Below are positions 1 to 64,000 of a stretch of DNA of 64,000 bases, one piece after another. The notes under the pieces were generated by a model. The model ran no database searches. It saw nothing but the letters and a program-made list of their open reading frames with translations, and was not told the origin of the DNA. The translations under genes and the position numbers were made by a program. The stretch comes from Hydrangea macrophylla (taxonomy: Eukaryota; Streptophyta; Magnoliopsida; Cornales; Hydrangeaceae), in the NCBI GenBank assembly GCA_033977485.1, contig CM066985.1, forward strand, positions 73,889,045 to 73,953,044, in the 5' to 3' direction. Numbering within the stretch: position 1 is the stretch's first letter; the number at the start of each line of letters is the position of its first letter.

Positions 1-81
1 TAAGTTATCAAACGCACTAAAAAAGAATAAGTGCTGAATCTTTTCATTTTCAACACTTAATAGGGTTATCAAACATACCCT
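1..81. mobile_element. Right arm of an AGGGTGTG-type MITE, cut by the window edge
   Basis: The sequence ends in TTATCAAACATACCCT and carries the motifs AAGTGCTGAA and ACACTTAAT. These match the right half of the complete element at 8171-8453, so this is the end of a second copy of the same family. Its left half lies outside the window. Confidence 0.7.
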
Positions 82-3000
82 AAATCTATGAATCAACAAA
101 CCTTAGTGTTTCCAATCCAAACAATAGGCACTCGACAGGTATTGTGTAGAAGGAACCGTAGAAAAAGGAAATAGAAAACGTAGGGTAAAAGGAGACACTG
201 AGAGCAACGTGTTAGTCAGAGATTGGTGCGGTGGCACATTATACATTGTGATTCAGATACACTTTACGTAGAAGACAAACAATTCGCGTCGTCCACGTAG
301 GACAGTGCGGTGGGCCCTGGGTCCCCAATCGTGCGGAGGACCGCATCATTGTACTCATTGAGACTCTCGTGGGTCCCTAGCGCCTACCACAATCCCTCAC
401 AAAGCTATGGCGCGTGAGTGCCAAATATCTCTCTCTCTCTTAATTTGTACGAGAATAGGAGTGTATTTTTGCGCGCCTATCTTTTTTATTGACTAATTAC
501 TAATAGAGTGAGATTCAATATTTTATGTTATTAATTAATTTTTATTTGCTTTTGCATTCTACTATATAATTAGTAGGAGATAAGGGTGAATAAAGATAAA
601 TAATTTTGGGGTGAGTAAAAAGCTATTTGAAGAGTATACAATAAATAATACAGTTGTAAGGTACAGTGGGTATCCTTAGCGTAGATAGCAAAAGGAGATC
701 TCCTTGAGGGTCCCCCAAGGATCTTTAACCCAATGGTCCAAGATCATTTTTATGTGAAAGTCTCGGTCAGTAGTGAAATGTTATCTAATTTTTTGGAGAC
801 AAAATGTTTACACTTAATCATATGACAGTTGTTACAGGTAGGGATCACCACATAGCACATGGTTCAGGACCATAGAATAATTTCTTCTTTTGACATGAGT
901 AATATTATGCATCCCAAATTTTTGTATCCCAAACAATTTTCAAACACATCTGACAGTGAATCTATTTGATGTTGAGTGGAGGGTATTTAAGTGATCTCGC
1001 TGTGACATGTGTGAGAATTATTTAAAATACAAACTTTGAAAATCATAGCTTTATTCTTTTGACATTGACCTCATCTCTCTCTTCACTTTGATCAGTAAAT
1101 TTGAAAATTTAAGAAAATTTGATATGACTATCCAATTCAGATATCCCTGGGATTAGTTTAAGTGAAATCCAAATATGAATTTGTTAAGCTTTGGATGATA
1201 TCCAAGCAATTTCTTACTTAGTAAGCACTTATGTTATCAATGCTAAGTTGCTAACTAATTCAATCACAATAAAACCATAGTTTTGTAACATATATATTGA
1301 GAATCCCTACCATAGACTGGAATAATATACATGGCTAGTATCAAAACAGTGTATTGTAAGATATGTTATATGTCTCATATATAGAATACATTCATATATT
1401 AAATGATGTAATACTAATTGGATAATGATATAGTAAGCAACTTCTCATGTAAGAAAGCAACATTTAATCTATGGATGAAGATTTGGTGTGAAGATAACAA
1501 GAAAATGTATTATTAAATTATTATTTATTATTCATCCAATGTTGTATGTACAGTACTTATGTATATGAGAAGCTGGTCATAATATCATTGCGCATACTAG
1601 TAGTTAGTCCCGGTAAAGCCCCCAGACGGCGTATTTTTTTGAAACGAGGTCCTCGGTAACGCGACATTGGATATTTCAAATTCGTTCGGTCAAGAATACT
1701 ATATCGTTTCAAATTCTAATTACAATACAACCATTTAATTAAGTTTTTCTAATTGCAACAAATTTTTTTTCAAAAAAAAGATTGATTCAATCCAAAAAAG
1801 GGGCTATACCCTAGGATGTTACAATAAGATCAAAAATATGCTACGAATGCAAGCACTAAGAATGGAAAAAGAAAAAACAAACACCATCAAACGAAGCTAC
1901 CATTAGCCAAAAGGCTACCAACCATGCTCAAGTCAAACAAAACCTATTGTCGTCGGCGACCCTTATGGTGGCTACTTCTAAAGTTCACCTTAGCTGCTTT
2001 TTTCTTCCATTTGGAAGACATGGAGTTTTCTAAATTGAAGGACTCATCCTCATAATTCGTATTAAACTTCTCCTCCATCTCATCCTCCTCCACTTCATGG
2101 AAGTAATTTCCAACCTTCCCCAACTGGTTCAAGCACAACAGATGTATGGCTAGAAGAACTACCCTCAGAACATATATGCAGTCCTTGCAGTATGGAGAAT
2201 TACCACTTCTTTCTTCTCTGACAGATGCACAACCTCTTCAAATTTAGATTCAGATTCACATTTAGATCAAATTTAGATCAGATTCAAATTTAAATTCGAT
2301 CCATTGACTGGCCTAGCTTAGAACTAAGGTTGGTCAGAGAGTTTAATTTATGGTGTTTGATGGTAGTTGGCGAAGATATATAAATAATAACAATTAATTA
2401 ATAACTCTGTGTTCATCATGTTAACAAACTCTTGAACTTCACCCTAGTTCTAGGCTAGCTTCCACAGTTCCACTCTAATTAGATGTGAAACACAAGCTTC
2501 TTTCATGGTGCATGCACGTCATGCCCCTTGTATTGGTAGTAATTCTAACATTCCTTTGTGAGAAAAAGAAATATATAACATATACTTTCTAGACACTGAC
2601 ACTTCACTTAAAAAAAAAAAAAAAAAATTCCACTATTGAATATAACACTTTTACACCTGTATGATGAACTTGTTTGTTAGATCAGTGCATCTTTCTGGAT
2701 TAGATAAAAAGCATTATTTTTGAGTAATTTTTCATTCAATGACGTGATGATTGACCATCATGTAAAATTAGAGTTGACATCCCGTGGTAATTAATGAACT
2801 ATCAATCTAAAAAGCTAGTGAGTGATTGAAAAATCGTGCAATGTTTTCTCAAAATGGATGCATATATATATATATATATATACTCATATAACCACGCCAT
2901 CACCATTTGAGGGTAAATCAAATTTGGGACCATAAAAGTGTTTAATTCCCAAACAAGCACTAAATATTTTTCTTGTAATTGTGATTGGTAAGAGATTCAC

Positions 3001-3700
3001 CTCAACCGTGAACTCTCTTGCATGAGAAAATATTCGTTATAATAGATTTGTTTATCATGGTATCACAAATCAATAAAATATTATTATTTAAAAACATATC
3101 AGTCCTACTTTTAAGAAAAAAACGTGTGGCCAAATAAAATTTTATATCCATGCGTATTAGTACAGTGCAAAGACGGCGCTAGTAAATTTTTATTTTTTTT
3201 TAATTTGGTGGGGGTGCTAAGGTAACTATACGGGGGTTCGGGGGCAGCGTTGCTGAATTTATTTATTTTTTAATTGTTTTTTTTTAATCTTTGTATACAT
3301 ATTTGATAATGAGATATGATATCAAATTGAGTTTATTTAAGAACAATATTATCTTTTGGGGTACTATTTATACATATTAGGGTCTATTTATCAACAGTGT
3401 ATAGTATCAAATTGAGTTTGGAACACTTATAATTAGACTGGACTATACTACATTGGACTAAAATATCACATATGCCAAAAAAATTATCAAATTTTAAGGT
3501 AGACTAGACTACATTTGAGTTAAAATATCAAATGTACTAATTTATTTTTCAATATTTTTTTTGGGTGACGGGGTGATACTAAACTACAATTGAACTAAAA
3601 TATCACATTTACTAAAAAAAAAATTTCCAAATTTCAAGACTTATAATCCAGCCGGGACGCTAGGTTCGGTGATACACTGATACCGATACCACATTGAATA
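82..3700. other. No gene recognised
   Basis: AT-rich sequence with only short chance reading frames. A 64-codon frame on the minus strand at 1944-2138 is charged but matches no family I recognise. The stretch holds a poly-A run near 2610, a (TA)n run at about 2863-2881 and scattered TATA-like strings. Confidence 0.5.
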
Positions 3701-3729
3701 TTTACACCCATGAAGTGATGAAGAGGTAA

Positions 3730-3757
3730 AGAGAGAGAGAGAGGGTGATTGAGAGGT

Positions 3758-3794
<37 letters not shown>

Positions 3795-3807
3795 TGACTG
3801 ATGAGAG

Positions 3808-3848
<41 letters not shown>
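3730..3848. repeat. (GA)n microsatellite in three blocks
   Basis: Blocks of (GA)n are separated by short spacers such as GTGATTGAGAGG and GTGATGACTGATGAGAGG. The serine/leucine-rich minus-strand reading frame across it is a product of the repeat. Confidence 0.95.
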
Positions 3849-3850
<2 letters not shown>

Positions 3851-3916
3851 TGAGGTGAGGGGTCACGACAGTGAAAATGATAGTGGTTTTGTGAAAATGG
3901 GCCGTTGACGACACTG

Positions 3917-5144
3917 TGTTTACACCCTAAATTAGGGTTTCCCAGAGCACGTGACGGTCATGTGGACTCAGGACGTCACCACTAGACCACATAGGCAGGT
4001 AAGCGAGGACAAGGCCGATGACTCAGGACGACCGATATTTGATCAAGCTACTGATAAAGATGATACGTTCCAAATAAGAATATCGGTATCAAGACCGAGG
4101 ACCGATTGATACGAAGTTCTTAAGAGAAGTACCCTAGTATGGCCAGTGGCAGAGTTGCCTCAACTGCAGCCCTAACATCGGTAAAATTGGACCGATGCCA
4201 AACTTGTTTATTACCCTTGAGTCCTAATATCGGTCTCAACAAATAAGGCCGATATCAGAAAAGATCAGTAACGTCTTGGCATAAACGGATAAGGCCGAGG
4301 ACTTGCTCTATAGATCTTGCAGTAACAGGTCCATAGGATGATAACAGCAGTCCATGGGATTAGTAAGGATCAAAGGCAACATCGGTGCAAGACCGAGAGA
4401 CGCGAGTAGGCTTCCTACTGAAAAGAAGGCCGAGTAATATCATCAGAGAAATACAATCGGTCATAAATTTACTTAGAAAATGATTAAGTAGGAATGAGAA
4501 CGTGGGTCTTCAGTTTTCAGAACATGCTGAGGTGGAAGAAAAAGTAGTTACGAGAAAAGAAGAATGCGGCAGAAGTGGGATCATCACACAAATCATGGAA
4601 GATGATCATGGGACATAGTGGGAGCATAAATTGATATATGCCTAGAAACTAGGGGCCACGTACCCCACTACTCCATGATCCCCACTAACATGAGCGGTTA
4701 TGCAAACAAGTCTATAAATATGACATGTGGTGCAACATTGAAAATGGGCTAACACACACGCCACTTCTGCTCTCAGCAGACTCTTAATCTTTCCTCATAA
4801 CAATCCTTTCTTGTTCTTGAGTGATCTGTGAGCTCTTGTTCTTTAGTGTTCGTTTTTCTTTTTCGTTTTACTGTAAACATTTGTAATCACTTGTCTTTCA
4901 ATCAATGGAGAAGAGGTTGTCTATGGAGGTATTCTGAATCATTGTATTTAGTTTCCTTTTTTACAGTTTCTGTTTGTATTTTCTTACTTGCATCAGAGTA
5001 GAGAAAGCCCACATCCTGTTATTTTATTGTTAAATAATAGATCGCTTAGATTAGAAGTCAGATTAAGTGATCACCACCACTTTGAATCCAAACAGACTCT
5101 GACACGCCCAACACACACACCATACCAGAGATTTATTGCAAACA
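3917..5144 (+). mobile_element. Probable solo LTR
   Basis: It starts TGTTTACA and ends TGCAAACA, a short imperfect inverted terminus of the TG...CA type. The flanking five bases are CACTG on the left and TACTG on the right, four of five matching. Inside are a TATA-like CTATAAATA at about 4711, a pyrimidine-rich stretch after it, and several ACCGAT/GCCGA motifs. No polypurine tract, primer site or coding domain adjoins either end, so it looks like a solo LTR. Family unknown. Confidence 0.55.
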
Positions 5145-5149
5145 TACTG

Positions 5150-6600
5150 CCCCGTGTTATATGAGAGAACGTGTTCTTGGGTTTCAGTGGAGTGGGGGCG
5201 GGTCCAAACTTCTCATTATTAATACCGCGTTTGAATTGACTTGCTACTTAGATATGTTGCTTTTGTTGCACATAGTCACAAACTATTGGTAGACTTTTTT
5301 TATTTTTATTTTTACTTTTATCTATATAATAAAGGTTTGAGGAGGAACGGTTTTACTGACTGTGATACTTTGAACCCTTTGATGTGTGTCAAAATTGTTC
5401 TCACTCTTTATTACTTTATTAAAATTTTAAAATTATAAAACTGTCCACACTTATTACACCCACCCCTCTTTGAACACTCTCTTTTCTATAAATTAAATAT
5501 GTAATTAAATGTTAATATTCTAAAAAAAATGTGATTAATTAGGGTTTAAACGAACCTTTTTTTTTAGTGCTCATGGATACGAGTATTTCTACTACTAATA
5601 TATTTTAGGTACAAAAAGAGAAGGAAAAAAAATATGAAAGAGAGACAAAAATGACAAAGTTATAATTATTTTGCGTGATATAAATAATGCTAGAATCATC
5701 AATGAGCTGCAAAATATAGTCATCTCTAATGTTTTAATGTCATGGATAACACTCCGAGCTCGTTTGGTTCACGGATTTTGTGGGAAAAAAAAACACGGTA
5801 ATTTTTTTTCCTCTTTGTTTTGTCATGAATTAATGAAACCAATGAGCAAATAAAAAAATTTAATAAGGGTATAAGATACATTGGGAACTTATAATTTTCT
5901 AAGCCACTTTCCTTCCCTTAATTTTTTCATATATTTCTAAAATTATTTTTTAATAATTAATTTATGCATGCAAGAAATTAATACTAGAAAAATGATATCT
6001 TCTTTCGGTTTCTATTCCATTTTCTTTTCTTTCACTAAGTTGGCGAACCAACTATAGAGTATCAAATTTACTGAGACATGCACATGCCCCACTTATAATT
6101 ACCTCTATAGTGATGCTTATGTTTGGTTTTTCTTTCACATCTTCGTTTTGGTCCCATCTCTAATTGTCTTGATAAGCAATTCATGATCTTTGAAACCAAC
6201 GTGGGGCTCAATACCTGATTTTTTTTGTAGGTATAATGTCAACTACAAAATTTTATGAAAGTTGGATGAGATTAATTAATCATCTCTATTTTATCATAAC
6301 TAGCTATACCCTTATAACTAAGCATAATCAATGAGAAAGTACTGTTGAGTTTTGACTTTCGTGGATTGGGAACAATTAGTTATAACCTTTGGTTCCCTAT
6401 GAGTTTGATCTATATGGTGATTATATAAAAGAGAAAAATCATGTTCATGCCTTTTGATCCAAAGCTTAATGAGAATGTTTTGAAGGTACGTTAAGCTTTC
6501 ATTTCTTGTCTAATTTCAATAAATATATTGTTGGTGAGACAAAAATTAATGCTCATGAAACATTATAGTTTTGTAGGTAAACATAAAGCTGATCACATTA
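5150..6600. other. No gene recognised
   Basis: AT-rich sequence. Two short plus-strand reading frames (5241-5438, 5671-5853) show no recognisable domain and run through homopolymer tracts, so I treat them as chance. Confidence 0.5.
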
Positions 6601-6608
6601 TGGAAATG

Positions 6609-6779
6609 GGACAGCACTTCAGTGCAGTTTACACAGTTCAGTTGGTGCTGTTGCTCTCACAGCTAAACAGTAAAATTGGACAGTATTTTAAAAATTACTT
6701 TTGCAAAAACAGTTTTACTGTTCACCTGTTAGGAAAACAGCATCAACTGGACTGTGCAAATTGTATTGAAGTGTTGTCC
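6609..6779. mobile_element. Foldback (MITE-like) element
   Basis: The left arm begins GGACAGCACTTCAGTGCAG. The right arm, read in reverse complement, begins GGACAACACTTCAATACAA. The pairing continues through CAGTTGGTGCTGTT against CAGTTGATGCTGTT. Nearly the whole element is one imperfect inverted repeat. No clear target duplication was found, so the superfamily is open. The 116-codon frame crossing it is not taken as a gene. Confidence 0.6.
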
Positions 6780-7685
6780 ATGAAAATGACACTTGAAAAT
6801 GGAATGATTTACATGAAAGGATATGGAAAGAAAAAAAAAGTCAAAGCTATATATTTTATTTATTTATTTTGTATTTAATTAGCTAGAGAGAATTATAACA
6901 CAGCATTACTCCATTTTTGAGCTGCAGATGCCAAAAATTACAAGGGACTGTTTAGTACAACAATTAGTAATTTTGTAGGAGGGGTAAACTCTTGCCGGAG
7001 ATGTACCTGCACAAAGACCTTGGCTAGTAGGATGATGTCTCCCCGATGTCTAAGTTAGCATACCTAGAAGATTAGAATTGGAATTTATTGAGGTTCTCTT
7101 TCATATCTGTGATGGGACATTTTTACAACAATGATACACTCACATTTCTAACCACACCTTCAATCACATCTTTACTTTAAATGCATGTACCATGTGCCAT
7201 GTAAGTAGTGCACAGAAAAGTGTAAAAAAATCAAACGGCGTGGAGTACATACATTTAAAGCATAAAATATAATTGAATGTATGATTAAGGATGTGGGTGT
7301 ATCATTATTATTGATATTTTTATAATTGAATTTGCACGTGTCATGGCTGTACCAATTTTAGTTTTTTTTTTTCCTTCTTTTTTCTTTTCTCAAAGCCCAA
7401 ATAAATGAAGAAAATTGCATTAGTGAATCATGGTTTTGAACAGAGCGAAACTAAGGGAAAGAAAAAAAAAAAACAGAAGAAGAAGAAAATATTTATTTAA
7501 TTTTTTTTTTTATATTATCAACTCAGAATATTTTGGGGGCAAAACTTAGTTGAGCTGAGTTAAATTAAGTGCAACTGGAATAAGATGTGACATGCATTTA
7601 GATATTCAGTTTGTACTCTAAATTGGTAGTAATACTCATAACGATCATTTGTAGAAAAATATCATTATGGTATATGACAATGCAA

Positions 7686-7843
7686 GGGCACTAACAAATC
7701 TTACTAACACTTATTAATACATTCTATCTCTCTTTTAGTGGTACCGGTATTACTAGGAGAGAGATAGAGTGTGTTAGTAAGGTGGTACCACTAGGAGAGA
7801 GATAGAGTGTGTTAGTAAGTGTTAATGGATTGATTAGTGCCCC
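7686..7843. mobile_element. Foldback MITE, GGGCACTAA termini
   Basis: Left arm GGGCACTAACAAATC and right arm, reversed, GGGCACTAATCAATC. The inner arms share CTTACTAACACT, TCTATCTCTC and GTGGTACC. The right inner arm contains a short direct repeat of ACTAGGAGAGAGATAGAGTG. A CAA trinucleotide flanks both ends but is weak evidence. The termini and the CTATCTCTCT core resemble the element at 46052-46219. Confidence 0.65.
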
Positions 7844-8170
7844 AAATTTTACTCTTATGGAACATTGCGTTGACCCCTCCTATGTTTAGGGGTGGATGTA
7901 GAAATTTGAAGTTGGGAGAGCTTGATAGAGGCGAAACCAAGAAGTTGTTTTTGGGAGTAGGCCAGTTTACGGGACTTCGGGGGAACTCGCGCGGGCGGCT
8001 GGCCATAGGTCCCCACATTGGACCATAATAGGGGATAGATCCCCACATTTTTTTTTTGGTGCCAAAGGTCCTGTGATTTTCAGTGGACAAAAATGCATAC
8101 TTTCCTTATAGTCAACAATAATTGCGAAAAACTACACATACGCCATCTCATCCCATAATTTAAGGAAGTT

Positions 8171-8453
8171 AGGGTGTGCTTGATAAAACTGAAAATTAAG
8201 TACTGAAAATTAAGTGCTGAATTTTAGGTACTGAAAATTTTAAGTGATTGAATTTACAGTACTGAAAATAGTTTTTCAAGTATTGAAATAAGTTGGATTC
8301 AGTGATTATTTTCAGTTGAAATTTTTCACTTAAAGTTTTTAGTGGTTTTTTGGTTGTTTTGCAATTAAGTGATACATTATCAAATGCACTGAAACAAAAT
8401 AAATGCTAAAAATTTTTATTTTCACCACTTAATTGGGTTATCAAACACACCCT
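8171..8453. mobile_element. MITE with AGGGTGTG termini
   Basis: Inverted termini AGGGTGTGCTTGATAA and TTATCAAACACACCCT are flanked on both sides by AAGTT (8166-8170 and 8454-8458), a 5-bp duplication. The inner arms repeat AAGTACTGAAAATTAAGTGCTGAA-like units. The window begins inside another copy (1-81). It has no coding capacity. Confidence 0.8.
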
Positions 8454-8754
8454 AAGTTATTGTTTGTTTTCCAAATTTTAAATTGTCATAACTTCTAAAC
8501 TACAAATTATTTTTTTATAAAAATTATATATTCGTAATCTACAAAACAAGATCTATCAAACAAGATCCATAGTGCCTATAAAATTCTTTAAAAATAAAAA
8601 TCGATGTCTTTAAGTACTGTCCAGGTAAAACAGCAAAATTATGGCTGTTTTATCAGATGATGCTGTCTTTACAATACTTTTCAAGTAAATACTGTAACAT
8701 ATTATCAAAAACTAAACATTTTTATAAAGATAGTAACATCATTGTTGCAAAAGG

Positions 8755-8856
8755 CATTACAACAAATTCACATATTAATTAGGGACGATTTTAATTAGGG
8801 ACGATTTTAAATTTGTACCAAAAATTTCGTCCCTAATATGTGAATTTGTTGTAGTG
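8755..8856. mobile_element. CACTA-like miniature element
   Basis: The right end, reversed, reads CACTACAACAAATTCACATA. The left end reads CATTACAACAAATTCACATA, one change from the CACTA terminus. Both arms continue into TTAGGGACGA. The 3-bp sequence AGG flanks both ends (8752-8754, 8857-8859), the duplication length expected of the CACTA superfamily. About 100 bp, non-coding. Confidence 0.8.
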
Positions 8857-8859
8857 AGG

Positions 8860-10140
8860 TTGCAAAATTAGGGTCATATAGTAGATGTTACTGTCTTTAA
8901 AAATTATCACCATGCAAAAAATAGTAACATACCATTAAATATTAGCAACATGGTATTGAACAGAAAAATACTAATATGTCGTCAACAATAACAGTTCTTC
9001 AAATTGATCTAATAATCGCAAAATTATGGTTAATTTTTATATGTTACTGTCCAGTTAAAGACAGTAACATATCATCAACAAAAAAAAAAAGAAAAAAGAT
9101 TCAAAGGTAGTATCATGTCACTGTCGCAAAAGAGACAGTGACATTACGTAATAGTGGTCTGATAGTGACATGAAATTTTTTTTTCCCTTCATTTTTCATA
9201 GTCATTATGGATCTTATTTGATAGATCTTTCCTTCTAGATTACAAATATATGACTTGTATTCAAAATGGAGTTGTGGTTTAAAAGTTATGGCATTTTAAA
9301 GTTTGAAAAAAAAAAAAAAAACACTTCCCTTGAAGAACGTGATGAGGTGGCAAAACAACAATGTATGGGTGAGGAGGCCAAATCTGCCAATATCCTTATT
9401 TTAGCTTAAAAATGGACTTATTGTCATATAATTCAAAAATGATTGTCCTTATCCCCTTAAATTCAAACCTCTTAATTATCCTCTAATTTTTTTTTAAGTA
9501 GGGACTTTTATTTAATTTTCTCTATTTTTTTTTTGGATATATTTATACATTTATTTTCGTGTAGATACATGTATAGACCAATCAATATAAAATTGTAACT
9601 GACACATGACACCTAAAAAATTGGTACCAAATGGCAATTTTCTATTACCAAATGGCACATTAAAAAACTTAATACTAATTATGGCACAAATGATACAATA
9701 AATGACACATTGAATATCATTTGCATCAATATTCAACCAATAGTACTCGGTTGTATTGTTGAATTTTTCAAAAACTAATACTTATAGAAAATGGAATTTT
9801 CCGAATTTTTTGGGGGGTGGTGGGGATCCGCCCTTGCGTATGTTTTCTTAATTAAAATTAAGGACCCCCAAAAATAGAATTATAAATCCAAAATCTATTT
9901 AGTGGAAGGGAAAAAAAAAAATGAAAGGGTTTTAAGACTCAGTAGTCGATTTTTATGAGGATATATTTGCCCTTACTGGTATAGAGTTGGCTAACGAATT
10001 CTTGACAAATTCCCACCCAAAGTACAACAAAAGCCAGATATTTAGAGAACAAATTTGAGAATTTTAAAGAATTCTCTAAATAAAATTAACAACTGAAATT
10101 TTTTTGACAAAAAGACACGAAGAGTATATATATATATATA
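8860..10140. other. No gene recognised
   Basis: AT-rich sequence with loosely repeated strings of the type AGTAACAT and ACTGTC between 8630 and 9170, and several homopolymer runs. The minus-strand frame at 9551-9736 has no recognisable domain. Confidence 0.5.
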
Positions 10141-10232
10141 TAAAACTGCCATTAATGAAAACACGATCCGACGGCCAAAGCAGAAGTCCTCTCTTTAATA
10201 AAAAGAGGGCGCCCTCTTTAGAGCCTGACTGA
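10141..10232. mobile_element. One arm of the TTAATAAAAAGAGG foldback family
   Basis: This segment (AAACTGCCATTAATGAAAAC, then ACGGCCAAAGCAGAAG, TTTAATAAAAAGAGGG and CTCTTTAGAGCCTGACTGA) repeats the right half of the element at 11021-11190. It is bounded by (TA)n runs on both sides, at about 10124-10142 and 10232-10252. Confidence 0.65.
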
Positions 10233-11020
10233 TATATATATATATATATATATTTAACTTAAGGGACAATGCTAGTATTTACTGTATAAAACTATAGGGC
10301 GTTTTCAGAAAATACATTTCTTCTTACATTCAAAAAGTCACAGCTGTTGGTGATTTACTGAAAACCTAGTAATCATATTATCTTCAATTAAAACCCATTC
10401 TTGAAAGAATTCTTTGAATGAGTTTACACATTTTAGAAACTTTCATGGTTTTCATTTGTAGAACTTTATGAGAGCAAAAAAAATAAAAAAAAATAAAAAA
10501 TAAATGAGCACTATGGGCCTCCCTGTCAAGTATTCAAATACAAGTTAATTGGGCTGGGCCGACCCAGATGGTTACCTTCTTGTCAGTTTTGCAAGGTGTG
10601 ATTTATGGTAGGGTGTAGTGGTTAACCCATCTTTTGCTTAGAGGGTGTTTGGCGACTACTTTTGGTGTTTATAATTAACATCGAACTTTAAAGACCAGAA
10701 TAAAACCTGCCTGGCAAAACCATATTTTGTGATTAATCATAATAAAAACTGAGTTGATCTCAAATAATTTGTCCTTGGCCAAAACTACCTTGAAAAACTT
10801 TTGATTAAAATTTAAAAGAAGATAATTTATTATTGTAGTTGTGCCAAATGGGCCTAGTAAATGTGTTGTCTAGCTGAAAAGAAAATAAAAAATAAAAAAT
10901 TACTAACTAAAGGAAACGTGCATTGATATCATCCAAGCCCAGATTCACCTATTTTTATTATTCCTAGGAAAAGTAATAATGTTCGGACGAGTAGAATGAA
11001 AATAGAAGAGCAAAGATTTT

Positions 11021-11190
11021 CTAAAGAGGGCCACCTCTTTTTATTAAAGAGAGGGCTTCTGCTTTGGCCGTTAGATTGTGTTTAAAAACTGTAAAATGAC
11101 AAAACTGCCATTAATGAAAACACGATTCAACGGCCAAAACAGAGGCCCTCTCTTTAATAAAGAGAGGATCCTCTTTAGAGCCTGACTGAA
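11021..11190. mobile_element. Foldback MITE, CTAAAGAGG termini
   Basis: Left arm CTAAAGAGGGCCACCTC, TTTATTAAAGAGAGGGC and TTTGGCCGTTAGATTGTG. The right arm mirrors it with CACGATTCAACGGCCAAA, CCCTCTCTTTAATAAAG and CCTCTTTAG. The right end continues GAGCCTGACTGA, as in the half copy at 10141-10232. No clean target duplication was seen. Confidence 0.65.
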
Positions 11191-13075
11191 TAAAAGAGAT
11201 GGAGACCTTCGTCTACTAAAAAATAGAGCATTGCAGTGGTATAGAGCCGTATTGGCTAAATTTAACTTAAATTCATATACAAGAAAGAGAAATTTCGCAG
11301 TGGTGTAAAATCGAACCAGCAGAAGGGACTGGCAGAGATTATGTCGGCTGGAGTGGGCCGGCTGAGTCAATGCATTTGGCTTATTATTTTTAATAATATT
11401 TTAAACAAATTCTCATAAAAAAAATTATAAAACAAAAATTAAATTAAGAAGCCCATCGGCAAAGGCTTTGCCGGCCGGCGGTTGGTCATTGCAAAGGGTC
11501 ATTTTTTTTAGTCTATAAATAATAATAAATAAATAAACCAAAGGGCAGCCTCTGTAGGGGCTGAGTCAGGAATTTGGTCAGGGGGGCCTAGGCTATACGG
11601 AGGATCGGGGGCAGTGCCCCGGGGCAATTTTTTTGGAGTTTATTTACATATAATTGACGATTTTTTTACGGTCTACTTGTATGCAATTGGCGATTTTTTT
11701 AAGGATATACTTATAATACGAGTCTATTTGGTGGCACGTAAATATTGTATGTTGTTTTTCAAAATTCTAAGGGGGGGCCTGTTTCTAAAATGCATAAAAT
11801 TCTCACACTAAAAGTACAATTTTTGAAATTCTAGGGGCTTTTGCTTTTGAGTTGTATATACATGTATATCAATGTAAATGTAGTTGATGTTACTAAATTG
11901 GGCCTTGGACCCCTTTGTGGGGCCTAAACATAAGTTGAGGGGGGACTTAAACGTAAAATACTAAAAAATATTAGGGTAAAATTTTAATTTTCAAAATCTA
12001 AGGGGGGGGGGGGGGGGGCATGGGCCTCCCTTGGTTCCATGCTACCTTGGCCACTGCCCAAAATAGGACCAGGTCTAGTCGAAGTCCAATTTTTTATTTG
12101 GTTCTTGTGTGATCCAGAGATAAGCTGAATTTATATAAAACCTGTTTTAGGACAATTATTTGACTGAGCACGGACTACAATACAAGAAAAAAGCCCTTAC
12201 CAAAACTAAGTCCTCCCAAAATACTGGTCTTGGACTGAACCTGATTTTGTTTTGGGAGTTCCCAAACACTCCTTAAACTTATTTATGACCGTTATTAGAT
12301 AAACGAAGATAGATATATACTATATCTTTATATTCTATATACTATAGAGCAATTGACATATTTTCAGCCCTTAGATCTTAAGCAAGGCTGAGATGCTCCC
12401 AATTTGTTTACCCTAAATCCCCCTTCCTCCTCCTCCTCTTCTTCTTTCCTCTCTCTACCTCTCAACTCCATCACCTTTTATGATGGCCAAATAGGGGCAA
12501 AGGGATATCTTGATAAGTCGTGACTTAAATATTAAACACAAATTGAACGCTCAACGATTGCAGAGATTCGAAAGGAATAAAGAGTTGATTTTCTTAACAA
12601 TATTGGGCTTCTACCCTTCTCAAGAACTTCTGAAGTTATGGGTATGGAGGTTAAATTAGAGACATTGTCTCATTCTGTTGTTGTTAAAATCCGTAGCGAT
12701 AACCTATATTTAGTAGGGTATCAAATGAGAACCACTGGAAATTGGTTTAAGTTTGGAGAGTTTGGAGAGACGACTGTGTACATTTAATTTCTAATTCCAC
12801 ATTAATTGGAATGATAGGCAGCTATCGTGAATTGGAAAGGGATGTAGACAAAGCATGAGGAAAGCTCAAGTTGGGGTGGTGTATGCTTGTAAAAGCAGTT
12901 GATTGTCTTGATTATGAATAATAGAGTTCGAACTTATAGAAATGGCTCAGTTAGGGGCGGATCCAAGAACTGCCCATGAGAAGCTAACTTTTACATATTA
13001 CAAGACTTAAGTAGGCTTTTCATATTTGATGTTAAAAGATATATGAAGAAGTAGCGAAAGCACATAAGTATGCAC
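11191..13075. other. No gene recognised; G-rich run
   Basis: Low-information sequence. A run of 18 G sits at about 12001-12018, and several GGGG-rich patches lie between 11580 and 12020. I see no reading frame with a recognisable domain. Confidence 0.5.
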
Positions 13076-13084
13076 TTTTTACTA
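13076..13084. repeat. Left 9-bp target duplication of the MULE
   Basis: TTTTTACTA, identical to 23003-23011, immediately outside the GGG terminus. Confidence 0.9.
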
Positions 13085-13715
13085 GGGCCAGTCAGCCATA
13101 CCACCCTAAAACCAATACAATACTACATAAAGCCCAAGGCCCAAATATTTAACTCAATAACCCCTTCCCCAACCAAAATGACAAAACTGACCTAATTTTC
13201 TAATAAACCGAAAATACCCTCTCCTCCTACAGCAGAGCTGACGACGACGATACAGTTCAAGCTTCCATTCAAAATTCCTGTCAAATACGATAATCGAAAT
13301 TGACGATTCTTCGTGTGATTTGAGGACGAAACATTGATCAGACGCAGAAATTCTCCAGAAAAACACAATCACATTGTCAAATGGCGACGAAAAGTAAGTA
13401 GAAATTTTCATCCAACTTCTGTTAATGTTCATAGTTTTCAATTGAATCAAAGAATGCACACATATTTAATTTTAAAACCCTAAAAATTGACTTCGAAGCA
13501 AGACTCCATGAATATGAACTTCAAAAAAATGAAAATTAGGGTTTCTGACAGATAATACTAAAATTATCTGTTTCCCGAGGCACCTATGGTTTTTGTAGAT
13601 AATACAGCCTCACTTTTTTTTTGTATAAACTCAAAATAGTACATTTGATTTGTTGTATGTTGCTGATTTCATGTTAGGTTGTTTAATACATGTTGAAAAC
13701 CTAACCTACAAACAC

Positions 13716-14178
13716 AACAGATAATATTATCTGTTGTATACAACTTTTAAATAACATACCAAATCTCGTCGTTATATTTATTCTAATTAGCAACTAAAGC
13801 TTGTTTACAAAACAGATAATATTATCTGTTGTGCATAACACATTATTTGTTGTGAATCACAAATTCTCTTGTCCAACATATAATATTATATGTTTGATAA
13901 ACACAAATTCTCTTGAACAGCATAACAGATAATATTATCAAACAGATAATATTATCTGTTTATAACTTTTACACTACATGCCACAACAAATTAGCAACTA
14001 AAGCTTGTTCCAAACAGATATTATTATCTATTTTGAAACAGATAATATTATCTGCTGTGAGGTACAATAAGTACTTCAGACTGTTTTCAAACAGATAATA
14101 TTATCTGTTTTACAAAACAGATAACACTATTTGTTGTGCATCACAAATTCTCTTGTCCAACAGATAATATTATCTGTT
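13716..14178. repeat. Palindrome cluster in intron 1
   Basis: Exact copies of AACAGATAATATTATCTGTT start at 13716, 13811, 13941, 14090 and 14159. Variants start at 13875, 14013, 14037 and 14116, and a weaker one at 14323. The copy at 13875 is AACATATAATATTATATGTT, changed on both arms so that it is still a perfect palindrome. Several copies are preceded by TAGCAACTAAAGCTTGTT or by ACTTCAGACTGTTTTCAA. Confidence 0.95.
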
Positions 14179-14376
14179 TTGAATTATAGAACTTTACATA
14201 TAACTTTACAGATAACATTGTCGTTATATTGCTTTACATCTTGCACATTATAGATAACTTTATTTATTCTTCAAAGTTTGTTTTTTCTAGTAATTTGTTA
14301 ACAAATTTTACCTGTTGAGCAAAACAGATAACTTTATCTGTAAATTAAGCTTATCTTAATTGCATGATTTTAACAG

Positions 14377-15092
14377 GTGTTGCAAAAAAACCAACAAATA
14401 AGAAGAACAATAAATCAAAAGTAGACAGAAAGGCAGGGAAGAGCTATGCCAAACAATTTCGTTCTAGTTTGCAGCCTATGCAAACCCTAATGGAAGGGTT
14501 AGAGATCCATAAAAGGCATCATAAGTACCTCCAGAAAACTCCATTTTGGCTACTGATAAATGCTTTTCTAACCAACACGGTAGCGAATTGCAGCTGCAGG
14601 AAATCAGACACAGAAGTAGCTGAACTAATTCGCACATACAATTCTGCATACAAGGCATTTCAGGTTGGAGGGAAAAATATAATGATAAAGGAGGAAGATA
14701 TTGCTGTAATATTTGGGATAAAGTCGGGGAGAGAAGAAATGGCACTTAAAGGGAAGAAAAAGCCAACATCAAGCTTCATGGATAGATGGTTTAATGATGG
14801 CACTACATTATCTACCCCAGTTATAAAATTGAAGATACATACAGCAATAAAGGGACGAACAAAAGAAGACATGGAAGATTTCACGAGGCTACTTTGCCTA
14901 TATTTGTTTGTGACCCTATTTTTCCCAACAACTGGATATCAAATTGGTTGGACATACATCAAATATGTTGAAGACCTAGATGATATGTGCAAATATGCAT
15001 GGTCAGAAGCAATTTGGGAACAACTAAGAACTTCAATTGCAGAAAACCATAAAGATCCAGACAAAGTTTCAGGATGTGTGGCTGCATTGCTA
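14377..15092 (+). CDS. Exon 2: N-terminal domain of the Ulp1-like protein
   Basis: 238 uninterrupted codons between TTTTAACAG and CTA|GTAAGT. The start is basic (KKPTNKKNNKSK). It is followed by a hydrophobic and aromatic helical domain with FWLLINAFL, EEDIAVIFGIKSG, RLLCLYLFVTLFFPTTGYQ and KYAWSEAIWEQL. This layout is typical of the domain ahead of Ulp1 modules in plant MULE-encoded and related host proteins. The ATG at 14364 lies in the intron: the ATG of exon 1 joins in frame and is the better start. Homology is judged from pattern only. Confidence 0.65.
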
Positions 15093-15105
15093 GTAAGTTG
15101 AATGA

Positions 15106-15125
15106 AACAGATAATATTATCTGTG
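15106..15125. repeat. Palindrome copy in intron 2
   Basis: AACAGATAATATTATCTGTG, one base from the exact 20-mer, 13 bp after the exon 2 splice donor. Confidence 0.9.
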
Positions 15126-15429
15126 AGCTATATTTTATATGCAATGATTAATTTATAGGTTAACAAATAATGTTTATGCAGTATTGGTTGTGCGAGAAGA
15201 CAACAATATTAAAACCAATGAAGAAACAAGAATGCACCAGATTTGAAAATGGGATCTATCAGAACTAAAAAAGATTCTTGGTGATAGAGGGATCAGAAAT
15301 TTGGAAGCACATGAGGTATAATCAACGACGTTGAATCAAATATAAAAGAAATAAATAATATAAGGAAAAATTAACTGCATTACAAATTCTCTATTGCTTG
15401 ACAGAGATTATTCAAGTATGCATCACTAA

Positions 15430-15791
15430 TAATATTATCTGTTGGATAACATAACTCTTTTGTGAACAGATAACATTATCTGTTTTACATTATAGATGAA
15501 TAAATCTGTTCTAATTAGAAACTAAGGCTTGTTTACAAAACAGATAATATTATCTGTTGGGCAACATAACTGTTTTGTGAAACAGATAATATTATATGTT
15601 TAACATTATAGATGAAAAAATCTGTTCTAATTAGAAACTAATGCTTGTTTACAAAACAGATAATATTATCTGTTGGGCAACATAACTCTTTTGTGAAACA
15701 GATAATATTATCTGTTTTACATTATAGATGAAAAAAATATGTTCTAATTAAAAACTAAGGCTTGTTTACAAAACAGATAATATTATCTGTT
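15430..15791. repeat. 116-bp tandem array with palindromes in intron 3
   Basis: Each unit holds two palindromes. One series starts at 15465, 15581 and 15697, the other at 15539, 15655 and 15772, giving a period of 116-117 bp. Exact 20-mers are at 15539, 15655, 15697 and 15772. The units also share ACATTATAGATGAAAAAA and CTAAGGCTTGTTTACAAA. The array ends about 40 bp before the exon 4 acceptor. Confidence 0.9.
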
Positions 15792-15831
15792 GTAAATATA
15801 CAATAACACTCTTATTCTGTCAACTATGCAG

Positions 15832-16913
15832 GTATGTGGTCAAGCACTTGGAATGATAACCAAGGAAAAGGAAATGCTCATCTATGAAGAAGACGAAGAA
15901 GACGAAAATAATGATGAAAACATTGATGAACAAGGAGAGGATGAAGATAGGGAAGAAGAAGAAGAAGAAGAAGAAGAAGAAGAAGAAGAAGAATATGAGG
16001 AACAAGAAGAAAAAGAAGAAGATGAACAAGAACAAGAAGAAGAAGAAGAAGAAGAAGAAGAACAAGAAGATGAGGATGATAAAGAAGGAAAAGCAAAAGA
16101 GGAAGCATGTGAAGAAGAAGAAGAAGAAGGAGAACAAGAAGAAGAACAAAAAGATGAGGATGATGAAGAACAAAAAGAAAAAAATGAAGCAACTGAAGAA
16201 GAAGAACAAGAAGAACAAGAACAAGAAGATGGTTATGATGATTATAATAATGATGATGATAATGACAATGATGATGATGATGATAATGATTATCACAATG
16301 GAAATCAAAAAGAAATAATGGTTCAGGATGAAGAAGAACAAGAGTCACAAGGACATCAAGAAGATGATGACAAATGTGTGTACAAGCAGTGGCTCGAACA
16401 CTATAACAATGATGGCCAATATGACATAAACAAGGGAGAAGAAACAGAAAATGAGACAAATAATGAGCAACAACTACAGTTAAGTGAATCTGCGCACCTT
16501 GAAGAGGACAAGAGCAAACAGCCGGAAGATGAACAACAGATAAACTTGACACTCTCACAAGAAAGAAGTAACTTTAAAATCTCATCAGCTGAATCCGTGG
16601 AGTTCGACATGGAAAATTTCAATAATTTGTGCAATGTAATGATAGATGACATTGAAATAGATAGTAGCCTGGAAGAGAAGAGGTTGAAGGACATAAATGC
16701 TGAGCATAAAGAGACAATTACAGAACTAATGAATGAAAGAGAGAAACTGGTAGAGAAGTTCATGTATCTTGAAAAAGAAAACAACAAGTAAACAATATCA
16801 ATTCTTGAAAAGTCCATCAGAATACATTACATGGAGGACGAGATGACTGAAAAGGACAACGAAATTGAAGGAATGAAGAAACATATTTAGCACCTTGAGA
16901 GCATAATCAATAG
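15832..16913 (+). CDS. Exon 4: acidic low-complexity tract and coiled coil
   Basis: The frame opens VCGQALGMITKEKEM and enters about 130 residues that are almost all Glu, Asp, Lys, Gln and Asn, encoded by GAA/GAT trinucleotide runs (about 15890-16320). After that comes a heptad-like helix (EKRLKDINAEHKETITEL). The frame is open to the TAA at 16789 and would continue through a TAG at 16888 to the predicted donor at 16913. The donor lies at the edge of a repeat module also found in intron 1. The long leucine- and phenylalanine-rich frames on the other strand are shadows of the trinucleotide run. Confidence 0.6.
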
Positions 16914-17086
16914 GTACAATAAGTTCTTCAGACTGTTTTCAAACAGATATTATTATCTGTTTTGAAACAGATATTATTATCTGTTTTGAGGTACAGTAAG
17001 TACTTCAGACTGTTTTCATACAGATAATATTATCTGTTGAAAAACAAATAATATTATCTGTTGAGAAACAGATAAGATTATCTGCT
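16914..17086. repeat. Palindrome cluster in intron 4
   Basis: Variants of the 20-mer start at 16942, 16966, 17019, 17043 and 17067. The intron begins GTACAATAAGTTCTTCAGAC, nearly the same as a module in intron 1 (about 14062) and as another copy further into this intron (about 16991). The predicted splice donor is therefore part of the dispersed module. Confidence 0.85.
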
Positions 17087-17153
17087 GTACATTATATATA
17101 ATATATGTCTGTTCTAACTAGCAACTGAGGCACTTTTCATGTCCCCTAAACAG

Positions 17154-17813
17154 CTACTTGTCCTTGAACATTAATCTAGAGATAGAGAAGAATAAAAATG
17201 AAGAATGTGTTCAGAAGGAGGCACTGAAAGGAACTGAAACAGACATCACAGAGACGGAATATGTGCAAGTTTTGGAGGAGTAAGTCCAGAAATACAAGAG
17301 AACCCAACAAGATCAGGCCAAAAAATATGATCAGCACATCAAGGCAAGAGATAGAAAACTTGAAGAACAGAGTCAACTGATTACTAGGCTTGTCTATGAG
17401 AAACAGACTCTGATAAAACAGATACAGGACCTCAAGGATCAACAAACGCCAGAAAGGGCAAGCAAAGAAGAGATAAAGGAAGATGAACAAGTAAAAACAA
17501 GGTCAATGGTAAGGAATATCAGGAACAAACAAAGAAAAGAGAACAAGGACCCATTGTATGACTATGGTGATAAAAAAGGAAAGGGCAAGCAACAAATAGA
17601 TGGAGGAATAAAAAGGAAAAGGCAAACAGCCGGAGAAGAAGCAGATAAAGGACTTGAGAAGCTGATGATTGATATCGACGAATACACGGAAAAAAAGCCA
17701 AGGAAAATTAAGAAAGCAAAGTCGAAGAGAGGAAAAACAAATCCGATGTTGAAATACATGAAGATAAAAGACAGATAAAAGATGAAGCACATAATGGAAT
17801 TCGAAAATAACGA
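17154..17813 (+). pseudogene. Exon 5: coiled coil and basic region
   Basis: It follows CCCCTAAACAG and joins exon 4 in phase. The translation is helical and charged (QAKKYDQHIKARDRKLEEQ, LVYEKQTLIKQIQDLKD), then strongly basic with KKGKGKQQ, KRKRQ and KKPRKIKKAKSKRGK, which could act as a nuclear localisation signal (inference). In-frame stops at 17281-17283 and 17776-17778 interrupt it. The donor at CGA|GTAAGT joins exon 6 in phase. Confidence 0.6.
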
Positions 17814-17900
17814 GTAAGTACGATTGCAATTCAAGTACAAAATTAATTTCCATACATTCATTTCCATCTAAACTAACAACATACTTGTTGAATTTGTTAG

Positions 17901-19109
17901 CAATAAGGCAGTGATCTGGAGTAGATCAAAATCTTCTGAATACATCAGCCTTCAGGACGTGTTGGAACTGCAAGATGGTGATCAAGTGACCAATAATGTA
18001 AAATACTATCTGTCCTATTCAAACCAAATTATGTAACAGATAATATTATTTGTTAGACAGATAACATTATCTGTCCATTATCTTGCTTATCAAATGGACA
18101 GATAATATTATCTGTAATAATTTATTACTTCATGGATACAAATACTAAAATGCCAATAACGTCTGACTCTAGGTAATTGATGTGTATGCTGAAATATCGA
18201 TGCACGATCAAGAAAACCTAACACCATTGGATGCTACAAAGAAAGATAAACACTTCTTCTTCACTAGCATGGGCATGGTAAGCAACAAATACCGTTTTGA
18301 AAAGCAATGAACACATATATCTTATAAGCATAATATATCATTCAAGTGCATGCTATAACATTATATGTTTCTGTTATTATCTGTTTCTGTTGCTCCTTTG
18401 CAAAACAGACTCTGATCACAGAAAACGTACAAAAATTGAGGGAGTCAATGTTCGATAAATACATTGGACAAGATACTGCTGACTATAGATATTTGCACTT
18501 TCCAATCAATTCAAGTGGCAGATCATTATATTTAAATCATTGGACTTTGTTAGTCTATGATCAAGAAGAAGAAATATGGAGGTCTTACAACTCCAGAAAG
18601 CCAAGGACAGGCCAAGATCAGTATCTCAGGGATGCTATTACGATGGTATAAAATCTTCACATATATGAAACTCCACAACAAATACTTGACATATTACTTT
18701 CAGACTTAACTCACTAAATCACCTGTTTTATGTACAGAAAGATCACTACATCAAGGTTCTAAAGCAAAAGCAAGAACAAATGGGTGTTAAAGTGACAATC
18801 AATGATGATGCTCCACTATTTGAAATGGAGAAAACACCTCAACAAATGAAAACAAGGTACGTATGAACTTACAACCTATTATATCACATTGAGTCAGCAA
18901 CAGATAATATTATCTGTTGTGAACAATAGAGAATATATTATAAACTAAAGTACTCACATATAATTTAACATTGACAAACGACTCTTGTTTGTAGTGTGGA
19001 TTGTGGGATAACTGTTTGCTACCTCATGAAAAGAACTCATGGACCGAGAAGGCGGCCTTACAAAGGAGGGCAGCGAATCTGGCAGAAAGTATATAGATTA
19101 CGGTATTGA
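17901..19109 (+). CDS. Exons 6-10: uninterrupted C48 (Ulp1-like) peptidase module
   Basis: Five exons (17901-17997, 18173-18277, 18409-18645, 18738-18856, 18995-19109) join in frame without a stop and end at TGA 19107-19109. The module shows the conserved entry VIDVYAEI. The catalytic His is in HWTLLVYD (codon 18538-18540) and the nucleophile Cys in VDCGITVCYLMK (codon 19002-19004). The third triad position reads Asn in RSYNSR (codon 18589-18591), where the family usually has Asp; GAC to AAC would explain it. Upstream exons are broken, so this part has outlasted the rest or has had less time to decay. Confidence 0.75.
18035..18116. repeat. Palindrome cluster in intron 6
   Basis: Three near-copies at about 18035, 18056 and 18097, each one to three bases from the 20-mer. 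The intron is 175 bp, so the palindromes make up about a third of it. Confidence 0.85.
18899..18918. repeat. Exact palindrome in intron 9
   Basis: AACAGATAATATTATCTGTT, inside the short intron between the exons carrying the catalytic His and the catalytic Cys. Confidence 0.95.
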
Positions 19110-19370
19110 ATACCATTTTTTGTATAGATGTATAGAGATAGTCTGATTTGGGGATATGAACAGATAGATGTTTATACATAGATGTATACATTATAGCACA
19201 GAATATCATTTTTGTATACATTATAGCACAGAAGAACTCATTGGTTGTTTTATTTTTAATGGGATTTATGCGACTGAAAAGAAGAAAGTTCATAGTTTAT
19301 AAATGATATGAATAGAAAGCTGGTTTTGGCTTATGTTCTATGACTCTCCTGTGCATGAATATTAGTATAC

Positions 19371-19735
19371 AAGTTATTTAATATTTGAATTGCAAACTGA
19401 TAATATTATCTATATTATCTGCAACAGATAATATCTGTTGCAGAAACAGTTTCAAATCAAACATTGCAGAAACATATAATATTATCTGTTGTGTACAAGT
19501 TTTACAAAACAAACCATTACAAAGCCCATATTATCATAGCAAAGAATACTAGTATGCAAGTTATTTAATATTTGAATTGCAAACAAATAATATTATCTGC
19601 AACAGATAATATTATCTGTTGCAGAAACAGTTTCAAATCAAACATTGCAGAAACAGATAATATTATCTGTTGTGTACAAGTTTTACAAAACAAACCATTA
19701 CAAAACCCATATTATCATATCAAAGAATACTACAT
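19371..19735. repeat. 188-bp tandem duplication with palindromes between the two genes
   Basis: The segment beginning AAGTTATTTAATATTTGAAT at 19371 repeats at 19559, and both copies end near ATTATCATA.CAAAGAATAC. Exact 20-mers are at 19601 and 19652. The left copy has decayed counterparts, including one at 19471. The block lies between the convergent 3' ends of the Ulp1-like gene and the transposase. Confidence 0.9.
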
Positions 19736-20896
19736 ACATATAGAACATATTAACCAAAAAAATAGTAGACACTTTATTCAGAAGTCAAAGCCATGACACA
19801 TTCAGACACATAAAATCCAAATCTGTAATTCAACAGATAATAGGTATATATTGAATTACAAAGCTTCATTGCATGTCTTTCTGTTGTGTTTGGCATATTT
19901 GCCACACCTACCACACCTCACACTCCTAAAACTCTCAACCCTCGAAGGAATTCTCTTTTTTCTTGGCCTTCCGGGTTGCTTTCTTAACAAGGGAGGGCGA
20001 ACAACCATATCTTTAACGCTGGCATTGGGTTTGGTGACCGTTGGAACACCAAAAATAGACTTGCTATATGCCTCAGAGAAACTGCTCACATGGTACCATC
20101 TATCCACAAACGTATTCAAGTCATTCCCGCTACTTTGAATAACAACACAAGCATGACTACACAGAAAACCCATTTAATTGCCACTGGAAGCAAGAGCATG
20201 TCAAACTATGGATATCAACCAACACAGATGGCATACACTAAACCTCAAACAAATCATCATAACACTTAATCACTTTCCACGTCCGACCCTCATTTAAAGA
20301 TGTATGCAATCTCTTCTCCATTTCAGGGCAGATAACAAAACTCTATTTCTTGCACAAATCTCTCCGATAGGACATTTGCTTCATAATTTGAACCCTAATC
20401 TTATCAACCATCTCAGTTATAGGCATGTGACGAGCTACTGCAATTTGAGAGTTAAAAGACTTAGCAGCATTAGAAGAAATCTCACCATAACGCTTTCCTT
20501 TGAAGTAAGCATGACACCACTTATCAAGAGGAAGATCATGCAAAAAGTTATCAATTTTTTTGCCACCCTCATGTCTCAACTGATCCATGTGAGGACAAAA
20601 AGCTGCTTCAGTCGGAGCATAAGCACACCTACGGAACAATGCCACAATCCTCTCCCTAAAATCCTTGTCCACCCCACTATATTTCTCCCGCAAATTTTTC
20701 TCCAAGTGAATCATACAAAAAGCATGTGGAGATGATGGAAAAATGCTAGAAACAGCATGAACAAGACCAGGATTGCAATCTGAGACAAACGTCACAATAC
20801 GATCATTCGAAAAAACTTCACGCAATTGGCCACAAAACCACATCCAATTGTCAAGATTCTCGGAATCAACAACACCAAATGCAACAGGAAACAAAC

Positions 20897-21041
20897 CTGT
20901 ATCAGCATTGAATAGCTACTTAATACAAAAACACAAATATAACAAAAATATACCACAATCCATAATTTAAAAACCAGTAGACACAAACAGATAATGTTAT
21001 CTGTTATGTATAATAGATAATATTATCTGTTATGTACTCAC
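20897..21041 (-). other. Intron of the transposase gene
   Basis: On the minus strand the exon ends GGTAACCAAG and the intron starts GTGAGTAC. The acceptor is CTGATACAG. Joining the exons gives an uninterrupted GKDGNQGLFPVAFG, as expected in this family. The intron contains two palindrome variants (20986 and 21012). Confidence 0.8.
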
Positions 21042-21250
21042 CTTGGTTACCATCCTTTCCAGTTGCAGCCAACAAGTTACCCTTGTATCTACCCTTTAAA
21101 AATGTGCCATCCAAGAATAACAAGGGACGACAAAAATTGAATCCATATATGCACCCGTAAAAAGAAACAAACAATCTCTTAAAATGCCCACTACCATGAT
21201 CATATTCAAACTCAATACAGCTGCCCGTGTTATTCTTCAACGCCTCATCG

Positions 21251-21438
21251 GTATAACATCGAAGAAGATCAAAAGACAACAAATCATCTCCATAAAGTTC
21301 TCTCCTAGCCTTTTCAACACCCAACCACGCATGGTGGTAGCTAGGTATACCATCGAAGAAGATCAAAAGACAACAAATCATCTCCATAAAGTTCTCTCCT
21401 AGCCTTTTCAACACCCAACCACGCATGGTGGTAGCTAA
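21251..21438. repeat. 94-bp tandem duplication inside the transposase
   Basis: The sequence from GTATAACATCGAAGAAGATC to GGTGGTAGCTA repeats with a 94-bp offset and almost no change. Since 94 is not a multiple of three, the transposase frame is shifted and the peptide YHHAWLGVEKARRELYGDD is encoded twice. The near identity of the copies suggests a late event. Confidence 0.9.
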
Positions 21439-22297
21439 TATCAAGTCCATATTTATCTTTAAAATCCCGAACAACTTCAAATGGACGGGTCAAAGGCTTT
21501 GACCGAACATCATCTACAACAACGCTACCAACTAAATCAGAGCTCATCCTTGGATTTCGTGAAGTCCGAATAGAAGCCCCACAAGTGTGCTCTTTATTGA
21601 ACTTCTTTATATAAAGAAAACCATTCGAACGAACAACTGATGCATGTATCCGCCACAAATAGCCCCTAGAATCCTTGAATTTACATTCAGCCGTAATCCT
21701 TCCCTTCTCATTCTTTGTGTACTTGAATTAAAAACCAAGTTCAATAGCATATTTACAAAGCACTGTACAAAATTCAGCACTACCGCCTTCAAAACACTGT
21801 CCAACACCAACTACTCCATTAGCCCAAGAAGCAGATAATAAGACTTTTTCCTTGTGAGATATATACGAAGTTAGTAAGTCTCTTTCACTACTGACTACTA
21901 ACTAGTCAACATACCCATGCTATATGCTTCATGGACACTACTAGACCGATCCTCAACAAAACTAACACAACCACTCTTCTCAATAACAACAATATCACCA
22001 CGACCACCACAAACACCATTAACCAATAAAATCATGTTTTGGAAATCATCTTCATTCTCTAAAATACAGTTTGAATGCCCACTAATACAATACTCAAAAG
22101 AAACATTGTTAGGTGTCAAGTTACTCCATCTACCACAAACAAAATCCACCAAATTGTGGTAACAAAACTCGTTTGAAACCTTCACAACAGCTGTATAACC
22201 AACATGCTTCACCAACAATAGAACTGAATTGTCCATTATAATCTACCAAAAAAAAGAAACAGATTCAGAAATAGGGAATTATATAAAAACTGTTTCA

Positions 22298-22475
22298 AAC
22301 AGATAATATTATCTGTTTTAATACTATCTGCTTCAGTTCGTCTAAACCACATATGCATTACATAATAATTATAACAAACAGATAATATTATCTGTTTTAA
22401 TACTATCTGCTTCAGTTTGTCTAAAACACATATGCATTACATAATAATTATAACAAACAGATAATATTATCTGTT
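22298..22475. repeat. 79-bp tandem array with three exact palindromes, transposase leader
   Basis: Exact 20-mers at 22298, 22377 and 22456, spaced exactly 79 bp. Each is followed by TTAATACTATCTGCTTCAGT and CATATGCATTACATA. The array lies just upstream (in minus-strand terms) of the transposase start at 22236, in a probable leader or leader intron. Confidence 0.95.
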
Positions 22476-22740
22476 TTAATACTATCTGCTTCAGTTCGTC
22501 TAAAACACATATGCATTACATAGTAATTATAACCAAAGAGATCATCAGAATCGGCTTCAGATAGTATTACAGATATTCAAAACCCTACGAATAAAAAAAA
22601 ACAAGCTGAAATCGTACCTGTATTACAATTCTATAAGAAAATGATGAAGAAAAGCGAGATCTGAAGACTAATTATGCAACTCGAATATCTGAAAATCGAA
22701 AAACGAAATCTGGAGATCTTCAGTTTTACTGCACTCGAAT

Positions 22741-22746
22741 CAGAGA

Positions 22747-22796
<50 letters not shown>
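22741..22796. repeat. (GA)n microsatellite near the MULE right end
   Basis: About 55 bp of GAGAGA, about 200 bp inside the element. Pyrimidine-rich on the transposase strand, so it may lie in the promoter or 5' leader of that gene. Confidence 0.9.
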
Positions 22797-22797
<1 letters not shown>

Positions 22798-23002
22798 GAA
22801 ATATGAAATCTGAACAGAGGCAAAAGAGATAGATGTAGAAATTTGATCGTAAATACAACAATGGGCAATTCTGTCCAAAAAAAGTGAAAAGGGGTTTAGT
22901 TCAAAACCGAAAAACGCGCGATGGGCTTTATGTTGTACAGTAATAGACCTTGGTTTTTGACTAATATGAATATAATTTTAGGGATTTATCTCTAAATTTC
23001 CC

Positions 23003-23011
23003 TTTTTACTA
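23003..23011. repeat. Right 9-bp target duplication of the MULE
   Basis: TTTTTACTA, identical to 13076-13084, immediately outside the CCC terminus. Confidence 0.9.
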
Positions 23012-23490
23012 CTCGGTCAATAATCTACATAATTCCATGAAGTGTAATTTTTTTATCGAGAAACTTAATAATTTTTGAATAATTTTAGTGAAGGTCACCC
23101 TATTTATAAATAATAGTTAGTACGGTCAATAACCAGGATTTATATAAGGGGCGATCATCCATTGGAATAGAAATTCATGATAATATTTTACAAGGGTTGG
23201 ACATTCTAATAAAGTAATATTTCTAGAAGGTCACCCTACTTATAATATTCTGTACAAATCTCTAAAAGACTCTAGAGAATTTAATGATTTTCTATAAGTC
23301 TAAGGAGTTCCGAGCATTCTGTACAAGTCCATGCAAAACCACATATATACAACATAGTAAAAGTTCCTTAAAGTGTTTTTTTTTTCCTCGAACAGAGAGA
23401 AGTTCCCTAATTAAATTACCATAACACAACTCCTAAACCTTTTGGGTGGTCAAGATAAGAGGTATATAACTTTTATCCTATCTGGCATTT

Positions 23491-23735
23491 AGTGGCACCA
23501 TCGGTCATGATAAAATAGTCCTGAACTAGGTTTTTATCCCATGGAGAATGCAATAACTGGGAGAGGGGGGTATTAGGTGGGATTAAAAGTTTGAAATAAC
23601 TTCTTGGGACATGTTTTTAGTGGCACCATTGGTCATGATAAAATAGACCTGAACTAAGTTTTTATCCCATGGAGAATGCAATAACTGGGAGAAGGGGGGT
23701 ATTAGGTGGGATTAGAAGTTTGAAATAACTTCTTG
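23491..23735. repeat. 128-bp tandem duplication
   Basis: AGTGGCACCATCGGTCATGA at 23491 recurs, with one change, at 23619. Both units run through CTGGGAGA..GGGGGTATTAGG to GAAATAACTTCTTGGG. Non-coding. Confidence 0.9.
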
Positions 23736-23740
23736 GGTCA

Positions 23741-23960
23741 ACACTTTTTTTTTCTTTTTTTAGATCGATTTTTTTTTTCTTTTTCATTCTTAGATTTGTT
23801 TTGTTTTTTTCCAAATTTTTTTTTGATTTTTATTTTCATCTTCAGATTTGCTTTTTATTTTATTTTATTTTTTTCAGATCCTTTTTTTTCCTTCGGATCT
23901 ACTTTTTTTCCTGGTTCTTTCTTTTTTTTTTTAAATCCTTTTTTTTTTTTTTTTGGATTT
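23741..23960. repeat. T-rich low-complexity tract
   Basis: Long runs of T broken by TTTTCAGATC-like units. The phenylalanine-rich frames across it are products of the composition. Confidence 0.9.
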
Positions 23961-24057
23961 GCAATTTTTTTGGTGTTAAAAAGAAATAATTTAGTTATTA
24001 TCTGGAACTTACATCCGGGTACTTTTCAAACACAGGACAACATAACAGCTTAACAAA

Positions 24058-24294
24058 TTAAGGAAATACATACGGGATCCTTCACATGTGGTTAATTTTG
24101 ATGATATTGAGACGAGTCATAATGTTGTCTACAAGGATAGACCTGTGAGGATTCTCGACCAGAGTATAAAGAGGTTGAGAAGAAGAGACGTTCCTTTGGT
24201 TAAAGTTCAGTGGAGGCATCATGACGAGGGAGAAGCGTCGTGGGAGTTAAAGTCGGACATGAGGACTAGATACCCTGAGTTGTTTCAGGATTAG
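24058..24294 (+). pseudogene. Integrase C-terminus with chromodomain-like end, Ty3/gypsy chromovirus
   Basis: The frame reads KYIRDPSHVVNFDD, then VVYKDRPVRILDQSIKRLR, DVPLVKVQWRHH and EASWELKSDMRTRYPELF, and stops at 24292-24294. This is the tail of plant chromovirus pol proteins: PSHV, then PVRILD, then LVKVxWxxHxxxEASWE. The chromo-type tail helps direct integration in this group. Everything upstream is missing, replaced by a T-rich tract, so only the last part of pol remains. A polypurine tract and an LTR follow at once. Confidence 0.85.
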
Positions 24295-24324
24295 TTAGGT
24301 CAGATTTTGGGGCGAAATCTCTGT

Positions 24325-24338
24325 TAAGGTGGGTAGAG
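24325..24338 (+). other. Polypurine tract
   Basis: AAGGTGGGTAGAG lies directly before the TGTAACACCC start of the LTR, where second-strand priming takes place in LTR retrotransposons. Confidence 0.7.
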
Positions 24339-25387
24339 TGTAACACCCTGTATTTTATTTTCATTAATAAATAAATACTGCATTTCATTTCCATGAGTAT
24401 TTGATTTAATTTCTATTTATAAATAATTATCTGGGGCCAAACTGTAATTTCTTAAATGTAGAAAAAAAAACATTTTCTATGGTTTCAAAATCGATGTCTA
24501 TATTTTTGTACAACCCGGAATTTATTCCTACGCTAATATTATTTTCTGCATTTTTATTTCAACCGCAAGATACCAGTTTTGATTTATATCTGCGTTTATA
24601 TCGCGTCTTGAGTGTGGGAGCACGTGAGCTCAACCACACCGTGCGCTTCTTATGGTTTTGCTTGGAGCCTACCCAATTAAACATTATAAATATATGTGTT
24701 TGATCTCTCAGACTCTCATTTCTCTCATATCACTCTCAGTCTCTCAATTTCTCTCAAAAGAAAACTCTCTGTAACTCCCTAAACTCTCTAGTTACTAACA
24801 CTACACACACACATAGATTGTATACATATATATATACACACACAGTAACATACATACTTGGAGACTTATATATATATCAAGAACGGAGGAGTAGAATTGG
24901 ACGACGGAATCGACGGCGGAAAACTCTCAGTCTCAATTTTCAGTCTAATTAGACTCTGTGAGTAATTTAAACTCACTCACAATGTTTATATATGTATAAT
25001 TCAGTGTATATGTGTGTGTATATATGTATATATATGTGATACACCATGGAAGCTTAAAAATGGAGTTTTGTAAAAGTTAACCAAAATCAATTCTGTAAAT
25101 TGGGAATGAAAGATCTTAGTCCCAATAAGCTGTGGTTCGAATCCTACGCAATAATTCGTTCGTATCGCGACGTACCGTTGATTTAAAGTTTTAACACCCT
25201 TACTTTAATCGCGAATATCTAGAGATACAATCCGTAGTAGTTAAAATTGATAGCATATTTGTAATCTACACGGAAAACCGAAGAGATTCATACATTACAT
25301 GTCCTGGAACGAACCGAAAACAGAAATGGGTCTGTAACAGTTTTTAAAATTGAAAACAGGGGAAAAACGAAGAAGATGACATTCTGC

Positions 25388-25532
25388 AACAACTCGCGCG
25401 CGCGACTCGCTTGCGCGAACCCTTCCCCCCCTTCGCTCGCGCGACCCGCGCTCGCGACCCATCCTCCCCCTTCGCTCGCGCGACCCGCTCGCGCGACATC
25501 CCCTCTCCCTCGCTCGCGTGATCCGCTCGCGC
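25388..25532. repeat. CG-rich minisatellite in the chromovirus LTR
   Basis: Repeated units of the type CGCTCGCGCGACCCG alternate with CCTTCCCCC or CATCCTCCCCC. This is a sharp local rise in CpG inside AT-rich DNA. The core CTCGCGCGA is nearly self-complementary. Confidence 0.9.
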
Positions 25533-25834
25533 GAGGTGGCAGTTCTGGCAGTTTGTATAATTTTTGGTAAGGGACTGTTTGAAAAATGTTTTGGGAAATT
25601 TCAAGGAACTGTTTGGCAAATATACTGTTTTAAAGGCTCACTGTTAGAAATTGGACTTGTAAGAATGTTTAAGACCGATATTTATGTTGAAAAGAATATT
25701 CAGCTTGAGATTTATAATTGTTGCTACAAACTGTGAACATTGACATACATATTAGGGTCGAGGTTGTGTCAACATGCATGTGTGGAATAAAACGTAAAAA
25801 GAGTAAAGGGTGGCTGTCTGGTGTGCGACCTCAA

Positions 25835-26310
25835 TATCGATCGGATAGTATTCCTGGTATTGGAGGCGACAGTGTTGTTTACGACTTAGATATCGATCGG
25901 ATAGTATTCCTGGTATCTAAGGCGCGCGTTTCGGATATTGATAGGATAGTGTTCCTGATATCCGAAGCGATGGTAATAGTGTTGTGTACGACTTAGATAT
26001 CGATCGGATAGTATTCCTGGTATCTAAGGCGCGCGTTTCAGATATTGATCGGATAGTGTTCCTGATATCCGAAGCGATGGTAATAGTGTTGTGTACGACT
26101 TAGATATCGATCGGATAGTATTCCTGGTATCTAAGGCACGCGTTTCGGATATTGATCGGATAGTATTCCTGATATCCGGAGCGATGGTTGGTTGTGATCG
26201 GCCTAGATATCGATTGGATAGTATTCTTGGTATCTGAGGCAGTAGTGTGGTGTGTGACTTCAATACCGATCGGATAGTATTCCTGGTATTGGAGGCGATA
26301 GTGTAGCGTG
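25835..26310. repeat. 107-bp tandem array in the chromovirus LTR
   Basis: ACGACTTAGATATCGATCGG occurs at about 25881, 25988 and 26095, a 107-bp period, with a decayed fourth unit near 26200. Each unit carries two copies of a shorter motif, GATCGGATAGTRTTCCTG followed by GTATC or ATATCC. Confidence 0.9.
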
Positions 26311-27254
26311 TGAATTGGATGACTGAGTAGTTATTACTCCTGGTATTTGAGATGATGTGTTGGTTGAATTGGGTTGTTTTAAAGGAAAGAATTGGCAAGA
26401 TAAGATATTACACAATTCATGTACGATTACGTATTTATTGCTTACTATATTTCCCGCGTGACTTTTGTTGAAGTTGGAACCTTGAATCTATTGTTCTATC
26501 AGTTTATATTGTACCGTTGAACATATGCTTATATATACATTGCGAGCACATGTTTATTTTACTCACCAGCTTTCATAAGCTGACAGCATCGATGCGTCCT
26601 GGACTCTATGTCCAGATTTTCCAGGTCAGGAGCAGCCAGAGTTCGTTGACTATGCTAGTTAGATGACCGGAGGTGTTCCAGAAGAGCTATTTTATATTCT
26701 TTATGTCTTTCCTTTCAGAGTTGTAATAAAATCTTGTTAGAATTTGAATAAGGGCGTTTTGTGCCTAAAACCTCGACCTATGTAATAGTTAGTAAGTTTT
26801 AAATTCTGGAGCTTATGTTTATTAGTATCCTTTCTGTTAGAAATGTTGTTAAGTTATTTGTTGCAGGGACAATTGGTCATACTCACTTGTCACGACCTAC
26901 GAGTCCATAAAGGAAATTAAATGCTTTCCTGTATTATGCTACGTCGGGGCGTGACATTTTATGTCTTTAGTTATGCCTTAAATGAAATTAATATGCCTTA
27001 AACCACTAATTGCTTTTAAAGCAAAAGACGCTGATTGGTTTTTCAAGGGTATTTTGGGTATATTCAAAAAGAGTTAGGAAAGTAAATGATTTTAGTGTTT
27101 AAAAACTATTAAAACAAAGAAAAAGTGCTGTAAATAGCAAAAAAAAAAAGTGAAAAGAATAACCCCACCCTTTTCGATTTTATCAAACAACTTTGTGATT
27201 TCATAACTGCCTTTATAGACACTAGCCGTTGGTCACATGCATTGCGTGTGCAAA

Positions 27255-29569
27255 TGTAGAAACCCAGAAATTTTTATAAGGTTCTTTTGGTAATGTTGGA
27301 CTAATGTGGGTCTTGGTTTGAGATAGTAAATTTATTTTTTATACAAGTGGTATCACTAGTTGATTCATTGGTCACATGTGGGTACACATGTGTGTATATA
27401 CTTGTGTGTGTGTTACACCCTAATCTACCTCTCACCTTACACATCATCTTTTGGGAGACCACACACATTTTCTCTCTCCTCCGGCCCTCACTTGGTCGGC
27501 TTTTCTCTCCCTCCTTATCTCTTCTTTTCTTTTCATTTTTGGTATATACACATTCTCTCTATATTTCTCTTTCTTTCTCTTATTCTTGGAGATTCAAAGT
27601 CACCATCAAAGCTTCAACCTTCCAGCTAAATTTTGGAGGACTTCAAGTCATTATTGAACCAAGGCCATTAGAGATCAAATTGCTCCTCTCATCAAGGGCT
27701 TCAAATCTATCTCCTTATTTTCCCTCATTGTTTCCCTTTTTGGTGTGTTCTTGAACATAGAACACAAGAGGTAGATTACATTGTTTAAGTGCACTCCTCT
27801 TTCTAATTTCATGGTTTGCTATGTGTAGGATTAGATCGAGATAATACAAATGAATCTTGTTTTGATTTCTACCTACATGAATAACTATTTGATTAGTTGC
27901 ACTTATGTGTTTAGTTGACTACTTGCTTAACCTAAATGCTAAGTGAGATGCTATGGTTTAAATTACTTATTATTGTTAATAAATTCTTTAATGCCTAAGA
28001 TAATGTTTATGCCCTACATGGATTTTTTTATTTATTTGTTGGAATATTATGATTCACCATGTCCATTTCATAATATTGAGATCATAGAAATAACATTGTT
28101 AAGGCATAATCTTTTAGTAGCATTTCATATTTGCCAAGTTGGCAAAGCATTCAAAACATTGGCTTGGGAGTATGATATGGTTAGAATTCCCACGGTTGGG
28201 GAATGTCTCTTGAAATTCCCATTTGGGGTAGTGGTTTGAGGAAATTCCAGAAGCGGGTGTGAAGTGAGGAAGGTTGTTTGTGATCCTTAAAAATATTAAA
28301 AAATGCAAGGTCATATTCGGTTAGCTACCAGAGATCTTGTATTCTACACTCACATTAGAGTGGCTCGCATCCAGTCTTGAGAGTGAGTGGTTCTGGAATT
28401 TGGTATTGAAAAGTTGCACGGTTTGGCCTTACGGCTAATTGCACTGCCACAGCGGCAAATCATTACACCACATGTCTTAGCATGATTTTAGAAGTAGTAG
28501 TACATTTTTTCAATGCTATCTAATGAACCGTCATGCTTAATGAATCTATAAAACCACTTTGTTTCAGGTGAATTCGACAAGGGCAAAGCCCACGAGTAGT
28601 GGACTCGGATACCACTTTTGAAGACATCCCTTGGGGAGTCTTATTTTGATAACAACTTATCTATACATATGTTGGATTAAGAGAATTTGTATTAGATGTA
28701 ATCGTATGCCTAGACATTGATTCGGTTACTAAGCTTACATGTTCTTTCCTTTTTCTTTTGTATCCAAATCATGTATATGGAAATCTTAGAACTTGTTGCA
28801 GGCATATGTTTAGCCTTGCTATAGTGACTTATTTATTTTGGGCATTGTAACTTGAACTTGTAGCTATATATCATTTGCTTCCTTGTTGAATGTATTATGA
28901 GTCTAACTTGAAGTGTTTCCCATAAGTCACATGAGATTTGATTTGGACTTGGGATGATTTTAAACTTGCAAACTAGAGTTTTGATTTTTGGCAGCAGCAA
29001 AATTTGCTTCTACAGAAAGTTCGATTGAGCGAACAAAAAATTCTATTGAGCGAACAGAAAGTTCGACTGAGCAAAAACTTGGCAGAACGTTCCTCTGCAG
29101 AAGTTGGATTGAGCACATTCCTAGTGTGTATTGTCAAATGACTCTATTTATTGTTTTTAACTCAGAAAATATTTTTTGAAAACTAAATTAGTTTATACTT
29201 AGCCTATGGATATTACATTAAGAGAAAAATTACTAATTTCAAATTCTTAAGGACTGTTTGGTCATAAATTTCCAAAAACTTATATTATTGTAAACTTTCA
29301 AAGTAGCACTCAAACCTTTGTTTCCTTTCTCAATAGGGCTTCACCCAACTTTCTTTTAAACTCGACTTAAAACCAAAACTACGTTGATTGACCCTATTTG
29401 ACCCGTTTGGTCCTCGTGGGTCAATCATTGACTTTTCTTTGGAATCCACGTAGGATTTCCCTATGCTTCTGCCTTGTTGGATTGGTCCACGTAGGACTAT
29501 TCCTCGCTTCCATTTTAATTGTTCGAATCGTCAACCTTGTCCACGTGGCTTCATTTTCGGGTCGTTACA
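27255..29569 (+). mobile_element. 5' LTR of the large non-coding gypsy-like element
   Basis: It starts TGTAGAAACCC and ends GGGTCGTTACA. A near-identical sequence starts at 42188 and ends at 45018. Directly after it comes TGGTATTAGAGC, one base from the usual initiator-Met tRNA primer site. A (TG)n-like patch at 27375-27415 and CT-rich tracts at about 27470-27590 are present in both LTRs. The short reading frames inside are shared by the two LTRs but have no recognisable domain. Confidence 0.85.
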
Positions 29570-29572
29570 GAA

Positions 29573-29592
29573 TGGTATTAGAGCTAATCGGG
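29573..29592 (+). other. Primer binding site of the large LTR element
   Basis: TGGTATTAGAGCTAATCGGG lies three bases after the LTR end. The first 12 bases differ at one position from the usual plant initiator-Met site TGGTATCAGAGC. Confidence 0.75.
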
Positions 29593-32500
29593 TTCGAATA
29601 CCTTGGTACTCTGGGAGTTAATTGGGTCCATGTGTGGCCGTTGCACCTCTTTTGATTTCAATCACTCATAGTTAAGTGAATCGTTTTATTTCATTTATAT
29701 GATGAGTTTATTATTATAGCATGTTTACTTGCCTACAGGATTGCGTGTTAACATGCTTAAGTGCTTATGTATTTATGTGATCACATGCCTATATATCTTG
29801 ACTATGTGATTTGTGAACATGATGTGGTTTTTACTTCTTATTTCACCTTAACGCTATACTCATTAGAACTAGTTTTTGTAATACATCTTGGTTTGACTAT
29901 CTATTGATGCTTAATCATTGATCGTGCAAGGTTAAAAGGTATATACATGAGGGTTTCCTTATTTGGATTATTTGCTTGACGTACTACTCCTTGTTGGATT
30001 TGGTATTGAACTGTGCCTTACATCGAGTTGTGTTATTAAAAGATCTCAATTATTTTTATTGACCTCATATCACTAGTTGTTTGCATTTTAGTTATTAAGG
30101 AGAACATGTTTAAATGTTACATGCTTACAGAATAGTATGTTTATATGCTTTTGTGCTTATATTATACATGTGTACATCATTGTAGCGTACTGTCCTTGTT
30201 AGCATGTTGTGCGTCACCTATTCGAATGTTTAAGTAAGGTTAACCTTATTGGTTGTGGCTCTTCTTAGATAGCCCTCGATTGTGGCTAGTATTTTATGTA
30301 TATTTCATATGGCTACGTATACTTATTGTTTATCGTTGGAGTAGTTTCTCCTCCATAATGGATTGTCGTACTCTTTGTTTTGTGGGACTTTCGCCATTTG
30401 GATGTCGGTTTGACCTTATAATTACTCTTCTGAGTAGATTATGAGTTTTCTATTGTGTGATTGGTTGATTACCCAAATTTTCGGTGATTGCCTAGATTTT
30501 CATAATCAAATTATCGTTTCACTGTGTGATCATTGCATATGATTGAATCCTATCGTATGAATCGTTGTGAGGGTTCTAACTTTTGTGAGGAATAGATTGG
30601 TATTGTTCCAAGTCTATTAGTTCCTTTATTCGGTGATATTCATGTTTGAGTGAATTCCACGACTCTGAGGATCATCTCTTCTTTCAAGACTGTATATCCT
30701 GTTGGTTGGTGAAATCTTTTCTATGAGTTGTTTACTGATCGTTATCAAATTTTGTTATGATTTTCATTAAGGATTTGCTATTAACATTGTATGGTTAACA
30801 CTGTGATATTGCTCTTAGAAACATGTACTTTCTAGTGTTTCTTCCCTTGTGAGTAAGTATGGATTCTTGTTCTGTTGTACTTATTGGAAGTAGGTTTATT
30901 CTTGATATGATCTTTGAGCTCTTGCTAGAGCGTTATTGTTCCATTGTTCCAAGTATTTTCTCGAAAGAACGTTTGTTCCTTATTGATTCGATTCTCATGG
31001 TTATAGCGTTTTGATTTTTGCTTAGTTCACCCTTAAGTTTTGAACTTGGGTAGGTCACATTGTAAGTGCTGTGATGTCCTTTTCTTTGGACTCGTTGACT
31101 TTTGAATTGGTTTTCTCCGACGGTTTTGCTTTGCTAAATTCTTGGAATTTATTTCATTCAGACTTGAGTTGTTAAAACACTCGGATCTTTCCCTACTTCT
31201 TAGGGGGTAGATGTTATTAGATGATTTATTTGTTGAAATTTTTGGTTTGTTATCTTTGTGAATCCAGGATCATACCCTTTTTTAGAGTATGGTCTCTTTT
31301 GTATAGTAGATCTTTTTTTGTTGATTGGTAGCCTTAATTTATCGTTTACTAAGGCTTAAATTTTGATTGTGTTTGATTGTACACCTTGAGGGCTTGTGTT
31401 ATTTTGTAATCGCGTAATCTTCTATGTTTTGAATTCTATAGTCATTCGTATAGTATGTTATTATTGGAGTGTGTCAGAGTTTCATGTAAGTCTGCATAAG
31501 ATGTATCCTGTTTCTGTGGTTGTAAGGATTGTTTTCCTTATCGATTGATTCTTTCTTTTTTTGAGTGTCAGTGGTTTTGACCATGGACTGGTTTAGACTT
31601 TAGAGTCACTTATGAGTTCTCCAATCCTATTGCATGTTGAACTCAAGCGTACCTTGTCCTTGTTGAGGAATGTTGATGGTATTTCATAACTTGAATTCCC
31701 ATATTATTTTGGACTTTCTGGCAATTGTCTATTGATGTTGCCAAATTTTGCAGCCTACTGAGATGGCCTATCAATGCGAACCATTGTTATTTCTTTGACC
31801 TCACGATTGATCCGTAAGGAGGGATTTTTAGTTGATTCTATGAGTTATCCATTAGATTGTATTTAGTTTCATCATGTGATTCCGTTGATTTATCATACTC
31901 TATTATTTGAATGAGAGTATCTGGTTGACGCCATTCCCCTTTTTTCTATATTAGTGTTAGGAGTATGCATATGGCATGTTCTCTTATTAGTAATTTCGAA
32001 TTACTTCATGTTTAGAGATGAATGAGTGAGATTCTATGCTTGTTGTGGTTGTACTTTCTAGGTTGATATGTTTGGGTTACGGGCTTTCGATAGCTGGTCG
32101 GACCCCTATATTTTGCTTTCCTATCTTTTTAAGGGATTGCTGTTGATGTCATTGTTGATGAGTTTGATTCGTGCATTTGGTGTATTACTTGTTTATTGTG
32201 ATCGGTGAGTCCTTTTTTCCTCACCCTATCGTAAGATTATTGTGATTTATTGATTTGGTCAAGATCACTACGATCTTTTGATTTCATCCTTGCTTGTAGC
32301 TGAGGAGGATTCTTGGTGATCGTTTGTTTTGAGATCAAATTCGGTTAGTGTGGCAACTTCTGAAGAGTTGTTTTCATTCTGTTGAGAAACTTAGACCGTG
32401 TTTCCTTGAACACTTTCATTAATTGTGGTCCGATTATGACTTGAATTTGTTATAACTCTTGTTTTAGGCATGTTGCCTAGTTTGCTTCCATCTTTCATGT

Positions 32501-33060
32501 GACACTTCAAGGTCACCCAGTTCGGGAACTTCTAGTTCGTTTTGATGTGAATCGGGATTTCAATAGTTGAAAGTTCAGGAGCTTGATATCATTATGACCA
32601 TATGTTTCTTGTTTTGGGTCAATGCATAATTCTTTGAACTATTTTTTGGTCGTTGCGTGCAACAATGAATGTTGGTGAACTCGTTGGTTTTTATTTGTTC
32701 ATTCACCTGTTTGATTTATTGTTGTCTTGTTGATGGCATCATTGTGCCTTCTTAGACATTTTTCCTTAGGAGACCCTTTGACTTTTGGTAGTAGCATTTC
32801 TTTTGATGTATTGTTTTGAGATGAGATCTCTCAATAGATCCATATATAAGTGAAATTGATATAATTGACTATAGTAATGTTTATGTTTTGGGATATAATA
32901 ATCATTTATTCTATCGACTTCCCGTTGCCATTGTTGTAGACCTTTCTGTCTATATTGATCATTGTCTTATTATGAGAAACAATGTACTATGAGTAAGCCT
33001 TTGTGACTCGTACCTCCTATGTGGTTAAGACATAGCTTTGAGTAGTTACGGTCTTTAGTA
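29593..33060. other. Internal region of the large LTR element, left part; no gene
   Basis: About 3.5 kb of T-rich sequence with only short chance frames. No domain motif, tandem repeat or RNA gene was recognised. It resumes at 41308 after the nested copia. Confidence 0.6.
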
Positions 33061-33065
33061 CCGAG

Positions 33066-34650
33066 TGTTAGGAAACTGCGTTCCCAGACTCCATTGATAG
33101 TGCGTATAAGTTGGTACAACAAAAATTTACGTGAAAGCTACAATAACCCTACAAGGGCGGAACTAGGGTTACCTTGAACTGCAAAAACGGATTGGTGTAG
33201 TAGACAAATCGAGAACACGGGCTCGATAACAGTTCACGATCTTCTACCGTATTCCTCTATTGCCAGCATATCGAACTGAGTGTGGGCTCTATTGAAATCC
33301 GTTTAGTTTTCTGCTCTTCTTTTTTATGCTCTCTTTTCTATTTTGAGTTATAATACTCTATATGGAAAACCGCAAATTGAGAGGAGCGCCAAAGTAGCAT
33401 ATATATTGGCTACGATAGGGACCATAAGAAGTCAATAAGGAACAGCCTTCTTTATGGAATTAGGAAACCCCAATTCGAACTGAATCAGATTCCCATTTCA
33501 ATAAATTATAATTTATACCACTAAAGAGTTATAATTGCACTCCTACCCTTATCTCAAAAATATATTTCGAGCTCCATGTTATAAAATGCTTATTATCTCC
33601 CCACGTTAAGATTACAGATATCCATTAATCAAATATAATTACTGACAATCATATTTAATTAATCTCTTAAAATTTCTTGAGATTCTCTACTTAACGTATT
33701 TGATATGTCGGATACAAAATCCACCTGCAAGGTTTGACATAATCAAAACTTATAAGCTTTCTCAAGGGGATATCATCAATCCCAAAAATTGAGACAGATT
33801 CCATCATTAATTTATATCCACCACACAATCACTATTGTCACTCAATCCAATGAGATATTGACCCATTTAAGGATCTCACCCTTTTAGGGATCAAAGTGTA
33901 AGTATCAAATGTATGTCTATAAATTAACTTAGGATTTAGAGCATAAGCACTCATAATAGCCATGAGGTATTAATAATCTTATAAGTCAGTATAAAGATAA
34001 TTACCCCAAGTCGGTTTTGTTTAATACACAAAGTGTACAAGTATAGTGAGTTGAAACTATACCGTTTCCTGTAATTAAGACAAACCTACTACAACACCAT
34101 GCTGCAGTCCTACCGATGGTGTGTCAAAACCCATCTAAGACTGTAAACCAAAATCTTACATTCTATAAGATCCAATGGTCTGATCTTCTGTGTGTAAGCC
34201 AAACTCTACACACCAAACCACCTACTATGTAGAATGAGAGACACACATGCATAATATTAAATAAATAATACAATACAAACATTGCCCACACAGATTCTCA
34301 TAAAAATAGAATAATTGATTTTATTAAATGAATAATAAATACTCCCTCTGTCTCATATTAAAAGTCTCTTTTGGGAATTCTAACTTATTAAGGGGACAAC
34401 TTTGATTTTGGTGAGATTTTTAACTTTCCAATATTGCCCTTTTTGAAATTCAAAATTATAGTGTCACATAAAAAAAAAGAGGGAAAAGTTGGATATAATA
34501 AAGGACAAATTTGGAAAGTGTGTATTAAAATACTTTGACTTTTTAAAGAGGACTCATAAAATGGGACATCAAAAAATGGCATCAAGGACTCTAAATATGG
34601 GACAGAGGGGGTACTACATAAAGCATGGCTTTTAGTATATATCCCTAACA
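33066..34650 (-). mobile_element. Copia 3' LTR (left), carrying a Stowaway-like MITE
   Basis: It pairs with the LTR at 40044-41302. It is longer because of the MITE at 34342-34611 and about 70 bp near 33120-33190 that the other LTR lacks. Confidence 0.9.
34342..34611. mobile_element. Stowaway-like MITE
   Basis: Ends CTCCCTCTGTCTCATATT and, at the right, AATATGGGACAGAGGGGG, flanked by TA on both sides (34340-34341, 34612-34613). CTCCCTC termini with a TA duplication are the Stowaway (Tc1/mariner) pattern. The matching place in the other copia LTR, near 41265, lacks it, which confirms a separate insertion after the copia arrived. Confidence 0.85.
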
Positions 34651-34812
34651 ATCTCTCACTTAGACTCAAAGCCATGATGTGACACACCTTACTCCTATCC
34701 CTTCTATGTGACTATCAAAAGTCTTGGTTGGTAAGCTCTTGGTGAAAGGATCTGCCAGGTTATTTGCTGATGCTATCTTGGTAACTTCAACATTACCTCT
34801 TTGCATGATCTC

Positions 34813-35369
34813 TTATATCAGGTGATACTTACGCTCAATGTGTTTTCCCTTCTTATGGGCCCTAGGTTCCTTTGAGTTAGCAACCGCTCCGCTATTATCG
34901 CAATAAAGGGTAATAGCCGATTGTACCGCAGGTACTACTCTTAGACCCATAAGGAAGTTTCTGAGCCAAACGGCCTCCTTAGCGGCTTTCGAAGCAGCCA
35001 CATACTCGGCTTCCATGATGGAATCAACAATACATGACTACTAGATACTCCTCTAACAAATGGCTCCACCTCCTAGGGTAAACACATATCCTGAGGTAGA
35101 CTTTCTGGAATCCCTATTTGACATGAAATCAGAATTTGTGTACCCAATGGGTACCCAATGGGTACAAGACTGTCTGTTTGGTAAACTAACATATAGTCTC
35201 GAGTCCTTTTTAGGTACTTGAGAATATTCTTCATCACAGTCCAATGTTCTTGCCCTAGATTAGACTGATATCTACTAACCATGCCTACAGCAAAGCAGAT
35301 GTCAGGTCTAGTACATAGCATAGCATACATTAGGCTTCCTACTGCTGAGGCATAAGAAAATGCCTTCAT
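34813..35369 (-). pseudogene. Copia RNase H domain
   Basis: Reading leftwards: SYASAVGSLMYAMLCTRPDI, VGMVSRYQSNLGQEHW, ILKYLKRTRDYMLVY, then GYTNSDFMSNRDSRKSTSGY and, at the end, MEAEYVAASKAAKEAVWLR, YCDNSGAVANSKEP and KHIERKYHLI. These are the linked motifs of copia RNase H. Frame changes near 35160 (a duplicated GGGTACCCAAT) and 35040 split it. Confidence 0.85.
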
Positions 35370-35529
35370 CTTCTCTATCTCATCAGGTGTCTTGGGACAC
35401 TGATCCTTAGATAGAGTAATTCATGTCTGAAGGGAGGAATCCATTCTTGGAATCTGGCATGCTAAACCTAGCAAGAATATTGTCGATATAAGTGCCTTGT
35501 GACAAACCCAAAATCCTATTCTTGCGATC

Positions 35530-36300
35530 TTACATAAGCTTGATCCCTAGGATGTGACCGGCTTCTCCCAAGTCCTTCATATCAAATTGACTGGACAACC
35601 ATACCATTACAGAAGATAATACCCCCACATCATTTTCGATTAGTAAGATATCATCCACATATAGTACTAGGAACACCACCATGCTTCCATAATGTTTCTT
35701 GTACACACAGGATTCATTCGCACATTGATCAAAACCAAAAGACTTGATTGCTTGATCAAAGCGGATATTCCAAGACCTAGATGCCTGCTTAAGTCCATAA
35801 ATGGACTTCTTAAGCTTGCACAACATGTGTTCTTGGCTCTTTACGATGAACCCGTCTGGTTGCACCATACAGATGCACTCGTCAATATTCCTATTAAGAA
35901 ATGTTGTCTTGACATCCATTTGCCAAATTTCATAATCGAAATGTGCAGCAATGGATAAGAGAATCTAGATAGACTTTAGCATGGCCACCGGCGAAAAAGT
36001 TTCCTCATAATCGATTCCTTCTTTTTGAGTGAACCTTTTCGCAAGAAGCCTTGCTTTAAAGGTTTCTACCTTACCGTCTGCTCCTCTCTTCTTATTATAG
36101 ATCCACTTGCATCCAATGGGTTTTATTTCATTGGGTGGATCTACAAGATCCCAGACTTGATTGGAGTACATAGATTCCATTCCAGACTTCATAGCCTTTT
36201 GCCAAAGATCTGCATCTTTATCTTGAAGTGCTTCATTGTAGTTACAGGGATCGGTACCTTGTTCATCAGGGACCCGGTCATAAGACTCTCCTAAGAACAT
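35530..36300 (-). pseudogene. Copia reverse transcriptase
   Basis: Two adjoining pieces. The first (36300-35965) has WQKAMKSGMESM, VDPPNEIKPIGCKWIYNKKR and FKARLLAKRFTQKEGIDYEE. The second (35919-35530) has MDVKTTFLNRNIDE, KKSIYGLKQASRSWN and the polymerase motif YVDDILL (35650-35661), with both Asp present. The piece ends GEAGHILGIKL. Stops separate the pieces. The protein would copy element RNA into DNA. Confidence 0.9.
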
Positions 36301-36860
36301 ATACCGGCCATGTTAAATAATAACCTTCCCACTACGACGAGGCACAACCAGTGTGTCTGTGTATCCTTGACATTTTGTTGTGAAGATTTTGAACCTAATA
36401 CACCATTATCTACACACTGTACTGGTTTAGGAACTTGCGTGTTAATGGTTGGTTCGGGATCTACATGAGTTTCGGTAATCCTCCCACTACAACATGGTAA
36501 TGGAATATTGATAACTCTTTCTTGTGGTGTTTATTTTCATACCATTGGTATCGAAGAAGTATGCATCGATGTCTCTCCTTTCATTTCCTCTAGAATAATA
36601 CGGCTTCTGGGCTTGTGGTCCATAACATAGTCCTCTTCTAAGAATGTGGCATTGGTACTAACAATAACTTTTCGATCCTTAGGAATATAAAAAAGACCAC
36701 CTTTAGTTCCTCTTGGATACCCAACAAAGAAACATACTTCTGTTCTTCATTCCAACTTTTCTGCGCTCCCTTTCAATACACGTGCTGGACTACCCCAGAT
36801 CCGAACATGTTGTAGACTAAGCTTTTGTCTAGTCCACAATTCTGTGGGAGTAGTAGGTAC

Positions 36861-37491
36861 TTACTTAGATGGTACCAAGTTTAGAATGTATGCAGCTGTC
36901 TCTAATGCGTGTCCCCAAAAAGAAATTGGTAAATCTGAATAACTCATCACAGATCTTACCATGTCCATAAGAGTCCTCTTGTTTCTTTCTGCAACACCAT
37001 TCTGCTGAGGCATACGGGGTGCAGACAACTGGGATGTAATCCTTTGCTCCAATAAGTATTCCCTAAACTCTCCCAAGAGGTACTCTCCACTACGATCAGA
37101 TCGTAGTGTCTTGATACATTTACCTAGACGCTTTTCTATTTCAGCCTTGAAGTCTTTGAATTTCTCAAAACATTCAGACTTACGCCGCATCAAATAAATG
37201 TACCCATACCTTGAGTAATCATCAATAAAAGTGACAAAAGTACTCAAATTCCCTTCTTGCTTGGACAGTCATAGGACCACACAAATCAGAGTGAACCAGT
37301 TCCAACAGCTCTTTTGCTCTATAACCCTTAGCCGAGAACGGCCTCTTGGTCATTTTACCTTCCAAGCAGGATTCACAGACTGGAAGTGCCTCCACTTCCA
37401 ATGAACCTAACGGGCCATTTTGAACCAGTCTTTGAATCTTTTTCAAATTAATATAACCAAGGCATAAGTGCCAAAGATGCGTTTGGTTCAT
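36861..37491 (-). pseudogene. Copia integrase (zinc-binding part and catalytic core)
   Basis: The zinc-binding part (37491-37222) has THLWHLCLGYINLKKI and ALPVCESCLEGKMTKRPF. The core (37247-36861) has FVTFIDDYSRYGYIYLM, LRSDRSGEYL and PQQNGVAERNKRTLMD, which keep the Asp, Asp and Glu of the catalytic triad. The two pieces are in different frames, overlapping near 37230. Confidence 0.9.
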
Positions 37492-38779
37492 TCTCGAAGG
37501 TTTTTTTTTATCTTAAATGGTAAACGATTTGTGTTATTCAATTCATTAAGTTGCAGTATAGGAGAGACATGATTTATAATATAAAGATCATCCACCAATT
37601 GACCAGAGCAAATAAAACATTTATTTTCTTTAATAACTACTATTTTATTAAAATGAATTGAATATCCATTCTTTACTAAACTAGAAACTGAAACTAAATT
37701 CCTTCTTATAGAAGGTACAAAAAGGTAATTTCTTAATATTAAAATCCTATCTCTACCAAAACTAAGATGTAGATCTCCTACTGCAACTGCTGCTACTCTC
37801 GTAGCATTTCCCACATATAGATAAACATCTTCATCACTGAGCTGCCTGGTTCCCTGGAACCCCTGCAAAGAATTGCATACATGATCAGTTGCTCCCGTAT
37901 CTATACACCAGGTACCGGTAGATCGGACCGCTAAACACGATCCAACAACTAGTAAATGAGATTTACCTTGATTGTTCTGTCTGGCGAGATAAATTGGACA
38001 TTGCTTCTTCTAGTGTCCTGGCTGCTTGCAAACAAAACATTTACCTTTAGGCTTTCCCGGTTGTCCTCTTGGTCTTTGGATTGGCAGAGGGCCCGCGACC
38101 TTCTTTTAAGCCTTTTAATTTTCTTCTTGCCTTTCGGCTTTGAAGTAGAATCTTTCTCAAACACAAGAGCACTCCCTGACTTTCTGTTGAGACCCTCAGC
38201 TGCCTAGAGTTCTTTAAGCAGTTCCGCCAAAGTATATTTAAATTTATTCATGTTGTAATTGAGGCAGAATTGCTTAAAAGACTTTGGCAGTGATTGGAGT
38301 ACGATATCGACCTGGGTTTCCCCATCGATTTCAGCTCCAAGGATCTCTAGTTCATTAAGAAGAGATATCATCTTAAGAACATGATCCCTAACAGGCATTC
38401 CCTCAGCCATGGTTGTGTTCATCAAGTTTTTCATGGCAACCTGCCTAGTAGCACAACTTTGATCCCCGAACATCTCTTAGAGGCTCTCCATCATGTCATA
38501 GGCACTGGTCATTGATTGATGCTGATGTTGCAGAACATTCAACATGGATGCCAAAATGTAACACCGCGCCATCTCATCAGCCTTGACCTATTTCTTTTGA
38601 GCCTGGGTTTCCTCATCGGTTGCCCCCTCACCAGGTTGCTCAGGACATTCTTGAGTAAGCACAAGCTTGTACTCTTCAGTAGTTAACCCAATATCCAAAT
38701 TCCTTTTCCAGTCTATATAGTTTGGTCCAGTAAGTTTGTTTTCTTTAAGTATAATAGCAAGTGGATTGAAAATATCCAT
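37488..38779 (-). pseudogene. Copia gag and aspartic protease
   Basis: Gag starts MDIFNPLAIILKENKLTGPN and continues with AMKNLMNTTMAEGMPVRDHV and LLNELEILGAEIDGETQVD (38473-38204). A zinc knuckle CFVCKQPGH..KKQC lies near 38040-37999 and has a stop inside it. Protease follows with CIDTGATDHVCNS (active-site triplet DTG at 37893-37901) and DLHLSFGRDRILILRN. Several in-frame stops interrupt gag. Gag packages the RNA and protease cuts the polyprotein. Confidence 0.85.
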
Positions 38780-40023
38780 TTAAAAGCCTGAGAATCACAT
38801 AGCATAAATAATTACATTTGGGCAAAAATTACTATGGATTCAAGTTGAAAATATTGGTTCCCTCTATAATATTTAAAAGGAATCCACCAACAACCTGATA
38901 CACCGCGAATAGTATGACTCGATGGGAAGTCATATACTATCTAGCATTTGTTCAAATAGGCAATTGCCTTTTAATTTTACTATCCAGGCAATGTACCTTA
39001 CTGAGTAAAATTAAACTGTTGACTTGCTTTGGTCCTATAAATAATAACAATGACTTAGATGGAGAAGATATTATTATTTATAGCTAAGTGTATACCATCA
39101 CTTAATTCTAGGTCAAGAGTTCTGTGAGGAGCACCTCTGATGCAGAGGTGACCCACACTAACAATCACTCAAAACATTTTTTTAAAGAAGTTTGTACCGA
39201 TGATTCCATGATCAACTGCATCCGATGGGGAGGATGGCACTAGAGCCATCACACAAAATTAATCATATCATCTACAAACCAGTGATGGAGACCATGGGAT
39301 TTATACTTGGTAAATTCCCTCTCCCACTTAGAATTCTAAAAAAAAATGAGGGTTATGATTTTTAGAAAAACTTTTAATTTAATTAATACAAAATAATGGA
39401 ATACTTGACAAGGATTAGTCCATTCTTACTTGTCAAACACACATGTGTAGATAATAAAATTATTCTATTATCATGATTTTAGAAAATAAGTACTTATGTT
39501 TTCAAAATATAAAATTAGTTTTATTTCTAAATACACATGTAGTTGTCCATCATTTTAAATTAATATAAATTAAACATTCCAGAACTGTTTTCTAAAATAG
39601 TCTTCTGAAACTGCCTTCTGAAACTGCTTCTAGATCACTTTCAGAAACTGCTTGTAAAGCTGCTCTCACGAACCATCTTCACGGATTTACTTGAGATATA
39701 TTACATAAACCCTATGCCTCTATGAAGGAGTTCACATGCTATTTATTTGCAATAAATTAACCACGCATCAATCAAGCGTGGGATCCAATACATACAAATC
39801 CTATGCCTCCATAAAGGAGTTCACATGCTATATCCAAACAGTAATATTAACCACGGATAAAACCATCGTGGGATCCAATCACACAAAACCAGTGACCATA
39901 ATAGTGGAATAAGAACGCTGCAAAATAATGGTTAGCACAGATCTACGTTCTACCCATCCATCAATGCACGCATAAGATCTGTATTACTGGACAAGATGGT
40001 TGCGTCCAACCCATACGCAGAAT
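38780..40023 (-). other. Untranslated leader of the copia element
   Basis: No reading frame of note. A tandem pair near 39700-39880 repeats CCTATGCCTC.ATGAAGGAG and CGTGGGATCCAAT with a period of about 100 bp. Confidence 0.7.
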
Positions 40024-40043
40024 CAATGTTGCTTTGATACCAC
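40024..40043 (-). other. Copia primer binding site
   Basis: On the minus strand TGGTATCAAAGCAACATTG begins two bases after the right LTR. It differs at one base from the usual start TGGTATCAGAGC, complementary to initiator-Met tRNA. Confidence 0.8.
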
Positions 40044-41302
40044 TGTTAGGAAACTGCGTTCCCAGAATCCGTTGATTGTGCATATAAGTTGGTATTGCAA
40101 AAACGGATTGTTGTAGTAGACGAATCGAGAACACGGGCTCGATAACAGCTCATGATCTTCTACTGTATTCCTCTGCTGCCAGAATATCGAACTGAGTGTG
40201 GGCTCTATCAAAATCCTTTTAGTTTTCTGCTATCGTTTTTTATGCTCTCTTTTTTATTTTGAGTTATAATACTCTATATGGAAAAATGCAAACTGAGAGG
40301 AGAGCCAAAGCAGCATATATATATATATGCTACGATAGGGACCATAAGAAGTCAATAAGGAATAGGCTTCCTTATGGAATTAGGAAACGCCAATTCGAAC
40401 TGAATCAGATTCCTATTTCCATAAATTATAATTCATACCACTAAAGAATTATAATTGCACTGCTACCCTTATCTCAAAAATATATTTCGAGCTCCATGTT
40501 ATTAAATGCTTATTATCTCCCCACATTAAGATTACAGATATCCATTAATCAAATATAATTACTGACAATCATATTTAATTAATCTCTTAAAATTCCTTGA
40601 GATTCTCTACTTAACTTATTTTATATGTCGGATACAACATCCACCTGCAGGGTTTGGCATAATCAAAACTTATAAGCTTTCTCAGGGGATATCATCAATC
40701 CCAAAAATTGAGACATGGATTCCATCATTAATTTATATCCACCACACAATCAATATTGTCACCCAATCTAATGAGATATTGACCCATTTATGGATCTCAC
40801 CCTTTTAGGGATCAAAGTGTAAATATCAAATGTATGTGTCTATAAATTAATTTAGAATTTAGAGCATAAGCACTCATAATAACCATGAGATATTAATTAT
40901 CTTATAAGTCAGTATAAAGATAATTACCCCAAGTCGGTCCTGTTTAATACACAAAGTGTACCAGCATAGTGAGTTGAAACTATACTGTTTCCTGTAGTTA
41001 AGACAAACCTACTACAACACCATGCTGCAGTCCTACCGATGGTGTGTCCAAACCCATCTAAGACTGTAAACCAAAATCTTACATTCTACAAGATCCGATG
41101 GTTTGATCTTTCGTGTGTAAGCCAAACTCTACACACCAAACCACCTACTATGTAGAATGTGAGACACACATGCATAATATTAAATAAATAATACAATACA
41201 AACATTGCCCACACAGATTCTCATAAAAATGAATAACTGATTTTATTAAATAAATAAAAAATTAACTACATAAAGCATGGCTTTTAGTATGTATCCCTAA
41301 CA
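40044..41302 (-). mobile_element. Copia 5' LTR (right)
   Basis: Pairs with 33066-34650 and is followed by the CCGAG duplication. It lacks the MITE. A (TA)n run near 40314-40328 replaces a shorter one in the partner. Confidence 0.9.
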
Positions 41303-41307
41303 CCGAG

Positions 41308-42187
41308 TATATTGTTTTCTTTGTGAAGTTTTTCTTTTTTTTCATTCTTGAGTGTTTGGACCATTCCTTGGGAGTTGACCCAGTTATTTAGTTCATTTTG
41401 GAACTCGTGTCTTAGAACATCGTACTTTTGCTTCATATGACGATTCTTTAATAATCTATCATGGATCTACTTTGAGAATATTGTGTTTAATTATGAATCG
41501 ATCTCTGTGTATTCACGCTTGTGTCTTCCTTCAATTCTTATATATATATATCGATTGGAGCGTATCCCATTTATTCCTTGGCTCTTGCAAATGTTTTCAG
41601 CATGAGTGATGGTTGTATCATTTCCATTTTACGGATTACCCTCTATTCTTTATATTGGGTTTCTGGTTGATGATTAGATCATGTCTTTTGTTGGTATACA
41701 TATCCTTTGTATACTTGTTGCTTATTCGTCTTTGAGACAAATTCTGGATATACAATAGTCGTTGTGTTCTTATGATCACGTGTTCCTTTTGAGGGGGTCA
41801 ATTTTGTTTTGATTTGATGAATTTGAGACATTCAGTTGTACTTTGTCTTTCACTCAAGTACATTTTTGGTTGACCTAATGGTTTGGAGATTCATGTCAAT
41901 TATTATTGTCGATCTTTGGAGTTGACTCCATCTTTTAATGATGAACCTCATATGTCCCTAGCGTTTGTTCCTCAACACCCTTGGTGTGCTTACTGACCAT
42001 TGTATTGAGCTTTCCATTCCTTTCTGGAATCAATGTGTGAGATGTTTTCATTTTCTCACGTTGTGCTAGTGTTCACGTTATTTGTGACACTTTTGCATTT
42101 TGGTATGGTTGTGGACCGTTCTTTGATTGAGTTCCTTTTGTTCTTGTTCTGAATTTTGGGACGGAATTCTTTTAAGGGGCGGTAAAT
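41308..42187. other. Internal region of the large LTR element, right part; no gene
   Basis: Continues the T-rich sequence left of the nested copia and ends in the purine-rich TTTTAAGGGGCGGTAAAT before the 3' LTR. No domain recognised. Confidence 0.6.
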
Positions 42188-45018
42188 TGTAGAAACCCAA
42201 AAATTTTTATAAGGGTCTTTTGGTAATGTTGGACCAATGTGGGTCTTGATTTGAGACAGTAAATTTATTTTCTATCCAAGTGGTATCACTAGTAGATTCA
42301 TTGGTCACATGTGTGTATATACTTGTGTGTGTTACACCCTAACCTATCTCTCACCTAACACATCACCTTTTGGAAGACCACACACCTTTTCTCTCTCCTC
42401 CCCCCTCGCTTAGCCGGCTTTTCTCTCCCTCCTTATCTCTTCTTTATTTTTTCTTTTTGGTATATACACATTCTCTCTCTATATCTCTCTTTCTCTCTCT
42501 TGTTCTTGGAGATTCAAAGTCACCATCAAAGCTTTAACCTTCAAGCTTAATTTTGGAGGCCTTCAAGTCATTATTGGACCGAGGCCATTAGAGATCGAAT
42601 TTCTCCTCTCATTAAGGGCTTCACAACCATTTCCTCATTTTCCCTCATTGTTTCCCTTTTTGGTGTGTTCTTGAACAAAGAACACAAGAGGTAGATTTCA
42701 TTGTTTAAGTGCACCCCTCTTTCTAATTTCATGGTTTGCTATGCGCAGGATTAGAGATAATACAAATGAATCTTATTTTGATTTCTACCTACATGAATAA
42801 CTATTTGATTAGTTGCTCTTATGTGTTTAGTTGACTACTTACTTAACCTAAATGCTATAGATTAAATTACTTATTTTTGTTAATAAATTCTTTAATGCCT
42901 AAGATAATGTTTATACCCTACATGGATTTCTTGATTTATTTGTTAGAATATTATGATTCACCATGTCCATTTTGTAATATTGAGATAATAGAAATAACAT
43001 TCCTAAGGCATAATCTTTTAGTAGCATTTCATATTTGCCAAGTCAGTAAAGCATTCATAACATTGGCTTGGGAGTATGATATGGTTAGAATTCCCACGAT
43101 TGGGGAATGTCTCTTGAAATCCCCGTTTGTGGTAGTGGTTTGAGGAAATCCAGAAGCGGGTGTGAAGTGAGGAAGGTTGTTTGTGATCATTAAAAAAAAT
43201 TCAAAAACGCAAGGTCATATTCGGTTAGCTACCGGAGATCTTGTATGCTACACTCACGTTGGAGTAGCTCGCATCTGGTGTTTAAAGTGAATGGTTTTAG
43301 AATTTAGTATTGGGAAGTCGCACGGTTTAGCCTTACGGTTAATTGCATTGCCACGGTGGCAAATCATTGCATTGCACGTCTTAGCATGATTTTAGAAGTA
43401 GTAGTACATTTTTTCAATGCTATCTACTGAGTCGTCGTGCTTAATGAATCTATAAAATCACTTTGTTTCCGGTGAAGTCGACAAGGGCAAAGCCCACGAG
43501 TAGTCGACTCGGATACCACTTTTGAAGACGTCCCTTAGGGAGTCTTATTTTGATATCTTCTCAATACATATGTTGGATTAAGGGAATTTGTATAAGATGT
43601 AATCGTATGCCTAGACATTGATTCGGTTACTAAACTTACATGTTCTTTCCCTTTTGGCCAAATTACACTTTAGTCCATTAAACTATAACATATTTTCTAT
43701 ATGGTCCATAAACTTTTTTTTTTTTGCATTTGGGTCCTTGAAATTTAAAAATTCATTCAATCAGACTCAAATTCTGACACTGTTAACTTAAACTATTAGA
43801 AATTGTCATGTACGTTGCGCGTAATGCTTACCAATAACATGTTAGGTTAAGACAAACAAGGGAGATTGTGAATAGTGCAAAAAAATCGCATTCAATCAGA
43901 TCCAAAATCGCGTTCAATCAAATTCGAAAGCACATTTGACTAGATCCAAAATTGCATTCAATCATACCCAAAATCACATCATTGTTTAGCCATTCACAGT
44001 CTCCTGTGTTTGTCTTAACCTAACATGTGACAGGTAAGCATTAAGCGCAACATACGTGATAATTTCTAATAATTTAAGCTAACCGTGTTAGAATTTGGGT
44101 CTGATTGAATAAATTTTTAAAGTTTAAGGACCTAATTACAAAAAAAAAAGTTTATGGGCCCAATTGAAAATAGGAGTATAGTTTAATGGACTAAAGTGTA
44201 ACTTGCCCTTCCCTTTTCTTTTGTATTCAAATCATGCATACGGAAATCTTAGAAGTTGTTCTGGGCACATGTTTAGCCTTGCTGTAGTGACTTATTTATT
44301 TTGGGCAATGTAACTTGAACTTGTAGCTATATGTCATTTGATTCCTTGTTCAATGTATTATGAGTCTAACTTAAAGTGTTTCCTATAAGTCCCATGAGAT
44401 TTGATTTGGACTTGGGATGATTATAAACTTGCAAACTAGAGTTTTTATTTTTGGTAGCAGCAAAATTTGCTTCTGTAGAAAGTTCGATTGAGCGAACAAA
44501 AAGTTCGATTGAGCAAAAACTTGGCAGAACCTTACTCTGTAGAAGTTGAATTGAGCACATTCCTAGTGTGTATTGTCAAATGACTCTATTTATTGTTTTT
44601 GACATAGAAAATATTTTTTGAAAACTAAATTGGTTTGTACTTAGCCTATGGATATTACATTAAGGGAAAAAATTACTAATTTCAAATTCTTAAGAACCGT
44701 TTGGTCGTAAATTTCCAAAAGTTTATATTATTGTTAACTTCAAAGTGAAACTCAAATCTTTGTTTCCTTTCTCAATGGGGCTTCACCCAACTTATTTTTA
44801 AACTCGACTTAAAACCAAAACTATGTTGATTGACCCTATTTGATCCGTTTGGTCTTCGTGGGTCAATTCTTGACTTTTGACTTTTCTTTGGAATCCATGT
44901 AGGATTTTCCTATCCTTCCGCCTTTTTGGATTGGTCCACATAGGACTATTCCTCGTTTTCGTTTTGATTGTTCGACTCGTTAACCTTGTCCACGTGACTT
45001 GGTTTTCATGTCGTTACA
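42188..45018 (+). mobile_element. 3' LTR of the large LTR element, carrying a MULE-type MITE
   Basis: Matches 27255-29569 throughout and ends GTCGTTACA. It is about 0.5 kb longer because of the element at 43656-44208. Small differences are scattered along the pair, so the parent insertion is not recent. Confidence 0.85.
43656..44208. mobile_element. MITE with 9-bp duplication (Mutator-like)
   Basis: Left end GGCCAAATTACACTTTAGTC and right end, reversed, GGGCAAGTTACACTTTAGTC. The inverted termini extend well over 100 bp. TTCCCTTTT flanks both sides (43647-43655, 44209-44217). The partner LTR near 28745 shows the empty site. 553 bp, non-coding. Confidence 0.9.
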
Positions 45019-45416
45019 GCAATGCATTGTACTTGATATGCATTCATGAACTTAGTTAAAGTTAAAGAGAAGGCGGAGAATGATCTTGACATCAAAGAAA
45101 AAAACGTACAAAAAATTATTAGTACTCAAAAAATATACATAAATTCACAACACACACTATATCCATCGAGTATATATATATGTACATTTGCCTGTATATA
45201 TGTATAAATGTATTTGCATTTGTGTAAAAAATATATAGAGAGTTCAATGAAAATCAAACCTGCTTGAGATATACGAAGATGGATCGCTGTTGAAAATGAT
45301 TATCGATTCTTCAATGGTTTGTTTTAATATGGACAGAGTGTTGAGAGTTGTGTGAACTTGGAAGGGTCTTTCATGAAGAGTGAATTGAAACTCAAAGTTG
45401 AACCACCAGCCATGTA

Positions 45417-45937
45417 TAGGCCTGTAAACGGATCGGATCCGGACCGGATTTGTGATATCCGAATCCGAATCCGATAAAAAATTCGTTAACTAAATCCGAA
45501 TCCGATCCAATAAACCAAAATCCAAATCCGAATTTGTTAGGATTCGGATATCCGTTGAGCACTAAAAAAAACCCCTGAAGTAAATCAAGTTATTTATTTA
45601 TTAATTGGATATCCGTTAAGCACCCAAGAAAATTTTTAATCGGATATCTGTTAAACACCAAATTTTAATTATATATTTTTTTAATTGGATATCCGTTAAG
45701 AACCAAAAGAATTTTATAGTATAGAGTCATTATTTAATTTTCACAAAACAAGGGAAGCTAAACCTGTAAATTAAATTCTATTAGTTTCGGGTTGTCAGGT
45801 TGGATATACCAAATCCGAATCCGATCCGTTTGCTAATAAAATATTCGGATTCGGGCTTGAATTCGGATAATATTATCGGATGTTTTCTGTCGGATTCGGA
45901 TCGGATCGGATCCAAATCCGATTAGTTTACAGGCCTA
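45417..45937. mobile_element. hAT-like MITE
   Basis: Inverted ends TAGGCCTGTAAAC and GTTTACAGGCCTA are flanked by 8-bp GCCATGTA and GCCACGTA, seven of eight matching. An 8-bp duplication is the hAT pattern. The inner arms are dense in GGATCCGAATCCGAT-like units. Confidence 0.8.
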
Positions 45938-46051
45938 GCCACGTATAAGGAAGAGATTGAAATTTCAAAAATTTAACTACCATCCACGTGGCATAACACT
46001 ACTCATCAGGAAGAAGTTTCAAGTCAGGTAGTATTTCGAAATTTAACCACC

Positions 46052-46219
46052 GAGTAATACTTGGGGCACAACCAAAGCCACAACCTTTTATCCACAACCT
46101 TCATTTTGTGTCTATCTCTCTCCTAGTGGGCACTGTGGGACCCATCAAGAGAGAGATAGACACAAAATAGAGATTGTGGACAAAAGGTTGTGACTTTGGT
46201 TGTGCCCCAAGTATTACTC
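46052..46219. mobile_element. Near-perfect foldback MITE with 9-bp duplication
   Basis: Arms GAGTAATACTTGGGGCACAA and its reverse complement run almost the full length and meet near a GTGGGCACTGTGGGACCCA centre. TTAACCACC flanks both sides (46043-46051, 46220-46228), a perfect 9-bp duplication as made by Mutator-like transposases. A transcript would form a hairpin of about 75 bp. Confidence 0.9.
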
Positions 46220-46639
46220 TTAACCACCAGACATGCGTTGAAGCGGTTTGTTTGGTACACCATTTAAAAAAAAAAACCTAATCACTTAATCAGGCTCTGT
46301 TTTTATTTTCGCAATGACAATTTAGTACAAATATTTTTGCATTTTATAGAGCAAAGCTTGATGGTTATAATGTAAACTAGTCGATAAACCGTGCTATGCA
46401 TGATTGTAACGTTTTTGAATGAGTATGGAAATAACTTGTGATCTTAAAAAAAATAATGATGAATTCCATATATTCAACAGAAATAGAGATTAAATGTAAT
46501 GATTTGAAAAAAAAAAGAGAAAAGGATAAAGAACAAAAACTTGAAAAAAAAACAAATGCCAACTGGCAAAGTATGGAAACACCATACAAATGTTTCTCGC
46601 TCCAAATTTCATGGATCATGGAACAAGAAAGCCACAATA

Positions 46640-46664
46640 CATATATATATATATATATATATAT
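46640..46664. repeat. (TA)n microsatellite
   Basis: An uninterrupted TA run of about 24 bp. Confidence 0.9.
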
Positions 46665-46708
46665 TTGGTGCAAGAAAGTCACAATATTAAGACAAAAAAT
46701 AAAAGGAA

Positions 46709-47295
46709 TTGTTGGAGGAAAAAAAAATAGCCTTCAACGAATCCACTGTAATAGAAACACCGTCAAATATTCCACTATTGTATAGAACCAATAAAAGGAT
46801 GACTGGGATTAGGTGCGATATATGCTCTCTTGAGACGATACGCGCCCTCTACGGATAATACTTGGTGCAATGGGAAATGGAACGCTGTCTCCAGGATATA
46901 ACAGCCCGGCTACAATTACCGTACACCCATCAAATCTGCACAACTTGATATGGCAAAAAACTCGCTTTCTAATACTTTCTTTACCCAATCTATATACCAA
47001 ATAACTAAAATATAGCTTCTGTGTATAAAACTTTATGTACAAGAAAGAATCCTCTTGAAGAAATAAAAGTTGAACTTCTCTTTTACTGTACGTAATTATA
47101 TTAATACATCTTGCTGCTTGACCAGTTCAAGTGTTGTACGTAATTCCATTCAATCAAAAGCCTTTGTAATTGAACTTATTAATGTGATATCATCGTTGGG
47201 TGCATCATGTAACTTGTAGCTTGTGGTCATTGACTCATTAAAATTCCATCTAATTGAGCATAAATAATAATATACACAATAAGACCTTTAAATTG
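46709..47295. repeat. Long direct repeat, copy A
   Basis: It matches 54857-55445 from ATTGTTGGAG through GGCAATGGGAAATG-like sequence, ACCCATCAAATCTGCACAAC and TGGGTGCA.CATGTAACTTG to TGAGCATAAATAATA. On the minus strand both copies encode a short frame with CRFDGCT, VAGLLYP and ARRG.SSQES, which I do not recognise. It could be an old gene fragment or a dispersed repeat. Confidence 0.8.
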
Positions 47296-48620
47296 TTAGA
47301 CTAAAACTTTAAAAATATGAGATGTATAAAATGAAATAAAATGTATTATTATTTTTTATTAAAATAATCCAACATTCTCTCACTTATTTTCATAAAAATA
47401 AAAATACTAACATATTGGGTAAATGTAAAAAAATAAAAAAAATCATGCAGAATAAGGGTGCCAATGACTTGAACCCCCACTTAGTGTTCAACAAATCTTG
47501 CTCTAGAGTCAGCAGTGACAATGTTTAATTTGAACTATGACTGCTTTGGGGAAACAAGATATTCCGTCATACACATAATTTTTTAGCACTCTAATCCAAG
47601 CTTCAAAGCAAACACGTTAACGGCCATGGGCTAAATCCCGGCTTACTTGAGCGCTCTAGAGAAATAGCCCAATTCTCATAGGAAGTAGTCCCACTTCCAC
47701 ACTCAAATAGGTGAGTCTATCAGGGATGTTCTCATGACTCGGGCATCCCACCAATAATGTCTATAGAACTCATTAAGAGTTGAAAACAACTCAACCTCAT
47801 ACACGTTATGAGATCTATGCACATACACCATAGGGATAACCCATGAGCTAATGCTCAGTTTTAGTGCATGTCCATCAAACCACTCTATGATTTGTTCGTC
47901 CCTTTGAACCTAATTTTCAGGATCTCTGGTCCCTAGGTAAAGTATCCTCATAGGCGATTTATCTTTCTTTGATCTTTAGGCCTATCCCCCTCGATGACTC
48001 GGACATCCCACCAATAATGTCTATAGAACTCATTAAGAGTTGAAAACATCTCAACCTCATACACGTCATGAGATCTATGCACATACACCATAGAGATAAC
48101 CCATGAGCTAATGCTCAGTTTTAGTGCATGTCCATCAAACCACTCTATGATTTGTTCGTCCCTTTGAACCTAATTTTCAGGATCTCTGGTCCCTAGGTAA
48201 AGTATCCTCATAGGCGATTTATCTTTCTTTGATCTTTAGGCCCATCCCCCTCGATGCAACCAACCTTACCTTTACTTTAGCTAAAGCTTTTACAATTGGA
48301 TTATCTCCATCAATTTTCACATCACTTATATAAGATCTAACAATATTGTATTTTTTCCATTGCAATACTTATTCGCACTCTTCTAATCATTTTTACAATG
48401 GATCAAGATAGGTGATATTCAAACCCGCTTAATTCATCATTGGCTCAGGCTAATGCTATATATTTAGTCTCATTATGGGCTTAACAATTAGTTCTTGTTT
48501 CTTTCATTTTCAACAAGTATATAGCTCTGCCTCCAAATATAAATACATAGCCAATGGTATACAAGGAATCACCTCCTAAGGTGTTCCAATCTCATCACAA
48601 TATTTTTCTAGTACAGTGGA
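47296..48620 (-). pseudogene. Decayed Ty1/copia 3' fragment
   Basis: Near 48620-48440 the minus strand reads TIGYVFIFGGRAIYLL and NETKYIALA, the copia RNase H motifs usually seen as GYVFxLGGGAISW and EAEYIALA. Further left lies AAGTGAGAGAATGTTGGATT (about 47365-47384), a polypurine tract followed by an LTR start. Only a short LTR piece survives before direct repeat A. Several stops are present. Confidence 0.65.
47734..48253. repeat. 260-bp tandem duplication
   Basis: The block starting ATGACTCGGGCATCCCACC at 47734 repeats at 47994 with very few differences, and both copies end before CCCCTCGATG. It lies inside the decayed copia fragment. The high identity means it arose after most of the surrounding decay. 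Confidence 0.95.
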
Positions 48621-49262
48621 AAACCTTTAGTTAAGCAAACCATAATTCATATATATATATACATATTTAACTATCTCATTACACAAATAATGATATTCAA
48701 AATAATCAATAATCATCTTGGAAATCCCAAGGTATCACAAAATTCATCTTGGTTAACTCCAAAAAATTATTCCACAGTATGCACTTTTCATGTTATCTTG
48801 AATCAAATCAAGGTATCACGCCATTTTGGAAAGTATTCAAAGATATCAATTTTAATAATCTTGAATTAAAACCAAGACTAACCCAAATTATTCATCTTGG
48901 AGAATATCCAAAGCAATCACAAAATAGTCATCTTGGATAACATCTGAGGTCAACAAATACAATCAGATCTATGAATTAATTTTTACAATAATGCAATGGT
49001 AACCGATCAGTACCGAATTTGTGCATCGAAATAATAGTGGTCCCCACTCATTTTAACCCAAATTTGGTTTAGGCGGGTCTTCTTGTAACCCAACTCGTTT
49101 GAATTAAAAAATCCAAACCAAAGCTTATACCTTTCTCTCTCCTCTCCTCAACTTCACAGAACAAAGAAGCTCACTGTGACTGCGATTTGGGCAACCACCA
49201 TTGCTGCGATTTGCTAGAGAAGCCAATAGGTTTGAAATCAATCGCTGTCTATCTGTCTGTCT

Positions 49263-49280
49263 GTCTCTCTCTCTCTCTCC

Positions 49281-49313
<33 letters not shown>
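49263..49313. repeat. (CT)n tract in the left inverted arm
   Basis: CTGT repeats pass into (CT)n. The right arm has the complementary (GA)n at about 53170-53222. Confidence 0.9.
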
Positions 49314-49316
<3 letters not shown>

Positions 49317-50149
49317 ACTCTTTCGAACCTGTTGTTGCTTAGGACTACGAGGACTGCGATTTGGGTACCACCATTGCTACGATACGGGGCCAAAGGTTCG
49401 AACCCCTCTCTCTCTCTCTCAATTAATTTATGTCTATTTTAGTCTCTCACTAGCTGTCACGACTCGGAATAGCAAAAATAGATAAAAATAAATTTCCTTT
49501 TTGGGCCCATGGGGAATGACGGGTGAATGTCACTAAATGGTCCACACCATACAACACTAGTCTGACAGAGCAACAAGAATAATATACATAAACTGAATAT
49601 GTTACAATCATTCTAATTATTACAAAATCATCAGAGTTGTCCCCAGGACTATGAAAAGGTTTGAAAGCAACATATGCCCAAGTACCAATTCTCCTAAGTT
49701 CAATAGAAATAAAACTAATAACTATCTAGTTCTTTAGTTCGAGTAAATGTAGTTGTCAGCGTAATAGTCTGGTCTATTCTTGCCTCTTTCCCCTGGCATG
49801 CCCTTAGCATAGCCTTCTTTCACATAGTAACCATCCTGGTAGTGATCGTCACCTGCAAGATTAGGAACACAGTAGTCTGGATGGGGAATGTCCAGGTAAT
49901 AATGGCCGTCAGCTTACTGAGAGCTGAGTGAATATAAACTAATAGGGCGCTAGTTATATAACGTAATGACATGTTATAAAATGAATAAGATATAGTATTA
50001 CAATAGTATCTTCATCATTATTCAATGAATCGTAACCAACCTTTATCGTCTAATTATTCCCAGACCGATAACCAACATACTTTGATTAGAAGGAACAGAC
50101 TCAATCGTTTAACATATATGGATATACCATCATTCTGTCCACCGCTTGT

Positions 50150-50440
50150 TAAAGATAGAAACCATCCACCGCATGTCATGGACACCATGTCAGTCCATCC
50201 CCCGATCGTTAAGGATATAAACCATCCACTGCATGTTAGTGATATAATGTTTCGAATAACAGTATCTCATTCTATGGCCACGACTTAGCGACATTTACCA
50301 GTGATCCCCATCCACCGATCATTAAGGATATAAACAATTCACCACTTGTTAAGGATAAAACGTGAATCATCTCGCTAACTTATGATTACTTAGTCCCGCC
50401 GACTGCTCGTTAAGGATATAGACCATCCACCACATGTTAA
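50150..50440. repeat. Degenerate short repeats in the solo LTR
   Basis: Units of the form GTTAAGGATATAAACCATCC followed by ACCGCATG recur at irregular spacing of about 30-60 bp. They occupy the same relative place as the 107-bp array in the LTR at 24339-26956. Confidence 0.7.
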
Positions 50441-50764
50441 GGGCATATCACGACCAGCCGTCTGCCCACGTACCATTCCCAGAACTTATCAAATCTACCT
50501 ACATTCGATACTAAGATAGATACATGTCCAATCCCATTATGGCCTAACTACTCTGATTAAAGTAAAACGGATATTGAACTCAATTACGAACAATATAATA
50601 ACTAACGCTATAACAGTAATCCACTATTTACCCCCGTACTTATCTTTGGTATCACATTATCCCTGGTTATCCAAATAGTCGCATGATGAAAGTTTGAATC
50701 AAAAATCGAACAATCAAACCCCTTATATAATAAACAAAAGAACCAATCCATGTTATGCAAGTTC

Positions 50765-50949
50765 CAATCGATTGGGATGAAAGTCATAATAATTGATTGG
50801 GAAAAAAGATAATCGATTGGATCCAAAATAATGTCAATCGATTGCTAACTTTGGCAATCGATTGGGTTTGAAATAATGGCAATCGATTGGAAAACTATCC
50901 AATCGATTGGGTCCTGATGGCAATCGATTGGGAAAAGTCCAATCGATTG
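50765..50949. repeat. CAATCGATTG palindrome cluster 1
   Basis: Exact 10-bp palindromes start at 50765, 50835, 50855, 50880, 50900, 50921 and 50940, with variants near 50790 and 50810. Most sit in the context GGCAATCGATTGGG. Confidence 0.95.
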
Positions 50950-51117
50950 GGACTTCGTCATCTCCAACAGAATTATAAAACAACATATATAAACGTCTTA
51001 AGGATGTATTTGTTACGTCTACACTTCTATAAAGCTCATAAACATTCATATTAAAGGAATCAAGTGAGTTAGAACTCACTTAAGGGTGTGTTTGGGTATG
51101 GCTATGGAAATCTTCAA

Positions 51118-51320
51118 GCTCTCTCTCTCTCTCTCTCTCCTCCTTCTCTTTCTCCTCTCTGTCTCCTTTTTTCTTCTTCTTCTTATTTTTCTTTTTCTTT
51201 TTCTGTCCATTTTTCTTCTCTCTGCTCCAACAATGTATGTGTGTGTGTAGATATATATATGTATAAGTGTATATATATATGTGTTTGAGTGTATATATAT
51301 ATAACAATGACCTCTCTCTA
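51118..51320. repeat. Pyrimidine, (TG)n and (TA)n tracts between the palindrome clusters
   Basis: (CT)n at 51118-51140, then T/C-rich sequence, (TG)n near 51238-51248 and TATATA runs to 51303. No gene. Confidence 0.85.
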
Positions 51321-51441
51321 TCTCTCTCTCTCAAGATCTCAAAAAGAGTCCCAAGGGAAGAATTAACCAAGTATATATAGAGAAATGAGTTGCCACATGT
51401 CAACCCATGAAGCAAAGTTGGAAACTTATCTCTACAAGTGG

Positions 51442-51633
51442 CAATCGATTGGGATCAGAGGCAATCAATTGGTTTCAGATATTTTAAGGCAATCGATTGA
51501 GTTAAAAGGCAATCGATTGGGATAGTGCCACATAATGAATTTAGGTCGACAGCATGGCAATCGATTGGGAAATATGTTAATCCATTGGTATTCAAAAAAT
51601 AGCAATCGATTGGGAAAACATGGCAATCGATTG
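51442..51633. repeat. CAATCGATTG palindrome cluster 2
   Basis: Exact copies start at 51442, 51490, 51510, 51558, 51603 and 51624, with variants at 51462 and near 51578. The GGCAATCGATTGGGA context is the same as in cluster 1, about 0.5 kb away. Confidence 0.95.
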
Positions 51634-52108
51634 AGACACAGAATTAACCAAAAGGAAGTTAAAGGTCATACAAGTTTACAAGAGTTAGTATAAAGTCTCA
51701 TCCGTTAATATACACTCCAAAATACAGGCTATTACACTCATACACACTCTGGGATTTGGAAAACCCATGTTCTTAAGGACTAAAATATGTACACACAGTC
51801 TATCAATCAATATTCCATAGCAAAGATCGTTACCTCAAATCTTGGATCTTGATTGACGAGTTCTTCAAATACAAGTCAACATCAAATCAATTACTCTATC
51901 AGTCAAATAACCTAATAAAATATAATGTAAAACATGCTTATTTCTCACCTTTTCCAATTAAGTTGGTCTTAACATTTTCAATTCTAGAAATATGCTTAAC
52001 GATACCCTATATAAGTTTATTATTTTCAAGACAATCTAGAAATCTAAATAGGAAAAATTTAAGTATTGTTTTTTTATTTTTTTGAAGGAAAATAAATAAA
52101 ACATATAG

Positions 52109-52720
52109 ATGAAGTTGCTTTGCGCCAACCACTACCTCCAGGTATTGGGACTTCTCAATCTCAATATCACTCGCAATCTCCCTCTTTCCATGTACTCTTA
52201 GGTAACTCTCCTTGGAAAGGAGATAATAGTTATACTGTCATTGAGGAGGAAAACGTGCAAGAGAGGGTTGAGGAGAGTTTGGAAGACAAGGTTGATGAGC
52301 CTAAGGATAACATGAGTTTTGGTAGTGTTAATGAGTTGACAGACTATTATAGAGCATATGGTAACCGAAAAGGCTTCGCAGTATGCACTAGAACGTCAAA
52401 GAAAGACCTTGATGGGGGAAAGATATGTTATGTTAGTATGTAGTTGGATTGGAACTTTGAGGCGCACAATAAAGAATGTTTTGAAACCACATCTGATTTC
52501 AAAAATGAATTGTGAAGCTAGGATCACGGCAACACTAGTAACAGATGGAAAATGGATAGTGTCAAAAGCATTTCTTAACCATAACCATGTATTAAGTCCG
52601 GGGAAAACTCATTTCTATGTGAGTAATAGGGTAATAAATAAGGGTACGAGAAGAAGACTTGAGCTTAATGATTAGTCTGGGATAAGAATGATCAAGAGTT
52701 TTCAATAATTGGGTCCAAAT
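52109..52720 (+). pseudogene. FAR1/FHY3-type DNA-binding domain, frameshifted
   Basis: The first frame has DEVALRQPLPPG, a polar stretch, then SFGSVNELTDYYRAYGNRKG and FAVCTRTSKKDLDGGKICY. Near 52425-52435 the frame shifts, and the second frame continues VMLVCS, IKNVLKPHLISKMNCEAR, ITATLVTDGKWIVSKAFL, NHNHVLSPGKT and RRRLELND. It stops at 52673-52675 with SGIRMIKSFQ just beyond. Together these are the FAR1 zinc-binding DNA-binding domain found in plant FHY3/FAR1 proteins and related MULE transposases. The catalytic and SWIM parts are missing, so only the N-terminal third of the family is present. It lies just inside the right arm of the MULE-like element. Confidence 0.85.
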
Positions 52721-52934
52721 GATCTAGGAATTTAAAGCAACTCTTCTTTTCTACATATCAGTACTAATAGATTTAGGGTTCTTTTTATGGCTGTATAAAC
52801 TTCACAGACAGAGTATGGAGGTGAAAAGAAGAAAACAAATCAGATTAACATTAATAAAAACAAAATTCCAATTTTATTGGAGGATTTTACAAGATCAAAC
52901 CAATACCCTACCCACTAAAAGTGCAAGGAGAGTA

Positions 52935-52936
<2 letters not shown>

Positions 52937-52987
<51 letters not shown>
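52937..52987. repeat. (GA)n microsatellite in the right inverted arm
   Basis: About 50 bp of GAGAGA. The same arm has another such run at about 53170-53222. Both match CT-rich tracts in the left arm. Confidence 0.95.
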
Positions 52988-52991
<4 letters not shown>

Positions 52992-53168
52992 GGTTCGAAC
53001 CTTCAGACCCAAATCGTAGCACTTCGGCCCCAAATCGCAACCCTAAGCAAGAGCATGTTCGCAGCCCTAAGTACTTCAAAAGCCCTAAATCGTAGCACTT
53101 TGAACCTCATATTGTCATACCCATTTCGCCCAAATCGCAACCCTAAGCAACAACAGGTTCGAAAGAGT

Positions 53169-53213
<45 letters not shown>

Positions 53214-53486
53214 GAGAGAGAGATTGCTTTTGAACCTGTTGGCTTATCCAGCAAATCACAGCAATGGTGGTCACCCAAATCGTAGCCATACTGAGATTCT
53301 TCATTCTGTGAAGTAAAGGAGAGGGGAGAGAAAGGTATAAGCTTTGATTTGGGTTTTTTAATTCAAACAAGTTGGGTTAAAAAAAGACCTGCCCAAATCA
53401 AATTTGGGTTGAAACAAGTGGGGACCACCATATTTCGATGCACAAATTTGGTACTGATCGGTTACCGTAGCATTATTGTAATTTTT

Positions 53487-54856
53487 ATCATTATACTTTG
53501 CAAGTATAATTTATTCTACCACTTGGGTCACCAACTTCTTGCATTGGATATTACTTCGGTCAAGTAATTTTTCCAAAGCTAAAATTATATAAAAAGAACT
53601 CAACATTATTTTTTAAAGCCCCCACTATTTGAAAAAAATCAGTAACTCACAATTTAGTACCGACAAAGTAAGTTGTCCTTTAATGTTTTATGCCACAAAA
53701 TATAAAGAGCTTGAACTTGCACTACATCTCAAAAGAAACTTTGATATCTCCATCCAAAATTTTCTAATTAATGTTCATACATCCTTGTAAGATAGTCTCC
53801 AAAATTCAGAACCGAACATTTCTTAAACATAGAAATCATTTTTAAGACCATCATTGCTTAAAAGCTTGTAAAAGCACATGTATTAGAAATCATATGATCT
53901 TTCTCAAGATCTTTCTTTTTATAGCACCATAAATTCTCCCCAGAAAAAAAGGAAACCTATTTTTTAATCTAATTTTTTCCTTCAGAGGCTTTTTCGCACC
54001 ATCTACTTCCATTTAAATGAAAGCGAAAAACTTAAATTGTCTCAAAAATTTTGAAATTTCCAAAAATTTCACCCACATCTCAAATTACCTATTTTAAGTC
54101 TCACATATTCTTCTCAAAATAAGAAAGATGTTTGCATCACTATATCTTTCATTTTCATAAGACCCAAAAACCACATCCAATAAGTATTGTGTTTTTCAAA
54201 CACTTAGTTACATAGAGCAATGGTACTTGAAAACCAACACGGATCACCCTAGTACAAGGTAAATACAATTTATCACATTGATTAAAATGTGCCAGTACAC
54301 CTTGAAGAATTTTATGTAAGGTCTGAAATAAACATACAGTAATCCTCCCATGATAACACATTTTATGTATGGTATTCACAAAATAAAACTTCAAAAACTC
54401 ATGAATCCATTCGAGTTTTGGATGAACACCAATTAAGTAATACCACCTCTATGGCTTTGTATGACATGTAATATGAAAAAGCACTCATGCAAACATGCTC
54501 AAGGTCCCACTTAACTAGATCAGACATATATATCCTTTGGGTCATATATCACATTTAAAATTTCAATAATCTTGTAATTGAGTACACTATACTTATCGGA
54601 TATAATAACATCAATCTTAAATTAAAAGATTTTATATGCAGTAAGACCACTATACTGCATCTAGATCATAGAATGAATTTTACGTGGCTCTTGTATAAGC
54701 ATTAGTTCACTTTTCACCAGAATAAAAACTCTTCGAAATAATCAAAATTTTATATCCCCTTTATCTCAAAGAATCAAGTTTAGGAAACATATCTTAGTCA
54801 TGGGAACAGCTACCACAAGAAAAAATCTAAATTCTTACCAGACATTATTTGTCTCA
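53487..54856. other. No gene recognised
   Basis: AT-rich sequence with short chance frames only. No element termini were recognised in this stretch. Confidence 0.5.
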
Positions 54857-55445
54857 AATTGTTGGAGAATAATACAAAAAAAAAAAATAGACTTCAAAGA
54901 ATCCATCATAATAGAAACATCGTCAATTCCACCATTGCAAAGAACCAATAAGAGGATGACTGAGATGAGGCGCGATACGCTCTCTTGAGATGATATGCAC
55001 CCTCTACGGGCAATACTCGGTGCAGTAGGCAATGACACACTGTCTCTGGGATACAACAGCCCGGCCACCCTTGTTGTACACCCATCAAATCTGCACAACT
55101 TGATATGGCAAGAAGCTCACTCTCTAGTGCTTTCTTTACCCAATCTATATACCAAATAAATAAAATATAGCTTCTGTGTATAAAACTTTATGTACAAGAA
55201 AGAATCTTCATTGAAGAAATAAAAAGTTGAACTTCTCTATACTGTACATAGCTATATACATCTTGTTGCTTGACCATTGCAAGACTTGTACATTATTTTA
55301 TTCAATCAAAAGCCTTTGTAATTGAACTTATTAATGTGATATGACCGTTGGGTGCACCATGTAACTTGTAGTTGTTGGTCATTGACTCATTAAAAGTCCA
55401 TCTAATTGAGCATAAATAATAGTATACAGAATAAGGTCTTTAAAC
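54857..55445. repeat. Long direct repeat, copy B
   Basis: Second copy of the segment at 46709-47295, in the same orientation, with scattered substitutions and small indels. It encodes the same short minus-strand frame (CRFDGCTTRVAGLLYPRDS). The MULE-like element and the copia fragment lie between the two copies. Confidence 0.8.
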
Positions 55446-57180
55446 CTATCATGACCCATCCCGTTACGGGTGGAAATAGAACACATGGCACGCCACCAAG
55501 GCTCATCCAATTCATTAAAATAATCATAGAAGTGGATACATAAATAGAATGTAAAGGAACTCTTTTAAAAACAAAGTTCATATGGAAACCGTTGGACTAC
55601 GAGTCCGTAAAATCCGTATAAATTTGAAAGGATAATTAAATTTCAAAACAAGGATAAATATGTTATTTGGGACCCCAAAGCTACACTAAGAACCAATTAG
55701 AACTTTTAAATATTTTTCATAAAGGAATGCTAAGAGTAAGCATGCAGGGGGTATTTCAAACGATTGAACGGTCCCCTTCAACCAGAGAATGACCCTCGAG
55801 CAAAAGTCCTTCTTGGCAGAGTGTACTTCGACTGGTCGAGCTGACCATCCAACCATCATACCTTAGCAACATTTCAAATACACCGACATCATTCCAATCT
55901 GTGCAAACAATAATAAGGATACAAGCACCCAAATCATTCTTATTAATCCTTAAAAATAAATGATGAGGAAACAAGGTAAGGCTTGTTTGGCTCAATTCAC
56001 AAAAGTACTACTAAACTTTCATTCAAAACATGAGTTTGACAAGTTAAGTATACAAAACATGAACTCGAGAGTTTGGATATATTATAAACCTAAGCATAAG
56101 AAGTTTTATAACGTATTACAACATTACTAATCCATTCCAAAGTTTCCAAGTTAAGTACATAGTTCTAACTCTTCTGAAACTCATTTTATAACGTATACAC
56201 GAGTGATCTCGGCATCCCATCGGCCTCACTCATCTCGCTTCTTCTTTCCTTTCTTCTGATCACCTATAATGGAGTAAATCTCCACTGCTCAGCTATATGC
56301 CTAGTTCACAATTCTAAACATATGCATATATGGCAGTTCATGCTTTAAATATATCAAAACATATCATGTAGTCTCTAGGGAGATGCTTATTCATCCGGTA
56401 TATCGGTAAGTCCTAAGTCTTAAACTGCGAAGCAATGGCAAGTCCAAAGTTTATCAATCATTGCATCCAACTGCTCTAGCAGGGCCGGTTCCCAGACCAA
56501 GCAAGTAGCCATCGCTACTGAAATTCTCGAACATCGATATGCTTACTCTGGCATGAAATTGTATTAATCCCCCCTTTGACCCACATAATCACTTAGCATT
56601 CTTACATAACCATATCAACGTGCTGTTCATACGTACTCGTGAGAAAAATTGATGAGCCTAATTATCACATGAGTTTCGCCCGAATCACAATATCATACAT
56701 GACATTCAAGACATCCAAAATTCCTTACATAACATAAGTTAAGAATTCATGCCTCGAGCTACGGTTCTATAATTTTGAGGGAATTACCAGAAGTCTGATT
56801 CTATGCTGGATCTCTGATTACAAGTGACTCCTACAAGTTTTTCATAGTTTTTCCCAAATTTCCAAAATTAGGATTTTTATAAAAAGTTTTCCAAACATAG
56901 CCTAATAGGTATCAAAATGTAGCTCTTACCTTGAGGAGTCCGAATATGAAATTTGGTTGAAAACCAATAGACGAAAGTTCATCGATTGGCGTCGAGAAGT
57001 CTAAAGCTCCCAAAATCTCCTAAGCTCCAACTTTGGTTTTATTTTATCTTTAGATCTTCCATTTCAAGTTTCTTATGTGATGTAATATACCTATCATAAT
57101 TATTAACTGTCGAACCAAACATAGTTAAAGATGATTATTTGAATGCTAATTGAGGGCCGTTGAGAGACGGGGCGAGTTGA
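55446..57180. other. LTR-like remnant, no gene recognised
   Basis: The stretch begins ATCATGACCCATCCCGTTACG, which recalls the GTCACGAC ends of gypsy LTRs read on the minus strand. It contains GGAGTAAATCTCCACTGCTCA, like the TACTCACCAGC part of the chromovirus LTR. No terminal pair or duplication was found, so this is only a possible degenerate LTR. Confidence 0.35.
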
Positions 57181-57199
57181 GAGCGTTTTAGTCGTGATA

Positions 57200-58690
57200 A
57201 AGGCTCCTTCCACTCTTGTACCAAAACCCCGAGCCAAGTTCTTTGGTTATGAAAGGCCGGTGCCCTTTATCCATTTGGGTGAGTAAAATTAAGTTTCTTG
57301 GTTCCTTGAAGACCAAGTGGCGACTCTGTATCTGTTTTCAACAGACCTTTCTTCCCTTTTCTTTTCCTTTCAAAACAATCTCAACCAAAACAAGAGGTGG
57401 GATTCTGCGTGTCCACACCCTCACTCCATCGGACGGGGATGCTACTCCCAATCCCACTCAAGAGGATGCACCCGAGTAAGTGATTCTATCATCCAGCAAT
57501 GAAGATCTGTTTGGGGGTTATGGAGATAACTGGAGATGAGGTAGAATAAATGGCCCATCCAGAAAGAGGTCAAGATGTTCCTATGGGTCAGGCTGATCCC
57601 ATCGTTGTAGCACAATCAACCTCTGAACACATAGAAGAAGCAATCATGGCTAAACCCACTTCTTCCACTCCTAAGGATCCTCCAGCTCCAAGAGGTGAGG
57701 ACCGTGCTCCACTGATGCTTCAATCACCATAAAGTCTATTCAAACCCCAGCAATATGGCTGTCAAAACTTCAATGGAAGAAACTACTATGACACCTACTC
57801 TTGGGCTAAGCGAGCGACCAACCCAGCAATCTATCTCTCAACCAGGCATCGAAATCGCTGCTCCTTTAAATACATCGGCCTCCACATCATCACTTGCCCA
57901 GGTATTTAGCTTTATGCTCGGACATGTTTCCTTTGCTTTCCTCTAGTATGTTACCTTAAACCTTTGAATCTTTGAATAGGCTATCCCTTTGGGTCCCGCA
58001 TCGTTCATTCCCTTCGATGATTTTTTCTCCAGCCTGGACTTGGGAGCATTTAACCTGGGATACCTTGTGCCCGATCCTGCTTCACCCTCAAGCTTACACT
58101 AATCCAAGGACCTCATCCTTGGACTCACTTCCCATGGGCCGATCAATCTTCCTCCTGCCCAAGAGATCGAAGCTGATTTAAACGCGTTCCTTGCTGATCC
58201 ATTGCTATCGGTTGGTCAGCTTGCCTTGCTTAGAGAAATCCTGGAGCGACTACCAGGCTCTCGCATCTTAGACCAATCGGCCTCTGCCATCTAGACTGAG
58301 GCTGAAGCTTATCTTGGCGCCCGATAGAAAGTAATGCAGTTCTTCAAAGGTGCCAATACAAAATACGAGGCTAGAAAGGTAACTCAAGCTCAAGTGATTG
58401 CCCGAGACGCTTGGCTCCAAGCCCGTATTGTGTCCCTTAAGGCGCAGTTAGAGAAATATGAGGCCGAGGTTGTTACCAATGATGCTGCCCTAGCAATGGT
58501 TGATGAGCTTTTGGCCCATTGGGAGGTGATGCCCAAAAGAGCAGCGACCAGTTACAAGCCAATATTCTAAATGCCTGAATCTGGACCCAGAGGCTCAACA
58601 AAGCCAAACAAGATCGGGCTGGGGCTGAAAGGAACTGGGAGGACTTGAGGGCAAAGATTAGGATTTTGAATCGGCCTAGAGGCTGATTTT
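57200..58690 (+). pseudogene. Antisense extra reading frame of the Tat-type element
   Basis: Plus-strand pieces opposite in direction to the adjoining pol. A start region reads PKPRAKFFGYERPVPFIHLG and ends at a GTGAGTAA donor-like site. Pro/Ser/Thr-rich pieces follow (57550-57732, 57755-57946). The last is a coiled-coil piece (58334-58570) with ARDAWLQARIVSLKAQLEKY. Plant Tat-lineage retrotransposons often carry such an antisense frame between pol and the 3' LTR. The function is unknown in that family. Stops and shifts separate the pieces here. Confidence 0.55.
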
Positions 58691-58887
58691 AATCCTCTGT
58701 AATTTTACACTTTATTTATTTATATATACTTTTGTAAGTAAGCTATGCTCAACAATATTCAATACAATGACGTTTTTTATCATTCAAGCTCAGGCTTATA
58801 ATTAAATGGTTCGTATTCTAGGCCAGGGTTTGGTTTGTACTCTAGGTCTATGGTTTCCCACAAAGTAGGATAATAAGACTTTAAATA

Positions 58888-59136
58888 CTAACTATTTATT
58901 CGTCTAGCATGAATTGTTCCATCCATATCACATAGCATGTATGCTCCACCTCCTTTGACTTGGTGGACGATGAAGGGACCTTCCCAATTGACCGACCATT
59001 TACCATATCGAATGTCCTTGTCTCTGATAGGCAAGACGACCTTCCAGACTAAGTCCTCTATGCAGAAAGACTTCTCCTTTACCCTCTTATTGTATGTACG
59101 GGTAGCCCATTGCTTCTGTACTTTTAATGAATCCAA
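58888..59136 (-). pseudogene. Integrase C-terminal part, Tat-type gypsy
   Basis: VQKQWATRTYNKRVKEKSF, DLVWKVVLPIRD, GKWSVNWEGPFIV and GGGAYMLCDMDG match the DNA-binding end of gypsy integrases (usual form DLVLRKV...GKLxPNWEGPYxV). It ends about 200 bp from the antisense frame. Confidence 0.85.
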
Positions 59137-59331
59137 GGTCGTTAGCCTAGCTTCATCAATTCCCTCTTACTCAGCTATCATAGCTTCAGTGTATTCGACG
59201 GGCTCAAGATGATTTTACAGCGCCTTCCTAGCTGATCGGACTGTGATTTCCATAAGCAGTATAGCATCATACCCATAGGTCAGCATGAACGGCGTAACCC
59301 CAATGCTAGACCTTTTAGATGTCCGATAAGC

Positions 59332-60310
59332 TCATAGTGCTTCAGACAACAGCTTATCCCATTCTCTTAGATTTTCGTAGATCATCCTCTCAATGATCCC
59401 CTTGAGGATCTTGTTGGTTGATTCGGCTTGTCCATTAGTCTGTGCATAGTATGGAGTAGAATTAAGAATTCTAAACCTTCTACTTTCTATGAAGGCTGTG
59501 GTCTCTGTTCCTATAAACACAGACCCTTGATTGGCCGTAATGGTCTCAGGGAGGCCGAATCGGTGTATGATATGCTCTTCAATAAATTTAATGACTGTAG
59601 CTTGAGTCAGCGCCCTACAGGGTATGGCTTTAGCCCATTTAGTGAAATAGTTCATAGCCACTATAATGAAACAATGTTTCCCGATATGGTAGGAGTACTT
59701 TGCCAATTAGGTCTATGGCCCATCCCCTGAAGGGCCACAGTTTTATGATTGGTTGAACCTCTTTGGGTGTCACTCGTTAAATATGGCCATGCTTTTGACA
59801 AGCCTGGAACCCTTTAGTGTAGCTGATGCAATCCTTCAGCATGCCTGGCCAGTAATAATTTTCTCTCCGTAACAGCCATTTAATCTTGGTACCGGCCTGG
59901 TGAGGTCCACAAATTTCTTTGTGGACTTCGACCATTACTTTTATAGCTTGTTTCTTCCCTAGGCACTTGACAATTACATCAACACTAATGGGTTTTTTGA
60001 ACAGTTCCCCATCCAGTACCACAAATTGGACTGCAAACAGCCTTACCCTTCGTTCTACCCTGATGTTTGGGTGTTTTAAGTATTCAATGATGGGAATTCT
60101 CCAATCATCATCATCCATTAGGACCGAATTGGTTGTGGTATACCAGCCTCTCTTTGCCACTGATGGCAATGATTGGACTTGGACTGTGGTTGCTCGTTCT
60201 TCCAAACCCTTTCTAGCAGACGAGGCCGATCCTATTTTTGCCAGATTATCAGCCTCGGTATTTGTTAACCTAGGGATATAACTCATACTTATGTCATCAG
60301 ACGACTCCAT
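59332..60310 (-). pseudogene. Integrase zinc-binding part and catalytic core, Tat-type gypsy
   Basis: The zinc-binding part lies in the left end of the 60310-59777 frame: VMVEVHKEICGPHQAGTK, KWLLRRENYYWPGMLKDC and CQKHGH. The core (59706-59332) reads FIIVAMNYFTKWAKAIPC, IIHRFGLPETITANQGSVF and AQTNGQAESTNKILK. The Glu is present, but both Asp positions (usually DYFTKW and TDQGSVF) read Asn, as G-to-A change would give. The protein could not be active as written. Confidence 0.85.
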
Positions 60311-60640
60311 AAGCTAGGTGGCCATAGAGTGAAATGGGCAGAGTTCCTAGCTCTTTATCTGGAATTCTTCTGATATTTGTCCAATAACCAACCTTGAGTC
60401 CCCTTTGATATGCACGGACGATGCCCCCATCTCAAGGAGCATCTCAAGTCCGATGATAAGTGCTTCGTATTCGGACTGAATATTAGTGCACTTAAAATTG
60501 AGCCGAAATGACATCTTTGTTTTCTTTTATTTGGGCGATATAATGATCACGCCTACCCCAGCACCTCCTGTATTCTTAAACCCATTAAAGATCAATGTCC
60601 ATGGAACTAAGGATGTGTTTAATACCTTAGGTGCTTATAA
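60230..60640 (-). pseudogene. Second, archaeal-type RNase H of the Tat element
   Basis: The minus strand reads GGAGVGVIIISP, then SEYEALIIGLEMLLEMGAS, VHIKGDSRLVIGQI and, after stops, SYIPRLTNTEADNLAKIGS. The order G-x-GxGxxxxSP, QSEYEAL, GDSxLVI and NxEADxLAK is that of the extra RNase H in Tat elements. Stops at SP* and KS* break it. Confidence 0.8.
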
Positions 60641-61911
60641 TAGATCTCCCAGATCAGTAAGGTCTGGGTGATCTGCTAGAAAGTTGGCTATGGCCTGGCC
60701 CTTGACCGATTGCTGTGATCGGTATTGGATGGAAATTTTTATCAAGGCCAAGGTCCATTTCCCAATTCGGCCTCTCATAATAGGTCTTGACAACATATAT
60801 TTATTCACATCAGTTTGACATATGATATATGTAGAAACAGGAAACATATATGTTCTTTAACTTTTGTGATGAAAATACAATGCCAAGCATAACTTCTCGA
60901 TCGGCGCGTAGTGCTGCTCGATTGGAGTTAATATTCTACTCAAGTAATATTTGGCTTGCTTTTTACCTTGTTCATTATCCTGAGCTAACATACTTCCTAT
61001 TGAGCAATCAGAAGCCGATGTATATAATTTAAATTACCTATCCTTCTTGGGCGGCATTAACACTGGAGGGGAAGACAAGTATTGTTTTATCACTTTAAAG
61101 GCTTGTTGATGGCTATCTTCCCACTTGAATTTTTCATCGGTCTTGATCTTCAGTAGTGGGCTTTATACTTGAGTCTTCCCTACACAGTTGGAGATAAATC
61201 TCCTAAGGAAATTGATCTGCCCGAGTAGCCTTTGTAACTCTTTCTTATTGGCTGAGGGCTTTGCTGCTTGGATAGCCCAAGCCTTGTTCTTGTCTATCTC
61301 TATCCCTTATTGGTGCACTAGGAAATCCAAGAAGTTCCCTGATGAAACACCGACTGCACATTTAAGGGGATTCATTTTTAACTTGTGAGCCCGTATTCTT
61401 TCAAATGCTTTCTCCAGATCCCTCAAATGATCGGTATTGTCACCAGACTTTACCACGACATCATTAATGTAGACCTCCATGAATCATCCAATCATGTCAT
61501 GGAAGATTGAATTCATTGCCTGTTGATAAGTGGCTCCTGCATTCTTCAGCCCGAAGGGCATGACAATCCACTCAAAGGTTCCAATTGCCCCCGAGCATCG
61601 AATAGATGTCGTTGGGACATCCTCCTCAGCGATGTAAATTTGATCATACCCTGAATGTTATCCATAAAGAACAAGATCTTATGCTTGGCGATTGAATCAA
61701 TGAGTTGATCGGTCATGTCCATTGGATATTTGTCTTTTAGGGTAGCTAGGTTTAGGTTTTTGAAGTCGATGCACACTCTGAGCTTTCCATTTTTCTTTAC
61801 CACAGGGACTACATTTGAGACCCACTCCACATTCCTGGCAGTCCGAATGAAGCCAGCTCCAAGTGGTCTCTCAATTTCTTCCTTGACTTTCAGTGTAACT
61901 TCTAGTGACAT
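60641..61911 (-). pseudogene. Reverse transcriptase and first RNase H, Tat-type gypsy
   Basis: Motifs from right to left: VKEEIERPLGAGFIR, WVSNVVPVVKKNGKLRVCID, FKNLNLATLKDKYPMD, then, after a frame break, IGTFEWIVMPFGLKNAGAT, MEVYINDVVVKS and LEKAFERIRAHKLKMNP. The polymerase motif reads YIND at about 61460-61471 where YIDD or YVDD is usual, again Asp to Asn. A stop replaces the Trp before FMEVY. RNase H pieces continue to 60641 (LLGQINFLRRFISN, ANFLADHP). Confidence 0.85.
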
Positions 61912-62339
61912 ACGCCTAAGTAGCTATTTGAACGCTTAAACCCCAATTTAATTGGTAATCAGTGTTCTACCAGTTCCCTAGATAGCCCTGGCATTTCATC
62001 GTTATCCCAGATGAAACAATCTCTATAGTTATGTAAAATTGCTATTACCTCATCTTGAAACTGTGGTTCTAGCATCTGGCTTACATACATTGGCTTATGT
62101 TCTCATTCGTCGACCAGGTTGACTTCTGAAAGGGTATCTTGAACATCAGCCTTTAGATTGTCTAACTTTACTGTGGCCGTTTCAAGTTCATCCATTTGGA
62201 TCTCTTCTTTCCTTGGTAGTTATTCTCATAGATACAATCGGCCAGGCTAACCATACCATCAGTTAGACCGATTTCTAATTTTCTATCGGCCAGATACACA
62301 CAAAATCTGGCCATGCTGGCCTTAAGGTCCAACTATCTT

Positions 62340-63960
62340 TGAGTCTCAATCGGTTGTGGACTCATCGATATCTTCCCATTTATTGATCTCAATCAACTTT
62401 ACCTCCTCAGTCCGATTGGGATTGTGGTAGTAGGACTTCAAGTCCAGTAGATCTCCTTTGCGGAATGTGGCTGCATTTGGTCTTCCCAGTTTGCCATATC
62501 CTAATAGTTTGATTGGCCTGATATCATCCTCGTATAGGACTGCGTCAGCCGTTTGTACGCATGCTACGAATGGATTTGTATCAGCCCCAACTACCTCCAC
62601 CTCGTCATCTCTCTAGAAAATCAATAGCTGATGGAGTGTAGAGGGGATACAATAATTGGGATGTATCCAGTCTCGACCTAACAGTGCATTATAGGCGGCC
62701 GATGTTTCTACGATGAAAAAGGTTGTCATGACCATCTTGTTTTCAACGGTCAGCTCCAATGGTAGGATACCCTTGGTTCTTAAAGGTGTCCCCGTGAAAC
62801 TTTAACTGTTCATCTCAATTGGAATCAACTCCGACTCAGATTTCTGGAGAACTCTCAGCATTATTTGGGGCATTATGTTGATGGTAGATCCCTCATCAAC
62901 AAGGATTTTATTTATAGGAACCCCTTCGATGTGCCCTTTCACGTATAATGGCTTCAAGTGTTAGGACATCTGATAGGTGGGCTTTTCAAAGACTACCTTG
63001 ACAGGTCCTCTTGGCTTCTGCCCCTCCTCGATTTAATTCCCTTTCGGCCTTAAGATGGTGATCTTTGGCCGATCAGACTGTAGACCGATAGCATCCACAT
63101 TCTTGCTTGCAGATTCAACCACATCTGGCTTGACGATTTTTTCTCCACTCCATAATATGTCTTTTATCGTCGCTCACTCTTTGGTCAGGCCTGCTATCAT
63201 ATCTCCCTATATGGCAGTTGGTTGATCTGGCTTTACCATGAAGGACATGGGCAATGTAAACACCATGTTTGATGACAGACTCATAGGTATGGTCCCAAAT
63301 TGGATTGGCTTTGTGTCCGAATCTAAAAAATCATCATCGGACTCGACATCCATTGCGTCGGTCTCGGGCTTACACTCCTCCTTTAGCTTCTCTCGCCTAA
63401 AGATTTCCTTCAGGCGTTCTGTGACGTGCATCGCTCCTTTACCCACTTTTTTGTCAAAAATAAGTTCTACCCCAGCTGGATGTTCTTGGGAATCGGGTAA
63501 TACGGGTGCACTAGGCTTGGGAGAACTGTGAGGTCGATCCTCCCAGTATTGTCATTCTCACTCAGCCTGTCTTGCACGTTGATATCTCTTCTTCTGGGAC
63601 TTACTATACCTGGGTTGCATTGGGAATTAAGATGTTCAACCCGATACCATTTTCCTTCATTTACCTTTGGAGGTACAACCATCCTTGGACATCTATCCAA
63701 GGGTGGGCCCCTTTCGAGTAGATTCAGTTTAGAAAACATTTGGCAATTTATTATTCCTAACCGGCCTGAGTATCTGGGGTTGGTTTAAAAAGTTGATAAT
63801 GGCTTCGGTTGCCATTCGGGCTTACACTGACTTGGTTTATGCAGTGATAGCCTCTTGTGCACAGGCCTTCTCGGGCTATGCTCTTTGTGCTCATTTGCTC
63901 TGAGCCTCTTGCTCGGGTTGGAGGCCTCCTTCTTAACATTGCCTTATGTCTCGGGCAAAG
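62340..63960 (-). pseudogene. Gag-protease region of the Tat-type element
   Basis: Near 62930-62890 the minus strand reads GVPINKILVDEGSTINIMP, the protease active-site region of Tat elements (usually LVDxGSxxNIxP). AAYNALLGRDWIHPN follows near 62700, the usual second protease motif. A linker frame (62600-62346) leads to reverse transcriptase. Further right, basic and acidic pieces (63446-63207, 63739-63467, 63939-63757) are gag-like, but individually I do not recognise them. Confidence 0.65.
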
Positions 63961-64000
63961 GCCTCGTTCTATCAGATCAAGTTGGTGTCGCAGGTCAGCT

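Follow-up and report, generated by a model that had tools for sequence, protein, structure and literature searches.

The 64-kb window (the whole stretch of Hydrangea DNA analysed here) contains a MULE of about 9.9 kb at positions 13085–23001, which was delimited by its target-site duplication and by comparison of its termini. The duplication CTTTTTACTA is found at 13075–13084 on the left and at 23002–23011 on the right, and its length falls within the range of about 9–11 bp expected of MULEs. The left boundary is supported by other copies, in which diversity amounts to 0.65–0.73 to the left of 13085 and to 0.04–0.13 inside. Compared with each other, the two ends of the element reach a local score of 45, with a mean of 23.6 and a maximum of 38 for shuffled ends (n = 300). 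The termini are alike but degenerate, as in VANDAL or non-TIR MULEs, whose terminal inverted repeats are degenerate or missing.

Two coding genes were recognised in the element. A gene of the KIU/VANC type with DUF1985, acidic coil and Ulp1 parts (13381–19109, + strand, 10 exons by hand) carries one frameshift and four in-frame stops and is therefore a pseudogene in the window copy. Its exon 2 (14377–15092, + strand) encodes a DUF1985-like domain with 44% identity over 164 amino acids to the Camellia protein P0006. Pfam DUF1985 (PF09331) aligns at the matching place in the window (E 0.0018), in the related locus L013 (E 0.0035) and in P0006 (E 0.12), in every case below the cut-off, and was not found in protein P0007. 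When exon 3 is added, PMD (plant mobile domain, E 1.9e-4) scores better than DUF1985 (E 0.0038), both again below the Pfam cut-off. Exons 6–10 (17901–19109, + strand) encode an Ulp1 domain (Peptidase_C48, PF02902, E 1.6e-5, above cut-off), and the motifs NHW, YNS and DCG, read from the translation, are also present in P0006. The second gene, a MULE transposase of two exons with frame breaks (19856–22236, − strand), matches PF10551 (MULE, E 2.8e-11) and PF00872 (E 2.7e-6) above the Pfam cut-off and DBD_Tnp_Mut (E 6.2e-5) just under it. As protein queries, the transposase exon retrieved five proteins at E 1e-5 among 30 candidates, including Prunus, Camellia and Actinidia, and the Ulp1 part two Camellia proteins at E 0.001 among 189 candidates; the DUF1985 exon alone gave no match at E 0.001 among 83 candidates. 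PDB sequence searches returned nothing convincing, and an AlphaFold2 model of the DUF1985 exon (two-row alignment) had a mean pLDDT of 39.7 and a pTM of 0.34.

Ulp1-carrying VANC genes are known as KIU (Kaonashi ULP-like), according to the available parts of the published accounts (PMC6117577, PMC13317346), and KI-MULEs are described in part of another source as having the ULP domain 'in the reverse orientation' (PMC2528002). As far as these accounts go, the Hydrangea element resembles KI-MULEs in being a MULE without clear TIRs and in having the Ulp1-type domain, on the + strand, reversed relative to the transposase on the − strand. It may differ in gene number, as KIU is described there as one of three coding genes and two were recognised here. 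Judged from its sequence, the gene layout, with a weak DUF1985 and an Ulp1 domain, matches that of the Ulp1-carrying VANC (KIU) proteins.

The 20-bp palindrome AACAGATAATATTATCTGTT occurs in 15 exact copies, all within this MULE and all at the coordinates given by the sequence-only reading. Allowing up to 4 mismatches, 38 places were found inside the element and none in the rest of the window, in agreement with the earlier statement that it is absent elsewhere; at up to 3 mismatches there are 37 places, against a mean of 0.00 and a largest count of 0 in 100 shuffles. Perfect symmetry extends over 20 bp in six of the exact copies, 22 bp in seven, 24 bp in one (13716) and 30 bp in one (19601), so that some copies are indeed symmetric beyond 20 bp. 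No exon is touched by any of the 38 dyads, though exons, modelled by hand from splice signals, make up 5,533 of the 9,919 bp of the element; the claim that the palindrome is kept out of predicted exons was thus borne out. On its + strand the element has 34 occurrences of the 8-bp half ACAGATAA; the remaining 54 kb of the window has none, and TTATCTGT was not found there either. Among 143 exact half-sites, 121 have an inverted partner (abutting in 113 of these 121) and 22 are alone. Perfect palindromes of at least 14 bp number 23 in the element, and 20 of them are the AACAGATAATATTATCTGTT word.

Intron 1 (13394–14376, + strand) contains 11 dyads (13716, 13811, 13875, 13924, 13941, 14013, 14037, 14090, 14116, 14159 and 14323) and a split dyad near 13548–13573. 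One dyad lies in intron 2 (15106–15125), seven in a 116-bp × 3.1 tandem array in intron 3 (15424–15791), five in a 77-bp × 2 array related to intron 1 in intron 4 (16942–17086), three in intron 6 (18035–18116) and one exact copy in intron 9 (18899–18918). The intergenic spacer (19395–19671) has five dyads and a compressed one near 19423 in a 181-bp × 2 array, the transposase intron two dyads (20986–21031), and the transposase leader three exact dyads in a 79-bp × 3.1 array (22298–22475). Since many dyads sit in such arrays, the copies are not independent, which corrects the sequence-only reading. After masking of the palindrome, introns 1, 3 and 4 have flank sequence in common among the 9 segments compared, and the spacer and leader arrays each repeat internally; introns 2, 6 and 9 and the transposase intron were not joined to any other of the segments at E 0.01. 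Without masking, some intron-1 and spacer copies are alike over 46 bp, 26 of which are flank. The dyad word multiplies with tandem duplications and stays in non-coding DNA.

In the 2.22-Gb genome 3,871 exact copies of AACAGATAATATTATCTGTT are present and none of the reversed control word; no exact copy was found in the viral contigs searched. The first 50 sites listed of these 3,871 belong to two loci of the window's own element, four loci of short derivatives that have the element's ends (type B) and seven loci of a third repeat family with MULE-like ends (type C). The sequence-only reading would have been contradicted by a word common outside the element family, and in this partial test the word proved abundant genome-wide, while all 50 sites listed lie in the element or in two families with its or similar ends. 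The word extends beyond a single family, as type C holds 13 of the 50 sites among the matches listed; its kinship to the element was judged by comparing ends by eye, and no clean target-site duplication was found in the type C loci examined. Four probes of the element's proteins found no match in the type B and C regions, which carry the same word in arrays whose units differ from those of the element.

Related MULE copies carry the word throughout the best 30 related loci (30/30, the window itself included and one other repeating L013), with 10–22 dyads each, 488 in total and 0 in the DUF1985 exon, the exon checked. All 32 dyads of another near-complete copy and all 23 of an interrupted one lie outside exons, which were placed by alignment. 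Furthermore, the genome has 33 other close, near-full-length DUF1985 exons (at least 92% identity), 23 of them without a stop.

The type B locus L014 has the element's ends (the left by BLAST, the right by eye), a 9-bp target-site duplication TATATAAGT and dyads, which would fit derivatives that depend on a common trans factor. An alternative to the VANC-type reading favoured below is that the dyads are binding sites of the element's own transposase, for synapsis or autoregulation: the encoded MULE transposase matches DBD_Tnp_Mut just under the cut-off, and the non-autonomous L014 retains both ends together with dyads. However, the dyads avoid the termini, being absent from the first 463 and last 526 bp of the element and from about 300 bp next to the ends in L014 and in L005 (ends by similarity), and they lie in introns and the intergenic spacer, unlike subterminal sites. 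We regard the transposase as a rather unlikely reader of the word.

Positions 6–8 and 13–15 of the dyad have 0 mismatches in the 38 copies of the window, and few in a further set of 159 dyads; C>T or G>A changes make up much of the surplus at the remaining positions. Between the window and L013, differences affect 28 of 658 dyad sites and 219 of 3,464 other non-coding sites, and between the window and L017+L018 72 of 516 and 548 of 3,026, respectively. Across 30 copies the A:T sites of the dyad have a diversity of 0.043, compared with 0.062 up to 15 bp away (a dyad value as low arose in 14 of 4000 permutations), 0.041 at 16–60 bp and 0.076 beyond. They are lower than all other non-coding sites (0 of 4000 permutations as low), and not clearly lower than everything within 60 bp (333 of 4000); diversity at the G:C sites of the dyad in these loci is not lower. 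The gaps between dyads showed no significant helical spacing (Rayleigh p about 0.09–0.21 on 28 successive, non-independent gaps).

Diversity among the copies thus gives no clear sign of constraint, and tandem arrays account for many of the dyads. Both would fit neutral debris, a palindrome multiplied by slippage and local duplication and tolerated only outside coding sequence. Against such an origin, which we hold to be very unlikely, near-identical words stand in seven contexts whose flanks show no similarity at E 0.01, the arrays of types B and C are built of other units, and 20 of the 23 longer perfect palindromes in the element are this one word.

An RNA hairpin or small-RNA source acting as a silencing or splicing signal was also considered. 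As RNA the dyad folds at −6.5 kcal/mol, and with flanks at −11.6 (13706–13745) and −19.4 kcal/mol (19591–19630); of the 93 substitutions at its four G:C positions 64 are C>T or G>A, as methylation of the dyad would predict. Against this reading, the dyads of 15 regions (up to 5 mismatches) show 274 one-sided changes, 12 two-arm changes that keep a pair and 12 that lose it, and Rfam gave no match in the window at gathering scores. Arrays of the word also stand in type B and C regions, where the four protein probes had no match; a role in splicing can therefore not be what all copies share, which weakens the earlier idea of an intron hairpin. A function in RNA appears very unlikely.

A closer parallel is offered by the VANC proteins of Arabidopsis, to which tests of VANC anti-silencing are restricted within the literature covered. 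According to the available part of PMC5735166, these proteins bear DUF1985, bind short motifs repeated in the introns and spacers of their own element and undo its silencing. In VANDAL21 the motif YAGTATTAY, bound by VANC21, is spread over introns of VANC21 and VANB21, intergenic and terminal non-coding DNA; the VANC6 motifs AGTTGTCC/AGTTGTAC of VANDAL6 also occur in AT9TSD1, a TE unrelated to VANDAL (PMC5735166), which parallels the dyad in type C. The general phenomenon is therefore already known, and the sequence-only reading, which knew of no long palindrome spread through most introns of an element's own genes, was too narrow in that respect; its literal claim about a palindrome is uncontradicted in the partly covered literature. 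As far as that source goes, the VANDAL21/VANDAL6 systems and the Hydrangea element have in common a short motif in introns, spacer and terminal or upstream non-coding DNA of an element that encodes a DUF1985 (here DUF1985-like) protein, changing tandem repeats, and possibly different words in related families. Known VANC motifs there measure 8–9 bp, and the nine-base VANC21 motif is arrayed in one orientation and not palindromic, in contrast to the 20-bp perfect dyad with mostly tight inverted pairs found here; the Hydrangea protein, known here from sequence, additionally has an Ulp1 domain and an extended acidic segment. What differs from the known VANC systems is the tight 20-bp dyad with few lone halves. 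In the available main text of PMC5735166 the terms 'palindrom', 'inverted' and 'dimer' do not occur, and palindromic VANC targets were not found in the literature searched, which did not cover Sasaki 2022, the key eudicot VANC paper, so that they may already be published. The SIRC repeats of VANDAL3, in the part of PMC10342631 covered, likewise extend as short repeats across spacers, gene parts, ends and a large tandem repeat. They differ from the 20-bp dyad in being direct repeats, found with CRISPR-type software, of which about 57% have no palindrome and most others 3-bp arms.

The weak DUF1985 and Ulp1 layout and the likeness to VANC21 suggest that the palindrome probably serves a VANC-type anti-silencing system as its site of self-recognition, and a protein-binding site, the first option named in the sequence-only reading, seems to have been the right one. 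The DUF1985-Ulp1 protein of the element family, probably dimeric, would bind dyads at many places across introns, spacer and leader and would release both the element and its non-autonomous relatives with the same word from silencing. Binding, dimerisation, demethylation and the identity of the protein that reads the word are what we infer. A clean palindromic target and open DUF1985 relatives would make this a second, physically simpler candidate for a VANC-type system, in which the dyad leads one to expect binding by a dimer and a half-site that can be measured. If true, the length and specificity of the palindrome would also make it an address to which DNA demethylation could be directed.

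Four more distant relatives (68%, 47%, 41% and 37%) were each read in part. In the 68% relative the half-site is still the top word, and one 22-bp palindrome is altered on both arms. The top 9-mer TGTGAAATT of the 37% relative occurs 21 times, whereas the null chunks reach at most 12 (60 chunks, partly overlapping); the top word of the 41% relative (13 occurrences) is borderline, and that of the 47% relative (9 occurrences) within the null. Judged from these partial sequences, the four comprise one modified dyad, one clearly different word, one borderline case and one null. An enrichment of the words of L050–L052 was discarded as circular, as the words had been picked from the same sequences; the test against null chunks is fairer.

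The different word of the 37% relative also bears on a host origin of the binding factor. WGATAR is the consensus of GATA factors, and the dyad could represent two inverted AGATAA sites for a GATA-type factor of the host, forming an enhancer throughout the element. AGATAA fits this consensus, and both the transposase leader and intron 1 contain the dyad. For such a factor single sites would do, yet all but 22 of the 143 exact halves are paired with an inverted one; furthermore, neither ACAGATAA nor TTATCTGT occurs in the 54 kb of the window outside the element, and the top word is a different one in the 37% relative. We consider a GATA enhancer unlikely.

Returning to anti-silencing by a DUF1985-Ulp1 protein, a wider and more tentative proposal is that such proteins in the Hydrangea genome read dyads as dimers, with an own dyad per element family as a self/non-self code, and that several non-autonomous families with unrelated units might independently have been filled with one shared dyad, so as to profit from the protection that a single autonomous family provides. 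With related families in one genome it can be asked how protein and target change together; co-evolution would be supported if the words AGTGTGAAATTTCACACT, TGTGAANTTCACA and AATAGATAATATTATCTATT were each confined to the matching DUF1985 family. The inner TAATATTAT of the dyad, as a possible lead only, is one mismatch from YAGTATTAY of VANC21, and among 20,000 random palindromes of matched composition 2.5% fit equally well.

All 15 exact copies of the palindromic 20-mer listed by the sequence-only reading were recovered at their coordinates, and the window holds 37 matches with up to 3 mismatches versus none in 100 shuffles. The proposed confinement to a single transposon was borne out, as every one of the 38 dyads found at ≤4 mismatches lies within the MULE at 13085-23001. 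Likewise, exons are free of the dyad: 38 of 38 fall in the introns of either gene, in the spacer between the genes or in the transposase leader, with no overlap with the 5,533 coding bases. Since a stop codon occurs in just one of the three frames of the word in direct reading, stop codons alone are insufficient to bar it from exons. The terminal 463 bp and 526 bp of the element are also without dyads. The commonest arrangement is an abutted inverted pair of half-sites; of the 143 exact ACAGATAAT halves counted in the window element and 15 fetched genome regions, 121 are paired with an inverted copy, gap-free in 113 cases. The dyad is a striking and real feature.

The element is flanked by two copies of CTTTTTACTA, and its two ends resemble each other weakly. 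Its left boundary at 13085 is backed by other copies, the sequences agreeing to its right and disagreeing to its left. A MULE transposase gene is present on the minus strand, and a ten-exon gene on the plus strand comprises a DUF1985-like exon, a long acidic stretch, a coiled-coil-like stretch (judged by eye) and an Ulp1 domain. The DUF1985 match is under the Pfam cut-off; with exon 3 added, the plant mobile domain (PMD) scores somewhat above DUF1985, likewise under the cut-off. The Camellia protein P0006 has the same order of parts, with 44% identity over 164 residues in the DUF1985 exon. In the window copy the DUF1985-Ulp1 gene is broken, having one frameshift as well as four in-frame stops. 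Its acidic run, almost pure, is encoded by a long GAA/GAT-rich stretch (15952-16290), and P0006 also has an acidic run. The transposase coding region contains a 94-bp tandem duplication (21250-21437, 98% match), which may have contributed to the disruption of its reading frame. Elsewhere in the window, two retrotransposon-like remnants were found on the minus strand (37491-38009, Pol_BBD, E 9.1e-16; 59780-60313, Integrase_H2C2, E 4.5e-8).

Many dyad copies sit in tandem arrays. After masking of the word, flanks common to introns 1, 3 and 4 were detected, as well as internal repeats within the spacer array and within the leader array, which argues that local duplication multiplies the word. Introns 2, 6 and 9 and the transposase intron matched no other segment under the same masking; the word thus also occurs in contexts without other detectable likeness.

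The 2.22-Gb assembly contains 3,871 exact copies, and the reversed control none. The 15 fetched regions hold the 50 sites that head the list. All of these sites lie on contig C1 below 27.7 Mb, so that the sample is one by position rather than at random. The regions represent 13 loci: two of the element (22 sites), four of type B (15) and seven of type C (13), the latter two grouped by DNA similarity. In the two further copies of the element, 32 of 32 (L013) and 23 of 23 dyads (L017+L018, interrupted) lie outside the aligned exons. Type B comprises L007, L008, L010+L011 and L014; L014 and L008 match the left end of the element, and L014 shows a 9-bp duplication and no open reading frame over 151 aa. 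Within the single locus L010+L011, two 3.0-kb stretches (L010 4870-7879 and L011 531-3523) are 99% identical and may represent repeats belonging to a recent insertion. Type C comprises L005, L006, L009, L012, L015, L016 and L019, L006 being the least secure family assignment. Several type C loci carry arrays of ~205 bp with dyad pairs 26 bp apart. Their ends are MULE-like as judged by eye, and a search for a clean duplication found none. Four probes of the element's proteins gave no match in the type B and C regions at E 1e-4.

A search with the DUF1985 exon, in which 150 of 959 candidates were scored, yielded 30 best loci, including the window itself and L013. These hold 10-22 dyads apiece within ~3.7 kb, 488 in total (213 exact), and none in the DUF1985 exon. 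The analysis also covered parts of four relatives at greater distance. In L053 (68% identity) the half-site remains the top word, and a 22-bp perfect palindrome has both arms altered relative to the dyad. In L052 (37%) TGTGAAATT occurs 21 times versus a null maximum of 12 (60 chunks), some copies as inverted pairs and some in one orientation. The top word of L050 (41%), AAATTCACA, occurs 13 times, borderline against the null; that of L051 (47%) occurs 9 times, within the null, and inverted AACAGAGAAA copies are visible. Neither L050 nor L052 contains the window's word, their closest matches having 8 and 7 mismatches, respectively, and L051 has one copy with 4 mismatches. Upstream of its DUF1985 exon L050 also carries a separate 30-bp perfect palindrome, TTTATGTCACTTTTTAAAAAGTGACATAAA (270-299), with more GTGACATAAA copies close by. 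Among the scored rows, many DUF1985 exons at 35-41% identity fall into equal-score groups whose members lie on separate contigs, a hint that several families were active recently.

According to Hosaka and colleagues (PMC5735166), VANC proteins carry DUF1985, and VANC21 binds the motif YAGTATTAY, which lies in the introns, spacers and non-coding ends of VANDAL21, and causes loss of methylation. The motifs of VANC6 differ from those of VANC21, VANC motifs are located in fast-changing tandem repeats, and AT9TSD1, unrelated to VANDAL, also contains VANC6 motifs (PMC5735166), a precedent for the dyad in type C. A 2023 study reports that RNA-directed methylation targets those same non-coding regions (PMC10398659), and a 2026 review cites Sasaki 2022 for recognition of the motifs of KIU-carrying VANDALs by KIU (Ulp1-carrying VANC) genes (PMC13317346). 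The window's element appears to fit this KIU-carrying kind. Compared with the VANC motifs described from Arabidopsis, its word is longer and palindromic, which suggests dimer binding, and one word is common to three repeat families in the 50-site sample. We consider it fairly probable that the dyad is the self-recognition site of a VANC-type anti-silencing system, read by the DUF1985-Ulp1 protein of this element family; our confidence is slightly lowered because PMD competes with DUF1985 and the kinship of type C is tentative. The dyad system is best filed as a variant of an already known phenomenon.

Across the 30 loci, diversity gives a mixed picture with regard to constraint: at the A:T sites of the dyad it is below that of the nearest 15 bp, but not below that of sites 16-60 bp off, and the dyad's G:C sites are as variable as elsewhere. 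No helical period was shown in dyad spacing. Of 93 changes at the G:C positions of 159 dyads, 64 were C>T or G>A, an indirect sign that would fit methylation of these CAG/CTG sites.
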